Source of the DNA: Prorocentrum cordatum
Taxonomy: Eukaryota; Sar; Dinophyceae; Prorocentrales; Prorocentraceae
Assembly (NCBI GenBank): GCA_963575745.1
Contig: CAUYUJ010014172.1
Location: 893,501 to 957,500, forward strand
DNA: 64,000 nt
Direction of reading: 5' to 3'
Part shown: positions 1-64,000 of the stretch, piece by piece
Layout: every line of letters starts with the position of its first letter
Position numbering within the stretch: the first letter of the stretch is position 1
Notes under the pieces: generated by a model
Databases searched by the model: none
Told to the model about the DNA's origin: nothing
The model's input: the letters and a program-made list of their open reading frames with translations, nothing else
Translations under genes and position numbers: made by a program

Positions 1-3000
1 CAGGGAGCTCCGCAATACTGTCCATCAATATGTTTTGATATACTTTGGAGGTCCATTGATAGACGCCTGTAGTCGACTCCTCGATGGTCTCTGGGTCCAG
101 GTAATGTACCAACTTTTTGAAAAAGTGGTCTGCACTGCAAATTGGCAAGTCACGTGCCCATTTGTGGGTATGATCAAAATTCAAATGGTATGACTCTGCA
201 TTCCATGCTTTCGATCCAAATCGAATCTCAAATCGTAAGTGCGGTTGTGTTTTATCAGTTACAATTCTGTCCGCGCCACTGTGTATCTCGATGATTTGTT
301 TCATCTTTATCATAGGCGAATCCACCAACAACTCCGACGTCCAGCGATATATGCGGCGGTCATCTGACTGTTTAATCCACCTTGAATCCTCGTCTGGGTC
401 GTAGTCTGGGTGGTTGAGGAAGTCTGCTGGCGGGTCAATAACGTTGTCGAGTATGCTCGCGTCAACGTGCTCATATGCTTGGATTTCTGCTGAGAGATCT
501 GCTCTCATATTGTCGTTTGCTGCTTTTTTTTCATCAGCGGTGAGCGATATGTTCGATATACCCACGATAACGGTAACCAAAGGTTCATCAGATGAGCCTG
601 CAGTTTGTTGAGGTCTATCGCCCGTAGGAGCGGTGCCCCCAGCAGGTGTGGCCACCAGCTCTTCGGGGTCGGGTGTCCGAGGAGCGGGCCGTCTGGTCGG
701 TGTACGTGGAATGCGTGGTCTATAAATGCTCGGCATACCAAGATATGGTAGACTGCCATCATTTTTGTGCTGGAGTATTTTGTCACGGCATGAGGTCGGT
801 CCCTCCAGGACAGTTTCCATATATGTCGGGTCAATGGCATGTTCGTCGATGCGAATTGGCAATGCAAAGACAACGCCCTTGAGAGGCATGCTTTTGTCAT
901 TGTACCATATGTTTACCCATCGTAAACCGTAGTTGAAAATGGGTATCTGTACCGCGAAGAACTTGTCAAAGACGCCGAAATGAATGATTGGGCCATAGAT
1001 GTGCCCCTTGGCCAAGGGAATTTTAGTATTGTGATTGCCCTTGGGGTAGTGATTGTCATAATGAAAGCATTTGGTAGATCCCCAATTCTTAATGATAATG
1101 AAGTCCCCCATGCGAACATCATTAGATGCAGGGCGACGGTCCCAATCTTTTTGTGTAATATTTGATGTAATAGGTCGAAGAGCTTCTCGGCAGTATGACA
1201 AGGCAATGAACCACTCTTTATCATCTGCTTTGTGAGAGGTGTCCCGAATCATAGCACGGACTATTTGCTCATCCAAGGCATCGGCTGCAGATATACGGCT
1301 AACAGGGGTTGCCCCCAGCTGAGCAGAAGTTGCTGATGCTGACGTTGTACTTGGCTGCTCCATGTTCTGATCCGTGTCAGCAGGTGCAATCCCAGGAGGG
1401 TCGTCGATGAACTCTCCAGGGAGGTAGGCGCAAATCTCGTACTTGCTCAATGGCGGTCTCGCGGCCAATGGCGGGTAGTCCCATGGGGCGCCGTCTGGCC
1501 ATATCTGCTGGCCATGCATGTGATGTGGTTTGAGGCTGCGAATTGTAATAATTGCCGCAGCGGGAACCACGGCCTCTGTCATGATAGCTCCTTGAGCGCC
1601 CAGCCAAAACCTGCAACCTGCTTTTGTGGCGATCTCCATATTGATCACTAGCTCGACCTCGTTCTTGTAGTTATTGAACTTATATGACTCTACTGAGGTG
1701 TGGGGATTCTTCTGGACATTGTCTAAATACGCGCTGGAACTGAAGAATGCCTCCGAGCGCTGTGATGGTTTATGATGCTTGTCTCTCTGAGAAGATGGGT
1801 CGATGTAGCCTGGAATGATCCCTGTCTTCAAGATGTTGCGCCAAGCACGGGCTGCTGTGCCGTGGTGGAGGTATTTGACATCTGTCCATTGTAGGCTCTC
1901 CCATTCCATATTCCATGGTTTGGAAAGTGGGTTGACACAACTGCGACCGCCAACACATCGAATGGCAATGACGCTGTTCCAATCGAAACAGCTGGGGTCA
2001 CCTCCATCGGGGATTGGCTTGGCGTATATCTCAATTCTATGTTTCTGCGGATCAATATGTTTCTGGAACGCACGAATGATGAAGATCGGGTAGTAGTCAT
2101 TCCAATCGGCATATCCATCATGTGCACCATCTTTCTTGAAGTGTGACACTGCTGCGTCCATGGATGGTCCATTGTGCTTGTCTTTGCGATCTTTGAATTT
2201 CCATTGAACCATTTCCTGAAAGGGTTTCCAATTGCTTGGAATCTTCCACTCACGATTTGTTGTTCTCTCCCAAATGTTGATACGTCTATCGTGAAATTGA
2301 TTGATCCAAAACTTTTTGTAGTGAATCTCGTGGCGTAACATGGTCGTGATGTCTTTGCTCATGTATTTGTTTGTTCCCAGCCATTCATCTTCAATTAACT
2401 CGGGACCATAACGTACATCACCGTAATTTGGTAACGATATCCATTTCCATTCTGGAAAGCAACCAGACTGTGCGATATCAGGCGCGTGAGCAATCACACA
2501 ATCATCGTGCAACAGTTGATCGAACCAATCTTTGTTTTCCAGGCAGGCGAGTCCATTGGTCGCGCGTGTACCCCTCAATATTGGACATACGTACGGATGG
2601 TCATCCTTGATGCCTGCTTGCAGCTTCCACTCTCGAATAGTGCATGCGTTATCGAATATCCCGACCTGGCTGATGTCCTCGTACATGGAACGTTCACAGC
2701 TGTCCTGCCATGATAATAAATTCATCTCATGTGGAGACGATTCATCCTCGGCAGGAGTTGCCTCCAGCTCCATGGCCTCTAGGTCAGTGCCGTCGTCGGG
2801 GATCGGTACCGCCTCAGCCTTTGGGAGCTGATCTGCTGGCTGCTGGTCTGCTGTTGGTTCAGGAGTCGATGGTTGTGGCACTTTTATCGATTGCGGTCCA
2901 GGTTGCAGTGGATCAGGCAATGGACCTGGCGGGGCTGGCTGCGCCGTATCAGCTGCTGCCCGCCACACGGCTGTCGGAATATCGGGATCATGGCCCAATG

Positions 3001-4741
3001 CCACGCGATCTAGTGCATTCTGCCTGAAGAATGCGTTGTATGCTATGATGTTCTTCTCGTCCTCGGCAGCAGGGCCGATGCAGTGAGAAGTCAACCTGTT
3101 GTTTTCCGCAGTGAGTCGTGATTTGGTCGCATTATCATCTCCATCCAAGTCTTCAATCTGTTGTAAAAATTGCTCAAACACAACCCAAGTAACTGCATGT
3201 GCATCTTCAACCGTTTTGATGGTCTTGGGATGAAGGAGCTCTTGTTTCTCAACTGAATGCCAGGATGCCCAAGCCCCAGGGTAGTCATTGATCAACAGCA
3301 TGAGGTACTGGAACAAGTCGTCGTATGCCATGCCCCATGGATCATTTTCAGGGATAGCTTTGTCTGGCTCGCTAGGATCAGGTGCTGGTGTCCGTTTCGG
3401 CATTCCAAAAATAGGTTCCGTTGTGTCGTCTGCGTCAGCAGGCAGTGATGCCGACAACGTACCATCGGCACATGATGCCATCCACGCACAATGAGCCATT
3501 TCGCTTGCCGTCTGTGTCATCAACGTCGTGAGGCTGAGATCTCTTTTCCATTCGTTTGTCATCTTTTCTCTGAAATCGAGGGCTGCCATGATCTCTTTGG
3601 CCTGTGTGTAGGCCTGCTCATCCGTGACAGGAATCAGTAACGGCGCCCTGAATGGATATGGCTGAGAAGGCAGTGACTGGATCAAAGCGCAGAAGTTACG
3701 ATAACATACTGCGTCGCAGAACTGTGTTGTAAACATTGCCATGTTATGGTTGTTCTGTTTTGCGCGCCAAGCCTGCGGGGTAATCCTATCGCACGTCTCC
3801 ACCCAATGATCTGATGGAAGAACAGTGATACCACGATTCTGCATAATATTGATCAGGTCGCTCGCGTGGTGATCAAAGTTCGGATGTGCGCCCCATTGTG
3901 CTGCTTTGCCAGGCCCCATGACTGTGGGACAGCGAAAGTACTGCATCACGTCGACAAAACGTGATACGTCCACGTGTACGTGTACTGGCATGAGCGTCGG
4001 GACGCCGCCCTCACATTCCATTTTCTGGAGCTCGTATACGCCAGTGGGTGCACGATTCTGATGTCGACGCGTGTCCACGGTGTTCTGTCCGTGGTTGGCG
4101 CATGCGATGTCATTCGCGCTCCATGCCACCATAGCATTAAGGCCCCTGCAATAATGTCTTTGTTTCACATATGATGGGAAATCGTTGGCCCAGTAGGCCC
4201 AGATAGTCTCGTTTAACTCGCGCCACTTTTTGATGGAAGCATTGTCGCTGTGAAACATGAGGCATCTGGCTTCGCGGATCATCCTGATCATGTTGCGCTG
4301 CTCGAGAGTGCACCCATACTGGTTGTTGAGAATAGCTGTGGTACGGGTTTCTTGTGTCTCGAAACGCTGCTTACGTAGTTCCTCCATACCATAGCGGGTG
4401 TCTCCACCAGCCTCTGGCAATCGAACGCAATCTTGGCCGATCGGCGCGTCGTTCTGTCTGAACCATTCTTTATAATTGCCCAAGGAGAATGCCCGCATCA
4501 TGATGTCATCGCGGATAATGGTCGACAAATGCTCGAGAGTAGCGCCGCCCATGCATTCCGCGCGGTTGAGGCACGGCATAAATAGCGGTACGAGAGCAAC
4601 GTTTGATGCCTTGGCGAGTTCTTCTCGCTTCTGTGCAGTGTTGAGCTCGTCGATGCCGTAAGTTGGGTACTTCTTGTGTGTTGCACTCTTGGCCTTGTTC
4701 TTGGCCTGCATAATCCACGTTGAGTCGGTGTACAAGTTGGT
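1..4741 (-). CDS. Post-RNase H polyprotein extension of element A, with Tpt1/KptA-like domain (3' end off window)
   Basis: Reading every plus-strand triplet in phase from position 2 to 4741 gives no tta, cta or tca, so about 1,580 codons are open on the minus strand and continue past the window edge. It is in the same frame as the RNase H ORF, separated from it by the single TAG at 4742-4744. The translation is protein-like throughout, with mixed hydrophobic and charged segments and a proline-rich linker near 2,800-2,960. It shows no reverse transcriptase or integrase motif. A Tpt1/KptA-like segment lies at about 1,520-2,360. The remaining segments are unrecognised. These include a Trp-rich stretch near 4,150-4,250 and a C-terminal part with KWARDLPICSADHFFKKL near 100-190. 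Whether it is a retroelement protein (cleaved from Pol) or a captured host gene is not known. The open length itself is solid. Confidence 0.85.
1520..2360 (-). other. Tpt1/KptA-like RNA 2'-phosphotransferase domain inside the extension
   Basis: Tpt1/KptA enzymes remove a splice-junction or other RNA 2'-phosphate using NAD+, through an ADP-ribosylated intermediate. Four landmarks appear in the family order. MSKDITTMLRH (LRH at 2330-2338) matches the N-terminal LSxxLRH signature. IAIRCVGGRS (about 1,935) matches IRxxxGHS. YLHHGTAARAWRNILKTG (HHGT at 1856-1867) matches the YHGT..xxxxIxxxGL NAD-binding motif. GCRFWLGAQGAIMTE (about 1,574-1,616) matches GxxFYRSxNGVxLT. Of the four catalytic residues I know for the family (Arg-His in LRH, Arg in IRxxxGHS, Arg in FYRS), the first three are present and the last is replaced by Leu. 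The order of these motifs supports the call. Activity is uncertain because of that Leu, and because the usual RxHVH segment is replaced by a divergent one (AFFSSS). Confidence 0.7.
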
Positions 4742-7705
4742 CTATTTGTACGCGTGCCCTGATGGACCAAATGCATGATGCAATAGTAGTCCCAAGTCTT
4801 CTTGTATAAAGGAACACCACCCGTTATCTGAAAGTAGAGTAGAAACCAAACGACCACCACAGAAAGCGCTGTACTTTGCTTGGTCCAGCTCGAATGGGTC
4901 AACATCAGGGCCAGGGGTAAGACCAGGGTCGATCTGGCCGATCTGGTCAGCGGCTTCGCCGAAGAAGTCGTTGCCCTCGTTGTATGGTTGCCAACGATAG
5001 GTACTTGTCATATCCCCGTCATTATGTGATATTGCCACCCAGCCATCTGCATGATCGGATGGCGTTGCCACCGTCTTGGGGCATGATCCGATACCTCCAA
5101 AGCCTCCGCGCGCAGTCAGCCATGTAGCGAGCTTGCGGCGAAATTTGCTTGTTTGGTTAAAGTCGGAAAATGTTCTCATGTTGGTGACCAAATTATCCTC
5201 AACAATGTGGCCGATGTGTCCAGATGTATCCGATGTCCTGGCAACGCAAGGTGGGCGTGTAGGTAACTTGGCCGTTGTACGATCAAGTTTAGGAGCGTAA
5301 CATGGTGTTACCAATCCATTGCTGTATACATCGGATGGTGCACAAAGACCATTGTTATAATATATTTGTGTATCCTGAACGCTGTCCTCGGCATATTGTC
5401 CCAGTACTGCACTGCCAATCTTCGACCAATCGTTGTGAATCATCATCCACTCCGTTTTCAATATCATCGTCGTAAAGTTCTCTGGTGGGCACTTGCGGTG
5501 CGTTCCTGGGACCACCGCGTTCAAGTGATCATGTAAACCACGAACACTTTCTTGCACAGACGGATTACGATTGAACAGACTGGAAAGCATACACATAGCA
5601 CGCATGAATGATAGCCACGGTGTGGCTGTAAATGTACTGTAGTCATAGTTGGCGTCGCCGCCGACTGATCCTCTCGCGTCATGAATCCAACTCTTAGCGT
5701 CGGCGGACGCGGAGCGGGCCATTTCCCGAATAGAGGATTCGTCGGGCACGCGGAGATCGAACTCTCCACTACGATCAGCACGCCGTTGATGTATGTATAT
5801 GTAACCATCATCAGGATTACGAGGACGGCCAGTTTGAGCGTGATACGTGAAGCCCACGCGGTCGTCGTCCATGGCGTTCGGGTCGTACTCCGTGTCGTAG
5901 CCGATGGGCCAGCCGATGAGGTTGAGCGGCTGTGCCTGATCCATCTCGTGGATGGGGGCGTCGGGATTAGAACCGATCTCACTTATTTTCGCCTCGCAAG
6001 CGGCGAACAGGATGCCTGTGAGCTTTGTAGCTCGAGTCGTAAAATTGCTGCGGCATGAACGTATAAGCAATGTCCTAACTCTCTCTGGATCTTGTGGAGG
6101 CGAGGGAAAATGGCGGGGATGTCTACCGTGCGGGGAACGCGCGCGTGAACGAGGTGTGCGCGACGCAATAGATGCGGCTGGTACGCCAATGTGGTACATG
6201 CATGCGCACATTCCCTCGTGATTGGCTTGTCCAACGCATCGGAATCCACACTCTGATCCTACTTCGCCCCATCTTTCTTTTTCTGTAAGTAATATGTTGC
6301 ATACTTCCGGGCATCCATCCAGTTTTGGAGGTTCCGCAACATGAGGTAAACCATCGGGCCTCCGAGGCCCTCGCAGTGGTTTCCAGGGTTTCTTTGGAGG
6401 ACACTGTACCGGAGTAGCGGGAAATATGAGCGAGTGTCCCAAGAGATCCTTCCAAAGGTCTGCTTTCTCCGTCTCGAAATGTTTGGTCACCATATCTGCG
6501 ATCTGCTCCTTTGTACCTACGTGTTTGAGCTCGATATGTTCGAGTTGGCACGTCTCGCATATCCAATCCAGGTTGATACGATGAGCACGATGAAGATGAC
6601 GAAGTGCTGGAGTACGTCCTTTTTGGACAATTTTGATCACGGCCCGGTTATCCTCGAGGACGATAAGACGCACTTTGGGAGAACTAATCTCTTGAGTCGG
6701 TTCTGGATCCACGTGCAATACTGTACCCTCATGGGATATTGTACGTCTCTTTGGAGGCGTAGGTAGTTCCGTATTTAGCGGAAGTTGCCTACGGCTAGGA
6801 GAAGATCCCCGTGTAGGGGGTGCCTTGCGAGGCAATGATTCACGCTTCTTTTTGGCTGCCAATGTAGGACACATCGCCGGGTCGGCGCGTCGATGGCAGC
6901 TCAGGCATGCATTCTTATCTTTGCAAGTTTTGGCAACTCCCACCACGGCTTCCCAAAATGAGAGTAGTGGCAACCCTTCAAGTCGTAGTGCTGAGTCAAG
7001 AGCAACGATCTCGGATTCAGTAGATGAATGTGAGACAACCGTTTGTTTCTTACATACAGCGTTGACTGGAAAGAACGTGTTGGGTCCAACAAGCGCGGCA
7101 AAAACGCCGGTAGTGGATTTGGATGACGTAATGCAATCAGCGAACGAGGCGTCAGTAAAAAGCATGATGGATACCTTGTCTGACGAATCACCTATCCATC
7201 CGTGCAAGCAATGTGCGCGCGTCGTTTTGATGTAGCATATCAACCGATGTAGACGTTTATCACACGTAGTATTCCATTTGGTAATGTCTCTGGCCAACAT
7301 ACATACTGGATGTAGAAGATCGAAACGACAGCAACGTGCCAGGTACAGGATCTTCATTAGTACACTCGCCGCGTCCTGGCCAAGGATGCCCTCGTCGGAA
7401 CAGTCGGAATCAGTGAAGGAGGTGTCCTCGATGCCAGGGGTCTCGGCGCCAGGTAGGTCATCGTATGTGACGGGTATGGGATCTGTCGTGGTAGAGGTCG
7501 TGTCGGCCGATCTTGCTGGGCTGGATGATCGTGGCCGTGCGTTGAGCGCACTAGTAGGTCTGGCGACCGACCCGGAGGATGCGGGCGATTTGGATCGCGA
7601 AGTCCTCGGCGAGTCGGATCGTTTGCGACGTGACCCTGGTCCCTGGGCGCGCTTGGAGGCGCATTCCAAGTATCGTTCAATGCACTGATCGGTAAAACCA
7701 AGCAT
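4742..7705 (-). CDS. RNase H plus start of long C-terminal extension, element A
   Basis: The first ~430 codons are the end of RT and the copia RNase H, which degrades RNA in the RNA:DNA hybrid. MKILYLARCCRFDLLHP is the classic post-RT copia segment. FTDASFADC (first Asp), KSTTGVF, SSTESEIVALD (Glu and Asp) and LEDNRAVIKI (last Asp) follow in order, and LEHIELKHVGTKEQIADMVTK closes the domain. A linker of ~100 residues with a Cys/His-rich patch is inserted between SSTESE and LEDNRA. About 550 further residues follow RNase H. They include a possible zinc-binding patch, ECGFRCVGQANHEGMCACMYH (about 6,185-6,260), with no family I recognise. The ORF begins just after an in-frame TGA (7712-7714) and ends at TAG 4742-4744, beyond which the same frame stays open. 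Both stops look like substitutions in a once-continuous polyprotein. Confidence 0.85.
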   Translation of the reverse strand: MLGFTDQCIERYLECASKRAQGPGSRRKRSDSPRTSRSKSPASSGSVARPTSALNARPRSSSPARSADTTSTTTDPIPVTYDDLPGAETPGIEDTSFTDSDCSDEGILGQDAASVLMKILYLARCCRFDLLHPVCMLARDITKWNTTCDKRLHRLICYIKTTRAHCLHGWIGDSSDKVSIMLFTDASFADCITSSKSTTGVFAALVGPNTFFPVNAVCKKQTVVSHSSTESEIVALDSALRLEGLPLLSFWEAVVGVAKTCKDKNACLSCHRRADPAMCPTLAAKKKRESLPRKAPPTRGSSPSRRQLPLNTELPTPPKRRTISHEGTVLHVDPEPTQEISSPKVRLIVLEDNRAVIKIVQKGRTPALRHLHRAHRINLDWICETCQLEHIELKHVGTKEQIADMVTKHFETEKADLWKDLLGHSLIFPATPVQCPPKKPWKPLRGPRRPDGLPHVAEPPKLDGCPEVCNILLTEKERWGEVGSECGFRCVGQANHEGMCACMYHIGVPAASIASRTPRSRARSPHGRHPRHFPSPPQDPERVRTLLIRSCRSNFTTRATKLTGILFAACEAKISEIGSNPDAPIHEMDQAQPLNLIGWPIGYDTEYDPNAMDDDRVGFTYHAQTGRPRNPDDGYIYIHQRRADRSGEFDLRVPDESSIREMARSASADAKSWIHDARGSVGGDANYDYSTFTATPWLSFMRAMCMLSSLFNRNPSVQESVRGLHDHLNAVVPGTHRKCPPENFTTMILKTEWMMIHNDWSKIGSAVLGQYAEDSVQDTQIYYNNGLCAPSDVYSNGLVTPCYAPKLDRTTAKLPTRPPCVARTSDTSGHIGHIVEDNLVTNMRTFSDFNQTSKFRRKLATWLTARGGFGGIGSCPKTVATPSDHADGWVAISHNDGDMTSTYRWQPYNEGNDFFGEAADQIGQIDPGLTPGPDVDPFELDQAKYSAFCGGRLVSTLLSDNGWCSFIQEDLGLLLHHAFGPSGHAYK

Positions 7706-7711
7706 ATCATG

Positions 7712-8542
7712 TCAAATTCCACGAACCTCTTTAGCCGTATTGTAATCTTTTTCATTATGCACGGGCAACATAGGGCGTATGGTAGACATTCTTTTGTCGA
7801 AGATAGTCTGCGGTACATCATATGCTTGTTGTCCACAACCCAGATATTGTGAGTATGGAGTAGGTGGATCCAAGTCAATACCGCTTTTGCGAATATAATC
7901 CCAGCCAGACTGTAGATTGTGAGCTGGGCCGGCTAATTTAAAGTCGTCCACGTATGCTGAAAGTATCAGTCCCAGTTCGTTGTGTCTCCATACACACTCC
8001 CATCCTGAAATAGGCTCGAAACCAACGCTTTCTAAGCATGTACGGCATTTTCGTTCCCAAAAGACACCTGCGAGAGGGTGTCCGTATAGTGCCAATCGTA
8101 ATCGGCACACTGGATTCTTGTATTTTGACCATGATGTCGGTTGTCGCCATTTAGGTATGGTAATCCAAGTGTCGACTGGATCGATTCGTCCGTCGCTGTA
8201 TAATAATGCCTGCGTGTAGGCTCCTGGTGCGTCACTTTGCTCTCCCGCATATTGTGGCAATAGCGCAGTAGCATCGCAAAGTTTGGAAGCCTCAATATGC
8301 GATGCGCTGGAAGCGGCGTCGGCGAATATGGCGGCCAAACCAGTTTCATCTTTGCCTGCATTGCCCTGAACCACCACTCTGCCCTTGAATTTACGTAGAT
8401 CAGGTGGAAGTTCTTCGTGTTTGACTGAAGATAGCTCTAAGATATTGAAGAAATGAACTTTCGTCCCAGCGCGGATAGCTTGTGACTCAATATCAGCTTT
8501 TTCTGCAACAGTCTCCAACATCCACGTTTGTTTATTGTCCAA
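7712..8542 (-). CDS. Reverse transcriptase core of element A
   Basis: The central RT palm is present: GRVVVQGNAGKDETG, then DAPGAYTQALL (position of the copia DVxxAFLxG motif), LRLALYGHPLAGVFWE, and AYVDDFKLAGP with the catalytic YVDD at about 7,950. The phrasing is that of the dinoflagellate copia lineage. It is bounded by in-frame TAA 8552-8554 upstream and TGA 7712-7714 downstream, both in the frame of its neighbours, so it is the middle piece of one Pol polyprotein and not a separate gene. The upstream TAA falls in a segment reading RKxYERLDNKQTW, where a Glu or Gln codon would be expected. All visible RT motifs are intact. Confidence 0.88.
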   Translation of the reverse strand: MDNKQTWMLETVAEKADIESQAIRAGTKVHFFNILELSSVKHEELPPDLRKFKGRVVVQGNAGKDETGLAAIFADAASSASHIEASKLCDATALLPQYAGEQSDAPGAYTQALLYSDGRIDPVDTWITIPKWRQPTSWSKYKNPVCRLRLALYGHPLAGVFWERKCRTCLESVGFEPISGWECVWRHNELGLILSAYVDDFKLAGPAHNLQSGWDYIRKSGIDLDPPTPYSQYLGCGQQAYDVPQTIFDKRMSTIRPMLPVHNEKDYNTAKEVRGI

Positions 8543-8551
8543 TCTCTCGTA

Positions 8552-11500
8552 TTATTTCCGTAGGGCTTCTTGTGCACGTGGTTCTGCGGCGACTTCTTTC
8601 TTACTCAGGCTTCTGGTAACTAGTGCCGGCCGTGACCATGAGGAATGAGGTATTTTATCCCTGTGTGCCGGCGTGTAGGTGGTCTCACGTGGCATAGTTG
8701 GTATTACTACCGACTGGGTGAACTGGCGTATGAGCGGGTTCATGGTCCCAAAGTCGGTTCCTTCACTATCCACAAGTACCAAAGCACGTTCTTCTCCATC
8801 ATGCTGTTGTGGTAACTGGCGGTAGTACAGTACCGTAGTAATGTCACGTGGCCCACCAGGTAATTTGGCATACAGTATTTCTTTGTTTGTCACGCCTTTG
8901 ACGTTTTCGTCGCGGATGACGTCGCCATTGTCAGTGTCGTATGTAATTCGTCGTTCCACAGTATTCCATGTGGGTCCGCCGGATGTAGTGGCACGGAAAT
9001 TGTTGACCTGTTTGTCCTGTCTTGTCCACACTCTTAGCGCAGCTCGGTCACGAATTTCACGAGCCCGTTTAACGTCGTTGGCGTACTCGATTTCCTTCTT
9101 TTGCTGTCCACGGGAGAGTGTTTTCCAATGCTCGGGAAGAATGTGATCAGGGCGTGTAGTAGTCTGCATACGGGTCTCGCGTCCACGAACCACCATTTTG
9201 CCGTCTGGCGTCATTTTGGGAAGCTCATAGAATTGAATCGTGCCTGTCCACGGCTCACTTAACTCCCTGCGGTCGTTGGCGCTAACACCATCCCAAACAT
9301 CTCGAAAGTCACTTTCTCCCTCAAAAGTAGAAGTTGTTTTGAAATCTCGTGTCACATCGAGTTGGTCAACAGGTACAGGTATGTTCATGACGTCGTCCGT
9401 CGGGATGAACAGTTTCTTTCGTGGAGTACGAATATGTCTGATGACGCAATATCCACGCTGTTCCCAGTAGTCGGGCTCCGGCGCTGGTGCAGCAACTTCA
9501 GAGGCCGATGTTTGGATATCAGCGGCGTTGTCCTCTGTTGTCATCATAGATGGGTCATCCCATTCTTTAGGGTAGGAAAGTGGAGGATCGGGCATTGGTT
9601 TGTCACCCAAAGGGCGAGATGTGGATTCCTTGACCTCATCGTGTGCCTCAAAGTTATGATGTCGTAGAGTGCCTTCTTTCACTGGGTAGGTGAACTTGCC
9701 ATCCGGGATGATGATGTCTTTGACTCTGTGTACATGACATAGTTCACCATCAGGGTTCTTGGCGTATGTAGCCGTGTCCAAGACAAGGTAGTCACCTGAC
9801 CATCGTCCACCAGAGTGTAAGTGGTAACCCATGAATAACCCTTCCCGAGCATTTTCTTTAAACTTTGCAGTCTCATTGTTAATCTCGGGGTTGAGGCATT
9901 TCCAAAAGATCCGAGCACCGAATGGCATGCAGTGCCCGGGAAAACTTTCGCCAAATCGTATTTCATGAGCTGTCTTATCTGCGTGCTCATCATTGAGGGC
10001 AGCCACGCCCGTGGATGTATGCACAAAATTGTGTCCACAGCAAAAGGCTTGCATGGCTTCTTTCCACCATTCGTGTCCCAGACCAGACATATGTAACACA
10101 GCTCTCGCACCGAGAATGACAGTGTTGACGACGCGCTCGATCAATCCATTCGTTTGCGGACGATGTGGCGCACTCGTGTCGTGTCTCCATCCCAGTTGGC
10201 GGCAAGCTTTCTGAAGCTCTCCAGAACTGTCTGTATAGATATGCTTCACCTCATCGTTCGCGGCGATGAACTGTTGAAAGGATGCCTTTGTGGTAGCTGC
10301 GTCTTTGTGTAGTGCCGGGTAGGCCATGAAGATGCCGGTATATCTGTCGAGGACAACAAGTGCATACTTGTCGCCGTGTTTGTCCGCGGCATCGTCTTTG
10401 GCCAACACGATATGGTCGGCAGTTAAAGCCTCACCAAACTTCTTCGGGACAAAAGCCTCGTAGGCGTTATCCTCGTCGGTGGGGTCTGCCGGTGGATGTG
10501 GCTTGTGCTGTCGTCTACATGGGGCATTCTGCGCCATCGTACGAGAACAGATCTCACAGTCAGGGTGTTTTGGGCTGTGAGTCATGTAATGCATCGGGTC
10601 GATCGGTTTCTTCTGTCTGTTGGGGAGAACTCGATCATTGTCGCGATGCGCTCGTGTGGACGTCTCTGTCGGTACGTCATTATCTGCTTGAGCTATATCT
10701 ACTAGCCCCCCGCATTGTGGAGGAGAACACTGCGTCTGAGACGTAGGCGAGTCGGTGGGTGTGTCCACGTTAGGCTCGTCTGTGCCTGTGTCGGGAGGTT
10801 CTTCGACCGTGGTGGTCCGTGCGCCTCCTCCCTCTCCGACATGTGGTCTCTTGGGGCAGGTCCCTATGTGGGGCCGTAGCTCGTCTGCAGTGGTTGACTG
10901 CTCTGTAGTTTTGCAGCACCAACAAATGTCGTTGCAGCGGGCGGATGATCGCTTGCGCTGACGACGTCGGGGCGCTGACGAAGTGCATAAACGTGGTGGT
11001 GGTATCAGTGTCAAGTCGTCGAGTCGTAACTCTGGAACTCGATTGTTGACTGGAATATTATACCATTGGCCCCCCGGATCCTGAAGCAAGTAGCCCAGCT
11101 CAGGATCCCAAAGCTGCCGAAAGCCATCAACCCCGATCAATTTCCCAACTGATAGTAAAGATGGACAGTCTGGCAAGGCAAGGGCCGAGCTGTGTAAGCC
11201 AACCTCGGGTAGCCGTATGTCGTAGTGCTCGTTGACAGTACGATCACCATTGGCGGTTTCCAGAATATGCTCTTCGCGAATAGATATGCGATCCGATTCG
11301 GTATGCGTTAGTTCGTGTTTTCCTTGAATATGATGAGCAGAACCACTGTCAAGAACCCAAGACCGTGTCAATGCAGCAGTCGAACGTGGAGGGTCGACTT
11401 GCTTTGTCGTTGTCTTCGTCTGGGCTGTCTTTGATGACTGCTTAACAGTGTCGTCATATTTTCGGATCGCAGTAGGTGTGGCCACCGACTCTTTGTTGTG

Positions 11501-12628
11501 TCGGTAGTCATGTAGGTCGCCGTACCATATTTGTGCCTCTTTTTGACATTCTCGTAAGGCATCCGCACTTTGATCCCACCATCGTTGTGGTAACGGGTCT
11601 GGTACATTGACGATGCCACCCTCGTTCGGCATCTCTTTCCATTTATCCAATCTGGCCCTGCCAGATACGGTCTGTAAATAGTATTCCACGTTACGTATGT
11701 CGAAGCGTATCCGACGACGTGTTTTGGTAGATGTCGCTGTGGCCTTAGTGTTGGCCATGAGGGTCTTGTCACGTATGACGCAACTGCGGTCCGAACGGCG
11801 TGAACGTCGAAAGTTGGCAGGAGAACGTGCTCTGGCGTGGGGTGAGCCACGGGACGAACCATGGCTCGGGGAACGTCTGCCACGTCCTTTGTCACTACCA
11901 TATGATCTATCACGGCCGCGTGGACTGCCGCGTCCGCCGCCACGATTGTCTCGCCCTCGGGAAGGTAGATCTCGAAGATCTGTCGTACCGACTTCTCGAT
12001 TGACTGCGAGAGTCTGGGGACCTCCTAGATGTTGAACAAGATCGGTCGTATTGGCGTCGGTTGTCACGTCCATGTCGCGGGTCGCTTGCATAGCGAAACC
12101 CCCCGCGTTGTGAAGACCGTTGGCTTCCTGATCCGCGGGATGGTGATCGGCCACGGCTATCCTGGCTGGAGGTCCGTGGTCGACTCGGGCTTCGCTCAGG
12201 AGTCTTTGCACCAGGTGCAAGATGAGCGTATTTGAATTTGTCGCCTTTTGTGCACTTGTTCTGTGCGAAATCTTTACACTGTGCGACGTGCGGAAAGTTA
12301 CACTTATCACCTCTGGCACATGTGTTGCGCTTGGCGAAATCGAAGCAAAATGGTTTCGATGCGGGCTTCTTGTGATTCGCAGGAGTGGACATACTACGGC
12401 GGGGGTTGCCACCAGCCGTTGATGGTCTGGAAGATATGTTGTTCTTCCAATCCCTGGAATATGTATGCAAAGCCTTGCACCGCTCACCATTGCGACAATT
12501 GCCTTTCTTCCAGGCAGCGCACACGTTGACTTGAGATCGTGTCTCATGTTCGTACCGTAACTTGTTTTGATTCTTCTCCAATTGTTTAAGCTCCAGTATG
12601 TCCAGGACACGCTGTCGAAGCCAACCAC
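8552..12628 (-). CDS. Protease-integrase-RT N-terminus of element A (Pol)
   Basis: Real Pol sequence begins near 12.0 kb. The part before that is the Gag region read out of frame. The order is a copia aspartic protease, WVLDSGSAHHIQ (about 11,350), then the integrase zinc-binding region MTHSPKHPDCEICSR (about 10,560). The catalytic core follows with Asp in LTADHIV (about 10,415), Asp in IYTDSSGE (about 10,230) and Glu in NGLIERV (about 10,140). Next come the CMPFGARIFWK integrase C-terminal region and the RT N-terminus. Only about 30 residues separate the last Asp and Glu, shorter than the usual 35. Pol lies in the +1 frame relative to Gag (11910-13073), with the shift somewhere between about 12,230 and 11,913 in an Arg/Ser-rich segment. 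It could be programmed or a mutation. It stops at TAA 8552-8554, after which RT continues in frame. Confidence 0.87.
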   Translation of the reverse strand: MVGFDSVSWTYWSLNNWRRIKTSYGTNMRHDLKSTCALPGRKAIVAMVSGARLCIHIPGIGRTTYLPDHQRLVATPAVVCPLLRITRSPHRNHFASISPSATHVPEVISVTFRTSHSVKISHRTSAQKATNSNTLILHLVQRLLSEARVDHGPPARIAVADHHPADQEANGLHNAGGFAMQATRDMDVTTDANTTDLVQHLGGPQTLAVNREVGTTDLRDLPSRGRDNRGGGRGSPRGRDRSYGSDKGRGRRSPSHGSSRGSPHARARSPANFRRSRRSDRSCVIRDKTLMANTKATATSTKTRRRIRFDIRNVEYYLQTVSGRARLDKWKEMPNEGGIVNVPDPLPQRWWDQSADALRECQKEAQIWYGDLHDYRHNKESVATPTAIRKYDDTVKQSSKTAQTKTTTKQVDPPRSTAALTRSWVLDSGSAHHIQGKHELTHTESDRISIREEHILETANGDRTVNEHYDIRLPEVGLHSSALALPDCPSLLSVGKLIGVDGFRQLWDPELGYLLQDPGGQWYNIPVNNRVPELRLDDLTLIPPPRLCTSSAPRRRQRKRSSARCNDICWCCKTTEQSTTADELRPHIGTCPKRPHVGEGGGARTTTVEEPPDTGTDEPNVDTPTDSPTSQTQCSPPQCGGLVDIAQADNDVPTETSTRAHRDNDRVLPNRQKKPIDPMHYMTHSPKHPDCEICSRTMAQNAPCRRQHKPHPPADPTDEDNAYEAFVPKKFGEALTADHIVLAKDDAADKHGDKYALVVLDRYTGIFMAYPALHKDAATTKASFQQFIAANDEVKHIYTDSSGELQKACRQLGWRHDTSAPHRPQTNGLIERVVNTVILGARAVLHMSGLGHEWWKEAMQAFCCGHNFVHTSTGVAALNDEHADKTAHEIRFGESFPGHCMPFGARIFWKCLNPEINNETAKFKENAREGLFMGYHLHSGGRWSGDYLVLDTATYAKNPDGELCHVHRVKDIIIPDGKFTYPVKEGTLRHHNFEAHDEVKESTSRPLGDKPMPDPPLSYPKEWDDPSMMTTEDNAADIQTSASEVAAPAPEPDYWEQRGYCVIRHIRTPRKKLFIPTDDVMNIPVPVDQLDVTRDFKTTSTFEGESDFRDVWDGVSANDRRELSEPWTGTIQFYELPKMTPDGKMVVRGRETRMQTTTRPDHILPEHWKTLSRGQQKKEIEYANDVKRAREIRDRAALRVWTRQDKQVNNFRATTSGGPTWNTVERRITYDTDNGDVIRDENVKGVTNKEILYAKLPGGPRDITTVLYYRQLPQQHDGEERALVLVDSEGTDFGTMNPLIRQFTQSVVIPTMPRETTYTPAHRDKIPHSSWSRPALVTRSLSKKEVAAEPRAQEALRK

Positions 12629-13073
12629 AGGTACGATTCGGGTCGCTCATCTTCATGCGCTGGTACTCGTACATGTCTTGGTTCATCCATACATGTCTAC
12701 GAATCTGTGTACGAAATAGCGATTCCAAGATCTTTGGATCGGGTGCTTCTCGGCATTCCAAGAGTAAAGCGTCCCAGTCAGTAATAAAACGTTGCAAATC
12801 GTCATCTCTCATCCTCAGTTCTTTAAGGCGCTCGAAATCGTGCAGGTCGTCGTCAACCTCTGTCACCTTGTAGGACTGTAGGATGTGCCAGTAGATCTGG
12901 CGTCCTTTGAGCATGCGTCCTGCTTTGTGCTCTTTAGTTTCGATGAGCCTGATTTGGTAGCGTAAGTCCGAGGATAAGATGTCGCTCAGAGCGGTAGCGA
13001 GTTTGCAATCGATGCTCTCAAAGTCTCCACTGTCTTGTAAGTCCTCGAATGTACATTCGGGCTGTTCAGCCAC
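11910..13073 (-). CDS. Gag of element A with CCCH zinc fingers
   Basis: A nucleocapsid-like Gag. An alpha-helical UBN2/retrotrans_gag-like region (residues ~20-170, with YWHILQSYKV and DFERLKELRMRDDDL) is followed by three CCCH-type fingers and an RS-rich basic tail. Finger 1 (residues 185-203) is CX7CX5CX3H. Finger 2 (243-262) is CX8CX5CX3H. Finger 3 (266-284) has the same spacing but Phe in place of the third Cys. Copia Gags normally carry a CCHC knuckle, and none is visible here. CCCH fingers usually bind RNA, so genomic RNA binding is inferred. The frame is open further upstream only after TGA 13143-13145, with coding-like sequence on both sides (KIAQLLE then QQKVRKNFGAA). The ORF ends in the RS tail, and Pol continues in the +1 frame. 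Confidence 0.82.
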   Translation of the reverse strand: MAEQPECTFEDLQDSGDFESIDCKLATALSDILSSDLRYQIRLIETKEHKAGRMLKGRQIYWHILQSYKVTEVDDDLHDFERLKELRMRDDDLQRFITDWDALLLECREAPDPKILESLFRTQIRRHVWMNQDMYEYQRMKMSDPNRTCGWLRQRVLDILELKQLEKNQNKLRYEHETRSQVNVCAAWKKGNCRNGERCKALHTYSRDWKNNISSRPSTAGGNPRRSMSTPANHKKPASKPFCFDFAKRNTCARGDKCNFPHVAQCKDFAQNKCTKGDKFKYAHLAPGAKTPERSPSRPRTSSQDSRGRSPSRGSGSQRSSQRGGFRYASDPRHGRDNRRQYDRSCSTSRRSPDSRSQSRSRYDRSSRSTFPRARQSWRRTRQSTRP

Positions 13074-13274
13074 GCATAGGAAGGCGTATGCTTTGGATGG
13101 TCGCCCTGAGGCGGCCCCAAAGTTCTTCCGTACTTTTTGCTGTCACTCGAGCAGTTGCGCGATCTTAGGCAAGACAGGGACTCGGACGGTGTCTGACTCC
13201 TTGATAGGAGTTGTAGTATGGACCGACACCGCAGACAATGGTTGCGAGGGTATCGGTGCGCCGTGGGTAGTTGG

Positions 13275-13898
13275 TTATGTGCGCACAGGAGACACGTGGC
13301 GTGTCTGTGCAGAAGCTGCCGCGGAGGCTGCTCCTGGTGACGTACGTCTTTGTTGTCCTGCAGAAGCTTGTGGTGCTTCGGCGGACGCTGCCGTCGGCCT
13401 GTGCAGGTCGGCTGCAGGTCGAAGGTGGAGGTTGGTGTCGTTGGTGTGGTCGATCAGCTGATTCGTCCAGCTCGTCGTATCTTCGTGTATTTGACCCACC
13501 TTTTGGCGTGTATACTCATCAGTATCCCGAGAACGTTGTGAATACCGATCAAGTCGTTGCTCGCATGCTCGGAGACGGGCGCTTTGTGCCTCCAGCTCGC
13601 TTTCCAGACGTGCGAGGTGACTCTCTACACGTACCTTCTCAGTATCTCTTTCATGAATAACCTGGGAGAGCTCCAACTGCGTGTGGTCCGCCGCCTTCTG
13701 AACCTCCTGCAACCCGTCAGTGAGGCGGGCGAAATCGTAAACCGTGGGAGGAGAATCCAGCTGATCAGTCTGGGCTCGTCCGACACGCAACTCTGCCAGG
13801 GCGTCCTGTACACCAGGGAAACGCTGCTCGATGTCAGAGATCCGGTTAGCGAGTGGCTGCACGACAGCGTTGGTCGCATCAAGCCTTTGAGTGCTCAC
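13275..13898 (-). CDS. Gag coiled-coil middle segment of element A
   Basis: About 207 codons in exactly the frame of the flanking Gag segments. They are separated by TAA 13902-13904 upstream and TAA 13275-13277 downstream. A further 43 codons then run to TGA 13143-13145 and on to the CCCH Gag. The sequence is heptad-like and strongly helical (QVIHERDTEKVRVESHLARL; ESELEAQSARLRACEQRLDR), followed by an Ala/Pro/Thr-rich linker. This suggests a self-assembling coiled coil in Gag, which is inferred from composition. The stops look like point substitutions, because codon quality is the same on both sides. Confidence 0.65.
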   Translation of the reverse strand: MSTQRLDATNAVVQPLANRISDIEQRFPGVQDALAELRVGRAQTDQLDSPPTVYDFARLTDGLQEVQKAADHTQLELSQVIHERDTEKVRVESHLARLESELEAQSARLRACEQRLDRYSQRSRDTDEYTRQKVGQIHEDTTSWTNQLIDHTNDTNLHLRPAADLHRPTAASAEAPQASAGQQRRTSPGAASAAASAQTRHVSPVRT

Positions 13899-13901
13899 TC
13901 T

Positions 13902-15311
13902 TTAAGTATGCTGCAACATGTCGATCAGGTTCGACGAGTTGGCGTGTGCTTCGTTGCGAAGCGTCGCCGCAGTGTGGTCTAGATAAGATCGAAGATCATT
14001 GATCTGAGACTGAACGTCGACAAGGTCGGTGGCCTCGGCTGGTGTTGGTCGGTTGCGGAGCTGGTCGTGAATTTCATCATGTAAAATCCTGACTGCTGAA
14101 ACGCCTGTGTCGCGTACGAGCACAAGCTGTTGCTCCATCTGCGCGAGGTAGTTGCGCAGGTTCTCGACCATCGCCGTTCGTTCACCTGAGTGCGACACCT
14201 CACGATCAACCTGGTACTGCAGTTCTCCTATGATGCGTCGATCTTCGGCGATCCTGGAATCAATGACCCCTAAGGCGCCGTCAAGATCGCGGCGTATGGC
14301 TGCAGTATCGGCGGCGTTCGTCTGAACGCTCTGCTGTAGTCCAGAGTATTGCCTGGACACGAAGGTTTCAACCTGGTCTCTGAGCTCAGCTATTTCACCT
14401 GCGGCGGACGTTTCCGCCAGCTGGTCGTCTGAGATGGAGAGGTGGGGAGCGTCAGCTTCCCTGTGTCCCCTGTCGCGGGGAGTGCATGGCCTCTGAGAGG
14501 CAGCGCGCGGGCTCGACCTACTCTCGCCGCATGGGCCTGGGGCTCCACGGCGGTTGCGCGCGGACGAGCTGCGACTCGGACCATGTGTGTGTGGTGTCTC
14601 ATCCGATGATACCTCGGGGTGCTGCGTCTGCGGCTGCGCCGCCACTGGTCTACTGAGTTCCTCGAAGGTGGCTACGTGCTCCGCCACGGGGGCGGTCGCA
14701 GGGCTGGGGGTGCCAGCACCTGAGGTCCATCGGCGGTTAGCGCGAAAGCGCCCTGGAGTATCGTGACCGGCGAAGCTTTCGCCTGACGAAGTTGGGATTG
14801 CCCCCGACGGGGAAGGGGATGGAGGATCGAAGGTAGGCGTGTGGAACTCCTTCCTTCCTGTTCCTACTCCTTCTCCTGCCCCCCCGCGGGCGGCGCTGCG
14901 GTGAAGCTCAGCAGCTAGTCGCGCCTCGGGTCCGTCGGAGCTGGGGGGGGGGGGGGGGGGTATCTGGAACACCAACACAGTCCGCACTAAGGCTCTCCAA
15001 CTCGTCACCGAGCCGTCGCGCCGTGGGAGAGCTCGGACGCGAGGCCTCGATGGATCCCTTGCGGCGCATGCGCCGCAGGGGCTCCATCGAGGACCGCGTG
15101 CGAGGTCACAACGGGCGGGTCGGTGAAGGTGAGCTTTAAAGGGCTGATAACCTGTGTATGGGGTTGAAGTACAAGGGCGCAGAACCCCTGATCCGTTGGT
15201 AGAGAGAAGGAGGGATAGATGGATGTCTTTCCCTCCTGCACGATCAAAGGTCTGATCGATCTGTCTCAATACCTGAGCCCAAACGGCCAGGCGCAGGAGA
15301 GGTGAGGACAA
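13902..15311 (-). CDS. Gag N-terminal coiled-coil ORF of element A
   Basis: The open frame is up to 470 codons. The first ~200 residues are low-complexity, Pro/Arg/Ser-rich, and may be untranslated leader. They contain an 18-base G run (14943-14960) that reads as polyproline and is a likely slippage site. The last ~200 residues are a clear helical coiled coil (IAELRDQVETFVSRQYSGLQ; RNYLAQMEQQLVLVRDTGV). The true start is unclear. The frame continues into the next Gag piece apart from TAA 13902-13904. No LTR or primer site could be recognised upstream of it. Confidence 0.5.
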   Translation of the reverse strand: MSSPLLRLAVWAQVLRQIDQTFDRAGGKDIHLSLLLSTNGSGVLRPCTSTPYTGYQPFKAHLHRPARCDLARGPRWSPCGACAARDPSRPRVRALPRRDGSVTSWRALVRTVLVFQIPPPPPPSSDGPEARLAAELHRSAARGGAGEGVGTGRKEFHTPTFDPPSPSPSGAIPTSSGESFAGHDTPGRFRANRRWTSGAGTPSPATAPVAEHVATFEELSRPVAAQPQTQHPEVSSDETPHTHGPSRSSSARNRRGAPGPCGESRSSPRAASQRPCTPRDRGHREADAPHLSISDDQLAETSAAGEIAELRDQVETFVSRQYSGLQQSVQTNAADTAAIRRDLDGALGVIDSRIAEDRRIIGELQYQVDREVSHSGERTAMVENLRNYLAQMEQQLVLVRDTGVSAVRILHDEIHDQLRNRPTPAEATDLVDVQSQINDLRSYLDHTAATLRNEAHANSSNLIDMLQHT

Positions 15312-15896
15312 GGAGTATATATGAGGGTATTACACGGGTTCTATTCACATGAACCGCAGAGACCCTGACCCGCACTTCGGGGGGGCGAGAAGGACGGGGC
15401 CCCTCCTTGAGAAGAGCGACCTCCATAGCAAGCAGCAGCGGTCCTGGACCTTCTCGGGCAACGGCGTCAGCCAGATTGACCGTCGACGGAAGGAAAGCTT
15501 AACTTACTTGACAGAAACACTGGCAAGCTGGACCGCGATATCACTCGCCAACATGCGGCTGGCATTCAGTCCTAGGGCGGCCACCTCCGAGTTCCCAACG
15601 AGACTGGGATGGGAGCCCAGAACACGACAAGGCCCCTCTTTCAGCAAAGAGCCTTCACGCGGGCCCAAAGGTCACGGCGAGGCTGGACTTCGGCCGAGGA
15701 AGCCGCAAGGGCCCTAGAAGCACCCCAGGCCACACAGGCAGAGTCAGCATGTTATCACATCGAAGAGCTCTGGGGGGCCTGCTCTAAAAACTTAACCAGT
15801 AACCGCGATTACCACTCTGCGTGCCAAGGATGGCTCTCCAACAACAAACATCAGGCTCGCCGCAACAAACGTGCTAGGTAACCGGCCAAAGCTGTT
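15312..15896. other. No gene seen; probable 5' untranslated/LTR zone of element A
   Basis: Only short overlapping open frames without recognisable motifs. A TATATA-like stretch occurs near 15,315-15,322. The other LTR is outside the window, so no LTR boundary can be drawn. Confidence 0.4.
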
Positions 15897-17000
15897 TCAA
15901 ACTAACCTAATTCCCCAAGACACCTTTCGAGACCGACGATCCTTGTGAAAACTCATCCCCGCTGGCATCCCCAGCTCCGCACATGCGGCCTCCCGCCGGA
16001 CCGGGGGAAACCCATGCGGAGGCAGAAGAGGTTGGGGGAAGACGGGGCGCGGGTCCAAGACGAAGGTGTGAGACCGCGAAGCCAAAGCACAAGGCACTCG
16101 GTGGTAGCGGAAACTCCTCTCCTAGCGAAAGCCTCGGAAATCTCCGCACAACTCCCACAACGTGGGCACATAATGTCGCTCTCTCCACCAGCGCTCAAAA
16201 TATGACGGCGTGCCCAAATAGCCCACATGAATATACAGCGAAAAAAAGGCCAGCCTGCTTCGATAATTTCTTCTGACAGAAACTTGGCGAAAGCGCGGGA
16301 CAGCGAAGTTAATGCCATGCTCAGCACCCACCCCGCTGTGGAATTAGAATGCTCCGCCCCACAGCTCCGATGATATAGAAGTGGCGACTTCATATTTAAC
16401 TCAGAAGTCATGCGCGCACTCTGTCGCATCTCATCAGGAATCGCAAAATCACCCCCAGATGGGGCGATCCATGTCCAAGGGCCCTCCAGGGTCTATTCGA
16501 AAACCAACAGTGTGGCCACCACCGCTGACACAAGGCCTGTGATGTTGTGCCATATGCGTCTAGGTCTGAGGTTCTGAATTATACACACCAGCACACACAC
16601 ACACACACTGTCCACCGAACAGCGACGCATGCGATCGAGCCATGTGTCGGAATAACTGGACACGATCTGGAACCAAGACTCCAAGATCGCACACGCAGTG
16701 CTAAACGCGAGGTCCTTCGGAACCGCCTCCACGGCCAAAAGCTCGGTTAGGCACCTACCTGCAGCCCCCATGGTCAGCAGTCCCTTTGGTCAGAGTGCTC
16801 GCCAAAATCCTTCTCCATTGCTGGGGGACAGACGGGGCAACTCCAATTACGCTGCCAAGGAACCCCACACACTTATATAATATGTTTGGCGTGATGATAG
16901 CTGACGTGAAACTTGCGAGAATGATGCTGGTGGCCGTTGCTTCGCCGATCCCGTTGGTGGCGCTGGTCAAACACTTCGAAACTGAATGCCCTGATGGGGG
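15897..17000 (-). pseudogene. Possible remnant of a LINE reverse transcriptase C-terminal region
   Basis: Fragments in different minus frames recall the end of dinoflagellate LINE ORF2. NILYKCVGFLGSVIG (about 16,880) resembles the post-RT YLGFxxG segment. A piece reading GPWTWIAPSGGDFAIPDEMR follows near 16,450. IMCPRCGSCAEISEAF (about 16,150) is a Cys-rich C-terminal piece. A (CA)n tract at 16,590-16,610 and several frame breaks interrupt it. No catalytic RT motif is visible, so the assignment is tentative. Confidence 0.3.
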
Positions 17001-17172
17001 CCCACAAAGGGCGAAGCCTGGGCGTCGCTGGCTATCCGCCAGCGTGACCCCGACAGGTGGCTGGGAAAATTGGGGCCTGGGCGCTGCAGAATGGAAGGTG
17101 CCCAGAAGGGGCCCAGAAAACGCAAAAGCCTGAGACGACCCAGGATCCCTGGAGAGCAGGGCGGAGGCCAGG

Positions 17173-17402
17173 GAGAATATACCACGCCTGCTATGCCCTG
17201 GGCATCCGTCACGGATAGCGGCCGCCGTCAGGGACCACCCCCTGCGCACCCCCTAAGATGTCGAGAATATGCCACGCCCGCCATACCGTGGACGACCGTC
17301 ACGGATAGTGGCCGCGCCCAGAGACCACCCCTTGCGCAACCCCTACGGTGTCGAGAGTATGCCACGCCTGCTATACCCCGGACGGCCGTCGCGGATAGCA
17401 GG
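17173..17402 (+). repeat. 90-bp minisatellite, about 2.5 units
   Basis: Units start at 17173, 17263 and 17353, an exact 90-bp period. The recognisable core is GAGAATATGCCACGCC, followed downstream by CGTCACGGATAG and GACCACCCCCTGCGCACCCC. The period is divisible by three, so both strands stay open. No protein family is apparent. Confidence 0.85.
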
Positions 17403-17874
17403 GCGCCGGTTTTTACCTGTTCGCGGACGCGTGTCGCGGCGGACCAGGGACTCAGAAAAATGATGTTCGGTGGTCTGATAGACGACCATCGACAGTAACG
17501 GCTGTCCAGGGTGATCAGCGGGAACCCCGCCGGATGAAGGGTTTAGCAGGTACCTCACGAAGTTCTGCCTCCTGGTATCGTCGCCCCCTCCTTGATGGAG
17601 CAGCTCATCGCACCTGTTGAGAAGCGTATCAGGCTACCAATTCTTCAGCTGTCGGTGGTAACACTTAGATGCACGTTTCACCACAGCTGCCTCGCAAATG
17701 CGCAAGTTGACAGTGCTAACTTCGACACCTTCGTCGGTGAGATTTCTGCAGCTTCGTCAATGGCACATTTGGGCGGCATGAACAGCGCGGGAGGGAAGGC
17801 AATACCTTCAATATTCGAGCCGCTTCGGGCCGAGGTGTCTACAGTTCTGGCTGCCACGCATGCCGCGATTTCCA
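17403..17874. other. No gene seen between two minisatellite arrays
   Basis: A plus-strand open frame begins near 17,592 and runs through the next array into microsatellite DNA. Its composition gives no family match, and it is most likely fortuitous. Confidence 0.4.
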
Positions 17875-18300
17875 GCCCTGGCACGCATATGGGGCCGCGC
17901 AGGAGGACCACCCCCTGCGCACCCATTGCGGCGACCCTGCCACCCATAGGGGACCACCCCCTGCGCACCCGCTCTGGTGTCGAGAAAGTGCCACGCCTGC
18001 AACGCTCTCCGACCCCTGGCACCCATAGGGGCTGCGTTGAGAGACCACCCCCTGCGCACCCCCTCTGGTGTCGAGAAAGTGCCACACCTGCCCTGTTCTC
18101 CGACCCCTGGCACGCAGATGGGGCCGCGCTGAGAGGCCACCCCGACCCCGTGCACACCCTCTCTGGTGTCGAGAAAGTGCCACGCCTGCCACGCTCTCCG
18201 ACCAGGCCGCACTTGCGCACCCCACTCAGGTGTCGAGGAAGTGTCGCGCCTGCCACGCTTTGCGAGCCCGAAACGGACAGGGAGACCACCCCAATTGCAC
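17875..18300 (+). repeat. Second array of the same minisatellite family
   Basis: The motif GGTGTCGAGAAAGTGCCACG recurs with CGAGAAAG at 17981, 18072 and 18170 and a variant at 18234 (spacings 91, 98, 64). Each unit also carries a CCACCCCCTGCGCACCC block, so it is the same family as 17173-17402 but with a different spacer (CTCTCCGACCCCTGGCAC). Confidence 0.8.
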
Positions 18301-18309
18301 CCCCTTGTG

Positions 18310-18480
18310 GTGCTCATGTGTTGTGTGGTGTGCGTGTGCGGCTGTATGTGGACGTGTGTCTCATGTGGGTGCCCAGTATGTGTCATGTGAATGATGCGTG
18401 TGCGGCTGTATTTGGACGTGTGTCTCATGTGGGTGCCCAGAATGTGGTGCACACGTCGTGGGTGTATAATGCAGTGAACA
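18310..18480 (+). repeat. Tandem duplication of a ~67-bp GT-rich unit
   Basis: The segment GCGTGTGCGGCTGTAT..GGACGTGTGTCTCATGTGGGTGCCCAG occurs twice, at about 18,329 and 18,396. A related fragment (GTGCGGCTGTATGTAGAGG) reappears at 18,829. Confidence 0.7.
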
Positions 18481-18509
18481 CGCCAGGTGTGCACTATCGT
18501 TGTATGATG

Positions 18510-18695
18510 TGCGTGTGTGTGTGTGTCTGTCTGTCTGTCTGTCTGCCTGCCTGCCAGCCTGCCTGTCTGTCTGTCTGTCGGTCTGTCTGTCGGTCTGTCT
18601 GTCTGTCTGTCTGTATGTCTGAGTGTCTGTGTGTCTGTGTGTCTGTGTGTCTGTGTGTCTGTGTGTCTGTGTGTCTGTGTGTCTGTGTGTGTGTC

Positions 18696-18726
<31 letters not shown>

Positions 18727-18810
18727 GTGCGTGTGCGTGTGCGTGTGCGTCTGCGTGTGCGTGTGGGTGTGGGTGTGGGTGTGGGTGTGTGTGTGTGTGT
18801 TCTGTGATGT
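18510..18810 (+). repeat. (TGTC)n / (TG)n compound microsatellite
   Basis: About 300 bp grade from (GTCT)n to (GTGTGTCT)n, (GTGTGC)n and finally (TGGGTG)n/(TG)n. Long open frames here are artefacts of the repeat. Confidence 0.92.
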
Positions 18811-18864
18811 GTGTGCACGCGTGCGGCTGTATGTAGAGGGGACGTGCCAAGCATGTGTTGCTCG

Positions 18865-19425
18865 TGGGTGAGGGAGGAAGGAGGAGAAGGAGGAAAAGGA
18901 GGAGGAGGAGAAGGGGAGGAGGGCAAGGGTGTGAGACGCGGGTGCGGCGGGGGAGGGAAGAAGAGTATAAACCCACGAAACACTCGGGAAGCACATTCCC
19001 GGCATACAAGGATTGAGGAAGCGGAGGAAGAGGAGATAGGAAAAATAAGACAGGAGGGGGAGGAGGAGGAGGTGGAGGAAAGAGGAGGTGAAGGGGGAGG
19101 AGAAGGAGGAAAAGGAGAGAAACGACGTATAGAACCACAGCGTGATCAGAGGGAAGGGGAAGAAAAAAGGAGAAGCAGGAGGATGAGAAGGAAGACGGAG
19201 GAGGCGGAGGAGAAAAGACAGAGGAGGGAGGAGAGAGGAGAGAGGAGGAGGAACAGGAGGGAAGAGAGAAGAGGAGGGAGGAGGAGGAGGAGGAGGAGGA
19301 GGAGGAGGAGGAGAAGGACGACGACGACGACGAGGAGGAGGAGGACGAGGAGTGAGAGGAGGAGGACCGGGAGGAGGAGGAGGAGGAGGAGGAGGAGGAG
19401 GAGAAACAAGGAAAAGATCGGGCCT
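18865..19425 (+). repeat. (GGA)n-rich purine tract 1
   Basis: Over 500 bp that is almost all A and G on the plus strand, mostly GGA and GAGGA with a short (GAC)n block at 19,318-19,332. It is a candidate for triplex or G-quadruplex structure. Confidence 0.92.
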
Positions 19426-19526
19426 CGAGGTGACCGAGCCGCGCCTGCGGGCGCGGGCTCGCCGAGGCTCAACCAGAGCTCCGCCTGGACGCGGGAAGGC
19501 GCTGCCGCCGCGCTCGCGCGCGCAGC

Positions 19527-19900
19527 AGAGGGATAGGAGGAGGAGGAGGAGGAGGAGGAGGAGGAGGAGGAGGAGGAGGAGGAGGGAGGAGGAGGAGGAG
19601 GGAGGAGGAGGAGGAGGAGGAGGAGGAGGAGGAGGAGGGGGAGGAGGAGGAGAAGCAACAGGAGGAGGAGGAGGAGGAGGAGGGTGAGGAGGGAGTAGGA
19701 GGGGGAGGAGGAGGGGGAAGAGGAGGAGGACGAGAAGCAGAAGGAGGAGGAGGACGACGACGACTAGGACGTGGAGGAGGAGGAAGAGGAGGAGGGGGAG
19801 GAGGAGGAGGAGGAGGAGGAGGAGGAGGAGGAGGAGGAGGAGGAGGAGGAGGAGGAGGAGGAGGAGGACGAGGGGAAAGGAAGGGAAGAGCAGCGAAGGG
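19527..19900 (+). repeat. (GGA)n-rich purine tract 2
   Basis: About 370 bp of near-uninterrupted GGA repeats. The encoded poly-Glu, poly-Gly or poly-Pro frames are not counted as genes. The 100 bp before it is GC-rich (GCGCCTGCGGGCGCGGGC) and not repetitive. Confidence 0.92.
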
Positions 19901-20149
19901 AAGGGACGGAAGGAGGATCGGATTGGAATGAAGGCTCACAAGTAGAGGACATGCAAAGACAAAAGAGAGAAGATGTGCGGGGGCACCCCAGATCACCCAA
20001 GCATGCTTCCGCCCGCTTGCCGGCCGTGGCCCCTTCCAGCCAGCTGAACAGGCCAGCCACGGGCGGCGAGCGGCGGAGGGCACGGCTGAAACGAGCTTGC
20101 TCCCGTCGTTGCCTGACGGCCTGGAGTTAGTATGGCGTGAGTTCCACGC

Positions 20150-20440
20150 ACGGGGGGAAGGAAGAGACGGAGGAGGAAGAGGAGGAGGAGCAGGAGGAGT
20201 AGGGGCACGAAGGGGAAAGAGCATGAGGAGCAGGAGCAGGAGGAGCAGGAGGAGCAGGAGGAGGCGGAGGAGGAGGAGGGGGAGGAGGACGGGGGGGAGG
20301 AGGGGGAGGAGGAGGGGGAGGAGGAGAAGGAGAAAAAATAGGAGGAGGTGGAGCAGGAAGAGCAGGAGGAACTGGAGGATGAGGAGGAGGATGATGAGGG
20401 GGAGGGGGAGGAGAAGGAGGAGGAGGAGGTTCCCAGAGGT
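20150..20440 (+). repeat. (GGA)n / (GCAGGA)n purine tract 3
   Basis: A purine tract on the same strand as the two preceding ones, including a GCAGGAG-type hexamer block at 20,220-20,275. Confidence 0.9.
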
Positions 20441-20608
20441 TCCCCCCCAGCCGCGATGGCTGACTCTGTCTCTCCGCCGCGCATCGCCCGCGGCGGCCGC
20501 GGGGCGCTCTCGCGCACGGCGGCGCGCCCCCAAGGGCGAGAGGCTGCAGTCTCCTCCCTGGCCCCGCGCCTCGACGCGAGGCTGGTCCTCCTCGCAGGCC
20601 CGCCCTTC

Positions 20609-22330
20609 TCACATGTTCTCACAATCGTCTGCTGCACGTCTCACATTTCTCTTGCCAATCTTCCGTTTCAACCACCGTCTGTGTCTGGCCTCGCCCCCTG
20701 CGCTGTAGCTGATGATGGTGGGCTTCGACTTGATCGCCCCCTTTCGCTTCGGCTCCAGCACGTCGCCTCCCGCCAGCCACTTGTCTGAGATCGCGGCCCT
20801 GGCCTTCCACATGGCCCAGCTCGCTTTCTCGGATCCCGCCGTGGCGACGAGGCAGGTCGAGGAGTAGCTAGAGCTAGGGATATTGGGCTCTTGCTTCGCC
20901 TCTGCCTTCTTCTCGCATGCCCTGATCCCAGCGCTGTCGCAGATGGCGTTGGGCTCTCCCTTCGCCTCCCACTTCTCGCGCTCGCTGATCCCAGTGGCTT
21001 GGATCTTCGCCTTCTGCTGCCGCTGCCCGTCTTTCTCGCACTGCTCTCTCTTCTCGCACGCACAGAGTCCGTCTGTGCGCGGCTTCAACTGCCCGTCTGC
21101 TGCAGGCTACCACGCCGCGCTGTAGCTGAGGCCGTCTGGTTCGTCTTCTTGAAGCTGCCACTGCCCGCCTTGCACGCGCTCGTCGGCCTTGCCCTCTTGA
21201 AGCTGCAACCGCCCGTCCTTCTCGCACGCACAGGGTCCTGCCTTCCTGGAGGCTGCCACTGCCCGTTTTTCTCGCACGTGCTGTTCGTGCCCTCTTGAAG
21301 CCGCCACTGCCCTTCTTTCTCGCACGGCTGCCACTGTCCGTCCTTCTGGCACGGACTAGTCACTTTGCTGTAAGCCGCCACTGCCCCTCTTTCTCGCTTG
21401 CACCGTGTCCTTCTGAGGCTGCCACTGCCCGTCCTTTTCGCTCGCGCATTTCTTGCCCTCTCGAAGCTGCCACTGCCCCTCTTTGTCGCACGGATGCCAC
21501 TGCCCGTCCTTTTCGCACGAGCTGGCCTTTCGTCCTGGAAGCTGCCACGGCCTGTCCTCATCGCACGTTGGCCCCTTCTTCTCTTGAAGCTGCCACTGCC
21601 CGTCTTTTTTTGCACGCCACGCTGTAGCTGGTAACGTCTGGCTCGTCTTCTCGGGGCTGCCACTGCCTGGCCTTCACGCACGCAAGAGCCTTGCCCTCCT
21701 GAAGCTGCCACTGCCCGTCTTTCTCGCACGCACAATGCCCGGCTCTTTGAGGCTGCCGCTGTCCGTTCTTCTTGCGCAACGCGCTGTAGCTGATGGCGTC
21801 CGGCTCGTCTTCTTGAGGCTGCCACGGTCTGCCTTCTTGAAGCTGCCACTGCCCGTCCTTCTCGCACGCATGGGTCCTGCCTTCCTGGAGCCGCCACTGC
21901 CCGTTCTTCTCGCACGCACACGGCCCGTCTCTTTGAGGCTGCCACTGTCCGTCCTTGTTGCACGCCGCGCTGTAACTGATGACGTCAGGCTCATCTTCTT
22001 GAGGCTGCCACTGCCCGTCCTTCTCGCACGCATGGGCCCTGCCCTCCTGAAGCTGCTACTGTTCGTCCTTCTCGCAAGCAGAGGGCCCATCTCCTTGCGG
22101 CTGCCGCCGTCCGTCCTTCTTGCAGGCCGCATAATAGCTGGTGACGTATGGGTCGTTTTCTTGAGGCTGCCACTGCCCGTCCTTCCAGCACGCGTCAGGC
22201 ATGAAGCTGCCGCTGCCCGCCCTTCTCGCGCGGCTGCCACTGTTCTTGAAGCTGGCACTGCTCGTCCTTCTCGCCCGCTGGTTCCTCCGCGTAGTCCTGC
22301 ATCCACTGCCAACCCCACCACGGCTCGTCG
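20609..22330 (-). pseudogene. Degenerate tandem array derived from a PPR (pentatricopeptide) gene
   Basis: Minus-strand fragments repeat a signature well known from dinoflagellate PPR proteins: an EPD..SYSAAC core followed by ACEKDGQWQ. Clear examples are EPDVTSYSVACKK (about 21,620), EPDGLSYSAAW (about 21,120), CACEKDGQWQLQEG (several copies), KPTIISYSAGG (about 20,710) and GEPNAICDSAGIRACEKK (about 20,925). PPR proteins are helical-repeat RNA binders, usually organellar. Here the ~35-residue period is lost, the frame changes repeatedly, and the CEKDGQWQ part has been amplified as a short DNA repeat (CTGCCACTGCCCGTCCTTCT on plus). The array therefore now behaves as a minisatellite. No full ORF remains. 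Confidence 0.55.
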
Positions 22331-22671
22331 GTCTGCGGGTTGACGAATGGCATGACGAACTCCCACATCATGGCGCAAGTCACGAAGGGCGAGGCGTCGG
22401 CATTCAGGCTGCAACCGTCTCGTTTCGCTGGGGCCTGCACCTTCGCCGCTGCTGTCTTCCACTTCTCGACTTCCTTTCGTAGCTTCTGCACCAGCCTGTC
22501 CGCGGAGGTGCGAGCTCCAGCAGCGCCCCGCACAGGCTCCCGTCGCGCCAGCGGCGCTGGGGGCATCGGCTCTGCGGGCCCACCCGAAATGGCTAGGCCG
22601 CGCTGCTCGTGCCACCTGGAAGAGGAGGAGGAGGAGGAGGAGGAGGAGGAGGAGGAGGAGCGCCTGTGCAC
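22195..22671 (-). CDS. Unrecognised ORF overlapping the end of the PPR-derived array
   Basis: A 158-codon frame. The first residues are poly-Ser from the GGA tract. The centre is protein-like (DRLVQKLRKEVEKWKTAAAK, a short amphipathic helix, then PFVTCAMMWEFVMPFV and DEPWWGWQWMQDYAEEP). The tail returns to the CEKD/QWQ repeat type. It may be the N-terminal part of the decayed PPR gene or unrelated. No family is recognised. Confidence 0.25.
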   Translation of the reverse strand: MHRRSSSSSSSSSSSSSSRWHEQRGLAISGGPAEPMPPAPLARREPVRGAAGARTSADRLVQKLRKEVEKWKTAAAKVQAPAKRDGCSLNADASPFVTCAMMWEFVMPFVNPQTDEPWWGWQWMQDYAEEPAGEKDEQCQLQEQWQPREKGGQRQLHA

Positions 22672-22735
22672 GGAGGAGGAGGAGGAGAAGGAGGAGGAGG
22701 AGGGGGAGAAGGAGGAGGAGGGGGGCCCGACGCCT
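22615..22735 (+). repeat. (GGA)n purine tract
   Basis: Two adjacent GGA blocks separated by CGCCTGTGCAC. Confidence 0.9.
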
Positions 22736-22739
22736 CCAG

Positions 22740-23258
22740 AGACATCAGGATGCTTTTCTCCGAGTGAGAATCGGAGCCCGTCCTAGGCATCCTTGGGCCC
22801 TGGGTGGGAGTCCAAACTGGGCTCCACGCACGGGGCCTGCTCATGGGCAGGCATCTGGAGCCGATCAACACGGGTGCCTGGCCTTCCTCTGCTGATTGGA
22901 AAAAGCAACATCTGGAGCAATGTTCTTCTCCGCGGTGCTGCATTCCGCACACTGGACCGAAGGCCTGAAAAAAGGCAACCACCTCATCACGAAGGTCACT
23001 GTGGTCGCACTGTTCAGGGTCAGTCGCATGCCACGCTTCCACGACAAAGGATGATACATCCCTGGCCAAAGCAGCACATAGCCCCTGAGGATACATGTAT
23101 TGTTCGGGGCAGCCCTCGATGGGGTCCATCCCGAAGAGTGTGGTATGAGCCTTCCTGGGGTGGTCGCACCCCCTCATTTTTCCCACACAGCTTGATCGCA
23201 TCATTGAGAGACCCCAATGTGGTTCAAGGGTGGGACAACGGCTGTACTTTCCGAACAC
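22740..23258 (-). pseudogene. Retroelement-like ORF fragment (YPxxLCxA motif)
   Basis: The frame contains HPRKAHTTLFGMDP, then EQYMYPQGLCAALARDV. This recalls a segment (H..L.G....YP..LC.A) that recurs in dinoflagellate retroelement polyproteins. It continues FVVEAWHATDPEQCDHSDLR and a Cys-rich CSRCCFF stretch before running into the GGA tract. No catalytic motif is present, and the resemblance is from memory, so it is only a suggestion. Confidence 0.3.
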
Positions 23259-23891
23259 GCACTGGTCAAACGAAACCGTGCAATGGACCTCGGAGGCACT
23301 CTCCGCCCAATGGGCTTGTTCTGGGTGATCAAAGAGTGCTCATGCGCCCGTCTCGAGGCAGGCCAGCATCAACTGCTGCTGCATGGGTAAGAGCCGAGAT
23401 CTCACTGCAAGCTGCTGTCGTTGCCGAATAATCACATCAGGGCGTCCCCATCGACGCTTTAGAGTTCGGAGGGGAGGAGGGGACGATCCTTGTCAGCAAC
23501 TCTTATCTCCTGCCATGGGGCCGCAGACCATGTCTGACAGGGTGGACCTCCGATCGTACCAAAACCCATTCCACTGATCAAAGATATCATGTCTGGTAAA
23601 ATCACAATCGACCAGGTCACACGTAACATCGCATGACATGGTGATTACGCATCTGCGCCCTGCAAGCAGGAGGGGTCCTCCCAAGCTCACCTGGAACTCT
23701 CCCTGATCGTCTCGCTCCTGGGAACACGTGTGAAAAAAGGCCAAACTGGAGCGACCGAGGACAACAAAGAATAACCTCTCCTTTAGAATGATGAGGTCCA
23801 GACACGTGCCCACCAACAGAGAGGGGCTCACGCTGAGTCCATCGTGGGCCTAGACGCCAGGGCCAGGCGGAAGCTCATACGGATAGGCCAT
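23259..23891. other. No gene seen
   Basis: Short overlapping frames on both strands without recognisable motifs. Not repetitive by eye. Confidence 0.4.
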
Positions 23892-24930
23892 CTACCTCAG
23901 AACCGCCCGAACCTCGGAATACTTCAATGGATACCTTTGGGACTCATTTCGTGGACCAAGAACCAAATGGGCGCGGGGCCAGGTTCCCCTGCGATCGGCC
24001 CCTTTCTTGCCGGCCATTCGTCTCTCCTCGGCCTCAAAAGCCCGAACCTCCTCGGGAACCGCAGGGGCCTCCGAGGTCAAGTAGACGAGGGCGGACAAAT
24101 AATAACTGGGGGTCCCATAGGCCACATGGTCGATCCAGAGCTCGACCGTGTTAAATATTATCAAGCCGTTCGGGCAAATGCTGCATTGAACACATATCGC
24201 TGGCACTATCAGTCCGCTTCTGATGGTGCTGGCGGGCGATATGACTCTTGATGACGGCATGCTCGCCCGTCTTGAACGGGCAGAAATGACAGCGATGCGG
24301 AACAGGAACATGTGCGACATCAGAGAGGTCAGGAGGCACACCGATACTTGCCGCACGCTGGAAAAAAACGTTGAGAACGGTGTCGAGAATCTCCGACCCG
24401 ACGCAGCCACCGAGTGTGAGCAGCAACTCCAGGTCGTACTAGGCAGGCCCACACGTTCTCCAGAATATCCTTCTCCCAGGCCCCAGACTCTGAGAAAGGG
24501 CTGGGGGGACTCACGGAGCTTCGAGACCATCGTACGGAGCCGCTGAAGGTCCACAAGGATAGTGTTGAGCCAGGAGTAGCTGGGGTCCGCTGTGTTCCTG
24601 ATGAGGCCAAAGAAGGCGAGAGGAGCATGTCGATAGAGCCTGTCAAGCTGTAAAGCCGATGCCTTCAGAAGAATATCACAACAGGGTGCGGCCGTCAGCG
24701 TGGTCTGGTCCGCTGCTGCACTGCCGTCGTACGCTGGCATGCCCACCGCAGCGCGATAGATCCTGATGATGCCTGCCATGCACCTGCTGCACTGGGTAGA
24801 CGTGGGCTGCGGCCACATGGCCGCACTTTGGAGCCTGCCTGCCATGATCGACACGTCCGAGTTATAGTTTGCGGCTCCTGGATTGCTGAGCGGTTGGAAA
24901 CAGTGCTTTGCAGGGAGCCTGGAGCGCCGA
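23892..24930 (-). pseudogene. LINE ORF2 C-terminal fragment with C2H2-type zinc motifs
   Basis: The order is that of the end of dinoflagellate non-LTR ORF2. IYRAAVGMPAYDGSAAADQT (about 24,720) is followed by ILLKASALQLDRLYRHAPLA and SWLNTILVDLQRLRTMVSKL, the post-RT helical region. After a frame change comes a C2H2 finger, CHFCPFKTGEHAVIKSH (CX2CX12HX4H, about 24,250). Another frame change gives CSICPNGLIIFNTVELWIDH (about 24,150), a second Cys/His motif. At least two frameshifts separate these pieces, and no RT catalytic region is left upstream, where a purine tract intervenes. It is a dead fragment. Confidence 0.6.
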
Positions 24931-25140
24931 CGAGGTTGACGCAACACGAGGGGGAGCAGGAGGCAGGAGAAGGAAGAGGAGAGCAGGGGAGGCCGGAGGG
25001 AGGATAATGGAGTAGAAAGGAGGGAGGAAGGGAGGGAGAAGTGCAAAAGTGAGGGGCAGGAGGAGGAAAGAGGGAGGGGGGCGAGCAAGAAGAGAAGGAG
25101 GAGGAGCAGGGAGGAAGGAGGAAGCTGGGCGACGGCAGCA
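24930..25140 (+). repeat. Imperfect GGA/GGGA purine tract
   Basis: About 200 bp of AGG-, GGGA- and GAGG-type imperfect repeats interrupting LINE-like sequence. Beyond it a Cys/His-containing piece (WVECPRCGEEHQP, minus, about 25,190) may belong to the same element. Confidence 0.8.
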
Positions 25141-26193
25141 AAACCTTCCGCGACGCATGGCGCATAGCGCATGGCTGATGCTCTTCTCCACACCTGGGAC
25201 ACTCAACCCAATGCTCGTCCTGCGCGCCCGAAGGACAAATATTGTCGTCTCCACGCAACCCCTTGTTGACAGCCTCTCGCGTCGGTCAGCGCATAAACTT
25301 GTTGGTGGTCAATGCCCCGACCTCCAGCCGATGCATTTGTTCAGTCTCGCTGATTTCCCTCGACTGCGGCCTCTAGGAATCGTTCCCTGCCCCCAGGACG
25401 GAAAACTGCCAGTGGGCAACGGATCGAGACTTCTGGGGCGCGCGGATTGAAACAAATCACACATCGCCCGATGTCTGGGGGCCAGAAGCTTGGGTCTGCT
25501 CTCCCACGGTCTCCCGCAAGCGGGGTAATCGGAAGGAGGAAGGGAGAAGGGAGGGGGGAGAGACGAGGGATGGGGGGCAGGATGAGGAAGAGCCAGTCAC
25601 CCCGCTCACGGAAGCCCCTCGAATGGCATGCGGTGCGAGGGGTGTAGAGGCAACCAGTGGACATGGGCATCACCGCCGCCAGCATCAGATAAGGAACCCT
25701 CCCGGGTGTAAATGACTACCTTCCAGACCACCCCAACCCAACCCGAAGACCCCAATTTCGGGTTGGGGGGGGTACGGGTTCCGTATGTATGTGTTTTTTC
25801 AACGTTCCCCGACCCCCCCCCCACTGGAAATGGAGGGCAAATTGATGCATTCGGGTTGGGTTGGGGTGGTTTGGTAGGTGGTGAGTAAAGCCTCCTGGGC
25901 ATATTCCTTAACCAAATTCCCCGCCGTACGTAACAGAACCGCGGTCTTCCGAGTCCTTCGGATGGCTGCAAAGCGCTGCGGGCGGGAGGACGCGCGGGCC
26001 AATGGGGCGACCCCGGGCTCGAAACGACGCCGTGCGGCCTCGACCACCGTGCGGGAGGTCGGGCCGAAGCGAGGCCAGACGCACTCTGGCATCCTCGGGC
26101 CGCCAGGCCGGCTCCCCTCTCGCTTCGCCCGCGAGCCCACCAGCAGCACCACCGCACCGGGCGACGGCTCGGACGGCGCGAGCATGCGGCGAC
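25141..26193. other. No gene seen
   Basis: Includes an imperfect inverted motif around CCCCAATTTCGGGTTGGGGG near 25,750 and a CpG-rich stretch at 25,960-26,190. Open frames on both strands lack family features. Confidence 0.35.
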
Positions 26194-26310
26194 CGAAGGA
26201 TTGCAAAAAAACCCTTGAACGAAGGATTGCAAAAAAAACCTTGAACGAAGGATTGCAAAAAAAACATGTTTTTTTTGCAATCCTTGTTCTTTTTTGCAAT
26301 CCTTCGAGCC
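26194..26310. repeat. 26-bp direct repeats ending in a 34-bp perfect palindrome
   Basis: GAAGGATTGCAAAAAAA occurs in three direct copies spaced 26 bp (about 26,195, 26,221, 26,247). The third is the left arm of a perfect palindrome at 26250-26283 centred on ACATGT. Two inverted copies follow to 26,310. The structure can extrude as a cruciform or form a long hairpin in RNA. Confidence 0.85.
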
Positions 26311-28430
26311 TCCGCCCCGCTGAGCATGCACCTCGGGAGGGGGAGGACCCGTGCCGGCTCGTCGGTCGGCGGCGCGCGAGGGGGGGGGGCGGGCGGGCCT
26401 TCTCAGAGGCTCGGAAGACCTCCGGCCTTCTGGGAAGTCTCGTGAGGCTTCCGTGAGGCTCGGAAGACCTCCGGCCAGGGGGGCACGCGGCAGAAATAAT
26501 TATGAGAAGGAAACTCGCGCGCTTCGCGTGCGTCCGTCGACCGAAATTGCTAAATCAGGGCAATGGCGCGGCGACGACCGCGTTTGTCTCCACCAATCAA
26601 TAATTCAAAAAAATGCAAAACAAATTTGTCGAGGCCCTGGTTTTGTTTCCTGGTGGGGGAGGGACCCGACTTCCCCGAAGACGCAGAACATGTCTCAGAA
26701 GGCCCCAGGGACTGCGTCTGAGAGGCCCCGCCGCCTGCTGAGAGGCCTCCTCCCTCACTTCCCCCCCTCCCCGGCCGAGGATTCGGAGCTCCCCGCGAAG
26801 ACGTGCGGGCCTGGGAAGTGCCGCCTCTGAACGGAGAGGCCATTGACTCCGCGGCACCAGGCTAACTCCAACATTTCTTCTTTCTTTTTTTTTGCGAGAA
26901 AAAAACAGGCTAACTCCAACATGGCGCCCTGGTCGCTCACCAGGCGCAGAGCGCGCGCAACCCTCCAGGGCTGACCCCCACAGGGCTCGGCCGAAGAATG
27001 AGGTTGTCCGTGTTCGTGTTGTTTCCGTTTGCCCTCGTTTTGGCTCCGTCCCGCCCTTGCCTCAAGACTGCATCGAAACGAAAAAACAGTCCACGACATC
27101 GCAAGAAAGCACCGCTCAGGTCGAGCCGTGGCCCCTCGGGGATGCGCACCGCCACGGGTGCCGGTGGGTTCTACCAGAGCTGGTGCGCGACCATCCGCCT
27201 CCGTCGTCTCTGCTGCCGGGGGGCGGGGCGGTTTGCGCGTGCCCTGGACCCTGGCCCGGCCCATGCCGGAGGCGTAGCTCTCCCCGGCCAGCACGAATCC
27301 TGAGACGCGTTCCGTTTGTCGAACTGTGTGCTTGCGCTGGGTTGCCTGTGGGAAAGGGCGTGGGACGCCCCGGTTTTCCTCGCAAACGCGTCTGGGGGAG
27401 GCGACTCCAGGAACGCCCGTTTGAGACGCGATGCTCTGGGGCCTGGTATTGGGCAAACGGAAGGTGCCTCGTGGGGCCTGGAGTCTTTCGAGATCGTCAT
27501 CCGCTTTACTCGGGGATGCGGTGTTCGTCTCCGACAACCATGCCGTCGTGATGGAAGTCTCAGCGTTACAAGTATCCGCAGGGGGGAGCCGACCACTATG
27601 TAGAGGGAGATTGGACGTGTCATGGATGAGCAGCATCGTTCTCCTCATCAGATCCTCATCCCCCATATATCCTCGCACGTGCAAACTTCATACGACCTTC
27701 GTCCTGGATGTCTCCCAACATGGTGGTGGGCAATATTGTCGCCGACAAAATGGCGGGCTTGGCAGCAGAACGTGTCAGGCTTGCTCCAAAGCAGCGGAAT
27801 CAAGTTTTAAAATTAGCATTGCGCGAGTCTGGTGAGGAAGAGAATGCTGAGATCGACCTTGGACGATATCACGCCTACGAACAAGACGAAGGAGTCCTCT
27901 CGACCTGCTGATCGTGCTTATGGTTTCCCACCTCCTGGTAGCTTTGCTTAGCTCCGCTCACACCCTCAATGCCGGAGGGTAGGAGATGTGTGAGGTGCCG
28001 CTCGTCGGCGAGCAAGGCGGCCAGGACCCGCTGACTTCCGTCGCTGCACCACCCAACCATCACCATTTCGGGGGAGTTTTGCCCAGGCCGGCCCCATGGC
28101 GAGGAAGGCAAGCAAGGGGAAAATGACTGCACCCGTCGCACCGCATGATCTTCCGCTCTGGTCGTCAGGTTTGGATATGTCATGTGTACGTGTTGCGGTC
28201 GCTGCGCTCAGGATAAAATTCGAAGTTTAGCCAAGCAACGTAATCCGGCTGAGCTCACGAGGAAGAGTCGTGAGTATGTGGATCGCCTCTCCAGGGGGGT
28301 GAGACCAAAGAACCTTTAAGTCCGGTTGGTGCGATGCTTCGCTTATGCACCGGATTCCCCTTCTCCACCGCGGAGCAGGTGGCGGTAGAGGCCGCCCGTC
28401 CTCCTGCGCCGTCCTCGTCGCCCTTCTTCC
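26311..28430. other. No gene supported in about 2.1 kb
   Basis: Several open frames of 150-310 codons occur on both strands (for example 26755-27684 minus and 26892-27551 plus). They overlap heavily and show no motif or consistent codon bias. A small plus ORF (27708-27911, MVVGNIVADKMAGLAAERVR) is protein-like but unrecognised. Confidence 0.35.
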
Positions 28431-28440
28431 GTCCACCGTC

Positions 28441-29043
28441 CTCCGTCCTCCTGCTCCTCCTCAATCCTCCTGCTCCTCCTCCTCCTCCTCCTCCTCCTCC
28501 TCCTCCTCCATCCTCCTCCTCCTCCTCCTCCTCTCCCTCTCCTCCCCTCCTCCTCCTCCTCCTCCCTCCTCCTCTCCTCCCTCCTCCCCCCCCTTCCTCC
28601 TCCTCCTCCTCCCCTCCTCCCTCCTCCTCCTCCTCTCCTCCTCCTCCTCCTCCTCCTCCTCCTCCTCCTCCTCTCCTCCCTCCTCCTCCTCCTCCTCCTC
28701 CTCCTCCTCCTCCTCCTCCTCCTCCTCCTCCTCCTTCTCCTCCCCTCCCCTCCCCTCCTCCTCCTCCTCCTCCTCCTCTCTCCTCCTCCTTCCTCCTCCC
28801 CTCCTCCTCTCCTCTCCTCCTCCTCCTCTCTCCTCCTCCTCCTCCTCCTCCTCCTCTCCTCCTCCTCCTCCTCTCCTCCTCCTCCTCCTCCTCCTCCTCC
28901 TCCTCCTCCTCCTCCTCCTCCTCCTCCTCTCCTCCTCCTCCTCCTCCTCCTCCTCCTCCTCCCCTCTCCTCATCCTCCCCTCCTCCCTCCTCCTCCTCCA
29001 CTCCTCCTCCTCCTCCTCCTCCTCCTCCTCCCCCTCCTCCTCA
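28441..29043 (+). repeat. (CCT)n pyrimidine tract, about 600 bp
   Basis: An almost unbroken CCT array with short CCCCT interruptions. It is the opposite strand orientation to the purine tracts at 18.9-20.4 kb. Reading frames through it are not genes. Confidence 0.95.
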
Positions 29044-29437
29044 TCGTGCATCCCTCCCGTCTCGTCCTCGTTCCTCCCCCCTCTTCCTTATCCTACATCC
29101 CCGCCCCACGCCCCACGCCTGGTCCGCGGCGAGCTCTTCGGCTCTCGCGCGCAGGGCCTGGCAGTCGGGCGGCCGGGGTGTCAGGCAGACGGCACACGGG
29201 GGGCGAACCAAGGCAGGCTCCGTGGGCAACGAACAGATCCATGTCCATGCGGTTCGAGGAGAATCGGAAAGTGGGGATGATTGTCGACCTTTTGGGGAGC
29301 CTTTTTCGCACGCCTCCAGAAAAAAAACAGAACACATGTTTTTTTGCCGTGGCTCGACTCCTCGTCGTCCGCCTCCTCCTCCTCCTCTTCCTCCTCCTCC
29401 TCCTCCTCCTCCTCCTCCTCCTTTTCCTCCTCCTCCT
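29044..29437. other. No gene seen; short CCT block at its end
   Basis: GC-rich unique sequence with an A8/T7 pair around ACAGAACACATG at 29,321-29,347 and a (CCT)n block at 29,375-29,435. Confidence 0.4.
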
Positions 29438-29654
29438 CACCATCATCATCATCACCACCATCATCACTAGCCGCATCATCATTATCAGCAGCAGCAGCAT
29501 CATCAGCATCGTCATCATCATCCGCATAACCACCAGCAGCATCCTTATCATGAGCATCACCACCGCTTTCATCATCATCATTATCAGCCGCATCATCCTC
29601 ATCATTATCCTCCTCCTTCTCATCATCAGCATCATCAGCATCATCATCATCATC
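29438..29654 (+). repeat. (ATC)n microsatellite flanking element B2 end
   Basis: An imperfect ATC/CAG-interspersed array ending in ATCATCATC directly against the B2 repeat of the DIRS-type element. It is probably one half of the array into which the element inserted, the other half being 36,435-36,865. Confidence 0.9.
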
Positions 29655-29764
29655 CCCGAGCTCCTTTTTCTGCCAGAAGGCGCGGCACAAGTCGAGCACC
29701 TTTGCAACGCAACAGTCGACGACACACACAGGCATAGGAAAGAACACCCGCGAATCGCGACTCT
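29655..29764 (-). repeat. B2 terminal repeat of DIRS-type element
   Basis: Shares CTGCCAGAAGGCGCG, ACAAGTCGAGCACCTTTGC, GGCATAGGAAAG and AATCGCGACTC with B1 in the same order and orientation. B1 differs mainly in a longer (CA)n. The left edge joins (ATC)n. Confidence 0.85.
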
Positions 29765-29831
29765 CGTCAGAAGCCACCAGCAAGGAAAAGCAACTAACGT
29801 AAGAACAGGGCTGCGTTTGGGGTAGAGGGGG

Positions 29832-29947
29832 TGAAGCTAGAGCCGAGACGGGACGGACAGCGGACGCGAGATCCCCTTCGGCGCAACTCGCATCCCTGCG
29901 GCAGGCCCAAGACGCTCTCAAGGACTTTCGCACAAGGGCATTGCATC
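29832..29947 (-). repeat. A2 repeat of DIRS-type element
   Basis: 116 bp matching A1 at 36323-36438, nearly identical over the first ~85 bp (TGAAGCTAGAGCCGAGACGG ...). It joins B1 directly at 29947/29948. The 67 bp between B2 and A2 is not repeated elsewhere. Confidence 0.88.
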
Positions 29948-30069
29948 CCCCCGAGCTCTTTCCTCTGCCAGAAGGCGCGTTACAAGTCGAGCACCTTTGC
30001 GGAGCAACAAGCGACGACACACACACACACACACAGGCATAGGAAAGCAATACCGTGAATCGCGACTCC
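29948..30069 (-). repeat. B1 repeat of DIRS-type element
   Basis: About 120 bp homologous to B2. It begins CCCCGAGCTC immediately after the ATC that ends A2. Contains (CA)10-like expansion at 30,018-30,035. Confidence 0.85.
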
Positions 30070-30099
30070 CAAACCGGTCGGAACACCACGACCGCCCGA

Positions 30100-30936
30100 T
30101 CAGCAGTCTGGCCCTTTCAGGGCCGCACGCAAACGTCTGTCGAAAGCCTCGGCCCTGGACGAGGCCCACGCATTGTAATAAGCTGACGCTAAGGCTTTGC
30201 AGAGCTTGAGGGGGTTGGGCTCGGCGATCTGGGAAAGGAGGACCCCCTTCTCGTTCTTCCCCTGGGTGGTGGAGCGAGGAAGTCCCGAGCGTTTGCACAC
30301 GCCCCGCTTGGTGCCAAGACAAAGAGCACTGGCCAACTCAGCAAGATTCACGCGGGCATTCAAGAAAGCGGTCGACTTGCGAAAGGGCCCGCCCCACATG
30401 CAGAAGTCTGCCACTGCGGCGCCGATGCGTTTAGACCTCTGCAGTCTGAGCATGGCGAGGCATATCCAAATACGAGACCGCGCTGGATTCTTCAGGGAGG
30501 CCAGGAGACTGAGGACCATAGCACCCCGTACCACGGCCCATGAGAAGAACATCGAAGTGTTGCCCACGCGAACTTTATCAGCGTCAACTGGGCCCAAGTC
30601 TTCTAAACCCATCGGATGAGTATCATAACGCAAAGGTGGCGGACTCGGGCGCGCATCTCGCGCCCTGGAGAAAGAAGAGCACGGAGTCCCCAGGTGCACG
30701 CCGATCACGCATCCTGATCTGATCCCGCCTCGAACGCGGCCCCAGTTCCTGACCACCCGCAGGACGCACTCTGGCCCGAGCTCGATGCCCCGCAGGAGGA
30801 CGTTCACGCCCTCGCTCGAGACCGCTCGGCCGAGCCGCCCGGAACCCGGGAACGCCTGGAGGAAGAAGCGGACCTGGGGCCGTGCGCTGCATGACAGGGC
30901 TGGCCGCGGACGATGGGGCTCAGCGAGCGCTCGCAA
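30100..30936 (-). CDS. Methyltransferase-like ORF of DIRS-type element
   Basis: GVHLGTPCSSFSRARD (about 30,690) resembles the PCxxFS loop of cytosine-C5 methyltransferases. SLKNPARSRIW (about 30,490) recalls the ENP motif of such enzymes. RYDTHPMGLEDL, VDADKVRVGN and QIAEPNPLKLC complete a pattern I associate with dinoflagellate DIRS-type elements. DIRS elements commonly encode a methyltransferase near the recombinase. Here the ORF ends just inside B1. It is in another frame from the recombinase ORF and overlaps its end. A real methylase role is inferred only. Confidence 0.6.
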   Translation of the reverse strand: MRALAEPHRPRPALSCSARPQVRFFLQAFPGSGRLGRAVSSEGVNVLLRGIELGPECVLRVVRNWGRVRGGIRSGCVIGVHLGTPCSSFSRARDARPSPPPLRYDTHPMGLEDLGPVDADKVRVGNTSMFFSWAVVRGAMVLSLLASLKNPARSRIWICLAMLRLQRSKRIGAAVADFCMWGGPFRKSTAFLNARVNLAELASALCLGTKRGVCKRSGLPRSTTQGKNEKGVLLSQIAEPNPLKLCKALASAYYNAWASSRAEAFDRRLRAALKGPDC

Positions 30937-31663
30937 AGCAGCGCGTGAGCGCGGAGGTCGTCTGGGAGCCCGTGAAGGATCTGGCCGATCCGACCCCCAT
31001 CTCGTGCCGCCTGACCGAAACCCGCGATCGCCAGCGCCCTCGGAGTCTCACCCCCTCTAGGGCCCTCGAGCCCGACGCGTGGTCGTGCGAGGCGCCGCCA
31101 TGTCTGAGCTGGCACAGGTGGGCGTCTCCCAAGTGCGCGTCCAGCTCGAAGCGCCGCGCGACCCCCCCCCCCCGCGGCGCCCGCGCGAGCTCCTCGGGCG
31201 CCAGGCCGAAGAGCGCCGCGCTGGAGCCGCGACCTCGCGCCAGCGCCTGCAGGGCGGGGCCGCGGGGGACATGACGGCTGAGGTCCAATCTCAGCGAGTT
31301 GTCGAACTCGCCGGTCTCGGATGGCTGCCCCCCCTCCGAGGCGCGCAGTGTGATCGCCCAGCTGGGCGCGCCTGCAGCGCCGGGCACCCGCGGCGCCAGG
31401 TCCGCCACTCGAATCGCGAATGCCTCTCCCGGCCGAAGGTGCAGCTCGAAGATCACCAGGGCCGCGAGGGCGTGGGCCAGCAGCCCGCCCCTCACCATCT
31501 CGCTGGCGATCAGCGCCACTACCTGCAACGGAAGCGGCGGTCTCGACTGCGGCGGGTCGAGGCGCCCGAAGCCCTGGAGGGCCCCGCGGCTGCGCGGCAT
31601 CAGCGCCCCCGCCGCCTTGAGGCCCGCGGAGAAGGTCGCGGCCGCGAACCCCCGCTGCGCCAT
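30804..31663 (-). pseudogene. Tyrosine recombinase of DIRS-type element, catalytic Tyr lost
   Basis: A tyrosine recombinase would integrate the circular cDNA. ALVIFELHLRPGEAFAIRVA carries the first catalytic Arg (LRPxE). TGEFDNSLRLDL follows. LCQLRHGGASHD is the H/K-x-x-R-H box, with Cys where the first His is usual. RGRWRSRVSVRRHEM is the box before the nucleophile, where the family pattern expects RRYEK. The Tyr position reads His (CAC). A one-base shift right after it moves the rest (GQILHGLPDDLRAHALLC) into the frame of 30804-31115. Loss of the nucleophile makes this copy inactive. Confidence 0.72.
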
Positions 31664-31670
31664 GCCGAGG

Positions 31671-33166
31671 TTATCTCAGTCCAAGTACATGACCTCGAAC
31701 CAGCTGGCGAGCAGCGCGCCCGCCTCGGCCTCTACCGTCGGGGCGGGCCGTTGCAGCCACGCCTAGAACTCCTGGAACAGCGACGGGTACCTGTCGCGGG
31801 CGCGGGGCCGAACCGACGCCGTCTCCACGGCGGCGAGGCCGCCCGCCGCCGCAGCACTGGCGCGGCGCCGCGAGGCCACCTGGGCCTCCTGCTCCACCGC
31901 CCCGCGCGAGCCTCGGCGTCGGGCGCGCTCGGCCCGTGGGGGGGCCTGGCCTGGCTCGCCTCCCGCCAGGGTCGCCGCCGCCGCTGGCCGCAGCGGAGGC
32001 GCGGATGCCCCGGTCGCCCTGGTCAGCGCAGACGAAGAGAAGCTCGCCGCCAAGGACTCCCGAGCCGCCGCGCGCCGCTCCAGCTGGCCCCCCGAGGGGG
32101 CCGGGAGCAGCCCCCCCGCATGAGCGACCTTCGGGCGCGGGGCCCGAGCTCGGGCGAGCACGCTTCGCGAATTCGAGCGGGCCAGGCGGCGCTGGAGCCC
32201 AATGGCCGCGCGACGGGGGGTCTGCAACGTTCCGCTCAAAAGGGCGGCCGCCGATTGCGCAAGGATGACACCTTGGCAAGCGAGAGCGCAGCAATCGACT
32301 GCGCCACAATCATCATGCTCCTGCTGTCACTCCGAAACCTGGCGACAGCCCCCGCGGTCGACTGCGAGCCCCTGGGCCCAGAACCAGCGCGCGTTCCCCC
32401 AAGTTGTTCGAGCACGAATCAGATGTCGGAAACCGTAGAGCGTAGCCCGGGCCTCGCACACCGCGATGCCCCCCCCCTTGCGCCTCCGCGGGAAGCGTCC
32501 GACGACCCGCCGGTCGAGCTCGATCATGCCCCTCGGAACCTCTGGGAATTCGACAACCGGCTTGAAGCGCCCGAACCCGCGCGCATCCCCGGGGCTCTAC
32601 AAGACACCTGATCCAGCTTCCAGGGGCAGAGGGCCCACAAGCGCGGGCGCGGCCCCGGGGTCATCGTGAGCGGCGGCGATCCAAGGAGCCGCCTCGCGCG
32701 CCTCCTCCGAAAGGGCAGCCGCCGCCTCAGCTTTCCGAGCGAAGTTCAGCGCATGGCGACGAGGACCAAGGCCCGCAGCGGCCCTGCCCCATCTCCACCG
32801 CTCTGAGGTCCCGCCGACACTGCGGGCCAGAGGGGCCCCACAGCGAGCGGCTAACGCCCCCGGCCCCCACTCGCCGGCGTCGACGGCCATGACGGACTCG
32901 CTCCACCCAGCCCGAAGATCGCGCCTAAGAAGAGGAGCAAGGCCAACAACCGGACCTCCAGGGCGCAACGCTTCCGGACGAATGCATAACAAGACCAGAA
33001 GAGCGACGGCCCCTCCCGGCGCGCCAGGGAGAAGACGACAAGATGGCCCAGCAGGCGCCCCACGAAGGACCGCCCCGATGGCGAGTCGAGCCCTCCAGAG
33101 GCGAGTCGGGGTGGCAGCCGCGCCACCCCCGGGCCCGTCGATCTGCCACCGTAACACCTGAGCCAC
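31671..33166 (-). pseudogene. RNase H region of DIRS-type element
   Basis: LRAGWSESVMAVDAGEWGPG (about 32,890) has the Asp and spacing of the DIRS RNase H start (xxDASxxG). SERWRWGR follows. In another frame FERNVADPPSRG (about 32,210) matches the NxADxPSR end of that domain. The pieces lie in different frames, so at least one frameshift separates them. It follows RT and precedes the recombinase, as in DIRS-type elements. The rest of this stretch is Ala/Gly/Arg-rich linker. Confidence 0.55.
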
Positions 33167-33790
33167 TTTGTCCTCCCCTGAGCACTCCTCTTCGCGAACG
33201 ACCAGGCCTCAATCCTCGAGAGCACGGACGGCGTCGGCAACAAGAGCGCGGACGGCAGCGGCGTCGGTCGAGACGGCGATGAAGTTGCCCGCGTACTGGG
33301 AGCGGCACGCGCGGGCCAGGTCCGGCCCGGCTTGCTTATCGGGGAAGCTCCAGCACCCTCATCGATGCGCTCATGAACTGTCTGGCGCATCCGCAGGGCC
33401 CAACTCCATCCCATAGGTATCGCCGCCAGTCGGGGGCACACCATCGCTGTCGGAGGCACAGGTCTTCCGTCGGCTCCCCCGCGCCCCGCGGCCCCCGCCC
33501 GCGCGGCCCTAAAAGCGAAATAGGGTGTGAAGGGGGGGAAGCAGCTGCATGCGATAATGAGCGCCTGAAATATCGCCCCCCCCGACGCAGAGACCCCCCC
33601 CGCCCCCCGAGCCGCTGCCAAGCCAGGCCTTCGCTGGTGAGAAGGGGACAGGGGCAGGGCCCTGAAAATGACAAGTTCTACTGCGACAGTCTACAACGAG
33701 CCGAAGCTTCCCGGATTTCTCGCGCACAGAGAAAGCCCCAACCCTTCCCCTACAAGAGAAACTGAAAAAGAGCACGCCACGACTGCGCAA
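32851..33790 (-). pseudogene. Reverse transcriptase of DIRS-type element
   Basis: Two overlapping frames hold RT motifs: GKLRLVVDCRSRTCHF (about 33,690; fingers), GDISGAHYRMQLLP (about 33,545; position of the palm Asp motif A), then VCPRLAAIPMGWSWALRMRQ (about 33,430; motif B-like segment of this lineage). VGRLLGHLVVFSLARREG (about 33,035) marks the connection to RNase H. A YxDD-type motif was not found in an open frame between them (about 33,200-33,330). RT is split by at least one frameshift. Confidence 0.62.
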
Positions 33791-34545
33791 GGCACGAACA
33801 AATCCCTCGAAGGCCGCGACACGTCACAGCTTCGGACCACTATATGGCACCACCACCTAGGCACACTTCACCCGATGCTCGGCCTCGCCAGACGGTAGCA
33901 GTCGGCAATGGGCGAAGCCCCCAATCACGCCCGGCCCGCCCTTGCCCCAAAGAATCTCCAGCGGCGCCGGGGCCGGCGTGCCAGAGGGCAACGAGACACG
34001 GGTGAGATCATGGGAACCGAGTGCAGCAGAGTCAACATGAAACCAGCTCGCCACGCGAAGCTTCGCCAGGGCTCCCGCGGGAGTCACCTCTGGCGGAGGC
34101 GGACCTGGAGCAACGACCGATCATCGAAACCGTTCCAGACAGCGTCGCTGGCCGAGGGAGACGAAAACTGCACGATTGGCGTCAGCTCCCATAGCTCGCT
34201 GACCCTGGTGAAGGTAGAGAGAGTTCAGAGCCCAGGCCGCGCGATCGCAATGTAGCTCGAAACCTCTCGCTTCCCAAGCCTCTGCCGAACGCCGCGGGGG
34301 GGCCCCCCCAGCGCGCCTCGGACCCTCTCGACCGCGGGGCTCGGCAAGGGCAAGACGTCGCGAGGCACCAGACGGAAAGGCTCGCCCCGCCATTGAAAGC
34401 GTCGCAGGCGCTGGCGGGGGCCCGGACCCGCACGATGAGGAGAAGAAAGATGGAGGGAACAAGAAGAGGCAAAGAGTGAAAGAAGCCAGTGCCGCCCCCT
34501 CAAAGCAGTACTGGCCGGCCTCGATCAAGCGCAGGCTGCTCGCTA
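33791..34545 (-). other. Linker between ORF1 and RT in the DIRS-type element
   Basis: Decayed coding sequence. Minus fragments such as EAWEARGFELHCDRAAWALN (about 34,270) are protein-like but unassigned. No RNA gene or repeat seen. Confidence 0.35.
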
Positions 34546-35169
34546 TCAGCCCTTGTCCTTCTTGCGGGCAGCCTCGCGCTCCTCGCGGCCCTTGCGCAGA
34601 GCCTTGTTGAGCTGCGCCTCCCGCTCCACGCCAGCGCGAAACACATCGAGCAATTCTGGACATATCATGAGGGGGCCCGAACCGCGGCTGAGCCCCGCAA
34701 ACGCCTGCTGCCCCTCGAGGCTGAGTCGGCCTCTGTAGCCCTTGGACTCCGCTTCCTTCGTACGCTCGAAGTGTGCGAACTCGATCGTCTGCATGCGTCG
34801 CGGCAGCATCTCGATCGACACCAAGTTAGTTCCGTCGAGCTGGTCGACCAGGAGCGCCGCCTTCACAGCCCCAGCAAGGAGAAGATGCTCGGCAACGCCC
34901 CGCGCGTTCGGCTCCAGCCGACAGACGGACCTGAAACGATCATCATAGGCGCCCAGGCTGCCACCCTCAGCGTTAATTTGCTCGATGCACCACGCCGCCG
35001 CGCGGACACTGTCACCGGGGAGACCCCCAATCCTTGCCGAAGTCCTCCTTCGCGACCGCGGCGGACATATCACCCTGGGTCCGCTCCCGGCGGCCGAGCC
35101 TGTTCCGCCGCACTGGGAAGATCCGCGCGCCGGCCGCAACGATCCCGTCGAAGAACCCCTCCTCGTCAT
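34546..35169 (-). pseudogene. ORF1 C-terminal half of DIRS-type element
   Basis: Protein-like frame: AAWCIEQINAEGGSLGAYDD, then GVAEHLLLAGAVKAALLVDQ, then NLVSIEMLPRRMQTIEFAHF and KALRKGREEREAARKKDKG. The series EHLLL...YDQL..NLAS.E...RR.Q is a recurring block in dinoflagellate proteins of this element class. Function unknown, and a Gag-like role is inferred from position before RT. It continues the 35012-36412 ORF after a one-step frame change near 35,050-35,150. Confidence 0.55.
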
Positions 35170-36290
35170 CGGGCCTGAGGAAGGTCACGAACAGCCCCGA
35201 GTCATCAGGGAGGAGGTGGATGTCCTTCGGCCCGACCGCGGCGGGCCCGGCCACGTGCTGCACCACGTCGCCCAGCCTGAACCCGCAGTAGCTCTCCGCG
35301 GCCACCCAGCGAGCGACCCTTCCGTCAGCCCCTGCGGCGGCCCCAACTCCTTGGAACGGTCCGACGGGCGAGGGCACGCGCGCGGGGGGCCCAGCAGGCG
35401 GCCGAGCGCCGGCCGCCACAGGCACCATGGCCGCGCCCGCGGCCGAGGAAGGCGCGGCGGTTCCCGCCGCCCCCGCCAGCAACGCGGGCGCCGCGGCCGG
35501 CAGCAGGCACTGGGCGGCCACCGCCGGCGCCGCAACGCCCTGGGTCGCCGCCAGCGCCGCCGCCTCGGCAGCTGCCTCCGCCACCGCCGCCGCCGTTAAG
35601 GCCGCCACCTGCGCCGCCGTCGGCTCCGCCCTGAACCTGTACACGTCGCCTGGCGGGATGCCGTCCAGCAGCACCTGGAAACCAGCACCCCAACGCACGG
35701 CAGTCACGTCGGGGGACCCGGCGCCGTAATCCTCCGCATAGACGTGGCGGTCCGGTGTGGCTATCACGTGGAGCCTACCACCCGACAACTCCACCACGCC
35801 CAACACCAGTGTGCCACTCCTGCCGGGGGCCGGCCCCGATGTACAGCACAAACGCCCACGTCGCCATCGGTCACCCCGAGCTTCAGCGGCGACGTCTCGG
35901 TGACCGCGGGCCTCGCACGCCGTGCACACCGCCGCGCAGCCTGCAGGCCCCCGAGCACCAGCGCCGCGCCTGACGCTCCCACGGCCGCCCCGAGGACGAA
36001 CCACAGGAAGCCCCAGCTGCCGCCGCCGCAGCTTGCCGCCGCCTCTGCGGCCGAGCACGCCGGGCACCCCGGCGCCTCGAAGGCCCCCCCCAGGGCCGGG
36101 CAGGCCAGAGCGGGGCACGCTGGGCAGGCTGGGCAGTTCGTGCCAAGGCAGGCGGGGGCCTGGCACGCTCCTCACGGCTGGCAGGCCAGCCCAAGGCAGG
36201 GCGGGCAGGGCGGCGCCGCTGGGCACCACACCAGGTAACTGATCACCCCCTGCGCCGCGGACTAGCTTCCCCGCTACAGAGCCCATTCGA
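35012..36290 (-). CDS. ORF1 N-terminal half of DIRS-type element
   Basis: The frame opens inside A1, but the first ATG giving MGSVAGKLVRG is near 36,288. After a Gly/Pro/Leu-rich stretch comes GTLVLGVVELSGGRLHVIAT, PDRHVYAEDYGAGSPDVTAV, GDVYRFRAEPTAAQVAAL and a long Ala-rich helix. The TPDxxVYAE...YRFR block is one I associate with dinoflagellate retroelement ORF1. A C-terminal block (FRLGDVVQHVAGPAAVGPKD, then DDSGLFVTFLRPDDEEGFFD) is well formed. High GC3 (mostly G/C third positions) contrasts with element A. No known enzyme motif. Confidence 0.6.
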
Positions 36291-36322
36291 ACATGGAGAG
36301 CCCCCGCGAGGGCGCGCGCCTT

Positions 36323-36434
36323 TGAAGCTAGAGCCGAGACGGGACGGACAGCGGATGTGAGATCCCCTTCGGTGCAACTCGTATCCCTGCGGCAGGCCCA
36401 AGACGCTCTCAAATATTGTCGTACAAGTACATTA

Positions 36435-36438
<4 letters not shown>
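36323..36438 (-). repeat. A1 terminal repeat of DIRS-type element
   Basis: 116-bp direct copy of A2 (29832-29947). About 12 mismatches, most of them C-to-T or G-to-A relative to A2 and clustered in the last 30 bp. The outer edge ends ...ACATTACATC and passes straight into (ATC)n. Confidence 0.88.
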
Positions 36439-36521
<83 letters not shown>

Positions 36522-36706
36522 CATCATCATCATCATCCTCCTCATCATCATCATCATCATCATCATCACCACCACCACCATCATCAGCAGCAGCATCATC
36601 ATCATCATCATTATCATCATCAGCATCATCATCATGACCATCAGCATCAGCATCAGCATCAGCATCAGCATCGGCATCAGCATCAGCATCAGCATCACAT
36701 CAGCAA

Positions 36707-36741
<35 letters not shown>

Positions 36742-36806
36742 ATCATCATCATCATCATCATCATCATCACCATCACCATCACCATCAGCATCAGCATCAG
36801 CATCAG

Positions 36807-36865
<59 letters not shown>
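36435..36865 (+). repeat. (ATC)n microsatellite, about 430 bp
   Basis: ATC array with (CAGCAT)n and (CACCAT)n patches. Flanks A1 and is the probable right half of the insertion target. Confidence 0.95.
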
Positions 36866-36866
<1 letters not shown>

Positions 36867-38778
36867 TCTTCTCATCTTTTTCCTTGCAGTTTTAAGCTGT
36901 TGGGCTGTGCGTCGATCCGTCGCAGCCACCCCCCTCTCCAGGGTCCGTCGACCCTGAAGGGATGATCAAACTAGTTTGTCTGGTAACCCGTGGTCGGACA
37001 GCGCCTGTTTCTATGGGAAGAGAAACAGCAGACTGCAAATGTAAGGGAACCAACACATTAGATAAAAGAGGAGGAGAGAGGACAGCGAGATACCTCATGT
37101 CTTCGGTACATGCGAATACTGGTGGAGGAAGCGGGGTTGCGTTTGGTTGAAGTGCGGCCTTACAGCTTTCAGGTGATCCAGCTGCAGTAGGACCGAAGGC
37201 GTTGGCTGTGGTGCGGCAGCGGCCACGCTCGCCGAGAGGGATGGCACAAGGGCTTCTCCCCAGCCCGTATGAAACCCCGCACCCTTACCCGAGGGACCAC
37301 GGCATACGGTGGAGGTTCCCACTGGGCACGGGGAAGTTTGTGCCATTCTGTGGCGGTGGCCGCAGGTGGATTAGGTGTTCCCCCACGCGGATAAATCCCT
37401 TCTGCCCACCCAGGTCAATAGGTGGAGCGGCAGGGCGAAAAGTTGCGGCTGCGGGCGGATATCGAGGCTGAAAGGAGAAACCGAGGAATAGAGCGAGGCC
37501 AGTTGACAGAGACAGCGAGGTGAGGATAGCGGCGTAGTGGGGCGGCTGAACCATTCAATGCAGCAGCGCTGAATTAATGGCGGCATGGCGAGTGAACGGG
37601 CATAGCTGACGCGATGAATTGAGACAGGAGGGCCAATCTACGGGCTCCATCTACGGGCGCCGGCTGGTTGCACGTCCCACACGCCATCCCCACCCGAGCT
37701 GGCGCCCGCCCCCCCCCCCGTGCAGCTACAGAGGCTGGCCGAGGAGAAAAGGTGCGTGCCAGTGGGCGCATCACTGGTTAAAGGTTGCGAACGGGCGAGG
37801 GTAGGCGAGCGCGGGCGGCTGGGCGGCCACGCGCGCCAAGGTAGCATGGCGCAAGGGCCTGTCCCACCTCCCACAAGGAAAACAAGCGATGCGACCCTCA
37901 GTTCGAAAACCTCGCACCCTCACCCGCCGAGGCAGGGGAAGGGCATCAAGGGTTTCCCACAGGGTGGTAGGAGGTGTACGCAACCAGTGACGGCGGCCGC
38001 GCACGGTCAACCTCAGACCCCCCCCCCCGAGACATCTTGCACAACCTCCCTCGCACGCGGAGGGCTGCTTGCGCGCGGCGGCGGGGGAGAGGAGCACAGC
38101 GAAACGGCGGAAGAGACTGTGTGGATTGCGGCGCGAGCGGTCAGCCTGCGCGGTAGGTCTGCTCGGCCGTCGGCTTGGTCGGCTGAAAGTGGCTGCGTGC
38201 CCCCGCCGCCTTAGCCCTTGCCAGGACGGCCGTCGGCGCGCCCCTTTCGTCGCCCCCCCCCTAATCAACCCCGCCCAATCCCGCCACCACAAGAGTAGGG
38301 AGGGAAAGGTTAGAGGGGTGAGCGGCGGGGGAAGCGGCCAAAGGCAGGTAGGACTAGGAGGGAGCGAAGGTCATGTAAAAGTCCCCCAAAGCACCGGTGG
38401 AAACTTGGCTGTTCGCGCTGTCATATCCGAGGCCCCAGCTCGCACTTGGCGACTAAGGAGAAGCATGTTCCACCCACGATGTGGCTCGCGACTCGCATTG
38501 CGTCGGGTGGGTAGCATTCGCGGGTCTAAATACCAAGGCTGATTTGGGAGCCCTGTCTGACCGCGGGCGCACTGCATGGCATAGCCGTCTGTGGGTGTAT
38601 CCGCCATAGGTGCATGTGGCGCGTCGGATGAGTGTGGGTGCGAAAGCTACTGATGTGTACCCACTGTCTTCGCGCCTCCTGGGTGTGCCGCTGTCGCCGT
38701 GTGCTGGTGCTGCCGATTGGTGCTGCCGCGCTGTTGGTGGAAGTGGTCGCGTAGTGCGTGCCGCAGGAGACGAATCCA

Positions 38779-38809
<31 letters not shown>

Positions 38810-38900
38810 TCGGAACGGTGAGTGCGGCGACTTGGGTAAAGAGCGGCGCAGAGGTCGGGAGTCGCTGATGGGACAGCTGGCGGCGCGTTGCGCTGCCTGA
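36866..38900. other. No gene supported in about 2 kb; one (CTG)n tract
   Basis: Begins with a pyrimidine-rich stretch ending in CTTTTTCCTTGCAG (about 36,875-36,890), which resembles a splice acceptor without a coding exon beside it. Overlapping frames on both strands (37,000-38,600) show no motif. Confidence 0.35.
38779..38806 (+). repeat. (CTG)n trinucleotide repeat
   Basis: About nine CTG units, read as poly-Gln on the minus strand in an unassigned frame. Confidence 0.9.
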
Positions 38901-39106
38901 GCAAGAATGAATGGGATTTCCGGTCGCTGGTAGCAGAACGGGCGCAGGATATGATTGACGCGTTGACGGGCCTCTACGCGGCACGTCCTGTCTCGGCACG
39001 AGGGCGGCGTTCGCCTCTTGGCCGTGGGTTGTCGGGAGAAGAGAGGTAGGTGGCGGGCTCCCACTGAGGGTAGAGCCACGAAGGGTGGGCGTTGCGTTGT
39101 GGTCGA

Positions 39107-40620
39107 TCACGCTGTCGGCATGGCCGCGGCGGGGTTGTCCGCTGCGGACGCGGTTCCCGTGGGTTTGGGTTCGGCACGGTTGCTGGCTGCGTCGGCCGCC
39201 GGGTCAGCGCCCATACCCATGTGGCCCATGTTGACGTAGCCCGGGTAGTTATCATCTTCGTCCTGGTCCTTGATGGCGTTCGCGTCCGAGCGCAGTACTG
39301 GGTATCTAGTGTCGAATAAGTGGACCTCGCTGCCAGGCGCGTCTTGGTCGGCGATCGCGACTTTCGTCGTCGGTGGTCGCGGCGGGGCGCGACTCCCAGC
39401 GGGGGCGTCGGGAACGCGCGCTGAACCAGCAGGAGCTTCCGCGCATTCCATGGTTGAAAGGCCCACAGTCGATCGCGGGCGCGAGTCCTTGCGCGAAAAG
39501 GTCGGCGGTCGGCAGAGCGCCTGCAACGCTCCACGTGGCCGGCTGACATGTGCGATCCTGCTGGCGGCGGCTGCCGTGATTCTGCGGGAAAGCACCGCGG
39601 CCCAGTTGGCCAGGCGCTGCGCGCTGTCTGGTAGCTGGTGCCTGGCGCGAGGCCCCGCGGCGGATCGCGGCGACGCCCTCCTGAAAAAAGATGGCGCGGT
39701 GAACGGCGTCGGCGCGCCCGTCGCTTGGTCGGACAAGGCAAGCTTGATGCTTGATGCAACTGCGAGGCTCGTCGCATCCACCGCGCGCTTGGTCGCCTGG
39801 CGCCGCGTGGGCATGCCACTGCGGCCCTCGGCCACTGGGCCCGCCGTGAAGATCACAGCTGGTGGATGACGAGGCGCACTGTCACCGCCTGGATGTTTTC
39901 ACTCTGGAAGGCGCAACGCGGAGGCCGACTGAGCCCCGCTCGAGACGTCGCGGAGGCAGCGCAAGACCTGGTCGTGATCGACGCGGCCGATTCGACGTGA
40001 GTCCGCCCCTTCTGTCCTAGAGCGCCTCTGGGTTGTGAGCGTTTTCGGCGCAGTCCTGGGCGATATTGTGGGCGCGTATCTTGTGGCGCGGCGTGCTCGG
40101 GTCGTAGTGGGCGCTGCTGATGGCGTCGGCGAGCCCGACGATTGCGTCGCGCTGGATGTCGGACATAGATGGTCCAGCCCGCATGCCCCCAGGTGGCTCC
40201 TCGACGCGCGTCGGAGCCCCTTGTAGACGGTGGGCGCGGCTGCGGTGGCCATGGGCCTGACCCTCTCAGGTGGCATTGGCTTGTAGGGCGCGTCGTTGCC
40301 CTCGCGCGTAGGCGGGGCCGTCTTGGGGCTGTCTTACCAGGCACTTGCTGATCAGTCGGCAAGGGGGTGAACTGATTGGTTTTTGGGTCGAGCCTCTTGC
40401 CGTCAGCCAGTTCGGCTGCGATGGCGGGCGCGCCAGCATTGTCGCGGCGCGGCGGCGGCGCGTTGTCGCGCCCCTCCAGCGGCGGGCCCGCGCCGGTCGC
40501 AGGGGGCCCAACCAGCGCGCGGTTGCGAGCCACCAGCCACCTGGTGATCACGGCGCCGTGACGCATGCAAATGGCAGCGATTTGGGTCGGTTGGATGGGC
40601 GTAGTTTTGCGCGTCGTAAG
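39107..40620 (-). pseudogene. Unrecognised coding remnant, C-terminal part
   Basis: Two consecutive minus frames. 39107-39856 ends with a convincing tail (GSEVHLFDTRYPVLRSDANA, then DNYPGYVNMGHMGMGADP) and high GC third positions. 39853-40566 begins near MRHGAVITRWLVARNRALVG and degrades into Arg/Pro-rich sequence. The frame of 40566 is the same as that of the ORF upstream (40621-41307), separated by TAA 40621-40623. No family recognised. It could be a decayed gene or exons of one. Confidence 0.35.
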
Positions 40621-41307
40621 TTAAGGTGTCGGGCGGTTGTGCGGTCGGGCGCCGACGGGGCATGCTCTGGTGCGTCGGCGGTCAAATTGGCGAACGGATG
40701 GATGTCCGGCCGCGGGCTTCGCCGGCGTCGGCGCCGCGGCGCGGGGCGTCGGTTCCGCCGGCACGGCCGCGCGAGGTTGCGCGCGAGTCGCGTCGGAGTG
40801 GTCTGGCGCCGTGGAGGAGACCGCCGTCTGAATCTTCGAGATGACCCTTACGATGCCTTCCTCGTGCAGTGAGCTGTCGCGTCTGATATTGATGATGCCT
40901 TGGGTGAAGGCGTCGATCTCGGGTCGTCCTTTTCGGTGGTCGAAGAGCTCGACTGCGGTCGCGCCTGCGGCGATGGCGTCGAGTTGTCCTTCGGTGGGGC
41001 CGTCGCCGCCGCTGCGCCCGGCCACCTGCTCGCCCACGGCGAAAATGTCGACGAGGACGGACCGGGCAGGTAGCGACGGCGCTCCTGCTCTCGGATGCGT
41101 CGTCGAGGAACTCGTCGTCGGTTCTCGAAGAGACCCGCTTCCAACAGGGCGCGAATAGGTAGTTGCCGGGGTCTGTCCAGGATGACCAGGGGTCTCGGCG
41201 CTTAAAAAGTAGACCTGCTTGAAGAAAGGCCCCGCGTTTCCATCGGCGCAGACGATCCACGGGCGCGGGCGCACAAGCGAAATGGATGCGCGGAGCGGCC
41301 CGTGCAC
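40621..41307 (-). CDS. Unrecognised ORF, helical
   Basis: The central part is clearly protein-like: VLVDIFAVGEQVAGRSGGDG, then QLDAIAAGATAVELFDHRKG, then ITQGIINIRR-like sequence and SLHEEGIVRVISKIQTAVSS. It is followed by a Pro/Ala-rich tail. No motif or family known to me. It precedes the preceding entry on the minus strand and may be the same gene. Confidence 0.35.
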   Translation of the reverse strand: MHGPLRASISLVRPRPWIVCADGNAGPFFKQVYFLSAETPGHPGQTPATTYSRPVGSGSLREPTTSSSTTHPRAGAPSLPARSVLVDIFAVGEQVAGRSGGDGPTEGQLDAIAAGATAVELFDHRKGRPEIDAFTQGIINIRRDSSLHEEGIVRVISKIQTAVSSTAPDHSDATRAQPRAAVPAEPTPRAAAPTPAKPAAGHPSVRQFDRRRTRACPVGARPHNRPTP

Positions 41308-41561
41308 GACGCGCGGCCCCCTTGCTCGCCCATGCGACCGGTTGAATGGCAGGCCCCCAGCTCCCGCAGCTTCGTTGCCATGTCATTGAGGGTCCACCGT
41401 CGGCGATCTGACGGGCATGCTGGTGGTGGCGGGGATGTTGCCGGCGGGGGATCGCAATGTGCTTGGGGTTCCGGCGCGGCGTTAATTGCATGGCGTCTGT
41501 TCGGGGGCGCCTGGGGATTGGGGCCGCTGCTCCGCGGGGGTGGGCGCAAGCGCCCTCGCTC

Positions 41562-43077
41562 TCAACCGCCCATGGCGCGATCCCGATCTGTGCGGCGCGA
41601 TCGCCACGGGGTCCAGCAAGGCTTCATTGACGTCGTCAACGGCGCTGTAACAATAGCACCGCTTGGCTGCGAGGGCCTCACGCGCCACCCATTGCGACGG
41701 TCGCCGTCAATTCGCAACCAGAGGCCCCTGATGTCCGCCGTCGTAACTCGCGCGCATCCGCGAACAATGCAACTCACGTGTTAGATCGAGTAAAGCACTT
41801 CCCGTGGTGGGGGCCGTCGCACCATGGGGACCTCGACTGGGGCGATGCTGGTTGGGCTAGTCGTGCCAATCTCTAAGTCAGCTCCGACCTCGACGTCGGC
41901 GGATCGGCGCCACTCAGCGTTGCCCATTGGCGGCGTTCTCGGACCGCGGTTCGACGGCGGCCCCAATTTGAATTCGCATCTTGAAATACCCCCCCCCCGG
42001 TGGTGATCCAACTCGTCGCCGTGAACCTCCACGAAGGGAACAAGGCTGCCTTCATGGTCGCCTTCGCGCGCATGCAGCCCAGAGCACGTCTGAAGCGTCA
42101 TGCGCACATTGCGCGCACATAAGATCAGGCTGTCGCTGCGCGGGCGCGTGGCCCTGGCTCCGCAATCAACCAGCCCGTCCGCCAAGTATGACAGCAGCGG
42201 GAATGAACCGCTGCCCTCTTTGACGTTGCCGAACACGCTGGCGGCCTGCAAGATCTAGCTATCGTCCTCGTCGGTGGTTTTGGTGCGAGTGTTCTGTAAA
42301 CTTGCATCGATCGGAAATTGTGAATATGATGAGCGTCGGTGGTCTCTTGTCCGTTGGGGACCGCGCGGGGTGGGTCGAGGTTGATCAGGTCGTTCTTGGC
42401 CACCCCCTTGGCTCGCCCCCTCCGTTGCGCCACGATGATCCCCCTCCTCTCAGCGACGCCCAGGCGGATGCCGTCGCGGTCGATCTTGAGCCGCGTCGCC
42501 AAAACTAGCCGTGCTGACCGGCGGCCTCCAGCGCCGCCGTCGTTGGATGTAAAGCGGTTCCCGATGAAGAAGCAGCGGATCGCGTCGGAGGCGCTGGCGC
42601 GGGCACCCCCCTTCGCTCGTTCACTGGTTGCTCCCAGGTTCCCCAAAGTGAAGTGGCGGCCGCGCCCGGTCTGTACCCATCCCCGAATGGCGCTGACTGG
42701 TACGCAGACAGGTTCCATCTCCAGCGCTGCGTAGGTGCACTCCTGGGCGAGCTGTGATGAGTCGAGGTTGCACAGTGACTTGCCAGGCACCCATCGCGAC
42801 TGACGCTGCGAAGGACGGGTTGAGGCTGGCAACCGCATGCGGCTTGTAATCCAGGAGCTCCCGTCTTTTTCGGAGTCGCTGGCAATGCCGGACTCGCGGC
42901 TGATCCTGCTGCTGACACTCGGTTGGTACACCAGGCGCGGTGCCCCCTCTTCCGCGCTTCTCCAACTGCGCTGCACGTTAGGCATTCTGCGCGGACAGGT
43001 TTTGCATCCCAGGCTTGATCTTGACCTCGGCACGGCGCCACAAATGGGTGGGGCCGGAGCATTGCTCTTGCTGACAC
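41562..43077 (-). pseudogene. Unrecognised coding remnant, N-terminal part
   Basis: Protein-like pieces in different minus frames, in order: LLDYKPHAVASLNPSFAASV (about 42,830), SLCNLDSSQLAQECTYAALE (about 42,750), GRGRHFTLGNLGATSERAKG, KNDLINLDPPRAVPNGQETT (about 42,360). After a frame change come VFGNVKEGSGSFPLLSYLAD and GLVDCGARATRPRSDSLILC (about 42,200). TAA near 41,780 and ADIRGLWLRIDGDRR follow. After another frame change comes AAKRCYCYSAVDDVNEALLD. At least three frame breaks and one stop. No family identified. Introns cannot be excluded as the cause of frame changes. Confidence 0.35.
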
Positions 43078-43247
43078 TGTTGCCCCCGAGATTCTCTACA
43101 GACGACCGACAAACAAGCGCGTCCTAAAATACAGCTGCGACACCATGGGGATTGGCAGTGCTGCCCACGCTGGCAGGCAGACTCCCTGCAGGGGTCGCCT
43201 TACATCGACGGCAACACCGGCAAAGAGCAACTTGTAGCACTACTCTG

Positions 43248-43410
43248 GGAGGGCACCAACTATACACCTACACCGATCTTGGCCAGGCCAATCCTGGGCC
43301 CAGGATCGGTGTATATGCCTTCCTGCCCCAGGCAGGAGGGCGTATACACCGATCCTGGGCCCAGGGTGATCCTGGCCAGGATCGGTGTTGGTGTATAATT
43401 GGTGCCCTCC
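43248..43410. mobile_element. Foldback/MITE-like element, 163-bp near-perfect hairpin
   Basis: The two ~80-bp arms are complementary from GGAGGGCACCAACTATACAC on the left to its mirror ending GGTGCCCTCC on the right, with a few mismatches. The loop is at CCTGCCCCAGGCAGG (about 43,325-43,340). TACTCTGGGA occurs as a direct repeat at 43241-43250 and 43413-43422, consistent with a target duplication, although the left copy overlaps the arm by three bases. It has no coding capacity. Confidence 0.8.
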
Positions 43411-43422
43411 GATACTCTGGGA

Positions 43423-44984
43423 CGCACACGCCGACATCTGGGCCGCAACTCGGGGGTCCGAACGAGCAGCGCGACCGACAGCGGGAACAAGGCCAGTGGT
43501 GCCGAGGTCCGACTTCTCCTTCAGCGTAGCCTTCGGCCCCCTCCGCCTTCCGATCGCCCATGTCCTTGTCCTCCCCCACGTCCCCTCAGACACGGCATGG
43601 GGCCCACATCTGGGGCAGAGGGCCCAAGGAAAGCAATCAGACAAAACGACCAGACGCGTACCAGGCGCTAGTGGAGGACAGCCTGGAGCTGTAATGGGGC
43701 ATTTGTTGGACACTCTCGGATCCCTTGCACGGAAAACCATTAATCTGGAGCACCGTCGACAGGTTTATCCCAAAATGAGCGAGCGCAGCGCAAACCCCCA
43801 ATTTGAGACAATGAAGCATTGGAACGCGTGTGCCCCAAGGTCCCCGGAGGGGCCTTGTGGAACCAAATTGGAGGAAAGTGGGGCCATCTTGAGTTTTCCC
43901 GGGCCCGTGGTAGGCGAATGAAGCACGTGGTATCGTCCTGAAGCCCTGGATGGGCCCCATGGGGCCTCATGGGGCCCGTGGGGGCGATCTCGGGTTGCCT
44001 TCGGGGCATCCTGGGACCCTCTCCTCGGGGTACCCTCGGGCTTCCCTATGGGGCCAGTGGAGGTCGAGAGATAATCCTCACAAAAAGCCTGGTGTGAAAC
44101 CCTCTCTAAGGCAAAGGCTCGGTTCCCGTTTTCCCCGAGATTCCAGGAGAGGCTCTCGAGGCCGATCTGGGAAGCATCCAGAAGCTCCCTTGGGCTATTT
44201 GAGTCTCCTTGGACGGGGCCCAGCGCCAATCCGAAAAAGCCCGCGCAGAACTCAAATAAATTACGTTTATGCCATTTTTGTATATCGAGGGAAGGTTTCT
44301 TAGAAGTCTCCTGTATATGTTTAGAAACATCACTGCCCTGCTAGACCTTCCCCCCACCCCGCGCGCCACCTCGGTCTGCGCGCCGCCAAACTGGAAGGCC
44401 TGGGCCCGCCTGAACAAAAAAATGCTCCCATACCTCTCCAGGGTCGTGCTCTGACCAGAACTTCGAAGGGGAATCCAGCGGCAACGACGAGACCTTTCTG
44501 GGAAGTCTCCCAACAATAAGCATGTGAAACTCTCGGTCAGGGCTTCGCGGGTGCACCCGCTAAAGGCCCCCTTCCCCCCTTGAGAAGGAAAATTGGCTGT
44601 AGCTGGCCCTCCGGATGGGAGCCAAATGAACTGCGTCGGAGTCGCAATAACAACAGTGACGACGACGATGGCAATGACGGCAATGAAAACGACCATCCGC
44701 GATCTTCCTGCTGCGCGCCGCCGAGGGGTGGCGGCGGGCGACAGCAGCGAGCGGCGGGGGCCTGCTGCCACCGCGCGGCGGCCAGCGCGACGTCGTCGAG
44801 TCCACGCTGCCGCGGCTCTGGGTGCGATTCCTGTGGTCGCGGCCGCCTGCTCCTGCTGCTCCTGCTCTTCGATGATGTTCCCTCTCGTCCTCCTGGCGTT
44901 CACTCAGTTGGTTTCCTCATGAATAACCTTGTCCTTTTCGCACCCCGAGGCTAGTTTGTACGGCGGGCCGGGCGTTTCGCCGGT
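43423..44984. other. No gene supported; one hydrophobic minus ORF
   Basis: A 265-codon minus frame (44106-44903) starts Arg/Ala-rich, then has a strong candidate membrane segment (MVVFIAVIAIVVVTVVIATP), then unremarkable sequence. It is not recognised and may be chance. Confidence 0.3.
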
Positions 44985-45357
44985 GACTTCCTCACCATGT
45001 ACGATTCTGAAGCTTAAAACTGACAACCACTTCACAGCTGGAGGGCGGGCGGTTTTCAAAATGTGGCTCTCGCCGCAGCGCCGCGCACATCTGTTTAAAT
45101 CATTTGAGAGACTCTCACGGATCGAAGGCGGGCCGTTTTCAAAACGTGGCTCTCGCCTTCGCGCCGCGCTCGTAGGAGCTTCACGGATTGAGGGCGGCTC
45201 CTTTCCAACATGTGGCTCTCCCCTTGGCGCCGCGCGCATTCGCTTTTTTATAATGCACATAGTTGTCACGGATTGAGGGAGGCTCCGTTTCAAAATGTGG
45301 CTCCCACCATAGCGCCGCGCGCATTCGCTCCCGATAACGCAAACAGTCTTCACGGAT
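44985..45357 (+). repeat. ~84-bp satellite, about 4 units (left part)
   Basis: Unit: CACGGATTGAGGGCGGCTCC, then TTTTCAAAATGTGGCTCTCG, then AGCGCCGCGCGCATTCG and a variable tail. Unit starts at about 45116, 45182, 45267 and 45351 (spacings 66, 85, 84). The last unit is cut by copia element B after CGGAT and resumes at 52,016. Confidence 0.85.
45353..45357 (+). other. Target-site duplication (left), CGGAT
   Basis: The same five bases directly follow the other LTR at 52016-52020. Five base pairs is the expected copia integrase stagger. Confidence 0.9.
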
Positions 45358-45461
45358 TGAAGAGAGAAACTGCTGATGCTTTTCTCAGTCCGATCCAAGC
45401 CGAAAGCCTCTGGGGCCAAATGGCTATCGTACATAGAATCCGACGGTGCCCTATCTCTGCA
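45358..45461 (-). repeat. 3' LTR of copia B (104 bp)
   Basis: Identical to 51912-52015. TG...CA ends. Very short for an LTR. Confidence 0.93.
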
Positions 45462-45472
45462 CTCCTCCTTGG
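45462..45472 (-). other. Polypurine tract of copia B
   Basis: Minus strand reads CCAAGGAGGAG immediately before the 3' LTR, the expected site for plus-strand priming. Confidence 0.75.
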
Positions 45473-45620
45473 CAACTAGCCCCGAAGCTAGGCAGCCACC
45501 ACCAGGCACCGTCTCGCCGCACAGGCCGGTCGTGCAAGGCGTCGCGAAGCGACAGGAAAAATGGTGGGACAGGCAACGTGCCCGTCTCGAAAAGCCAGCA
45601 CAGCACCCCGCTCATGAACC

Positions 45621-45840
45621 TCACGTCGCCGATCTCTTGGCGATCGTCCGGTGCAGGGCGCTCCACCTCGACCTGAAATGGTAGCCCATCCTCTTGAGAT
45701 GCTTCTGGACCACCTTCGCCGACAACGGCTTGGTCAGGGAATCGGCTACGTTCTCCCGCGTGTCGACCTTCTTGAGTATGATCCTTCTGGCCTTGACCCC
45801 GCTTTGAAGCCACATGCTTCTGGCGGCCCAGGCCCTGGCG
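45621..45840 (-). pseudogene. End of Pol of copia B after a frameshift
   Basis: MWLQSGVKARRIILKKVDTR, then ENVADSLTKPLSAKVVQKHL is the classic copia C-terminal segment (NxADxxTKxL). It lies in a different frame from the RNase H ORF, which reads GLGRQKHVASKRG at about 45,830. One frameshift there separates the two halves. The end of Pol is at stop 45621. Confidence 0.75.
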
Positions 45841-46776
45841 CGATGCGAAAGCGATCGCCGCCGTCGAGTCCCCGCATACCTCGATCGGGAACTCTCCGTG
45901 CTTGCAGACGACCTCGACGCTCTTCTCGAGCCCGAGGTCCACGGCGATGGCAGCAACCTTGAGCGCGGCGGCAGCCGCACGGAGGATGCCATAGTACTCA
46001 GCCCCGCCGCTCGAAAGGGACACCGTGCTCTGCAGCGATCCCGTGGCCGACAGAGTGTGCTCCCCGAACGCCAAGACCGTCCCGCTGGTTGACTTCCTGG
46101 TGATGAGGCACCCCGCGTAGTCCGAGTCGCAGGTGGCCGTGATCCTGTCCGGCATCTTCTGCTTGTTGAACCTTGCGACTAGACACGGATGCTTGACGAG
46201 GTACCTCCCAAGCCTCTTGGCCATCATCATGTCTGCTGACGTCGGCGCCTGCATGCGCCTCGAACACTGCTTGACCGCGTCGACGATGTCCGGCCTGTCC
46301 AAGGTGAGATAGGCGGCACGCATCACCACGCTTCGATACCGACGGACCTCGTCCGGGGGCAGCGTGCTGAGCTTGGCCTCGTAGTCGATGTCCGCCTCCG
46401 TCTTCTTGACCGACGGCACGTCCAAGCCCTTCGACTCGTTCTCGAGGCCCAGCTCCTTGATCAGCAGCTCAACGTGCCTCTGGTCCGACTCGATCTCCAC
46501 CGCCGGGGTGGAGCCGTCAACGTACCGCAACACCCTGTTGAGGAACACGACCTCCTTCGCGCCCCCGCTGTCGGGGCCCAAGATCCCGGTGCACTTGATG
46601 TCGTAGCGCTCGGTCAGCTTCGTCTCGATCTCCTTCAGCGTGATCTCGTCGCCGAGCACCACGAAGTCGTCGCCGTGAGCCAACCCGCGACCTTCATCAC
46701 TGGAGCGATAGAACACAGCTGGGCTTGCCACGCCCATGCGCCACGAATCTTCCAAGAGCTGTCGACTCCAGTCGCT
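45841..46776 (-). CDS. RT C-terminus and RNase H of copia B
   Basis: The frame is directly continuous with the upstream pol ORF across one TAG (46777-46779). It carries GLAHGDDFVVLGDE (RT catalytic DD motif), YRSVVMRAAYLTLDRPDIVD and the RNase H residues CDSDYAGC, KSTSGTVLAFGE, LSSGGAEYYGIL and IEVCGDSTAAIAFASRQGLG. A nominal ORF continues to 45451, but sequence beyond about 45,835 is out of the native frame. Confidence 0.85.
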
Positions 46777-49700
46777 CTACCACACTGAAGCCGCGTCCTG
46801 AGTACCATACATGGAGCGTAGCAGCCGAGCGACTCCTCCCCCCTCCTCTTCAGGAAGACGAACGAACAAGATCCTCTGGGCGTCCCCGTACAGGTGCGCC
46901 CTGCTGACGTCCCAGAAGCCGATCTTGAGGGGGAGTCCTCGGGGCGAGCGGCTCATCGAGACCATGAGCGAACACAGGAGCTTGACCGCCTCCAGCGGCG
47001 GCGTGCTGCTGAAGAGCTCGCTCGCGCTCATCTGCTCGGACGCCTTCTTCGCAGCCTTGATCTCCATCGCGACCAGTCTGGAGCGGTACTTTGGCCTCTG
47101 CTCGTCGCCCTTGTTGGTGTCGACCCAGCGCGTCCGTAGCGGCGCCCGAGCGGTCAGGCGCCTGCAGGTCTCCTCGTCGCTCGGCTCGAACACCTCGCGA
47201 TGCTTCATCCAGGCCAGCTCCTCCTGGCGCGCGGCCCGCACTCCCGCAGGGTCGAGCCAGCCCCCGTTGACGTCGCCCCAGTACCACTTGTCCGACTCAG
47301 CTGCACCTGGAGGGGCGTCTGGCTTGAAGTACTGCGCCTCCTCGTCTGGCACCGGTCCGACGCCCTCGAACGAGTTGATCTCGCCCGCGATCTCGAGCTC
47401 CTCCTTGAGCCCCTGCAAGATCGCGCGGCGTAGCGAAGGCGTGTAGGCCTGCGCCTTCCGAGCACGGCCTCCGCCAAGCAGCGGTACGTGTCGATGTCCT
47501 CCAGGACAACAGACTGCTAGCACCTTAGCAAGGCGCTCGTTGTTGGTCAGCCAGCCGGTGCTCTTCTTGACTGGCCCGACCTTCCCGTCATCGCCCTTGA
47601 GCTCCAGGCCCCAGGCGCACATGTCCCCTCGCACGAGGTACACCCCAGGGAGCGAGACCACCCCCTTCACCGCCTCGTCGTCCCACGACTTGGCGTCCCA
47701 AGGGTGCTCGTGCAAGAACCACCTGCCCTTGGCGTGACGATCCTTGTAGACCTCCATCCCGAAGCGAAGCAGCACACGATCGTCCTCCTCGGCCTTGGCG
47801 TGCGCCTCCGGGTCCTTGTACTTGCCGCGGTTCAAGCTCGTCAGCTTCGAGACGCGCGCGCAGGGCGGCGCCCCGATGACCAAGTAGGGGTCCTGGTCCT
47901 CGAGCGCCTGCATGTACCTCTGCTGGTTCACGACCTTCCTCATGTCCAGCGCCTCCTGGGACTCCCGGTCCTTGAGGCTGATGTCCGCCGCTAGCCCTGG
48001 GAGCATGCCAAACTCCCCAGCAAGCTCAGTGAAGCATCCTGGGTTGCAGTACTCCGAGAACGCGAGCGACTGCAACTCGAGCGGCACTTCCTCGAGTCCG
48101 CCCGTCTCCATGGCAGCAGGTCCAGCGCCTCCTGGGCCTGGTGCTGCCGCCGCCGGCGCCGGGCCTCCCGAGCCCGAAGCCGCCGCGGATGCTGGCGCCG
48201 GGCCTCCAGGGCCCGTTTGGGGTGACGTTAACCCGGCCGGGCCCGTTTGGAGCGACGTTAACCCGGCCGGCGTAGGGAGCGCGAGCGGCGCTCCTGCACC
48301 TCCTCCTGCTGGCCTCGGGGCCGCGCCCCGAAGGTCCACCGCCATAGGCTGGGGGGCTGCGCGCGCCTCCTGGGGCGGCTGCTCCTCCTCACGCCTCCTG
48401 ACGCGCGGCGCCGAAGACCCCACGGGCGGCGGCTCCGCCCGCGCCTGCTTCGCGCCTCTCCTGCCCTCGAGATCTCTCGGGGCTGGTGGGGGAGGCGGCG
48501 CGGCGGCGGCGGCTCCTGGCGCCGCTCGGCCTGCCTCGCCTCCTCTCGCCTGCTCCTCCTCAGCCGCCTTCGCCTCCCTGAACCGGCGAAGTCGCTCGTC
48601 ACCTCGAGCTGCCAGCGCCTCAATCACGCGCTGTCGGCACAGCTCAGAGTGGGCAACTCCTGCGCGCCCAGTGGCCACTAGGTTCTCGCAGGCGACGCAG
48701 CCCTCGGTCGGCCCGATGCCCGCGTCCAGGATGTTGGCCCTGGTGACGTAGAAGCCCACGTCTCGAGACTCGGCGGCTGCTGGCAGCGCCACCACCACTG
48801 GCGCCTCCATGCGCCCAGCTCTCGGGGCGACGTCCGCAGGAGCTGCCGCGTAGCGCTCCTCGCCGCCCTTCCAGTCCCAAGGCTTGCCTTTGAGCCCGAG
48901 GACCTCCTCCTCGTTCCAGGCCCAGCGCTCGGCGGGCGGCAGGCGTGAGATCGCCGTGCCGCGCTGCACCCCCTTCGAGGTGAGCACCAGCGCCGTGCCG
49001 CTCCTGCTGGTGTGGCCCACGTAGTAGCCCGTGACCCAGCGGGGTTCCAGGTCGCGCTTGAGCGAGTCCTTCACCAGCTTCTTCACCTGGATGCGCTCGC
49101 CGAAGGGAACCGTCACCTTCTCCCAGCGCTTGCCAGACCTCCTCTGCTCACTCGTCTTACCGTCGTCGCCGATCTTGAACCTATTCAGCATCTGGGCTGC
49201 ATAGGTGGGGGCCCACAGCATCAGCGGGTGCCCGAACGGCAGACGCTGCTTCCACTTGGCCTGGGCTGACACCAGCACCGTCCTGACGACGCCCTCGATG
49301 ACCTTCACCGCGTTCTCGGCTGCTCCATTCGCCTGGTGCTCTCCCACCGGGCTCTCGCGAAGCAGCAGCTCTTTCCCCTCGGCCTTGCTGCAGACGCCCC
49401 TCTTAAGCGCCAGCAGCGGGTTCTCGCCGTCCGACTGGTAGATGCACCTCTTGTGGCCTATGTGATTGAAGAAGTCGACCGCCACGCCCGAGCTGAAGTC
49501 GTCCTTCCCCTTGGCAGGGACCGAGCTCGCGCCGTAGCAGCCCGTCCCGGTCGGCAAGCAGTCGTGCATCACCAACACCGTGATCGCAGAGCTGACGTCG
49601 CGGCCTCTGCTGTCCGACTCGCTAGCGTTGAGGTAGCCGTAGTCGGTGACGACCGTAGGGGCCTCTCCCTCAGCAGGTTGATGTCCGCGATGCGCTTGGC

Positions 49701-49887
49701 CAGTCCCACGTGACGCACAGCACGAAGGGCACCAGGACCTAAAGTGGACGTGGCCCTGCGCCTCGTGCTCCTCGATCTCGAGAGCGGTCGGCTGGGCGGG
49801 GCTCCTGGCCAGCCGAACCCGCGGCGGCCTGCCGCGCTGCTCTCGAGCCTCCTCCTCCTGGGGCAGCGGTCCTCCTCGCTGCTCCAC
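46777..49887 (-). CDS. Integrase and RT N-terminus of copia B (pol)
   Basis: The frame is open upstream of 49887 through the end of gag, so no separate start is needed if frameshifting occurs. Integrase: EHEAQGHVHFRSWCPSCCAS (zinc region), Asp in VVTDYGYLNAS, Asp in IYQSDGENPLLAL and Glu in HQANGAAENAVKV. About 37 residues separate the last two. A Pro/Ala-rich linker of ~350 residues follows, then RT: RTRWVDTNKGDEQRPKYRSR, FSSTPPLEAVKLLCSLMVSM, KIGFWDVSRAHLYGDAQRIL (palm Asp) and LRSMYGTQDAASVW, where TAG falls. In this lineage the position after W is usually Gln, so CAG to TAG is a likely single transition. Confidence 0.88.
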   Translation of the reverse strand: MEQRGGPLPQEEEAREQRGRPPRVRLARSPAQPTALEIEEHEAQGHVHFRSWCPSCCASRGTGQAHRGHQPAEGEAPTVVTDYGYLNASESDSRGRDVSSAITVLVMHDCLPTGTGCYGASSVPAKGKDDFSSGVAVDFFNHIGHKRCIYQSDGENPLLALKRGVCSKAEGKELLLRESPVGEHQANGAAENAVKVIEGVVRTVLVSAQAKWKQRLPFGHPLMLWAPTYAAQMLNRFKIGDDGKTSEQRRSGKRWEKVTVPFGERIQVKKLVKDSLKRDLEPRWVTGYYVGHTSRSGTALVLTSKGVQRGTAISRLPPAERWAWNEEEVLGLKGKPWDWKGGEERYAAAPADVAPRAGRMEAPVVVALPAAAESRDVGFYVTRANILDAGIGPTEGCVACENLVATGRAGVAHSELCRQRVIEALAARGDERLRRFREAKAAEEEQARGGEAGRAAPGAAAAAPPPPPAPRDLEGRRGAKQARAEPPPVGSSAPRVRRREEEQPPQEARAAPQPMAVDLRGAAPRPAGGGAGAPLALPTPAGLTSLQTGPAGLTSPQTGPGGPAPASAAASGSGGPAPAAAAPGPGGAGPAAMETGGLEEVPLELQSLAFSEYCNPGCFTELAGEFGMLPGLAADISLKDRESQEALDMRKVVNQQRYMQALEDQDPYLVIGAPPCARVSKLTSLNRGKYKDPEAHAKAEEDDRVLLRFGMEVYKDRHAKGRWFLHEHPWDAKSWDDEAVKGVVSLPGVYLVRGDMCAWGLELKGDDGKVGPVKKSTGWLTNNERLAKVLAVCCPGGHRHVPLLGGGRARKAQAYTPSLRRAILQGLKEELEIAGEINSFEGVGPVPDEEAQYFKPDAPPGAAESDKWYWGDVNGGWLDPAGVRAARQEELAWMKHREVFEPSDEETCRRLTARAPLRTRWVDTNKGDEQRPKYRSRLVAMEIKAAKKASEQMSASELFSSTPPLEAVKLLCSLMVSMSRSPRGLPLKIGFWDVSRAHLYGDAQRILFVRLPEEEGGGVARLLRSMYGTQDAASVW

Positions 49888-49940
49888 CGGGGCTTCCGCG
49901 CCTCCTGCCAGCTGCCCGGCTGCTGGCGGCGCGCCCGGGC

Positions 49941-51833
49941 TTACGGTGGCACCCGCCGGCTGCCCCCCGACGCCTGCAAGGCGGGAAGACGCGCCGGCGA
50001 AGCAAGCCCCGCACGTGCTCGAGCGAGTAGATCCGCCTCGGCTCGGCGATGGGCCAGCTCCGACTCGATCGTGTTCAGCGGCAACTGCTCCAGCTCCTTG
50101 GCCTTCTCCTCCGGCAGCTTCAGGTAGGCGTTGTACACACCGCGCTCCTGATGCAACCTGATGTTGTTCTCCAGCGCTCCCGCCTCCTTGAGCTCAGCGA
50201 CCAGCTTCATGATCGCCCGTCCGGCAGTGGAGCCCTTCTCAATCACCATGCCACAGCTCTCGTCCAGGATGCCGATCCTCTTGTTGAGCATCTCGCTGGC
50301 CGAGATGAGGGGTTTGGTAACCGCAGCCCTGCGCCCGGCGATGCGCATCCTACCGCCATTCTCGTTGATGCCCTCCAGCACGCCGCCGCCCTCGTCTGCG
50401 ATGATACCACCACTCGCCGTCTTGAACCTCTGACTCGAAGGGGCCGAAGTCGCTGGAGTCCATTCGCGGGGGATCACCGAGCTCGCGCATCCGCTGTCGA
50501 AGTTGACCTTCACCCAGCCCTTGTCGTCCACGATCCTCCTGTTCACCTCCTTCGCGTTCTCTTCGCGCTCGGCGGAGAACAGCTCCAGGAACATGCGGTC
50601 CTCTGGGTCCCAGTTGCCAGGGGCCTCCTCCTCGGACTTCCCGACGTCCAGCGCGCCCGCGTCGTGCTTGCCGCCGCCCTTCGGCTTCTGCTTGCCCTTA
50701 GCCTTAGCCTTAGCCTTGGCGATCACCTCCGCCGAGGCAGACGGTCTCCAGCAGTCCGAGCTCTTGTGCCCTGAACGCCCGCAGTTCCAGCAGGTGAGGT
50801 GGGACGTGTCGGGCCCCTTGCCTGAGCCTGGGCCTGAGCCCTTGCCTCCCTTCTTGACCTTGTCGTCCTTCCCTTTGCCAGTGCCCGTCTTGCCCTTGCC
50901 GCCCTTGTCCTTGCCGCCCTTCCCGCCCTGGTACGTGCGGACCAGGGCGCCGATGTCCATGGCGTTGGGGTCGCGCTGCGTCTTGGTGAGCACCGGGGCG
51001 TCTCGAAGTCGAGCACCCGTCCTGGCCTCCAAGTACGACGCGATCTCCCTCCTGAGCAGCTCGTACGTGTTCAGGCGGCTCTGGTTGAGAAGGACGTGTT
51101 CCTCGAGCTCAGCCGGTAGCAGGCTCTCCAAGGCAGACATACGCACGCTATCCGAGAGCCGCTCTCGGTTGCCGTCGTCGTCCCTCCTAGACTCATACCG
51201 TTTCACGGCCTCCTCCCACCTCTCCAGGGCACCCGCGAGCTCCTCGAGCTTGCAGCGCCCGGGCGAGAGGACCATCTTCAACAAGTTCCGCTTCCGCCCG
51301 CCGGTGGAAGGGTCGAACCTCCTCGCGAGGCGCCTCCAGCACTCGAGCCCGTTGCCTTTGTCGACGTTCTGGGTGATGTCGAAGGGCTCGCCTGTCACGA
51401 GCTGCTGGATCGCCGTGTGCAGCTGAGCCACCATCTCGTCGATGTGGTCGATCTCGCCGTCACTGTGCGGGCCGAAAGCTGCCTGCCAGAGCCCGCGATC
51501 GATCGAGTCGTGTCGCTCCACGCTCCATTCCAGCACTGCCCTGAACTGCTCCCCGAATACTCCGACCACGAACGACTCGAACTTAGCAGCCCATTCGCGG
51601 TACTTGGACTCCGACCCGTCGAACACTGATGGTTTGCCGATCCCTTTCGTGTCGACGAGCCTCTGGAACTGCTCGGGTCTACTCGTCAGGCGGGTCACCG
51701 CATCTACGAGGGCCGGGATGGCCTGGAGTCCGCCTTGCTGTTCACGCTGCAGTCGGGCGTTCTCCTCGCTAAGCCTCTGAACCTCCGCGGTCAAGGCCTG
51801 CATCTGTCGAAACAACTCTTCGTTGGTGGCCAT
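49941..51833 (-). CDS. Gag-protease of copia B
   Basis: ATG at 51831-51833 gives MATNEELFRQMQALTAEVQR, a coiled-coil start. An earlier non-ATG frame opening exists at 51893. A helical Gag region follows (YREWAAKFESFVVGVFGEQF; WRRLARRFDPSTGGRKRNLL). Then comes a Lys/Gly-rich basic segment, a CCHC knuckle CWNCGRSGHKSSDC (about 50,750-50,790) for RNA binding, and an aspartic protease motif VNFDSGCASSVIP (about 50,490). It ends at TAA 49941-49943, about 18 nt after the heptamer at 49962-49968. About 630 codons. Confidence 0.88.
   Translation of the reverse strand: MATNEELFRQMQALTAEVQRLSEENARLQREQQGGLQAIPALVDAVTRLTSRPEQFQRLVDTKGIGKPSVFDGSESKYREWAAKFESFVVGVFGEQFRAVLEWSVERHDSIDRGLWQAAFGPHSDGEIDHIDEMVAQLHTAIQQLVTGEPFDITQNVDKGNGLECWRRLARRFDPSTGGRKRNLLKMVLSPGRCKLEELAGALERWEEAVKRYESRRDDDGNRERLSDSVRMSALESLLPAELEEHVLLNQSRLNTYELLRREIASYLEARTGARLRDAPVLTKTQRDPNAMDIGALVRTYQGGKGGKDKGGKGKTGTGKGKDDKVKKGGKGSGPGSGKGPDTSHLTCWNCGRSGHKSSDCWRPSASAEVIAKAKAKAKGKQKPKGGGKHDAGALDVGKSEEEAPGNWDPEDRMFLELFSAEREENAKEVNRRIVDDKGWVKVNFDSGCASSVIPREWTPATSAPSSQRFKTASGGIIADEGGGVLEGINENGGRMRIAGRRAAVTKPLISASEMLNKRIGILDESCGMVIEKGSTAGRAIMKLVAELKEAGALENNIRLHQERGVYNAYLKLPEEKAKELEQLPLNTIESELAHRRAEADLLARARAGLASPARLPALQASGGSRRVPP
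49962..49968 (-). promoter_or_regulatory. Candidate −1 ribosomal frameshift site GGGGGGC
   Basis: Read in the gag frame the bases are TCG GGG GGC, i.e. the X XXY YYZ heptamer G GGG GGC in the correct phase. Shifting back one base enters the pol frame (GTC GGG GGG CAG ...), which is open through to pol. The gag stop TAA is at 49941-49943. Confidence 0.55.
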
Positions 51834-51897
51834 ATCGTGCTGCGACCAGCTAGCCCTCGAACTCCCTGGCGGTCTCTCAGACCGAGGATCCAACCAG

Positions 51898-51911
51898 GCT
51901 CCGCTATACCA
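51898..51911 (-). other. Primer-binding site of copia B
   Basis: TGGTATAGCGGAGC starts immediately after the 5' LTR. TGGTA is typical of copia sites complementary to a methionine tRNA 3' end. The exact tRNA cannot be named from here. Confidence 0.65.
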
Positions 51912-52015
51912 TGAAGAGAGAAACTGCTGATGCTTTTCTCAGTCCGATCCAAGCCGAAAGCCTCTGGGGCCAAATGGCTATCGTACATAGAATCCGACGG
52001 TGCCCTATCTCTGCA
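51912..52015 (-). repeat. 5' LTR of copia B (104 bp)
   Basis: Identical to 45358-45461. It should hold the promoter. No TATA box is visible, which is usual in dinoflagellates. Confidence 0.93.
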
Positions 52016-52020
52016 CGGAT
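52016..52020 (+). other. Target-site duplication (right), CGGAT
   Basis: Matches 45353-45357. Confidence 0.9.
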
Positions 52021-52080
52021 TGAGGGCGGCTCCTTTTCAAAATGTGTCTCTCCGCGCACATTCGTTCATGAAATATGGAA
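52016..52080 (+). repeat. 84-bp satellite, continuation right of copia B
   Basis: CGGATTGAGGGCGGCTCC and TTTTCAAAATGTGTCTCTCC resume the unit interrupted at 45357. Confidence 0.85.
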
Positions 52081-52139
52081 AAGCTCAACGCCTTCCCAAG
52101 ATCAACGAACCAGAATGGGTGTTGTTAGAAAGATTCAGG

Positions 52140-52404
52140 ATGATGCGATGATGCGGGTGCAACCGTTATGTTGCTTCGCGGTGTTGGAATTCCAAATATG
52201 ACTTGTCGGCACAATTGCAGATCACCACGACGCAGCAGTCAGGTTGATCCGTGCGGTTAAAGTCCCGAAAACAATGTTTTGGCACGCTTCAGGATCTTCA
52301 AACGGTTGTAATGAACCGTTGCAGGGGCCTATGAAAAGTGGGTTTGGAGGGAGGGTTTATTCCAACATCTTTGATGCCTCTTGGGTTTACACTGGTCCAT
52401 TGTC
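52140..52404 (+). repeat. Composite repeat module, copy 1
   Basis: Shares with 54840-55124 the blocks GTTGCTTCGCGGTG, CGTTGCAGGGGCCTATG, GGAGGGAGGGTTTATT and CTCTTGGGTTTACACTGGTC, in that order. Ends at a (CCT)n tract, like copy 2. Confidence 0.75.
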
Positions 52405-52463
52405 CTCCTCCTCCTCCTCCTCCTCCTCCTCCTCCTCCTCCTCCTCCTCCTCCTCCTCCTCCT
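52402..52463 (+). repeat. (CCT)n tract
   Basis: About 60 bp of uninterrupted CCT following module copy 1. Confidence 0.95.
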
Positions 52464-52955
52464 TCCTTCCAGGCCGGTTGACGACACCGCTCGGTCACGG
52501 AGCCGCGCCCGGCCTGGCCGCCCGGCGCGGGCACCTCCTCGCAGGCGGGTTCCCTACCGCCCGGCCTGCGAACCCTCCCCGCGGCCGGGGGGCTTCCGGC
52601 TGACGCCCGACGCTGACGCAGGGGGCGCCCGGCCTTGAGCCCCCGGGGAAGGGTCCACCCGGCGTCCCTCCCAGCATGGGAAGTGGTGGAGTGCCGCGCG
52701 GGCGGGGACCCCCAGCAGCCCCGCAGTGCGCTGGGTGCTGCTTGGGAGCATGCGTTTTACTTACATTTTGTTTCCCCCGGGCGGCCCCCCCCAGCACGGG
52801 GCTGGTGGAGTGCCGCACGGAGGTGGCCCCCGGCAGCCCCGCAGGGGACGGAACGCTGGGCAAGACATCGGGGAAGGGCCAGCTGAGACAACGGTAATTG
52901 GCCATCGGGGGCCCTTCGTCACCGCGGCTGGACGCAGCTCGGATGATCACCATGA
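52464..52955. repeat. GC-rich segment with a ~118-bp tandem duplication; no gene
   Basis: CCCCAGCA..GG..TGGTGGAGTGCCGC ... CAGCCCCGCAG occurs at about 52,670 and again at about 52,788. The overlapping open frames are not supported as genes. Confidence 0.6.
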
Positions 52956-52997
52956 TCATGATCATCATCATCAGCAGCAGCATCATCCTCATCATCC

Positions 52998-53081
<84 letters not shown>

Positions 53082-53126
53082 CCATCATTATCATCCTCCT
53101 CCTCCTCCTCCTCCTCCTCCTCCTCC

Positions 53127-53172
<46 letters not shown>

Positions 53173-53560
53173 AGTCATCATCATAGTCATCATCATAGTC
53201 ATCACCATCACCACCACCACCATCATCACCATCAGATCAGTAGCATGGGTAGCACCATCACCAGCATCAGCATCATCATCATCATTATCAGCATCATCAT
53301 AGTCATCATCATCCTCATCATCATCACCATCATCATAGTCATCAGCATCAGCATCATCATCACCATCGTTAGCATCATCAACAGCAGCAGTATAGTCATC
53401 ATCATCGTCACCATCTTCGCATCGGCATCATCAACAGCAGCATCATCACCATGATCAGCATCAGCATCATCATCATCGTCACCGCCATCATCATCAGAAT
53501 CGTCATCATCAGCATCGCCATCATCCTCAGCATCGTCATCACATACATCCATCCATCAAT
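52956..53560 (+). repeat. (ATC)n microsatellite, about 600 bp
   Basis: ATC array with an internal CCT block (53,095-53,128) and repeated ATAGTCATC and CAGCATCAG variants toward its end. Confidence 0.95.
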
Positions 53561-53639
53561 GCGTGCCCCTTGTAAATAAGTCCTCCCTGTCACACCCCGA
53601 GACGTGTCGGTAGGGCGGGCCAGGCGTGTCGCTCAAGAC

Positions 53640-53835
53640 CTCCACACAACTTCTGTTTCTGGATTCGAAATGTGCAACAAGGACACGACTTGAAGGGGGG
53701 GTCGCTCTCAAGATGTGGCTCTCGCCTGAGCGCCGCGCGCATTTGTTGTAAAGGTTTGCAAGAGCTTCACGGATTGAGGGCAGTTCGTTTCAAAATGTGG
53801 TTCTCGCCTGGTCGCCGCGCACACTCGTCTCAGTT
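53640..53835 (+). repeat. 84-bp satellite, dispersed units
   Basis: Two diverged units: ATGTGGCTCTCGCCTGAGCG and TTCACGGATTGAGGGCAG, then CAAAATGTGGTTCTCGCCTG. Same family as 44985-45357. Confidence 0.8.
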
Positions 53836-53884
53836 AGCCTGGCGAAGGACCGAACCATATGCACTTGTGAACACCGTCGTTGTG

Positions 53885-54480
53885 TGCACCGCGTTTGGAG
53901 GAGCTCCCAATAGGGCCACGAAACGTGTGAGAGGTGTGCCACAATTTGCCTGGTGGGCGCATGCGAAAGCAGCCACTGGGGCTGTCGGTGGAATTCCCTG
54001 TGGGGCCACGAAACGCGTGAGAGGTGTGCCGAAATAGGTGCGGTGGGCGCATGCGAACACAGCCATTGGGGCCGTCGGTGGAGCTCGCTATGGTCCCGCG
54101 GAACGTGTGATGGGTGTGCCGGAATGGGTGCGGTGGGCGCTTGCGAACGCAGCCACTGGCGCCATCGGTGGAGCTCCCTGTGGGGCCACGAAACGTCTGA
54201 GAGGTGTACCAAAACGGGCGTGCGTGACGCATACGGGCGGTAGCACTGGGGCCTTCGGTGGAGCTCCCTGAGGGGCCACGAGACGTGTGAAGGGTGTGCC
54301 GAATTAGGTGTGCGTGACGCATGCGGGCGGTGGCACTGGGGCATTCGGTGGAGCTCCCTATGGAGCCACGAAGCGTGTGAGGTGTGCGCCGAGACGGGTG
54401 TGCGTGACGCATGCAGGCGGTGGCACTGGGGCATTCGGTGGAGCTCCCTATGGGGCCACGGAACGCTGTACTGGGTGGGT
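53885..54480 (+). repeat. 90-bp minisatellite, about 6.5 units
   Basis: GGTGGAGCTCCCT..GGGGCCACGAAACG recurs about every 90 bp from about 53,899 to 54,440. The period is a multiple of three, so both strands stay open for ~190-215 codons (plus: SLWGHET..CAE-type units). No protein family is recognised. Confidence 0.88.
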
Positions 54481-54599
54481 GAAACGCAGGGAAGAGGGAG
54501 GAGGGGGAGGAGGGGGAAGGAGGAGGAAGGAAGGAGGGAGGGAAGGAGGGAACGCGGGGACCGTCTCTTTAAACCGAGGACCCAACACCACTGGATGTG

Positions 54600-55124
54600 T
54601 GGGAAAAAACTACATGAATTTCACTGATGGAGGGCGGCTCGTTTTCAAAATGTTGTTATCTCTTTAGCGCCGCGCACATTCGTCTTGAAAGCTTGCAAGA
54701 GTTTCACGGATGGATGGTGGTGCCTGCTCAAAATGCGGTTGTCGCCTTAGCGCGGCGCACATTGGTCTGAGACGTTTGCAAACAGTGTACGGATTAATAT
54801 GGTTGACGTCCCACAAATGGTGTTTTGGCACGGTGTTGGATTGTCAGGGCGCATCAGCTACGTTGTTTCGCGGTGCTGAAGTCCCAGAATTGGTGTTATG
54901 GCGCGGTTCCAAATCGTTCAGACGCAACAGTAACGTTGAGCCGCGACGTTGAAGACCCAGTAGTGGTGTTCTGGTACGGTTCATAATGTTCAGACGGTTG
55001 GCTTCCAAAAGAACACTTACCTCAGTGAAATCGGCCCGTTGCAAGGACCTATGTAGAGGGAACTTGGAGGGAGGGTGTATTGCAATATCGTTGATGTGTC
55101 TTGGGTTTGCAGTGGTCCTCCTCC
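54600..55124 (+). repeat. 84-bp satellite units followed by composite module copy 2
   Basis: Satellite units at about 54,620-54,790 (TGGAGGGCGGCTCGTTTTCA; AGCGCCGCGCACATTCGTC). From 54,840 the module copy 2 follows, with three ~60-bp sub-repeats of a GTTGAAGTCCCAG..TTGGTGTT..GGCACGGTT type, and ends CTTGGGTTTGCAGTGGTCC before CCT repeats. Confidence 0.75.
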
Positions 55125-55462
55125 TCCCACTTCTCCTCCTTGCCTCCTTTCATCCTCCTCCTCCTCATCCAACGCCCTATTATCATCGTCATCGGCAACA
55201 GCAGCATCATCATCAGCGACAGCATCGTCATCATCAATGGCATCAGCACCATCACCATCCGCGTGACCATCCTCAGCATCATAATTGCCATCATCATCAG
55301 CAGCATCATCCTCTTCCTCATCATAGTCATCATCAGCATCAACCTCAGCATCATCAGCATCATCAGCATCATCATCAGCATCATCAGCATCAGCATCAGC
55401 ATGATCATCATGATCATCATGATCATCATTATCATCAGCATCATCATCAGCATCATCATCAG

Positions 55463-55512
<50 letters not shown>

Positions 55513-55513
55513 G

Positions 55514-55566
<53 letters not shown>

Positions 55567-55567
55567 G

Positions 55568-55610
<43 letters not shown>

Positions 55611-55612
55611 GA
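55125..55612 (+). repeat. CCT then (ATC)n microsatellite
   Basis: A short CCT block, then ATC repeats with CAG interruptions and ATG/ATC palindromic patches (TGATCATCATGATCATC). Confidence 0.93.
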
Positions 55613-55990
55613 GCCTCGAGCCTGAAGCCTCGAAGCCTTGATCCTCGAGCCCCGAGCCCCGAGCCTCGAGCCCCGAACCTCTAGCCCCGTTCCTCGAGCC
55701 TCCAGCCTCGAGCCTCAAGTCTCGAGCCTCGAGCCTCGCGGAGGGCGGCAACGGCGGTCCTCCGCGGGCTGCGGTGCTGAGGCGGCGGCGGCGGGCGCTG
55801 CGACACGGGCCCGCTCGAGGGCGTCGGGGGACGCAGGCACCTCAGGCGCGGCGCCGGGCGCTCGGGGGCGAATCTCTGACGCTCCTCCACAGCGCAGGAG
55901 CGACGAGCGCATTCACATCCGTGCCTCGCGCCTCGAGCCTCGAGCTCCGAGCCTCGAGCATCGAGACGCTGACTCTGCTCCACAGCGCGC
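55613..55990 (+). repeat. (CTCGAGCC)n minisatellite and adjoining GC-rich DNA
   Basis: CGAGCCTCGAGCC-type 7- to 10-mers at 55,613-55,740 and again at 55,925-55,965. The sequence CACAGCGC..GAGCGACGAGCG is also duplicated (55,890 and 55,983). Confidence 0.8.
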
Positions 55991-56369
55991 GAGCGACGAG
56001 CGTACCGACACCCAGAGGGGAACAAACACTGCATTACCATAAACTTTCGGAGCTCCGCGCGGATTTCGCGGATCTCCGCTTGGCCCCCCTGGCGGCGCAT
56101 TCGGCGCCGCCCCGAGCGCACTCCGCGCGCCGGGGAGGGGGGCCCAGCGCCGATCCAAGAAATCTGCGCGGAGCTCCAAGACTTTATCGGGGGTTGAGGG
56201 GTGAGATCGCAGTGCAACGGAGAGCCCCCACTGGGAAATCGGTTTCGGTTTCGCGTCGTGCGTGAAGGCGAGGCGAAGCTACGTGGGCAGGCGAGAGGAA
56301 TGATCCCGCCCTGGCTAGGGCGAAACTGGGCTCACTCTCTCTCCTCCCCCCGGTTGGCCGGCGATGGCT
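55991..56369. other. No gene seen
   Basis: GC-rich unique sequence. Inverted similarity between GCGCGGATTTCGCGGATCTC and later CTGCGCGGAGCTCCAAG is too weak to call. Confidence 0.35.
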
Positions 56370-56830
56370 CGGGGGTGTCCCGCGGTGTCCCAGGGTGTCC
56401 TGTGGCGCGGTGTCCCGCGGTGTCTCGTGGTGGCCAATGGAGGTCGATAGTCAGATCGAAAGTTAGTTCGATTGTGAGATCGATTGGGCGAGACCGAGAG
56501 TGATATCGGTAGCATGATCGGTCGGGAGATCGAACAGTGGAAAGTCGCTGGTGGAATCGATAGTGGTTTGTCTGTGGTGTCCCGTGGTGTCTCGTGGTGC
56601 CCTGTGACCTTGTATGGTGTTCCGTGGTGTCTCGCGGTGTCTCGTGTCGATGGATCGATCGTGGGACCTGTAGATAAGCAAGTCGACAGTGAGGTCGATA
56701 CATAAATGCTTCATGGTGCACGCGGTCGATAGTAATATCGATAGTGAGATCGCTACGCACATAGTGGGATCGACTGTACGGTGGATAATAGAATCCACGG
56801 GTGGTGAGACTGGTCGATAGATAGTGAGTC
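56370..56830 (+). repeat. Interleaved (GGTGTCCCGC)n and (GATCGATAGTGA)n minisatellites
   Basis: GGTGTC(C/T)CGYGGTGTC units at 56,376-56,440 and 56,577-56,645. GATCGATAGT/GAGATCGAT units at 56,440-56,540 and 56,690-56,825. Confidence 0.75.
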
Positions 56831-58685
56831 GCGATGGTGTCACTTATTTGCATAAGCAGTGTCTTCAGGTGCTCCGTCAGATGGTGTTTCGATTGTGTCT
56901 CGATGGTGTCCCGATGCTGCTCCAGTGGTGCCCAAGTGGTCTCACCAGCGTCATGATCGCGCAACGTCACCGACTCGTTAGCGCATCACCCGCATCGTCA
57001 TCATCACAATCGTCGCCGTTGCCACCAGTTGTCCCCCCACAACCTCTTTCTCACCGGAAGGGTGGTCATTAGAATATGTATGATGTTTCTTGTTCTTCGA
57101 ACCCATGCGTGATTCCCCTAATGCGCGATTCCATACATAGTTACTTCCCGCGTGGGGCATCCGCACAAGCCAGCCCCGTATCCAGGGGGTCGCGGCCGAC
57201 AAGTCCAGACCGCGAGGCAGCCGCGAGGCTGTGCTTGTGCACTCTTTTGCACAGCCCCAGACGTCTGAGGGATTGTTCCTCGAGGCTTCGATCCTGACGT
57301 GTTTCCTCGATACCTGGATCCGGGGGCCGTCTTCGCGCAGCGGGTCCAAAACGAAAGACTGCCCTTTGGAGGGTGTCGCGATCTCTGGCCCCTGGGGCAC
57401 GCGGACTGGGGGTCCTTTGTTTTCGTCGTCGTTCGTTCGTCGTTCGCTCGTTGGTCACCCCTCCTGGTCCCCCCTGCCCCCACCTCCCCACGAGGGCACC
57501 CAGAGGGCCCGGGGAGCCCGAGAGACCTCTCCACTCCTCAACTGCTCCTCCTCCCCCTCGCCCTGGTGTAAGAGCCAGCCAGGGCGCGCACGCGCCACAG
57601 CATGGACTCGGGCCAAATTAACTTGCATGGAACGTTGCCCCCTCCCGGCCCCCCGCCTTCTCAGGCAAGACTGAACCAGAAAAGTGTGCAGGCGAGGGTC
57701 CACTCGCGTGAAGTCCAGGTCCTCTTTGGGGGCTCACTGGGTCGCCATCCCCTCACACAGACAGGTCCGCCAACCCCCGCTTGCCAGAAATGAAAAGGGG
57801 TGTGAGATGCTTGACTGTCGAGGGGGGAAGAGGGGTGCCAGACCTGACCGGGGGGGGGGTCTGAGCTCATCAATCCACTGTTGAGCTCGAGACGGCTCCG
57901 AGATGGCCCCAGAGAGCCCAAGATGGCCTCCAAGATGACACAAGGTAGCCTGCGATGGCTCGAGATGGCAAGAGGCCGCGAGGCAGTTTCAAGTGACCAC
58001 AGAGCCTTGTAAGGTTCCCACCAAAAGGGAAGACATGTTTGTTCAATGATTGTTGACTTCTCGCCGTTCCGCCTCCGATGGGCCTCTGAGGCCTCAAGAT
58101 GGCTCCAAGATCACTGACCCAAGAGGCGAATGTTCGGGTTCCAAGCTGGGAGGAGGGGCTAATTCATGACCCACCTTTTGGGATCGAGAGGGCCTCAAAG
58201 GATACCAAACTGGCCCCAGGATGCCTCCAAGAGACCCCAAAGATGCCTCCAAAGGCTTCTAAATTAAGCATTGCGCTGCTCGCCTATACACCGTTTCTGG
58301 ATGAGCTGCTGAGGAAGCTGGGAGCGTCAAGAATCGCTTTCGCCCATTCACCTGTCGGGGGTCGGCGGAGTGGCGCAAGCCTTAGCCGCTCGAAACTTGC
58401 TGGGGCCACACATTAGAACAGCCTCCAGGGCAAGCGTCGCGCTGGCTCCTGGGGACTGCTTCACGAGGTTCGATGATTCAGGATCGACGCTTCTGACTCT
58501 GAAGGGGGTCCCCCGGAGGGGAGCGCAACCGAGGAAGACCGCGGGGGCTGGAACGAAAACATCCGCCAGATGACTAGGGAGGACCTCGTGCACGAGGAGC
58601 GCGGCGTCGCGAGGCATGGCGCGACCGTCGAGCGAGCCTTTCGCGGGGGCGGGGGGACATCGCGGCGGCGGCGCCTCCGAGAGAT
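56831..58685. other. No gene supported in about 1.85 kb
   Basis: Overlapping frames only. A minus frame 56978-57400 (RIQVSRKHVRIEASRNNPSD) is somewhat protein-like but not recognised. AAGATGGCTCCAAGATG-type short repeats occur around 57,900-58,250. Confidence 0.35.
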
Positions 58686-58689
58686 TGAG

Positions 58690-58880
58690 TCCCCGGTCCC
58701 CCATCCCCGATCCTCGAACCTCGACCCTCGATCCTCGATCATTGATCCTCGAACCTCGACCCTCGATCCTCAACCTTCGATCTTCGATCGTTGATCCTCG
58801 AACCTCGAAGCTCGATCCTTGACCCTCGACCCTCGGCCATTGATCCTCGAACCTCGAACCTCGATCCTCGCACCCCGAGC
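58690..58880 (+). repeat. (CCTCGATCCTCGAACCTCGA)n-type minisatellite
   Basis: About 190 bp of CTCGA-based 7- to 10-mers (ATCCTCGAACCTCGACCCT and variants), related in core to the CTCGAGCC array at 55.6 kb. Confidence 0.88.
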
Positions 58881-59381
58881 GAGCGGCGGCCGCGGCGCCT
58901 GCGGGAGGGCCGGCTCTGGCGGCGAGCTATCGGGCTGGCTCCCGCTGGTGCAGGGGGCGGGTGTCGCAGCGGCGGCCTTCGGGTCGCTGCCACCGCGGCC
59001 GCCGCTGTCGTCGCCGGGCGGCCTCAGGGATGAACTCGTTTTTTGTCTGCTTCGTGGGCGCATCGGGCCTCCAGACGCCTCCGGGGACCTCGGCGGTTGC
59101 CGCCGTCGTCTTCGTCGTCACCGTCGTCATCCTCCCTCTTTCTCCTCTTTCTCCTCCTTCCTCCTCCTCCTCCTCATCCTTCTTCTCCTCCTCCTGCTCC
59201 TGCCCAGGAGGAGGAGGAGGAGGAGGAGGAGGAGGAGGAGGAGGAGGAGGAGCAAAACGGCGACGATTACGAGGAGAGGGGGAACGACGGGGGGGCCCAT
59301 CGGAGTGGACCTTTGTCAACCAAGGGAAGGAAGGCCGAAGACCTGCCCAAGGTCCGCGACAGGCCCCCCCTGGGGCACAGT
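58881..59381. repeat. No gene; CCT and GGA blocks
   Basis: A CCT-rich stretch (59,130-59,200) directly faces a (GGA)n block (59,209-59,253), an inverted pair able to fold. Confidence 0.6.
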
Positions 59382-60600
59382 TCAGCAGTCAGACAGTTCG
59401 TCCGCGTCCTGTTCTTCAGAACGCTCGACTCTCTCTCCAAGCTTTAGAGCTTCGCCTTCATTGAGGCCGAACGCTTGGAGGATGTCGGCAAGGCAGACCG
59501 TGCAATTTGGGCCCGCTCTGGGCCCAATCTTCTTCTCTCGAGGCTGGGCCCCTGACTCTTTCTCAAGACACCCCAACCACGCTCTCGCCGCCCCCCCAGG
59601 AGTCCTCCAGGGGCCCAGCTTGAGAGGTATGTTGGGGTGCTTCCCCTTCAAGACCGCCTTGGTATTCCTCTTACCAGGGTCTACTAGGGCCCTCTGCGAG
59701 CCTAGACACATGGAACGTAACCCTGGACCCTGAGGAGGCCGTCGCGTACCCTCCACAGGTCGAACGAAAAACAATTGGAGGGTGATCGACCTCCAAAACT
59801 TCAAGCTCCAGGAGACAGCGTTCCCGAAAGAGCCAAGGCATTTGACTGCTGTCTTTGGCCAGCTCGGCCACTTCAGGGGGCAGCTCTACACTATGGCCTG
59901 CGGCGGAGGAGGCTTGGGCGGAGGGAGTAGTAGAAGCAGCAGCAGCCTCTTATTCCTCCCTCCTCGCCCTCGCAATACCTTCCTCCATCTCGCCATCAGC
60001 TTCAAGCGATATCATGGTGAGCCCCTGGGCTCCTACATTGTCAAAAACTTCCTGGTTGGCATAGTGGGCTTCGGCCCTGTTGATATACTTCACAAGCATC
60101 CGCGCCAGGCTGAGCATTCCTTTGGCCATCAAGACCACCTCTTTGTTCCTGCGGGCGAGCGCTGCCCCAGCCTTTGCCAGCCGATCTGCCGCTTGATTGC
60201 CTTCATGCTCAAACAGCGAGAGGCGCCCTTCCCGAACATCGGTCATGCTGGTGTGTGCAGGAACTTTTTTGAAGGTGATGTCGGCCGGCATTCCTTCAAG
60301 GAAAGTCTGCTTCCAAAGGTGAGCGGGCAGGTTGTCGGGCCTGACTGCCCACTTCGGGCACCAGCAACACTGCAACGCCCCTTTACAGTCAGTGTACACT
60401 GTGAATGAGCCTACAAGATGTTTGAGGGCCATGCGAATGGCGTAATCCTCGCCATCCCTGGCCACCTGGTCAGGGCAAACATCTGGTGGGACTGCCCCAT
60501 GCCATGCAGCCAAAGGACGGAGTTCCCTGTCAACTATCGCCACTCCCCGACCCACGACTCGAAACGAGGGGCAGAGGCCATCCATGCCTGACCCATCGCA
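59382..60600 (-). pseudogene. LINE ORF2 C-terminus: RNase H and terminal region
   Basis: Non-LTR elements of dinoflagellates often carry an RNase H after RT. Here the frame after the T run gives FFCDGSGMDG (first Asp), GEDYAIRMALKHL (Glu), FTVYTDCKGALQC (Asp) and FEHEGNQAADRLAKAG (last Asp), so all four RNase H acidic residues appear. The ORF 59950-60585 ends in REE. Downstream, in other frames, VDHPPIVFRSTCGGYATASS (about 59,790) and LKGKHPNIPLKLGPW (about 59,640) match the Cys-containing C-terminal segment of these elements. Frameshifts between them mark it as decayed. Confidence 0.68.
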
Positions 60601-60608
60601 AAAAAAAA
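60600..60608 (-). other. Poly-T slip point in the LINE
   Basis: Nine T on the minus strand. Upstream LEPGHFF reads in one frame and downstream CDGSGMDG in the next. Removing one T would join them. Confidence 0.6.
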
Positions 60609-61471
60609 TGTCCCGGCTCTAGAGCTAGAGGCGGCCCTTGGCCCGACGCCTGGAATTCCCAACTGGGATCCCACTTGGGTCGCCCGAAAGCCTGGCACGG
60701 GTCTGGGAGGATGCCCCTGGCAAACTTCTCCTGCAGATCCTCTGAGCATCCCTGTAGCCTGTTCAGCGGCCCTTTCAGCTCTTCTGGCAGGAATTCACTC
60801 CTCCAAGCCAGTCTCGCAGGACAAGAAAAATGGCGATGAAAGAGCGTGCTTCTTTCTGCTCCACAGATGAGGCAGTGGCACGGCAGCATGGGATCGTGTT
60901 GGTGCAAGCGAAATTGCGACCAATGAGACCCAATGGAGGGGGAGGAGGAGGAGGAGGAGGAGGAGGAGGAGGAGGAGGAGGAGGAGGAAGAGGAGAGAGA
61001 GAGGAGAGGGAGGAGGAGGAGGAGGAGGAGGAGGAGGAGGAGGAGGAGGAGGGAGGAGGAGGGAGGAGGAAGAAGAGGAGGAGGAGGAGGAGGAGGAGGA
61101 CTCAAACGAGGAGGATCAGTCGAGCCTCGGGGGTCCCTCCTGAGCCCCGTCTGGGGCCAGCTGGGGGCCACTGGAGCCTCCCTGGCAGCACCTTCGGCCT
61201 GGACCACAACCTGACCTCCGACTTCGTGAAGAGGAATCACCATGTTACCCCAGCGAAGCAGGCGAATAGCCAGATGGCCATGTTCCAATGTGGCTCTCAA
61301 GAGGAGGCGGAGGAGGAGGGGACGTCGAAGTAAGCTTGCGAAGGGAGTGGCGCTATTGCATCCTCGACGAAGTGCGAGGGAACTCACCGCGCCAGATCTG
61401 GCGACGGGCGCAGGCGTCCGCCCTGGGAGGGATCCCGTACAGTTGGAGGCAGCACTTGATCCGTTGAGCAT
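60609..61471 (-). pseudogene. LINE ORF2 segment before RNase H, split by a GGA tract
   Basis: CHCLICGAERSTLFHRHFSC (about 60,850-60,895; CX2CX8HX4C) is the zinc knuckle between RT and RNase H. RLAWRSEFLPEELKGPLNRL follows. Upstream of the purine tract, ATLEHGHLAIRLLRWGNMVI, then PLHEVGGQVVVQAEGAAREA (about 61,180-61,290) appears to be LINE coding sequence. The intervening (CCT/GGA)n at 60,934-61,110 keeps the frame open by chance as poly-Ser/Leu/Pro. RT catalytic motifs are not present in the window. Confidence 0.55.
60934..61110 (+). repeat. (GGA)n tract inside the LINE
   Basis: Expanded purine repeat within retroelement coding sequence. It suggests microsatellite growth after insertion. 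Confidence 0.9.
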
Positions 61472-62144
61472 CAGAAGCCCGAGTCCAAATAAACTCGCTT
61501 CCTCTTTTGCTATAGCGCAGCCAATTTACGTAAAGTCCAGGGCGTGACCAGGTCTACAGCGGTGCCTCTGTCACGAACTTCCTCGTGGCTTGGCTTGCAG
61601 ACTAGGAGGCGGCAGAGACGAAAGAAGATCACAGCAGCGCGCCACGATCTGGACGCATGGCAGCACAAACGCTACTGAATGCGAACATGATCAACCCACG
61701 AACCGGCCCGTGGACGTTTCACAACTTGCTTTATCACATGGAAATCCGCCGGCCCCACGCAAACTTGGCACCCGGGACAGTTGACCAACTAAAAGAGAAC
61801 CCTGGGCCCGCGCCCTTTTCGGGAAATAAAAACACGACATCGCGATTGGCGAGGCGTGTGGCGCATCAGGGCAGCGAGCGAAAGGAAGGATGGATCCTGA
61901 ACAAAGTGAAAATTTTCATGGATCGCGCAGACTTGCGCGATCGTGTCTTTCCAATAGCGCAGATCGGTCGATGCCGACCGACCAGGCAACTGGTGGCGTT
62001 CACACATGAAAGCCGGCGTTGGGGTCGCGCCGCGTCGACACGACACGAAACTGCCAGATGTCAGATCTTGCTGAGGCCAAATGGATTCATTCAAAAAAGC
62101 AGCGGTCTCCAAGGGTTCAATCATCGGATTCAAGATCGAAATCG
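61472..62144. other. No gene supported
   Basis: A 262-codon plus frame (61657-62445) overlaps the EF-hand pseudogene on the other strand and lacks motifs. Probably 3' flank of the retroposed copy. Confidence 0.35.
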
Positions 62145-62492
62145 TCATGCTTCGATCGGGAAAGCATGCCGAAACTCAGCCTTGGTAAGTTTGCCATTCC
62201 AATTCCTATCAAACTCATCAACTGTGTCCTGCAAGTCCCTCTTCTTATCTTGCGGTGGCATCATAATGCAACATAGCAGCGCGTACAACTCGGCTCTGTT
62301 GAGAAGCCCCTTGGATCCAATGAACTCATTGAAAAGCTTGTTGATACACTTCCGGTCATTCTTCTTAGCCTTCCCGCGATTCGAGATGCGTTCGAGAGCC
62401 AGTTGCGCCCTCCCTGCCCGCATGTCTACGCTGAACTCGTTGTGAATCTGCGCATCTTCCCACGCAGTCTGAGCCCACTGAAGTTTTGCCAA
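62145..62492 (-). other. EF-hand segment of the retroposed copy
   Basis: The last EF loop, DRNWNGKLTKAE, is canonical (D-x-N-x-N-G-K-L-x-x-x-E), flanked by helices TVDEF and FRHAF. A preceding helix-loop-helix, NKLFNEFIGSKGLLNRAELY, is a degenerate partner. This predicts Ca2+ binding in the ancestral protein. Confidence 0.75.
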
Positions 62493-62576
62493 GCGAGCTG
62501 GCTCGTCAAGGGGCCCAGTTCGGTGGCCAATTGTGGGATCGCGCCCGTGGCCGCAGATGATGCAAACTCGCCTTCA

Positions 62577-62875
62577 GTCTTTCACAACAAACTCCAGCCT
62601 GCCATTAAGGCCGCGAAAGTAGACAGCGTCGGAGCGGCCCGCATGATGAAAATCGTGTTTGGACTGGACGTGTTCCACGTCTCCTACAACAACATAGCAC
62701 CCCAGCATCATCACCATTGGCTGTCCATGTTGAGCCTTCCCGCAAGTATCCTGAGGGTTCGTCGCGAAGTAGACACCAGGACCAAGCATCGAAGACGTAT
62801 CTTTAATGCGATCGATATTTTTGAACCCTGTCCTCAGAATGGACTCAGGAACCATGCAATGGGGCCCTGAGAGGC
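62577..62875 (-). other. PARP-like ADP-ribosyltransferase segment of the retroposed copy
   Basis: ESILRTGFKNIDRIKDTSSM, then LGPGVYFATNPQDTCGKA, MVMMLGCYVVVGDV, SDAVYFRG and LEFVVKD follow the PARP catalytic pattern (I..GF...LGPGVYFA....DSV...EFVV). The usual HGT before it reads HCM here, so the NAD-binding His survives but the Gly-Thr does not. Confidence 0.65.
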
Positions 62876-63241
62876 GGAGGAGTCTGACCTCGGCGGCAAC
62901 CAGGGCAGTTGCGAAGATGAGCTCTGCGACGGCACGGACTGCCCACTGGCTCCATGTACCTGGCGCCACAAGGGCGCCAGGGAGGGCCCTGGCTCCGACC
63001 CTCCACTGGCACGGGCTGTCTGTCGCACCTGTCACCTGGCTCCGTGGTGCTTCCCTTTCTTGCACTTCTCGCAGCAGTGCGTCGGGTGTCACGTGACTAT
63101 GAGGCCGCAGCCCCGCCTGGCGCACGGACGGGGACCCAGGACTGAGGGCGGCAGCGCTCGTTCGGCAGCCGCGGCCATCGCTGCTCTCATGACTGCGCGA
63201 GGAATCGCCACCTGAGCCAGCACGGACTGAGCCAAGAGCGG

Positions 63242-63263
63242 CTTGAGCGAAAATGGCTACGGA
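63242..63263 (-). other. Dinoflagellate spliced-leader relic
   Basis: 22 bases on the minus strand, reading TCCGTAGCCATTTTC then GCTCAAG. They match the conserved dinoflagellate trans-spliced leader at all but one base (C for G in TTTTGG). Just downstream, CTTGGCTCAG and TCCGTGCTGGCTCAG resemble truncated leaders, as seen when recycled cDNAs are trans-spliced again. Confidence 0.85.
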
Positions 63264-64000
63264 AAGAAACTCGCTTCTCTTGGGGTGAGATCTGCTTATT
63301 CTGCTAGCGTTTGCCGACCTTCTGCCAGCGCAAGCGCCCTCGTTTTGCTTCCGCCGGCCTCCGCTTGGCATCCCTTGGGAGGGCATGGCTGTCTTCCGCT
63401 GGCTTCCGTCGACTCTCCGCCAACACAGGGGAGACCGATGGTTTCCGCTGGCCGTCCGCCACCTTCTGCCAAAGAAGGAAAGTCAGCCCCACGATCCCTG
63501 GGAAGCGAGGTCCTTTCGGGCTGGACTTTTCGGGAACACACACACACACATACACCATAAGAAACCACGACCCGTCCTGGAGTCCGAAATCGGCTTCCTC
63601 GAGCTTCAGACAGAACGCCGGTGTTGAAAAATCACGACGTCGCAGGTCTGGGTCGCGTTACTTCTGCGAACCCTTTTTGTTCCACCTTCGCGCGCGAGCA
63701 TCGCGCCGCCTGCGCGCGAACGATCGAAGATCGAAATTCGAAGATCTTGGAGCCTCTTGGACTCTCAGTGGCGTTTGGGGGGCGCTCTCGACTCTTTCCC
63801 TCGAAATCCTCGTCAAGATGGACGCGAACGTGGGTCCAGTGACCGATGTTGAACAGATGCTGTCCCAGGGAAGGGGAGAGAAAGAGGAGTAGGTCCAGAA
63901 GACCGCTGTGAGTCGACCTGGGGAGGATGGGGGAAGAAGGTTCGGGGTGAGGATCCTCGTCGCCACGGCTGGATTCGACTCGAAGTCCTGGTCGGAAAGC
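63264..64000. other. No gene seen
   Basis: Includes a (CA)n at 63,537-63,552 and several TTCCGCTGGC-type short repeats at 63,330-63,470. No motif-bearing frame. Confidence 0.4.

Follow-up and report, generated by a model that had tools for sequence, protein, structure and literature searches.

KptA domains have been found in the polyproteins of positive-strand RNA viruses, among them the Beihai picorna-like virus and the Botrylloides leachii nidovirus, and the clean-up of RNA ends that bear a cyclic phosphate has been proposed as their function (PMC9503650); the string "retrotranspos" does not occur in that survey. Baculovirus KptA is treated in PMC3230848. The function of Tpt1 in bacteria, outside fungal-type tRNA splicing, has been called a longstanding conundrum (PMC6333775). 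ADP-ribose caps, for their part, shield RNA from XRN1 and block translation (PMC9458441).

Among dinoflagellates, SymbioDIRS-Dnmt3 and SymbioLINE-Dnmt of Symbiodinium are retrotransposons with a captured methyltransferase, and the same report describes the Copia elements of Symbiodinium as being without a DNMT domain (PMC5890265). Few accessory domains of LTR retrotransposons have been named, such as the chromodomain and a DnaQ-like exonuclease (PMC6338049). The titles and abstract openings that we searched, a set leaving preprints and most subscription papers outside its scope, contained no retrotransposon bearing Tpt1, KptA or TRPT1. Here we describe two families of copia-type LTR elements in Prorocentrum cordatum, W and E1, that carry such a domain.

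Structure of the W element

We searched a 4.13-Gb assembly of P. cordatum, whose genome is about 4.15 Gbp (PMC10449503). The window, the 64-kb stretch of DNA that was analysed, is C13323:893501-957500, and it contains most of one copy of W, a copia-type LTR element of about 17.95 kb on the minus strand. The LTR pair (contig positions 890895-891092 and 908652-908849) is 198 bp long and 97.475% identical, starts with TG and ends with CA, and is flanked on both sides by a 5-bp target duplication, GTTCA. The features in the window are as follows.

1 to 15349, minus strand: the part of W within the window; its 3' end lies beyond base 1, at about 890895 of contig C13323
15153 to 15349, minus strand: 5' LTR, TGTGAATAG...ATACACA, with the GTTCA target duplication at 15350-15354
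15141 to 15152, minus strand: putative primer-binding site, GGTTATCAGCCC, 11/12 complementary to the anticodon arm of initiator tRNA-Met
12288 to 12542, minus strand: CCCH zinc fingers, candidate for the gag/nucleocapsid side (PF18345, E 3.8e-8; PF00642, E 5e-7)
10157 to 10384, minus strand: integrase core, rve (PF00665, E 6.4e-6, 26.8 bits, below the cut-off of 32.6)
7835 to 8392, minus strand: copia-type reverse transcriptase, RVT_2 (PF07727, E 5.7e-7, 29.8 bits, below the cut-off of 31.6)
6476 to 7162, minus strand: what we take to be the copia RNase H, from the motifs TDASFAD...SSTESE...EDNRAV...HVGTKEQIADMVTK
1574 to 2362, minus strand: Tpt1/KptA-like domain (PF01885, 26.5 bits, matched in 13/13 copies, with invariant columns)
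2 to 1411, minus strand: unannotated C-terminal extension of the polyprotein, its open frame running on for about 580 codons past base 1

From 5' to 3', W thus reads LTR, putative primer-binding site, CCCH fingers, integrase, reverse transcriptase, RNase H, a long stretch, then the Tpt1-like domain and the extension, of which about 470 codons lie within the window and about 580 beyond it. The order integrase, reverse transcriptase, RNase H is that of Ty1/copia, with RNase H presumed from its motifs; no Pfam RNase H family matched that segment at E ≤ 1. The YVDD motif of the reverse transcriptase is at 7928-7954. The CCCH fingers occupy a separate frame (segment 11913-13073), and a scan of segments of the window gave no match to an aspartic protease at E ≤ 1.

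A Tpt1-like domain in W

The first-pass annotation of this DNA had placed a Tpt1/KptA-like domain C-terminal to the RNase H of a copia polyprotein, and both PF01885 and the placement of the motifs bear this out. The minus-strand frame 2-4741 holds MSKDITTMLRH at 2330-2362, IRCVGGRS at 1940-1963, HHGT at 1856-1867 and FWLGAQGAIMTE at 1574-1609, so the family landmarks lie in order and at the positions given, except that HHGT stands where YHGT had been read. The frame had also been described as uninterrupted downstream of RNase H. Stops at 8552 (TAA), 7712 (TGA) and 4742 (TAG) mean that this is not so in the window copy, in which RNase H falls in the next upstream segment (4745-7711); it does apply to the sibling copy C1598, where no stop interrupts the corresponding region.

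A Pfam-A scan of P0001 gave PF01885 as the sole family up to E 10 (E 1.7e-4, 22.1 bits). Against a 350-aa piece of W taken from the window, PF01885 scored 26.5 bits (E 7.5e-6), just above its curated cut-off of 26 bits, and so the profile search against Tpt1/PTS_2-RNA that had been suggested earlier came out positive; within longer frames, W stays below the cut-off, at 22.1 and 22.6 bits. We rejected the window copy alone as proof of a Tpt1 domain because its score is marginal, and used sibling copies instead. PF01885 matches all 13 W copies examined, with a best E of 9.2e-8. Of the 177 profile positions, the match spans just 67-176; evidence for the N-lobe consists of the motif, in which the R and H of LRH are the same in all 13 copies, and a predicted model of low pLDDT.

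Profiles of our own gave W low scores. One built from natural Tpt1s scored W at 3.1 bits, against 6.8 for the best of 1000 shuffles; with E1 added to the natural Tpt1s the figures were 6.1 and 5.1, and with E1 alone 0.3 and 6.0. Comparison of W with the PDB by sequence (phmmer and hmmsearch) yielded no match up to E 10, neither W nor E1 had a match in a protein database that includes a P. cordatum protein, and scans of IMG/VR found no relative. A predicted model of W matches Tpt1 structures, in agreement with what had been anticipated, and this match is biased because 30 Tpt1s were in the alignment given to the model. Folding of the W domain from its single sequence reached a pLDDT of 30 and was discarded. 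On the sequence evidence, a Tpt1/KptA-like domain in W is confirmed, and the interpretation in the first-pass annotation is partly supported.

Sibling copies and selection

Recurrence of the domain in sibling elements had been anticipated as well, and the 350-aa query found at least 116 domain copies in the genome, the number scored out of 1636 first-look candidates; they are 87-100% identical, and all 13 of the copies tested match Pfam. The query was the Tpt1-like domain itself, and W siblings without the domain would therefore escape detection. The listed copies are full length except for one ending at residue 348, and 16 have an internal stop. The open frame is listed as 5671 codons long in three copies and as 5669 in another. 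Frames in such listings can be inflated by runs of N, as seen in L011 and L015, so we relied only on N-free stretches (C11336 and a stretch of C1598). The latter comprises 9000 bases, or 3000 codons in one frame, without N or stop, and it holds rve, RVT_2, the RNase H segment and PTS_2-RNA in that same frame.

The LTR-PBS junction gave a separate count. The pattern CCCATACACAGGTTATNNNCCC (22 bases, three of them free) has 517 matches in the genome, and the reversed pattern has none. For at least 16 of 100 listed junctions, a listed domain lies downstream, on the same strand, at a distance of 12.5-13.0 kb; the other listed junctions are not informative, as most W domains were not scored.

Across 13 copies of the W domain (78 pairs, which are not independent because the copies share descent), the ratio of summed dN to summed dS is 0.132, with a median dS of 0.344. 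When the window copy is paired with C1598, omega comes to 0.06 in integrase, 0.08 in the interval between integrase and reverse transcriptase, 0.07 in reverse transcriptase and 0.09 in the Tpt1 piece, compared with 0.20 in the RNase H segment and 0.16 in the spacer upstream of Tpt1; these contrasts come from one pair, in which dS climbs along the element from 0.34 to 0.71. In this comparison, the Tpt1-like domain of W is about as constrained as reverse transcriptase and integrase.

E1, a second family

PF01885 had at least 154 matches in the genome; of 2877 candidates, 150 were scored. L001-L007, the seven at the head of the list, do not belong to E1; the others listed score 71.3-91.5 bits, and 13 of the listed matches lie in frames of 2926-2943 codons. 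We traced E1 whole in C1962, C310 and C11336, and partly in C19443 and C13489, which have N runs, and took 12 further domain cut-outs; the remaining matches are inferred from score and frame to be E1. This family goes beyond what the 64-kb window alone could show.

The three whole copies are LTR elements of 15.96-15.97 kb whose LTRs are 98.4-99.0% identical, and all three have target-site duplications (AGGTG, CAGCT and CCCGA). In C1962, ORF1 (2941 aa) is the gag side, with a CCHC zinc knuckle near residue 640 that scores just below its cut-off, the Tpt1 domain at 1563-1798 (PF01885, 85.3 bits, profile positions 4-177 of 177) and a RING finger at about 2330, which is followed by a motif that we take to be protease-like. 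ORF2 of C1962 matches RVT_2 (E 2.5e-8), and it has a stretch that, judging by its motif, is presumably integrase-like; no Pfam family matched this stretch.

The Tpt1 of E1 is far clearer in sequence than the Tpt1-like domain of W. It is 23-36% identical to natural Tpt1s, and its sequence matches TRPT1 of human and mouse (7yw3, human, E 7.4e-11; 7yw2, E 3.1e-9); with long branches, descent from the host Tpt1 gene is no more than a possibility. Summed dN/dS over 78 pairs is 0.146. A deep copy, L038, which has stops just past the domain, gives dS of 1.3-2.4 and omega of 0.08-0.15; for one E1 pair, omega is 0.14 in the window of comparison that covers most of Tpt1 and 0.28 in the next, which takes in its end. 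The domain is thus under purifying selection in E1 as it is in W. That the resemblance is due to chance, or the domain a neutral passenger, is very improbable and was already disfavoured, for although the score of the window copy is marginal, all 13 W copies match with dN/dS of about 0.1, and a second family has an unmistakable Tpt1.

The catalytic tetrad

The essential tetrad of CthTpt1 is Arg18, His19, Arg68 and Arg121, the last of which contacts the NAD phosphates and the junction 3'-phosphate, and this fourth Arg is essential in both bacterial and fungal Tpt1 (PMC6333775). We placed the corresponding residues of W as follows, with numbering according to window:1412-2461.

2333 to 2335, minus strand: R43
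2330 to 2332, minus strand: H44
1958 to 1960, minus strand: R168
1856 to 1864, minus strand: HGT
1664 to 1666, minus strand: K266

R43, H44 and R168 are invariant in all 13 W copies, and the CRH and RASQGHSW of E1 are likewise kept in 13/13. The fourth position, in the SGMR motif, is Lys in 13/13 copies of W and, in E1, Asp in 11 of 13 and Gly in the other two, so that each family has the first three residues throughout and neither has the full Arg-His-Arg-Arg tetrad. It had been claimed earlier that the last catalytic Arg, in FYRS, reads Leu; this was mistaken, for FYRS is another position and the fourth Arg aligns with SGMR, and we rejected FYRS as the site of the catalytic residue.

Because the fourth Arg is altered, we file W and E1 as having a Tpt1-like domain rather than a proven Tpt1 enzyme. 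The pattern suggests a weakened or redirected form of the classical splice-junction reaction in which Arg-His-Arg recognition of RNA ends is kept, and the change at the fourth residue speaks against the tRNA-splicing reaction having been taken over unaltered.

Primer-binding sites

We considered how each family might be primed. A pattern for the host initiator tRNA-Met has eight matches, all on one contig; of the five genes viewed, two have a 3' end reading ...GCTCCGCTA and three ...GTTCCGCTA. The primer-binding site of E1, TGGTAGCGGAGC, pairs with the CCA-ended 3' end of the initiator tRNA at 12/12 positions in two of the five genes, and at 11/12 with one G-U in the other three.

The putative site of W, following its 5' LTR, pairs instead with the anticodon arm of the same tRNA, at 11 of 12 positions, and the mismatched form is the common one: 92 of the 100 listed W junctions (of 517) read CAG and eight read otherwise, while the fully complementary GAG occurs in none of these 100. 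Drosophila copia is primed by a half-tRNA (PMC5371799), and fungal FunCo1 Copia elements have a primer-binding site for an internal part of a tRNA (PMC5445492); given these examples, priming of W by a tRNA fragment is possible.

Possible roles of the domain

In the copies examined, the domain lies inside LTR-bounded elements; in W it follows RNase H, and in E1 it has the zinc knuckle on one side and the RING/protease region on the other. The first-pass annotation had suggested, as speculation, that it might repair or mark element RNA, help RNA processing related to trans-splicing, or counter ADP-ribosylation by the host. Its preservation by selection suggests that copying of these elements depends on the processing or marking of RNA ends. 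The likeliest role would be NAD-dependent processing or marking of RNA ends in replication, and we would give roughly even chances to the reading that the W and E1 polyproteins carry a Tpt1-like domain of the ADP-ribosyltransferase fold that acts on RNA ends at that stage. Such a domain would presumably be carried along in the virus-like particle or the replication complex and act on RNA ends there. It might, in an NAD+-dependent reaction, strip 2' or terminal phosphates off element RNA or the tRNA primer once metal-independent nucleases have cut, as proposed for the KptA of RNA-virus polyproteins (PMC9503650), or it might put an ADP-ribose mark onto 5' phosphates; nicked or uncapped RNA could then be primed, kept and copied. 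Since an ADP-ribose cap guards RNA from XRN1 and blocks translation, a switch from translation to packaging is conceivable. Counted against this explanation are the replacement of the fourth tetrad Arg and the weak scores of W against our own Tpt1 profiles (0.3-6.1 bits).

More tentatively, and at somewhat less than even chances, LTR retrotransposons may twice have recruited a Tpt1-type NAD+-dependent enzyme and used it in cis to clean or ADP-ribosyl-cap the ends of their RNA or primer. Two independent captures are suggested by the different positions in the polyprotein and by the lack of direct similarity between the W and E1 domains (0.3 bits with the E1 profile, BLAST E 1.0).

The constraint on the domain may reflect RNA binding and not catalysis. 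A non-catalytic module that binds RNA ends, serving packaging, dimerisation or template handling without NAD, would use the winged-helix RNA lobe of Tpt1 together with the phosphate-gripping Arg-His-Arg. Replacement of the fourth tetrad Arg in both families speaks for such a module, as do the further zinc fingers of RNA-binding type in both (CCHC in E1; CCCH, in another frame, in W). We consider it an unlikely account overall, though one that deserves some weight.

Rather less probable is a domain directed at the host, which would ADP-ribosylate or de-mark host factors or RNA and so evade silencing or decay. The capture of DNMT by Symbiodinium DIRS and LINE elements offers a precedent (PMC5890265), and the RING finger of E1 could act on host ubiquitin pathways; however, human TRPT1 is inactive on protein substrates (PMC9458441), and fusion to gag/pol, in place of a free protein, suits a role in cis.

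An explanation specific to W, and a doubtful one to which we give still less credence, is primer repair, in which initiator tRNA would be cut in the anticodon arm and Tpt1 would remove the blocking end phosphate from the fragment. The 11/12 complementarity after the 5' LTR and the copia and FunCo1 examples (PMC5371799, PMC5445492) favour it, but the mismatch is the rule, with CAG in 92 of 100 listed junctions and GAG in none. In addition, E1 has a Tpt1 and yet an ordinary 3'-end primer-binding site, which leaves no need for primer repair in that family.

If action on RNA ends in replication is indeed what the domain contributes, retrotransposition would include an RNA-repair step that we did not find described in the literature searched. 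Maintenance by selection of an RNA-repair/ADP-ribosyltransferase-fold domain in two families, with hundreds of insertions for one and more than 100 listed copies of the domain for the other, would show that retrotransposition can be limited by the chemistry of RNA ends, and these elements would offer a natural system for the study of Tpt1 function outside fungal-type tRNA splicing.

Comparison with known systems

The nearest precedents for W and E1 are KptA in the polyproteins of positive-strand RNA viruses and methyltransferases in dinoflagellate DIRS and LINE elements. Like the viruses, they are RNA-templated replicons that have a KptA domain built into the replication polyprotein, and in a BFVD search the Botrylloides leachii nidovirus polyprotein ranked fifth (E 1.1e-4, with low TM-scores); the viruses, however, use an RNA polymerase, whereas W and E1 are LTR retrotransposons with a reverse transcriptase and many genomic copies. 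An RNA-end role in W and E1 would connect the KptA of RNA-virus polyproteins to retroelements. SymbioDIRS-Dnmt3 and SymbioLINE-Dnmt are likewise dinoflagellate retrotransposons with a captured enzyme that modifies nucleic acid, although in their case the enzyme is a methyltransferase and the elements are DIRS and LINE.

The domains of W and E1 resemble Tpt1/KptA/TRPT1 (PF01885) in their profile match and in having Arg-His, IRxxxGHS, HGT and FW/FCWxxxxGxxxT/S in order, and differ in being fused into retrotransposon polyproteins, in their long insertions and in the replaced fourth Arg. As elements, W and E1 have the LTRs, 5-bp target-site duplications, RVT_2-type reverse transcriptase and integrase before reverse transcriptase of Ty1/copia (Pseudoviridae-type) elements. 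Unlike these, they are very large (16-18 kb) and carry an accessory Tpt1, joined in E1 by a RING domain; in W, the frame extends to 5671 codons in three listed copies, with 3000 codons of one copy confirmed as free of N.

Domains of the two Tpt1-bearing element families and a separate Tpt1 fusion

The roughly 17.95-kb copia-type family W and the second LTR retrotransposon family, E1, have in common a block of 91 amino acids that is 33% identical between them by sequence comparison (E 1e-8). The two copies, and a RING finger encoded in E1, are placed as follows.

Window ~8801-9037, minus strand: 91-aa block, W copy, between integrase and RT
E1 locus L010, ORF2 residues 164-254: 91-aa block, E1 copy, upstream of an integrase-like stretch
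L010 3-3926, plus strand: RING finger (domain matches PF17123 and PF13639), E1 ORF1 at about residue 2330

Judging from the sequences, this block appears to be an accessory domain that has moved, and its E1 version bears a weak likeness to DUF5956. A single open frame of E1 at L010 combines the RING finger with Tpt1 and a zinc knuckle.

Among the Tpt1 matches not of the E1 kind, L005 (1114-2061, minus strand) is a P. cordatum reading frame in which Tpt1, at 133 bits, is joined to the RNA-binding domain of the histone hairpin-binding protein SLBP, at 28 bits. L006 and L007 are 99% and 93% identical to L005 in DNA over most of the locus; of the three, the SLBP scan covered L005 only.

Putative replication signals

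The putative W primer site, GGTTATCAGCCC (window 15141-15152), is a near match to the anticodon arm of initiator tRNA, the common form having one mismatch, and a pattern search with the LTR-PBS junction of W gave 517 genomic matches. Exact matches to the initiator tRNA pattern number eight in the P. cordatum genome, all on contig C19152, whose tRNA gene clusters (L051-L055) comprise Met, Ser, Thr, Leu, Ala or Val, and one called SeC.

Immediately ahead of the W 3' LTR, beyond window base 1 (contig C13323, ~891093-891103), lies GGGACGGGGGG, a purine run with one C that may be a polypurine tract. At the equivalent site E1 is instead rich in pyrimidines.
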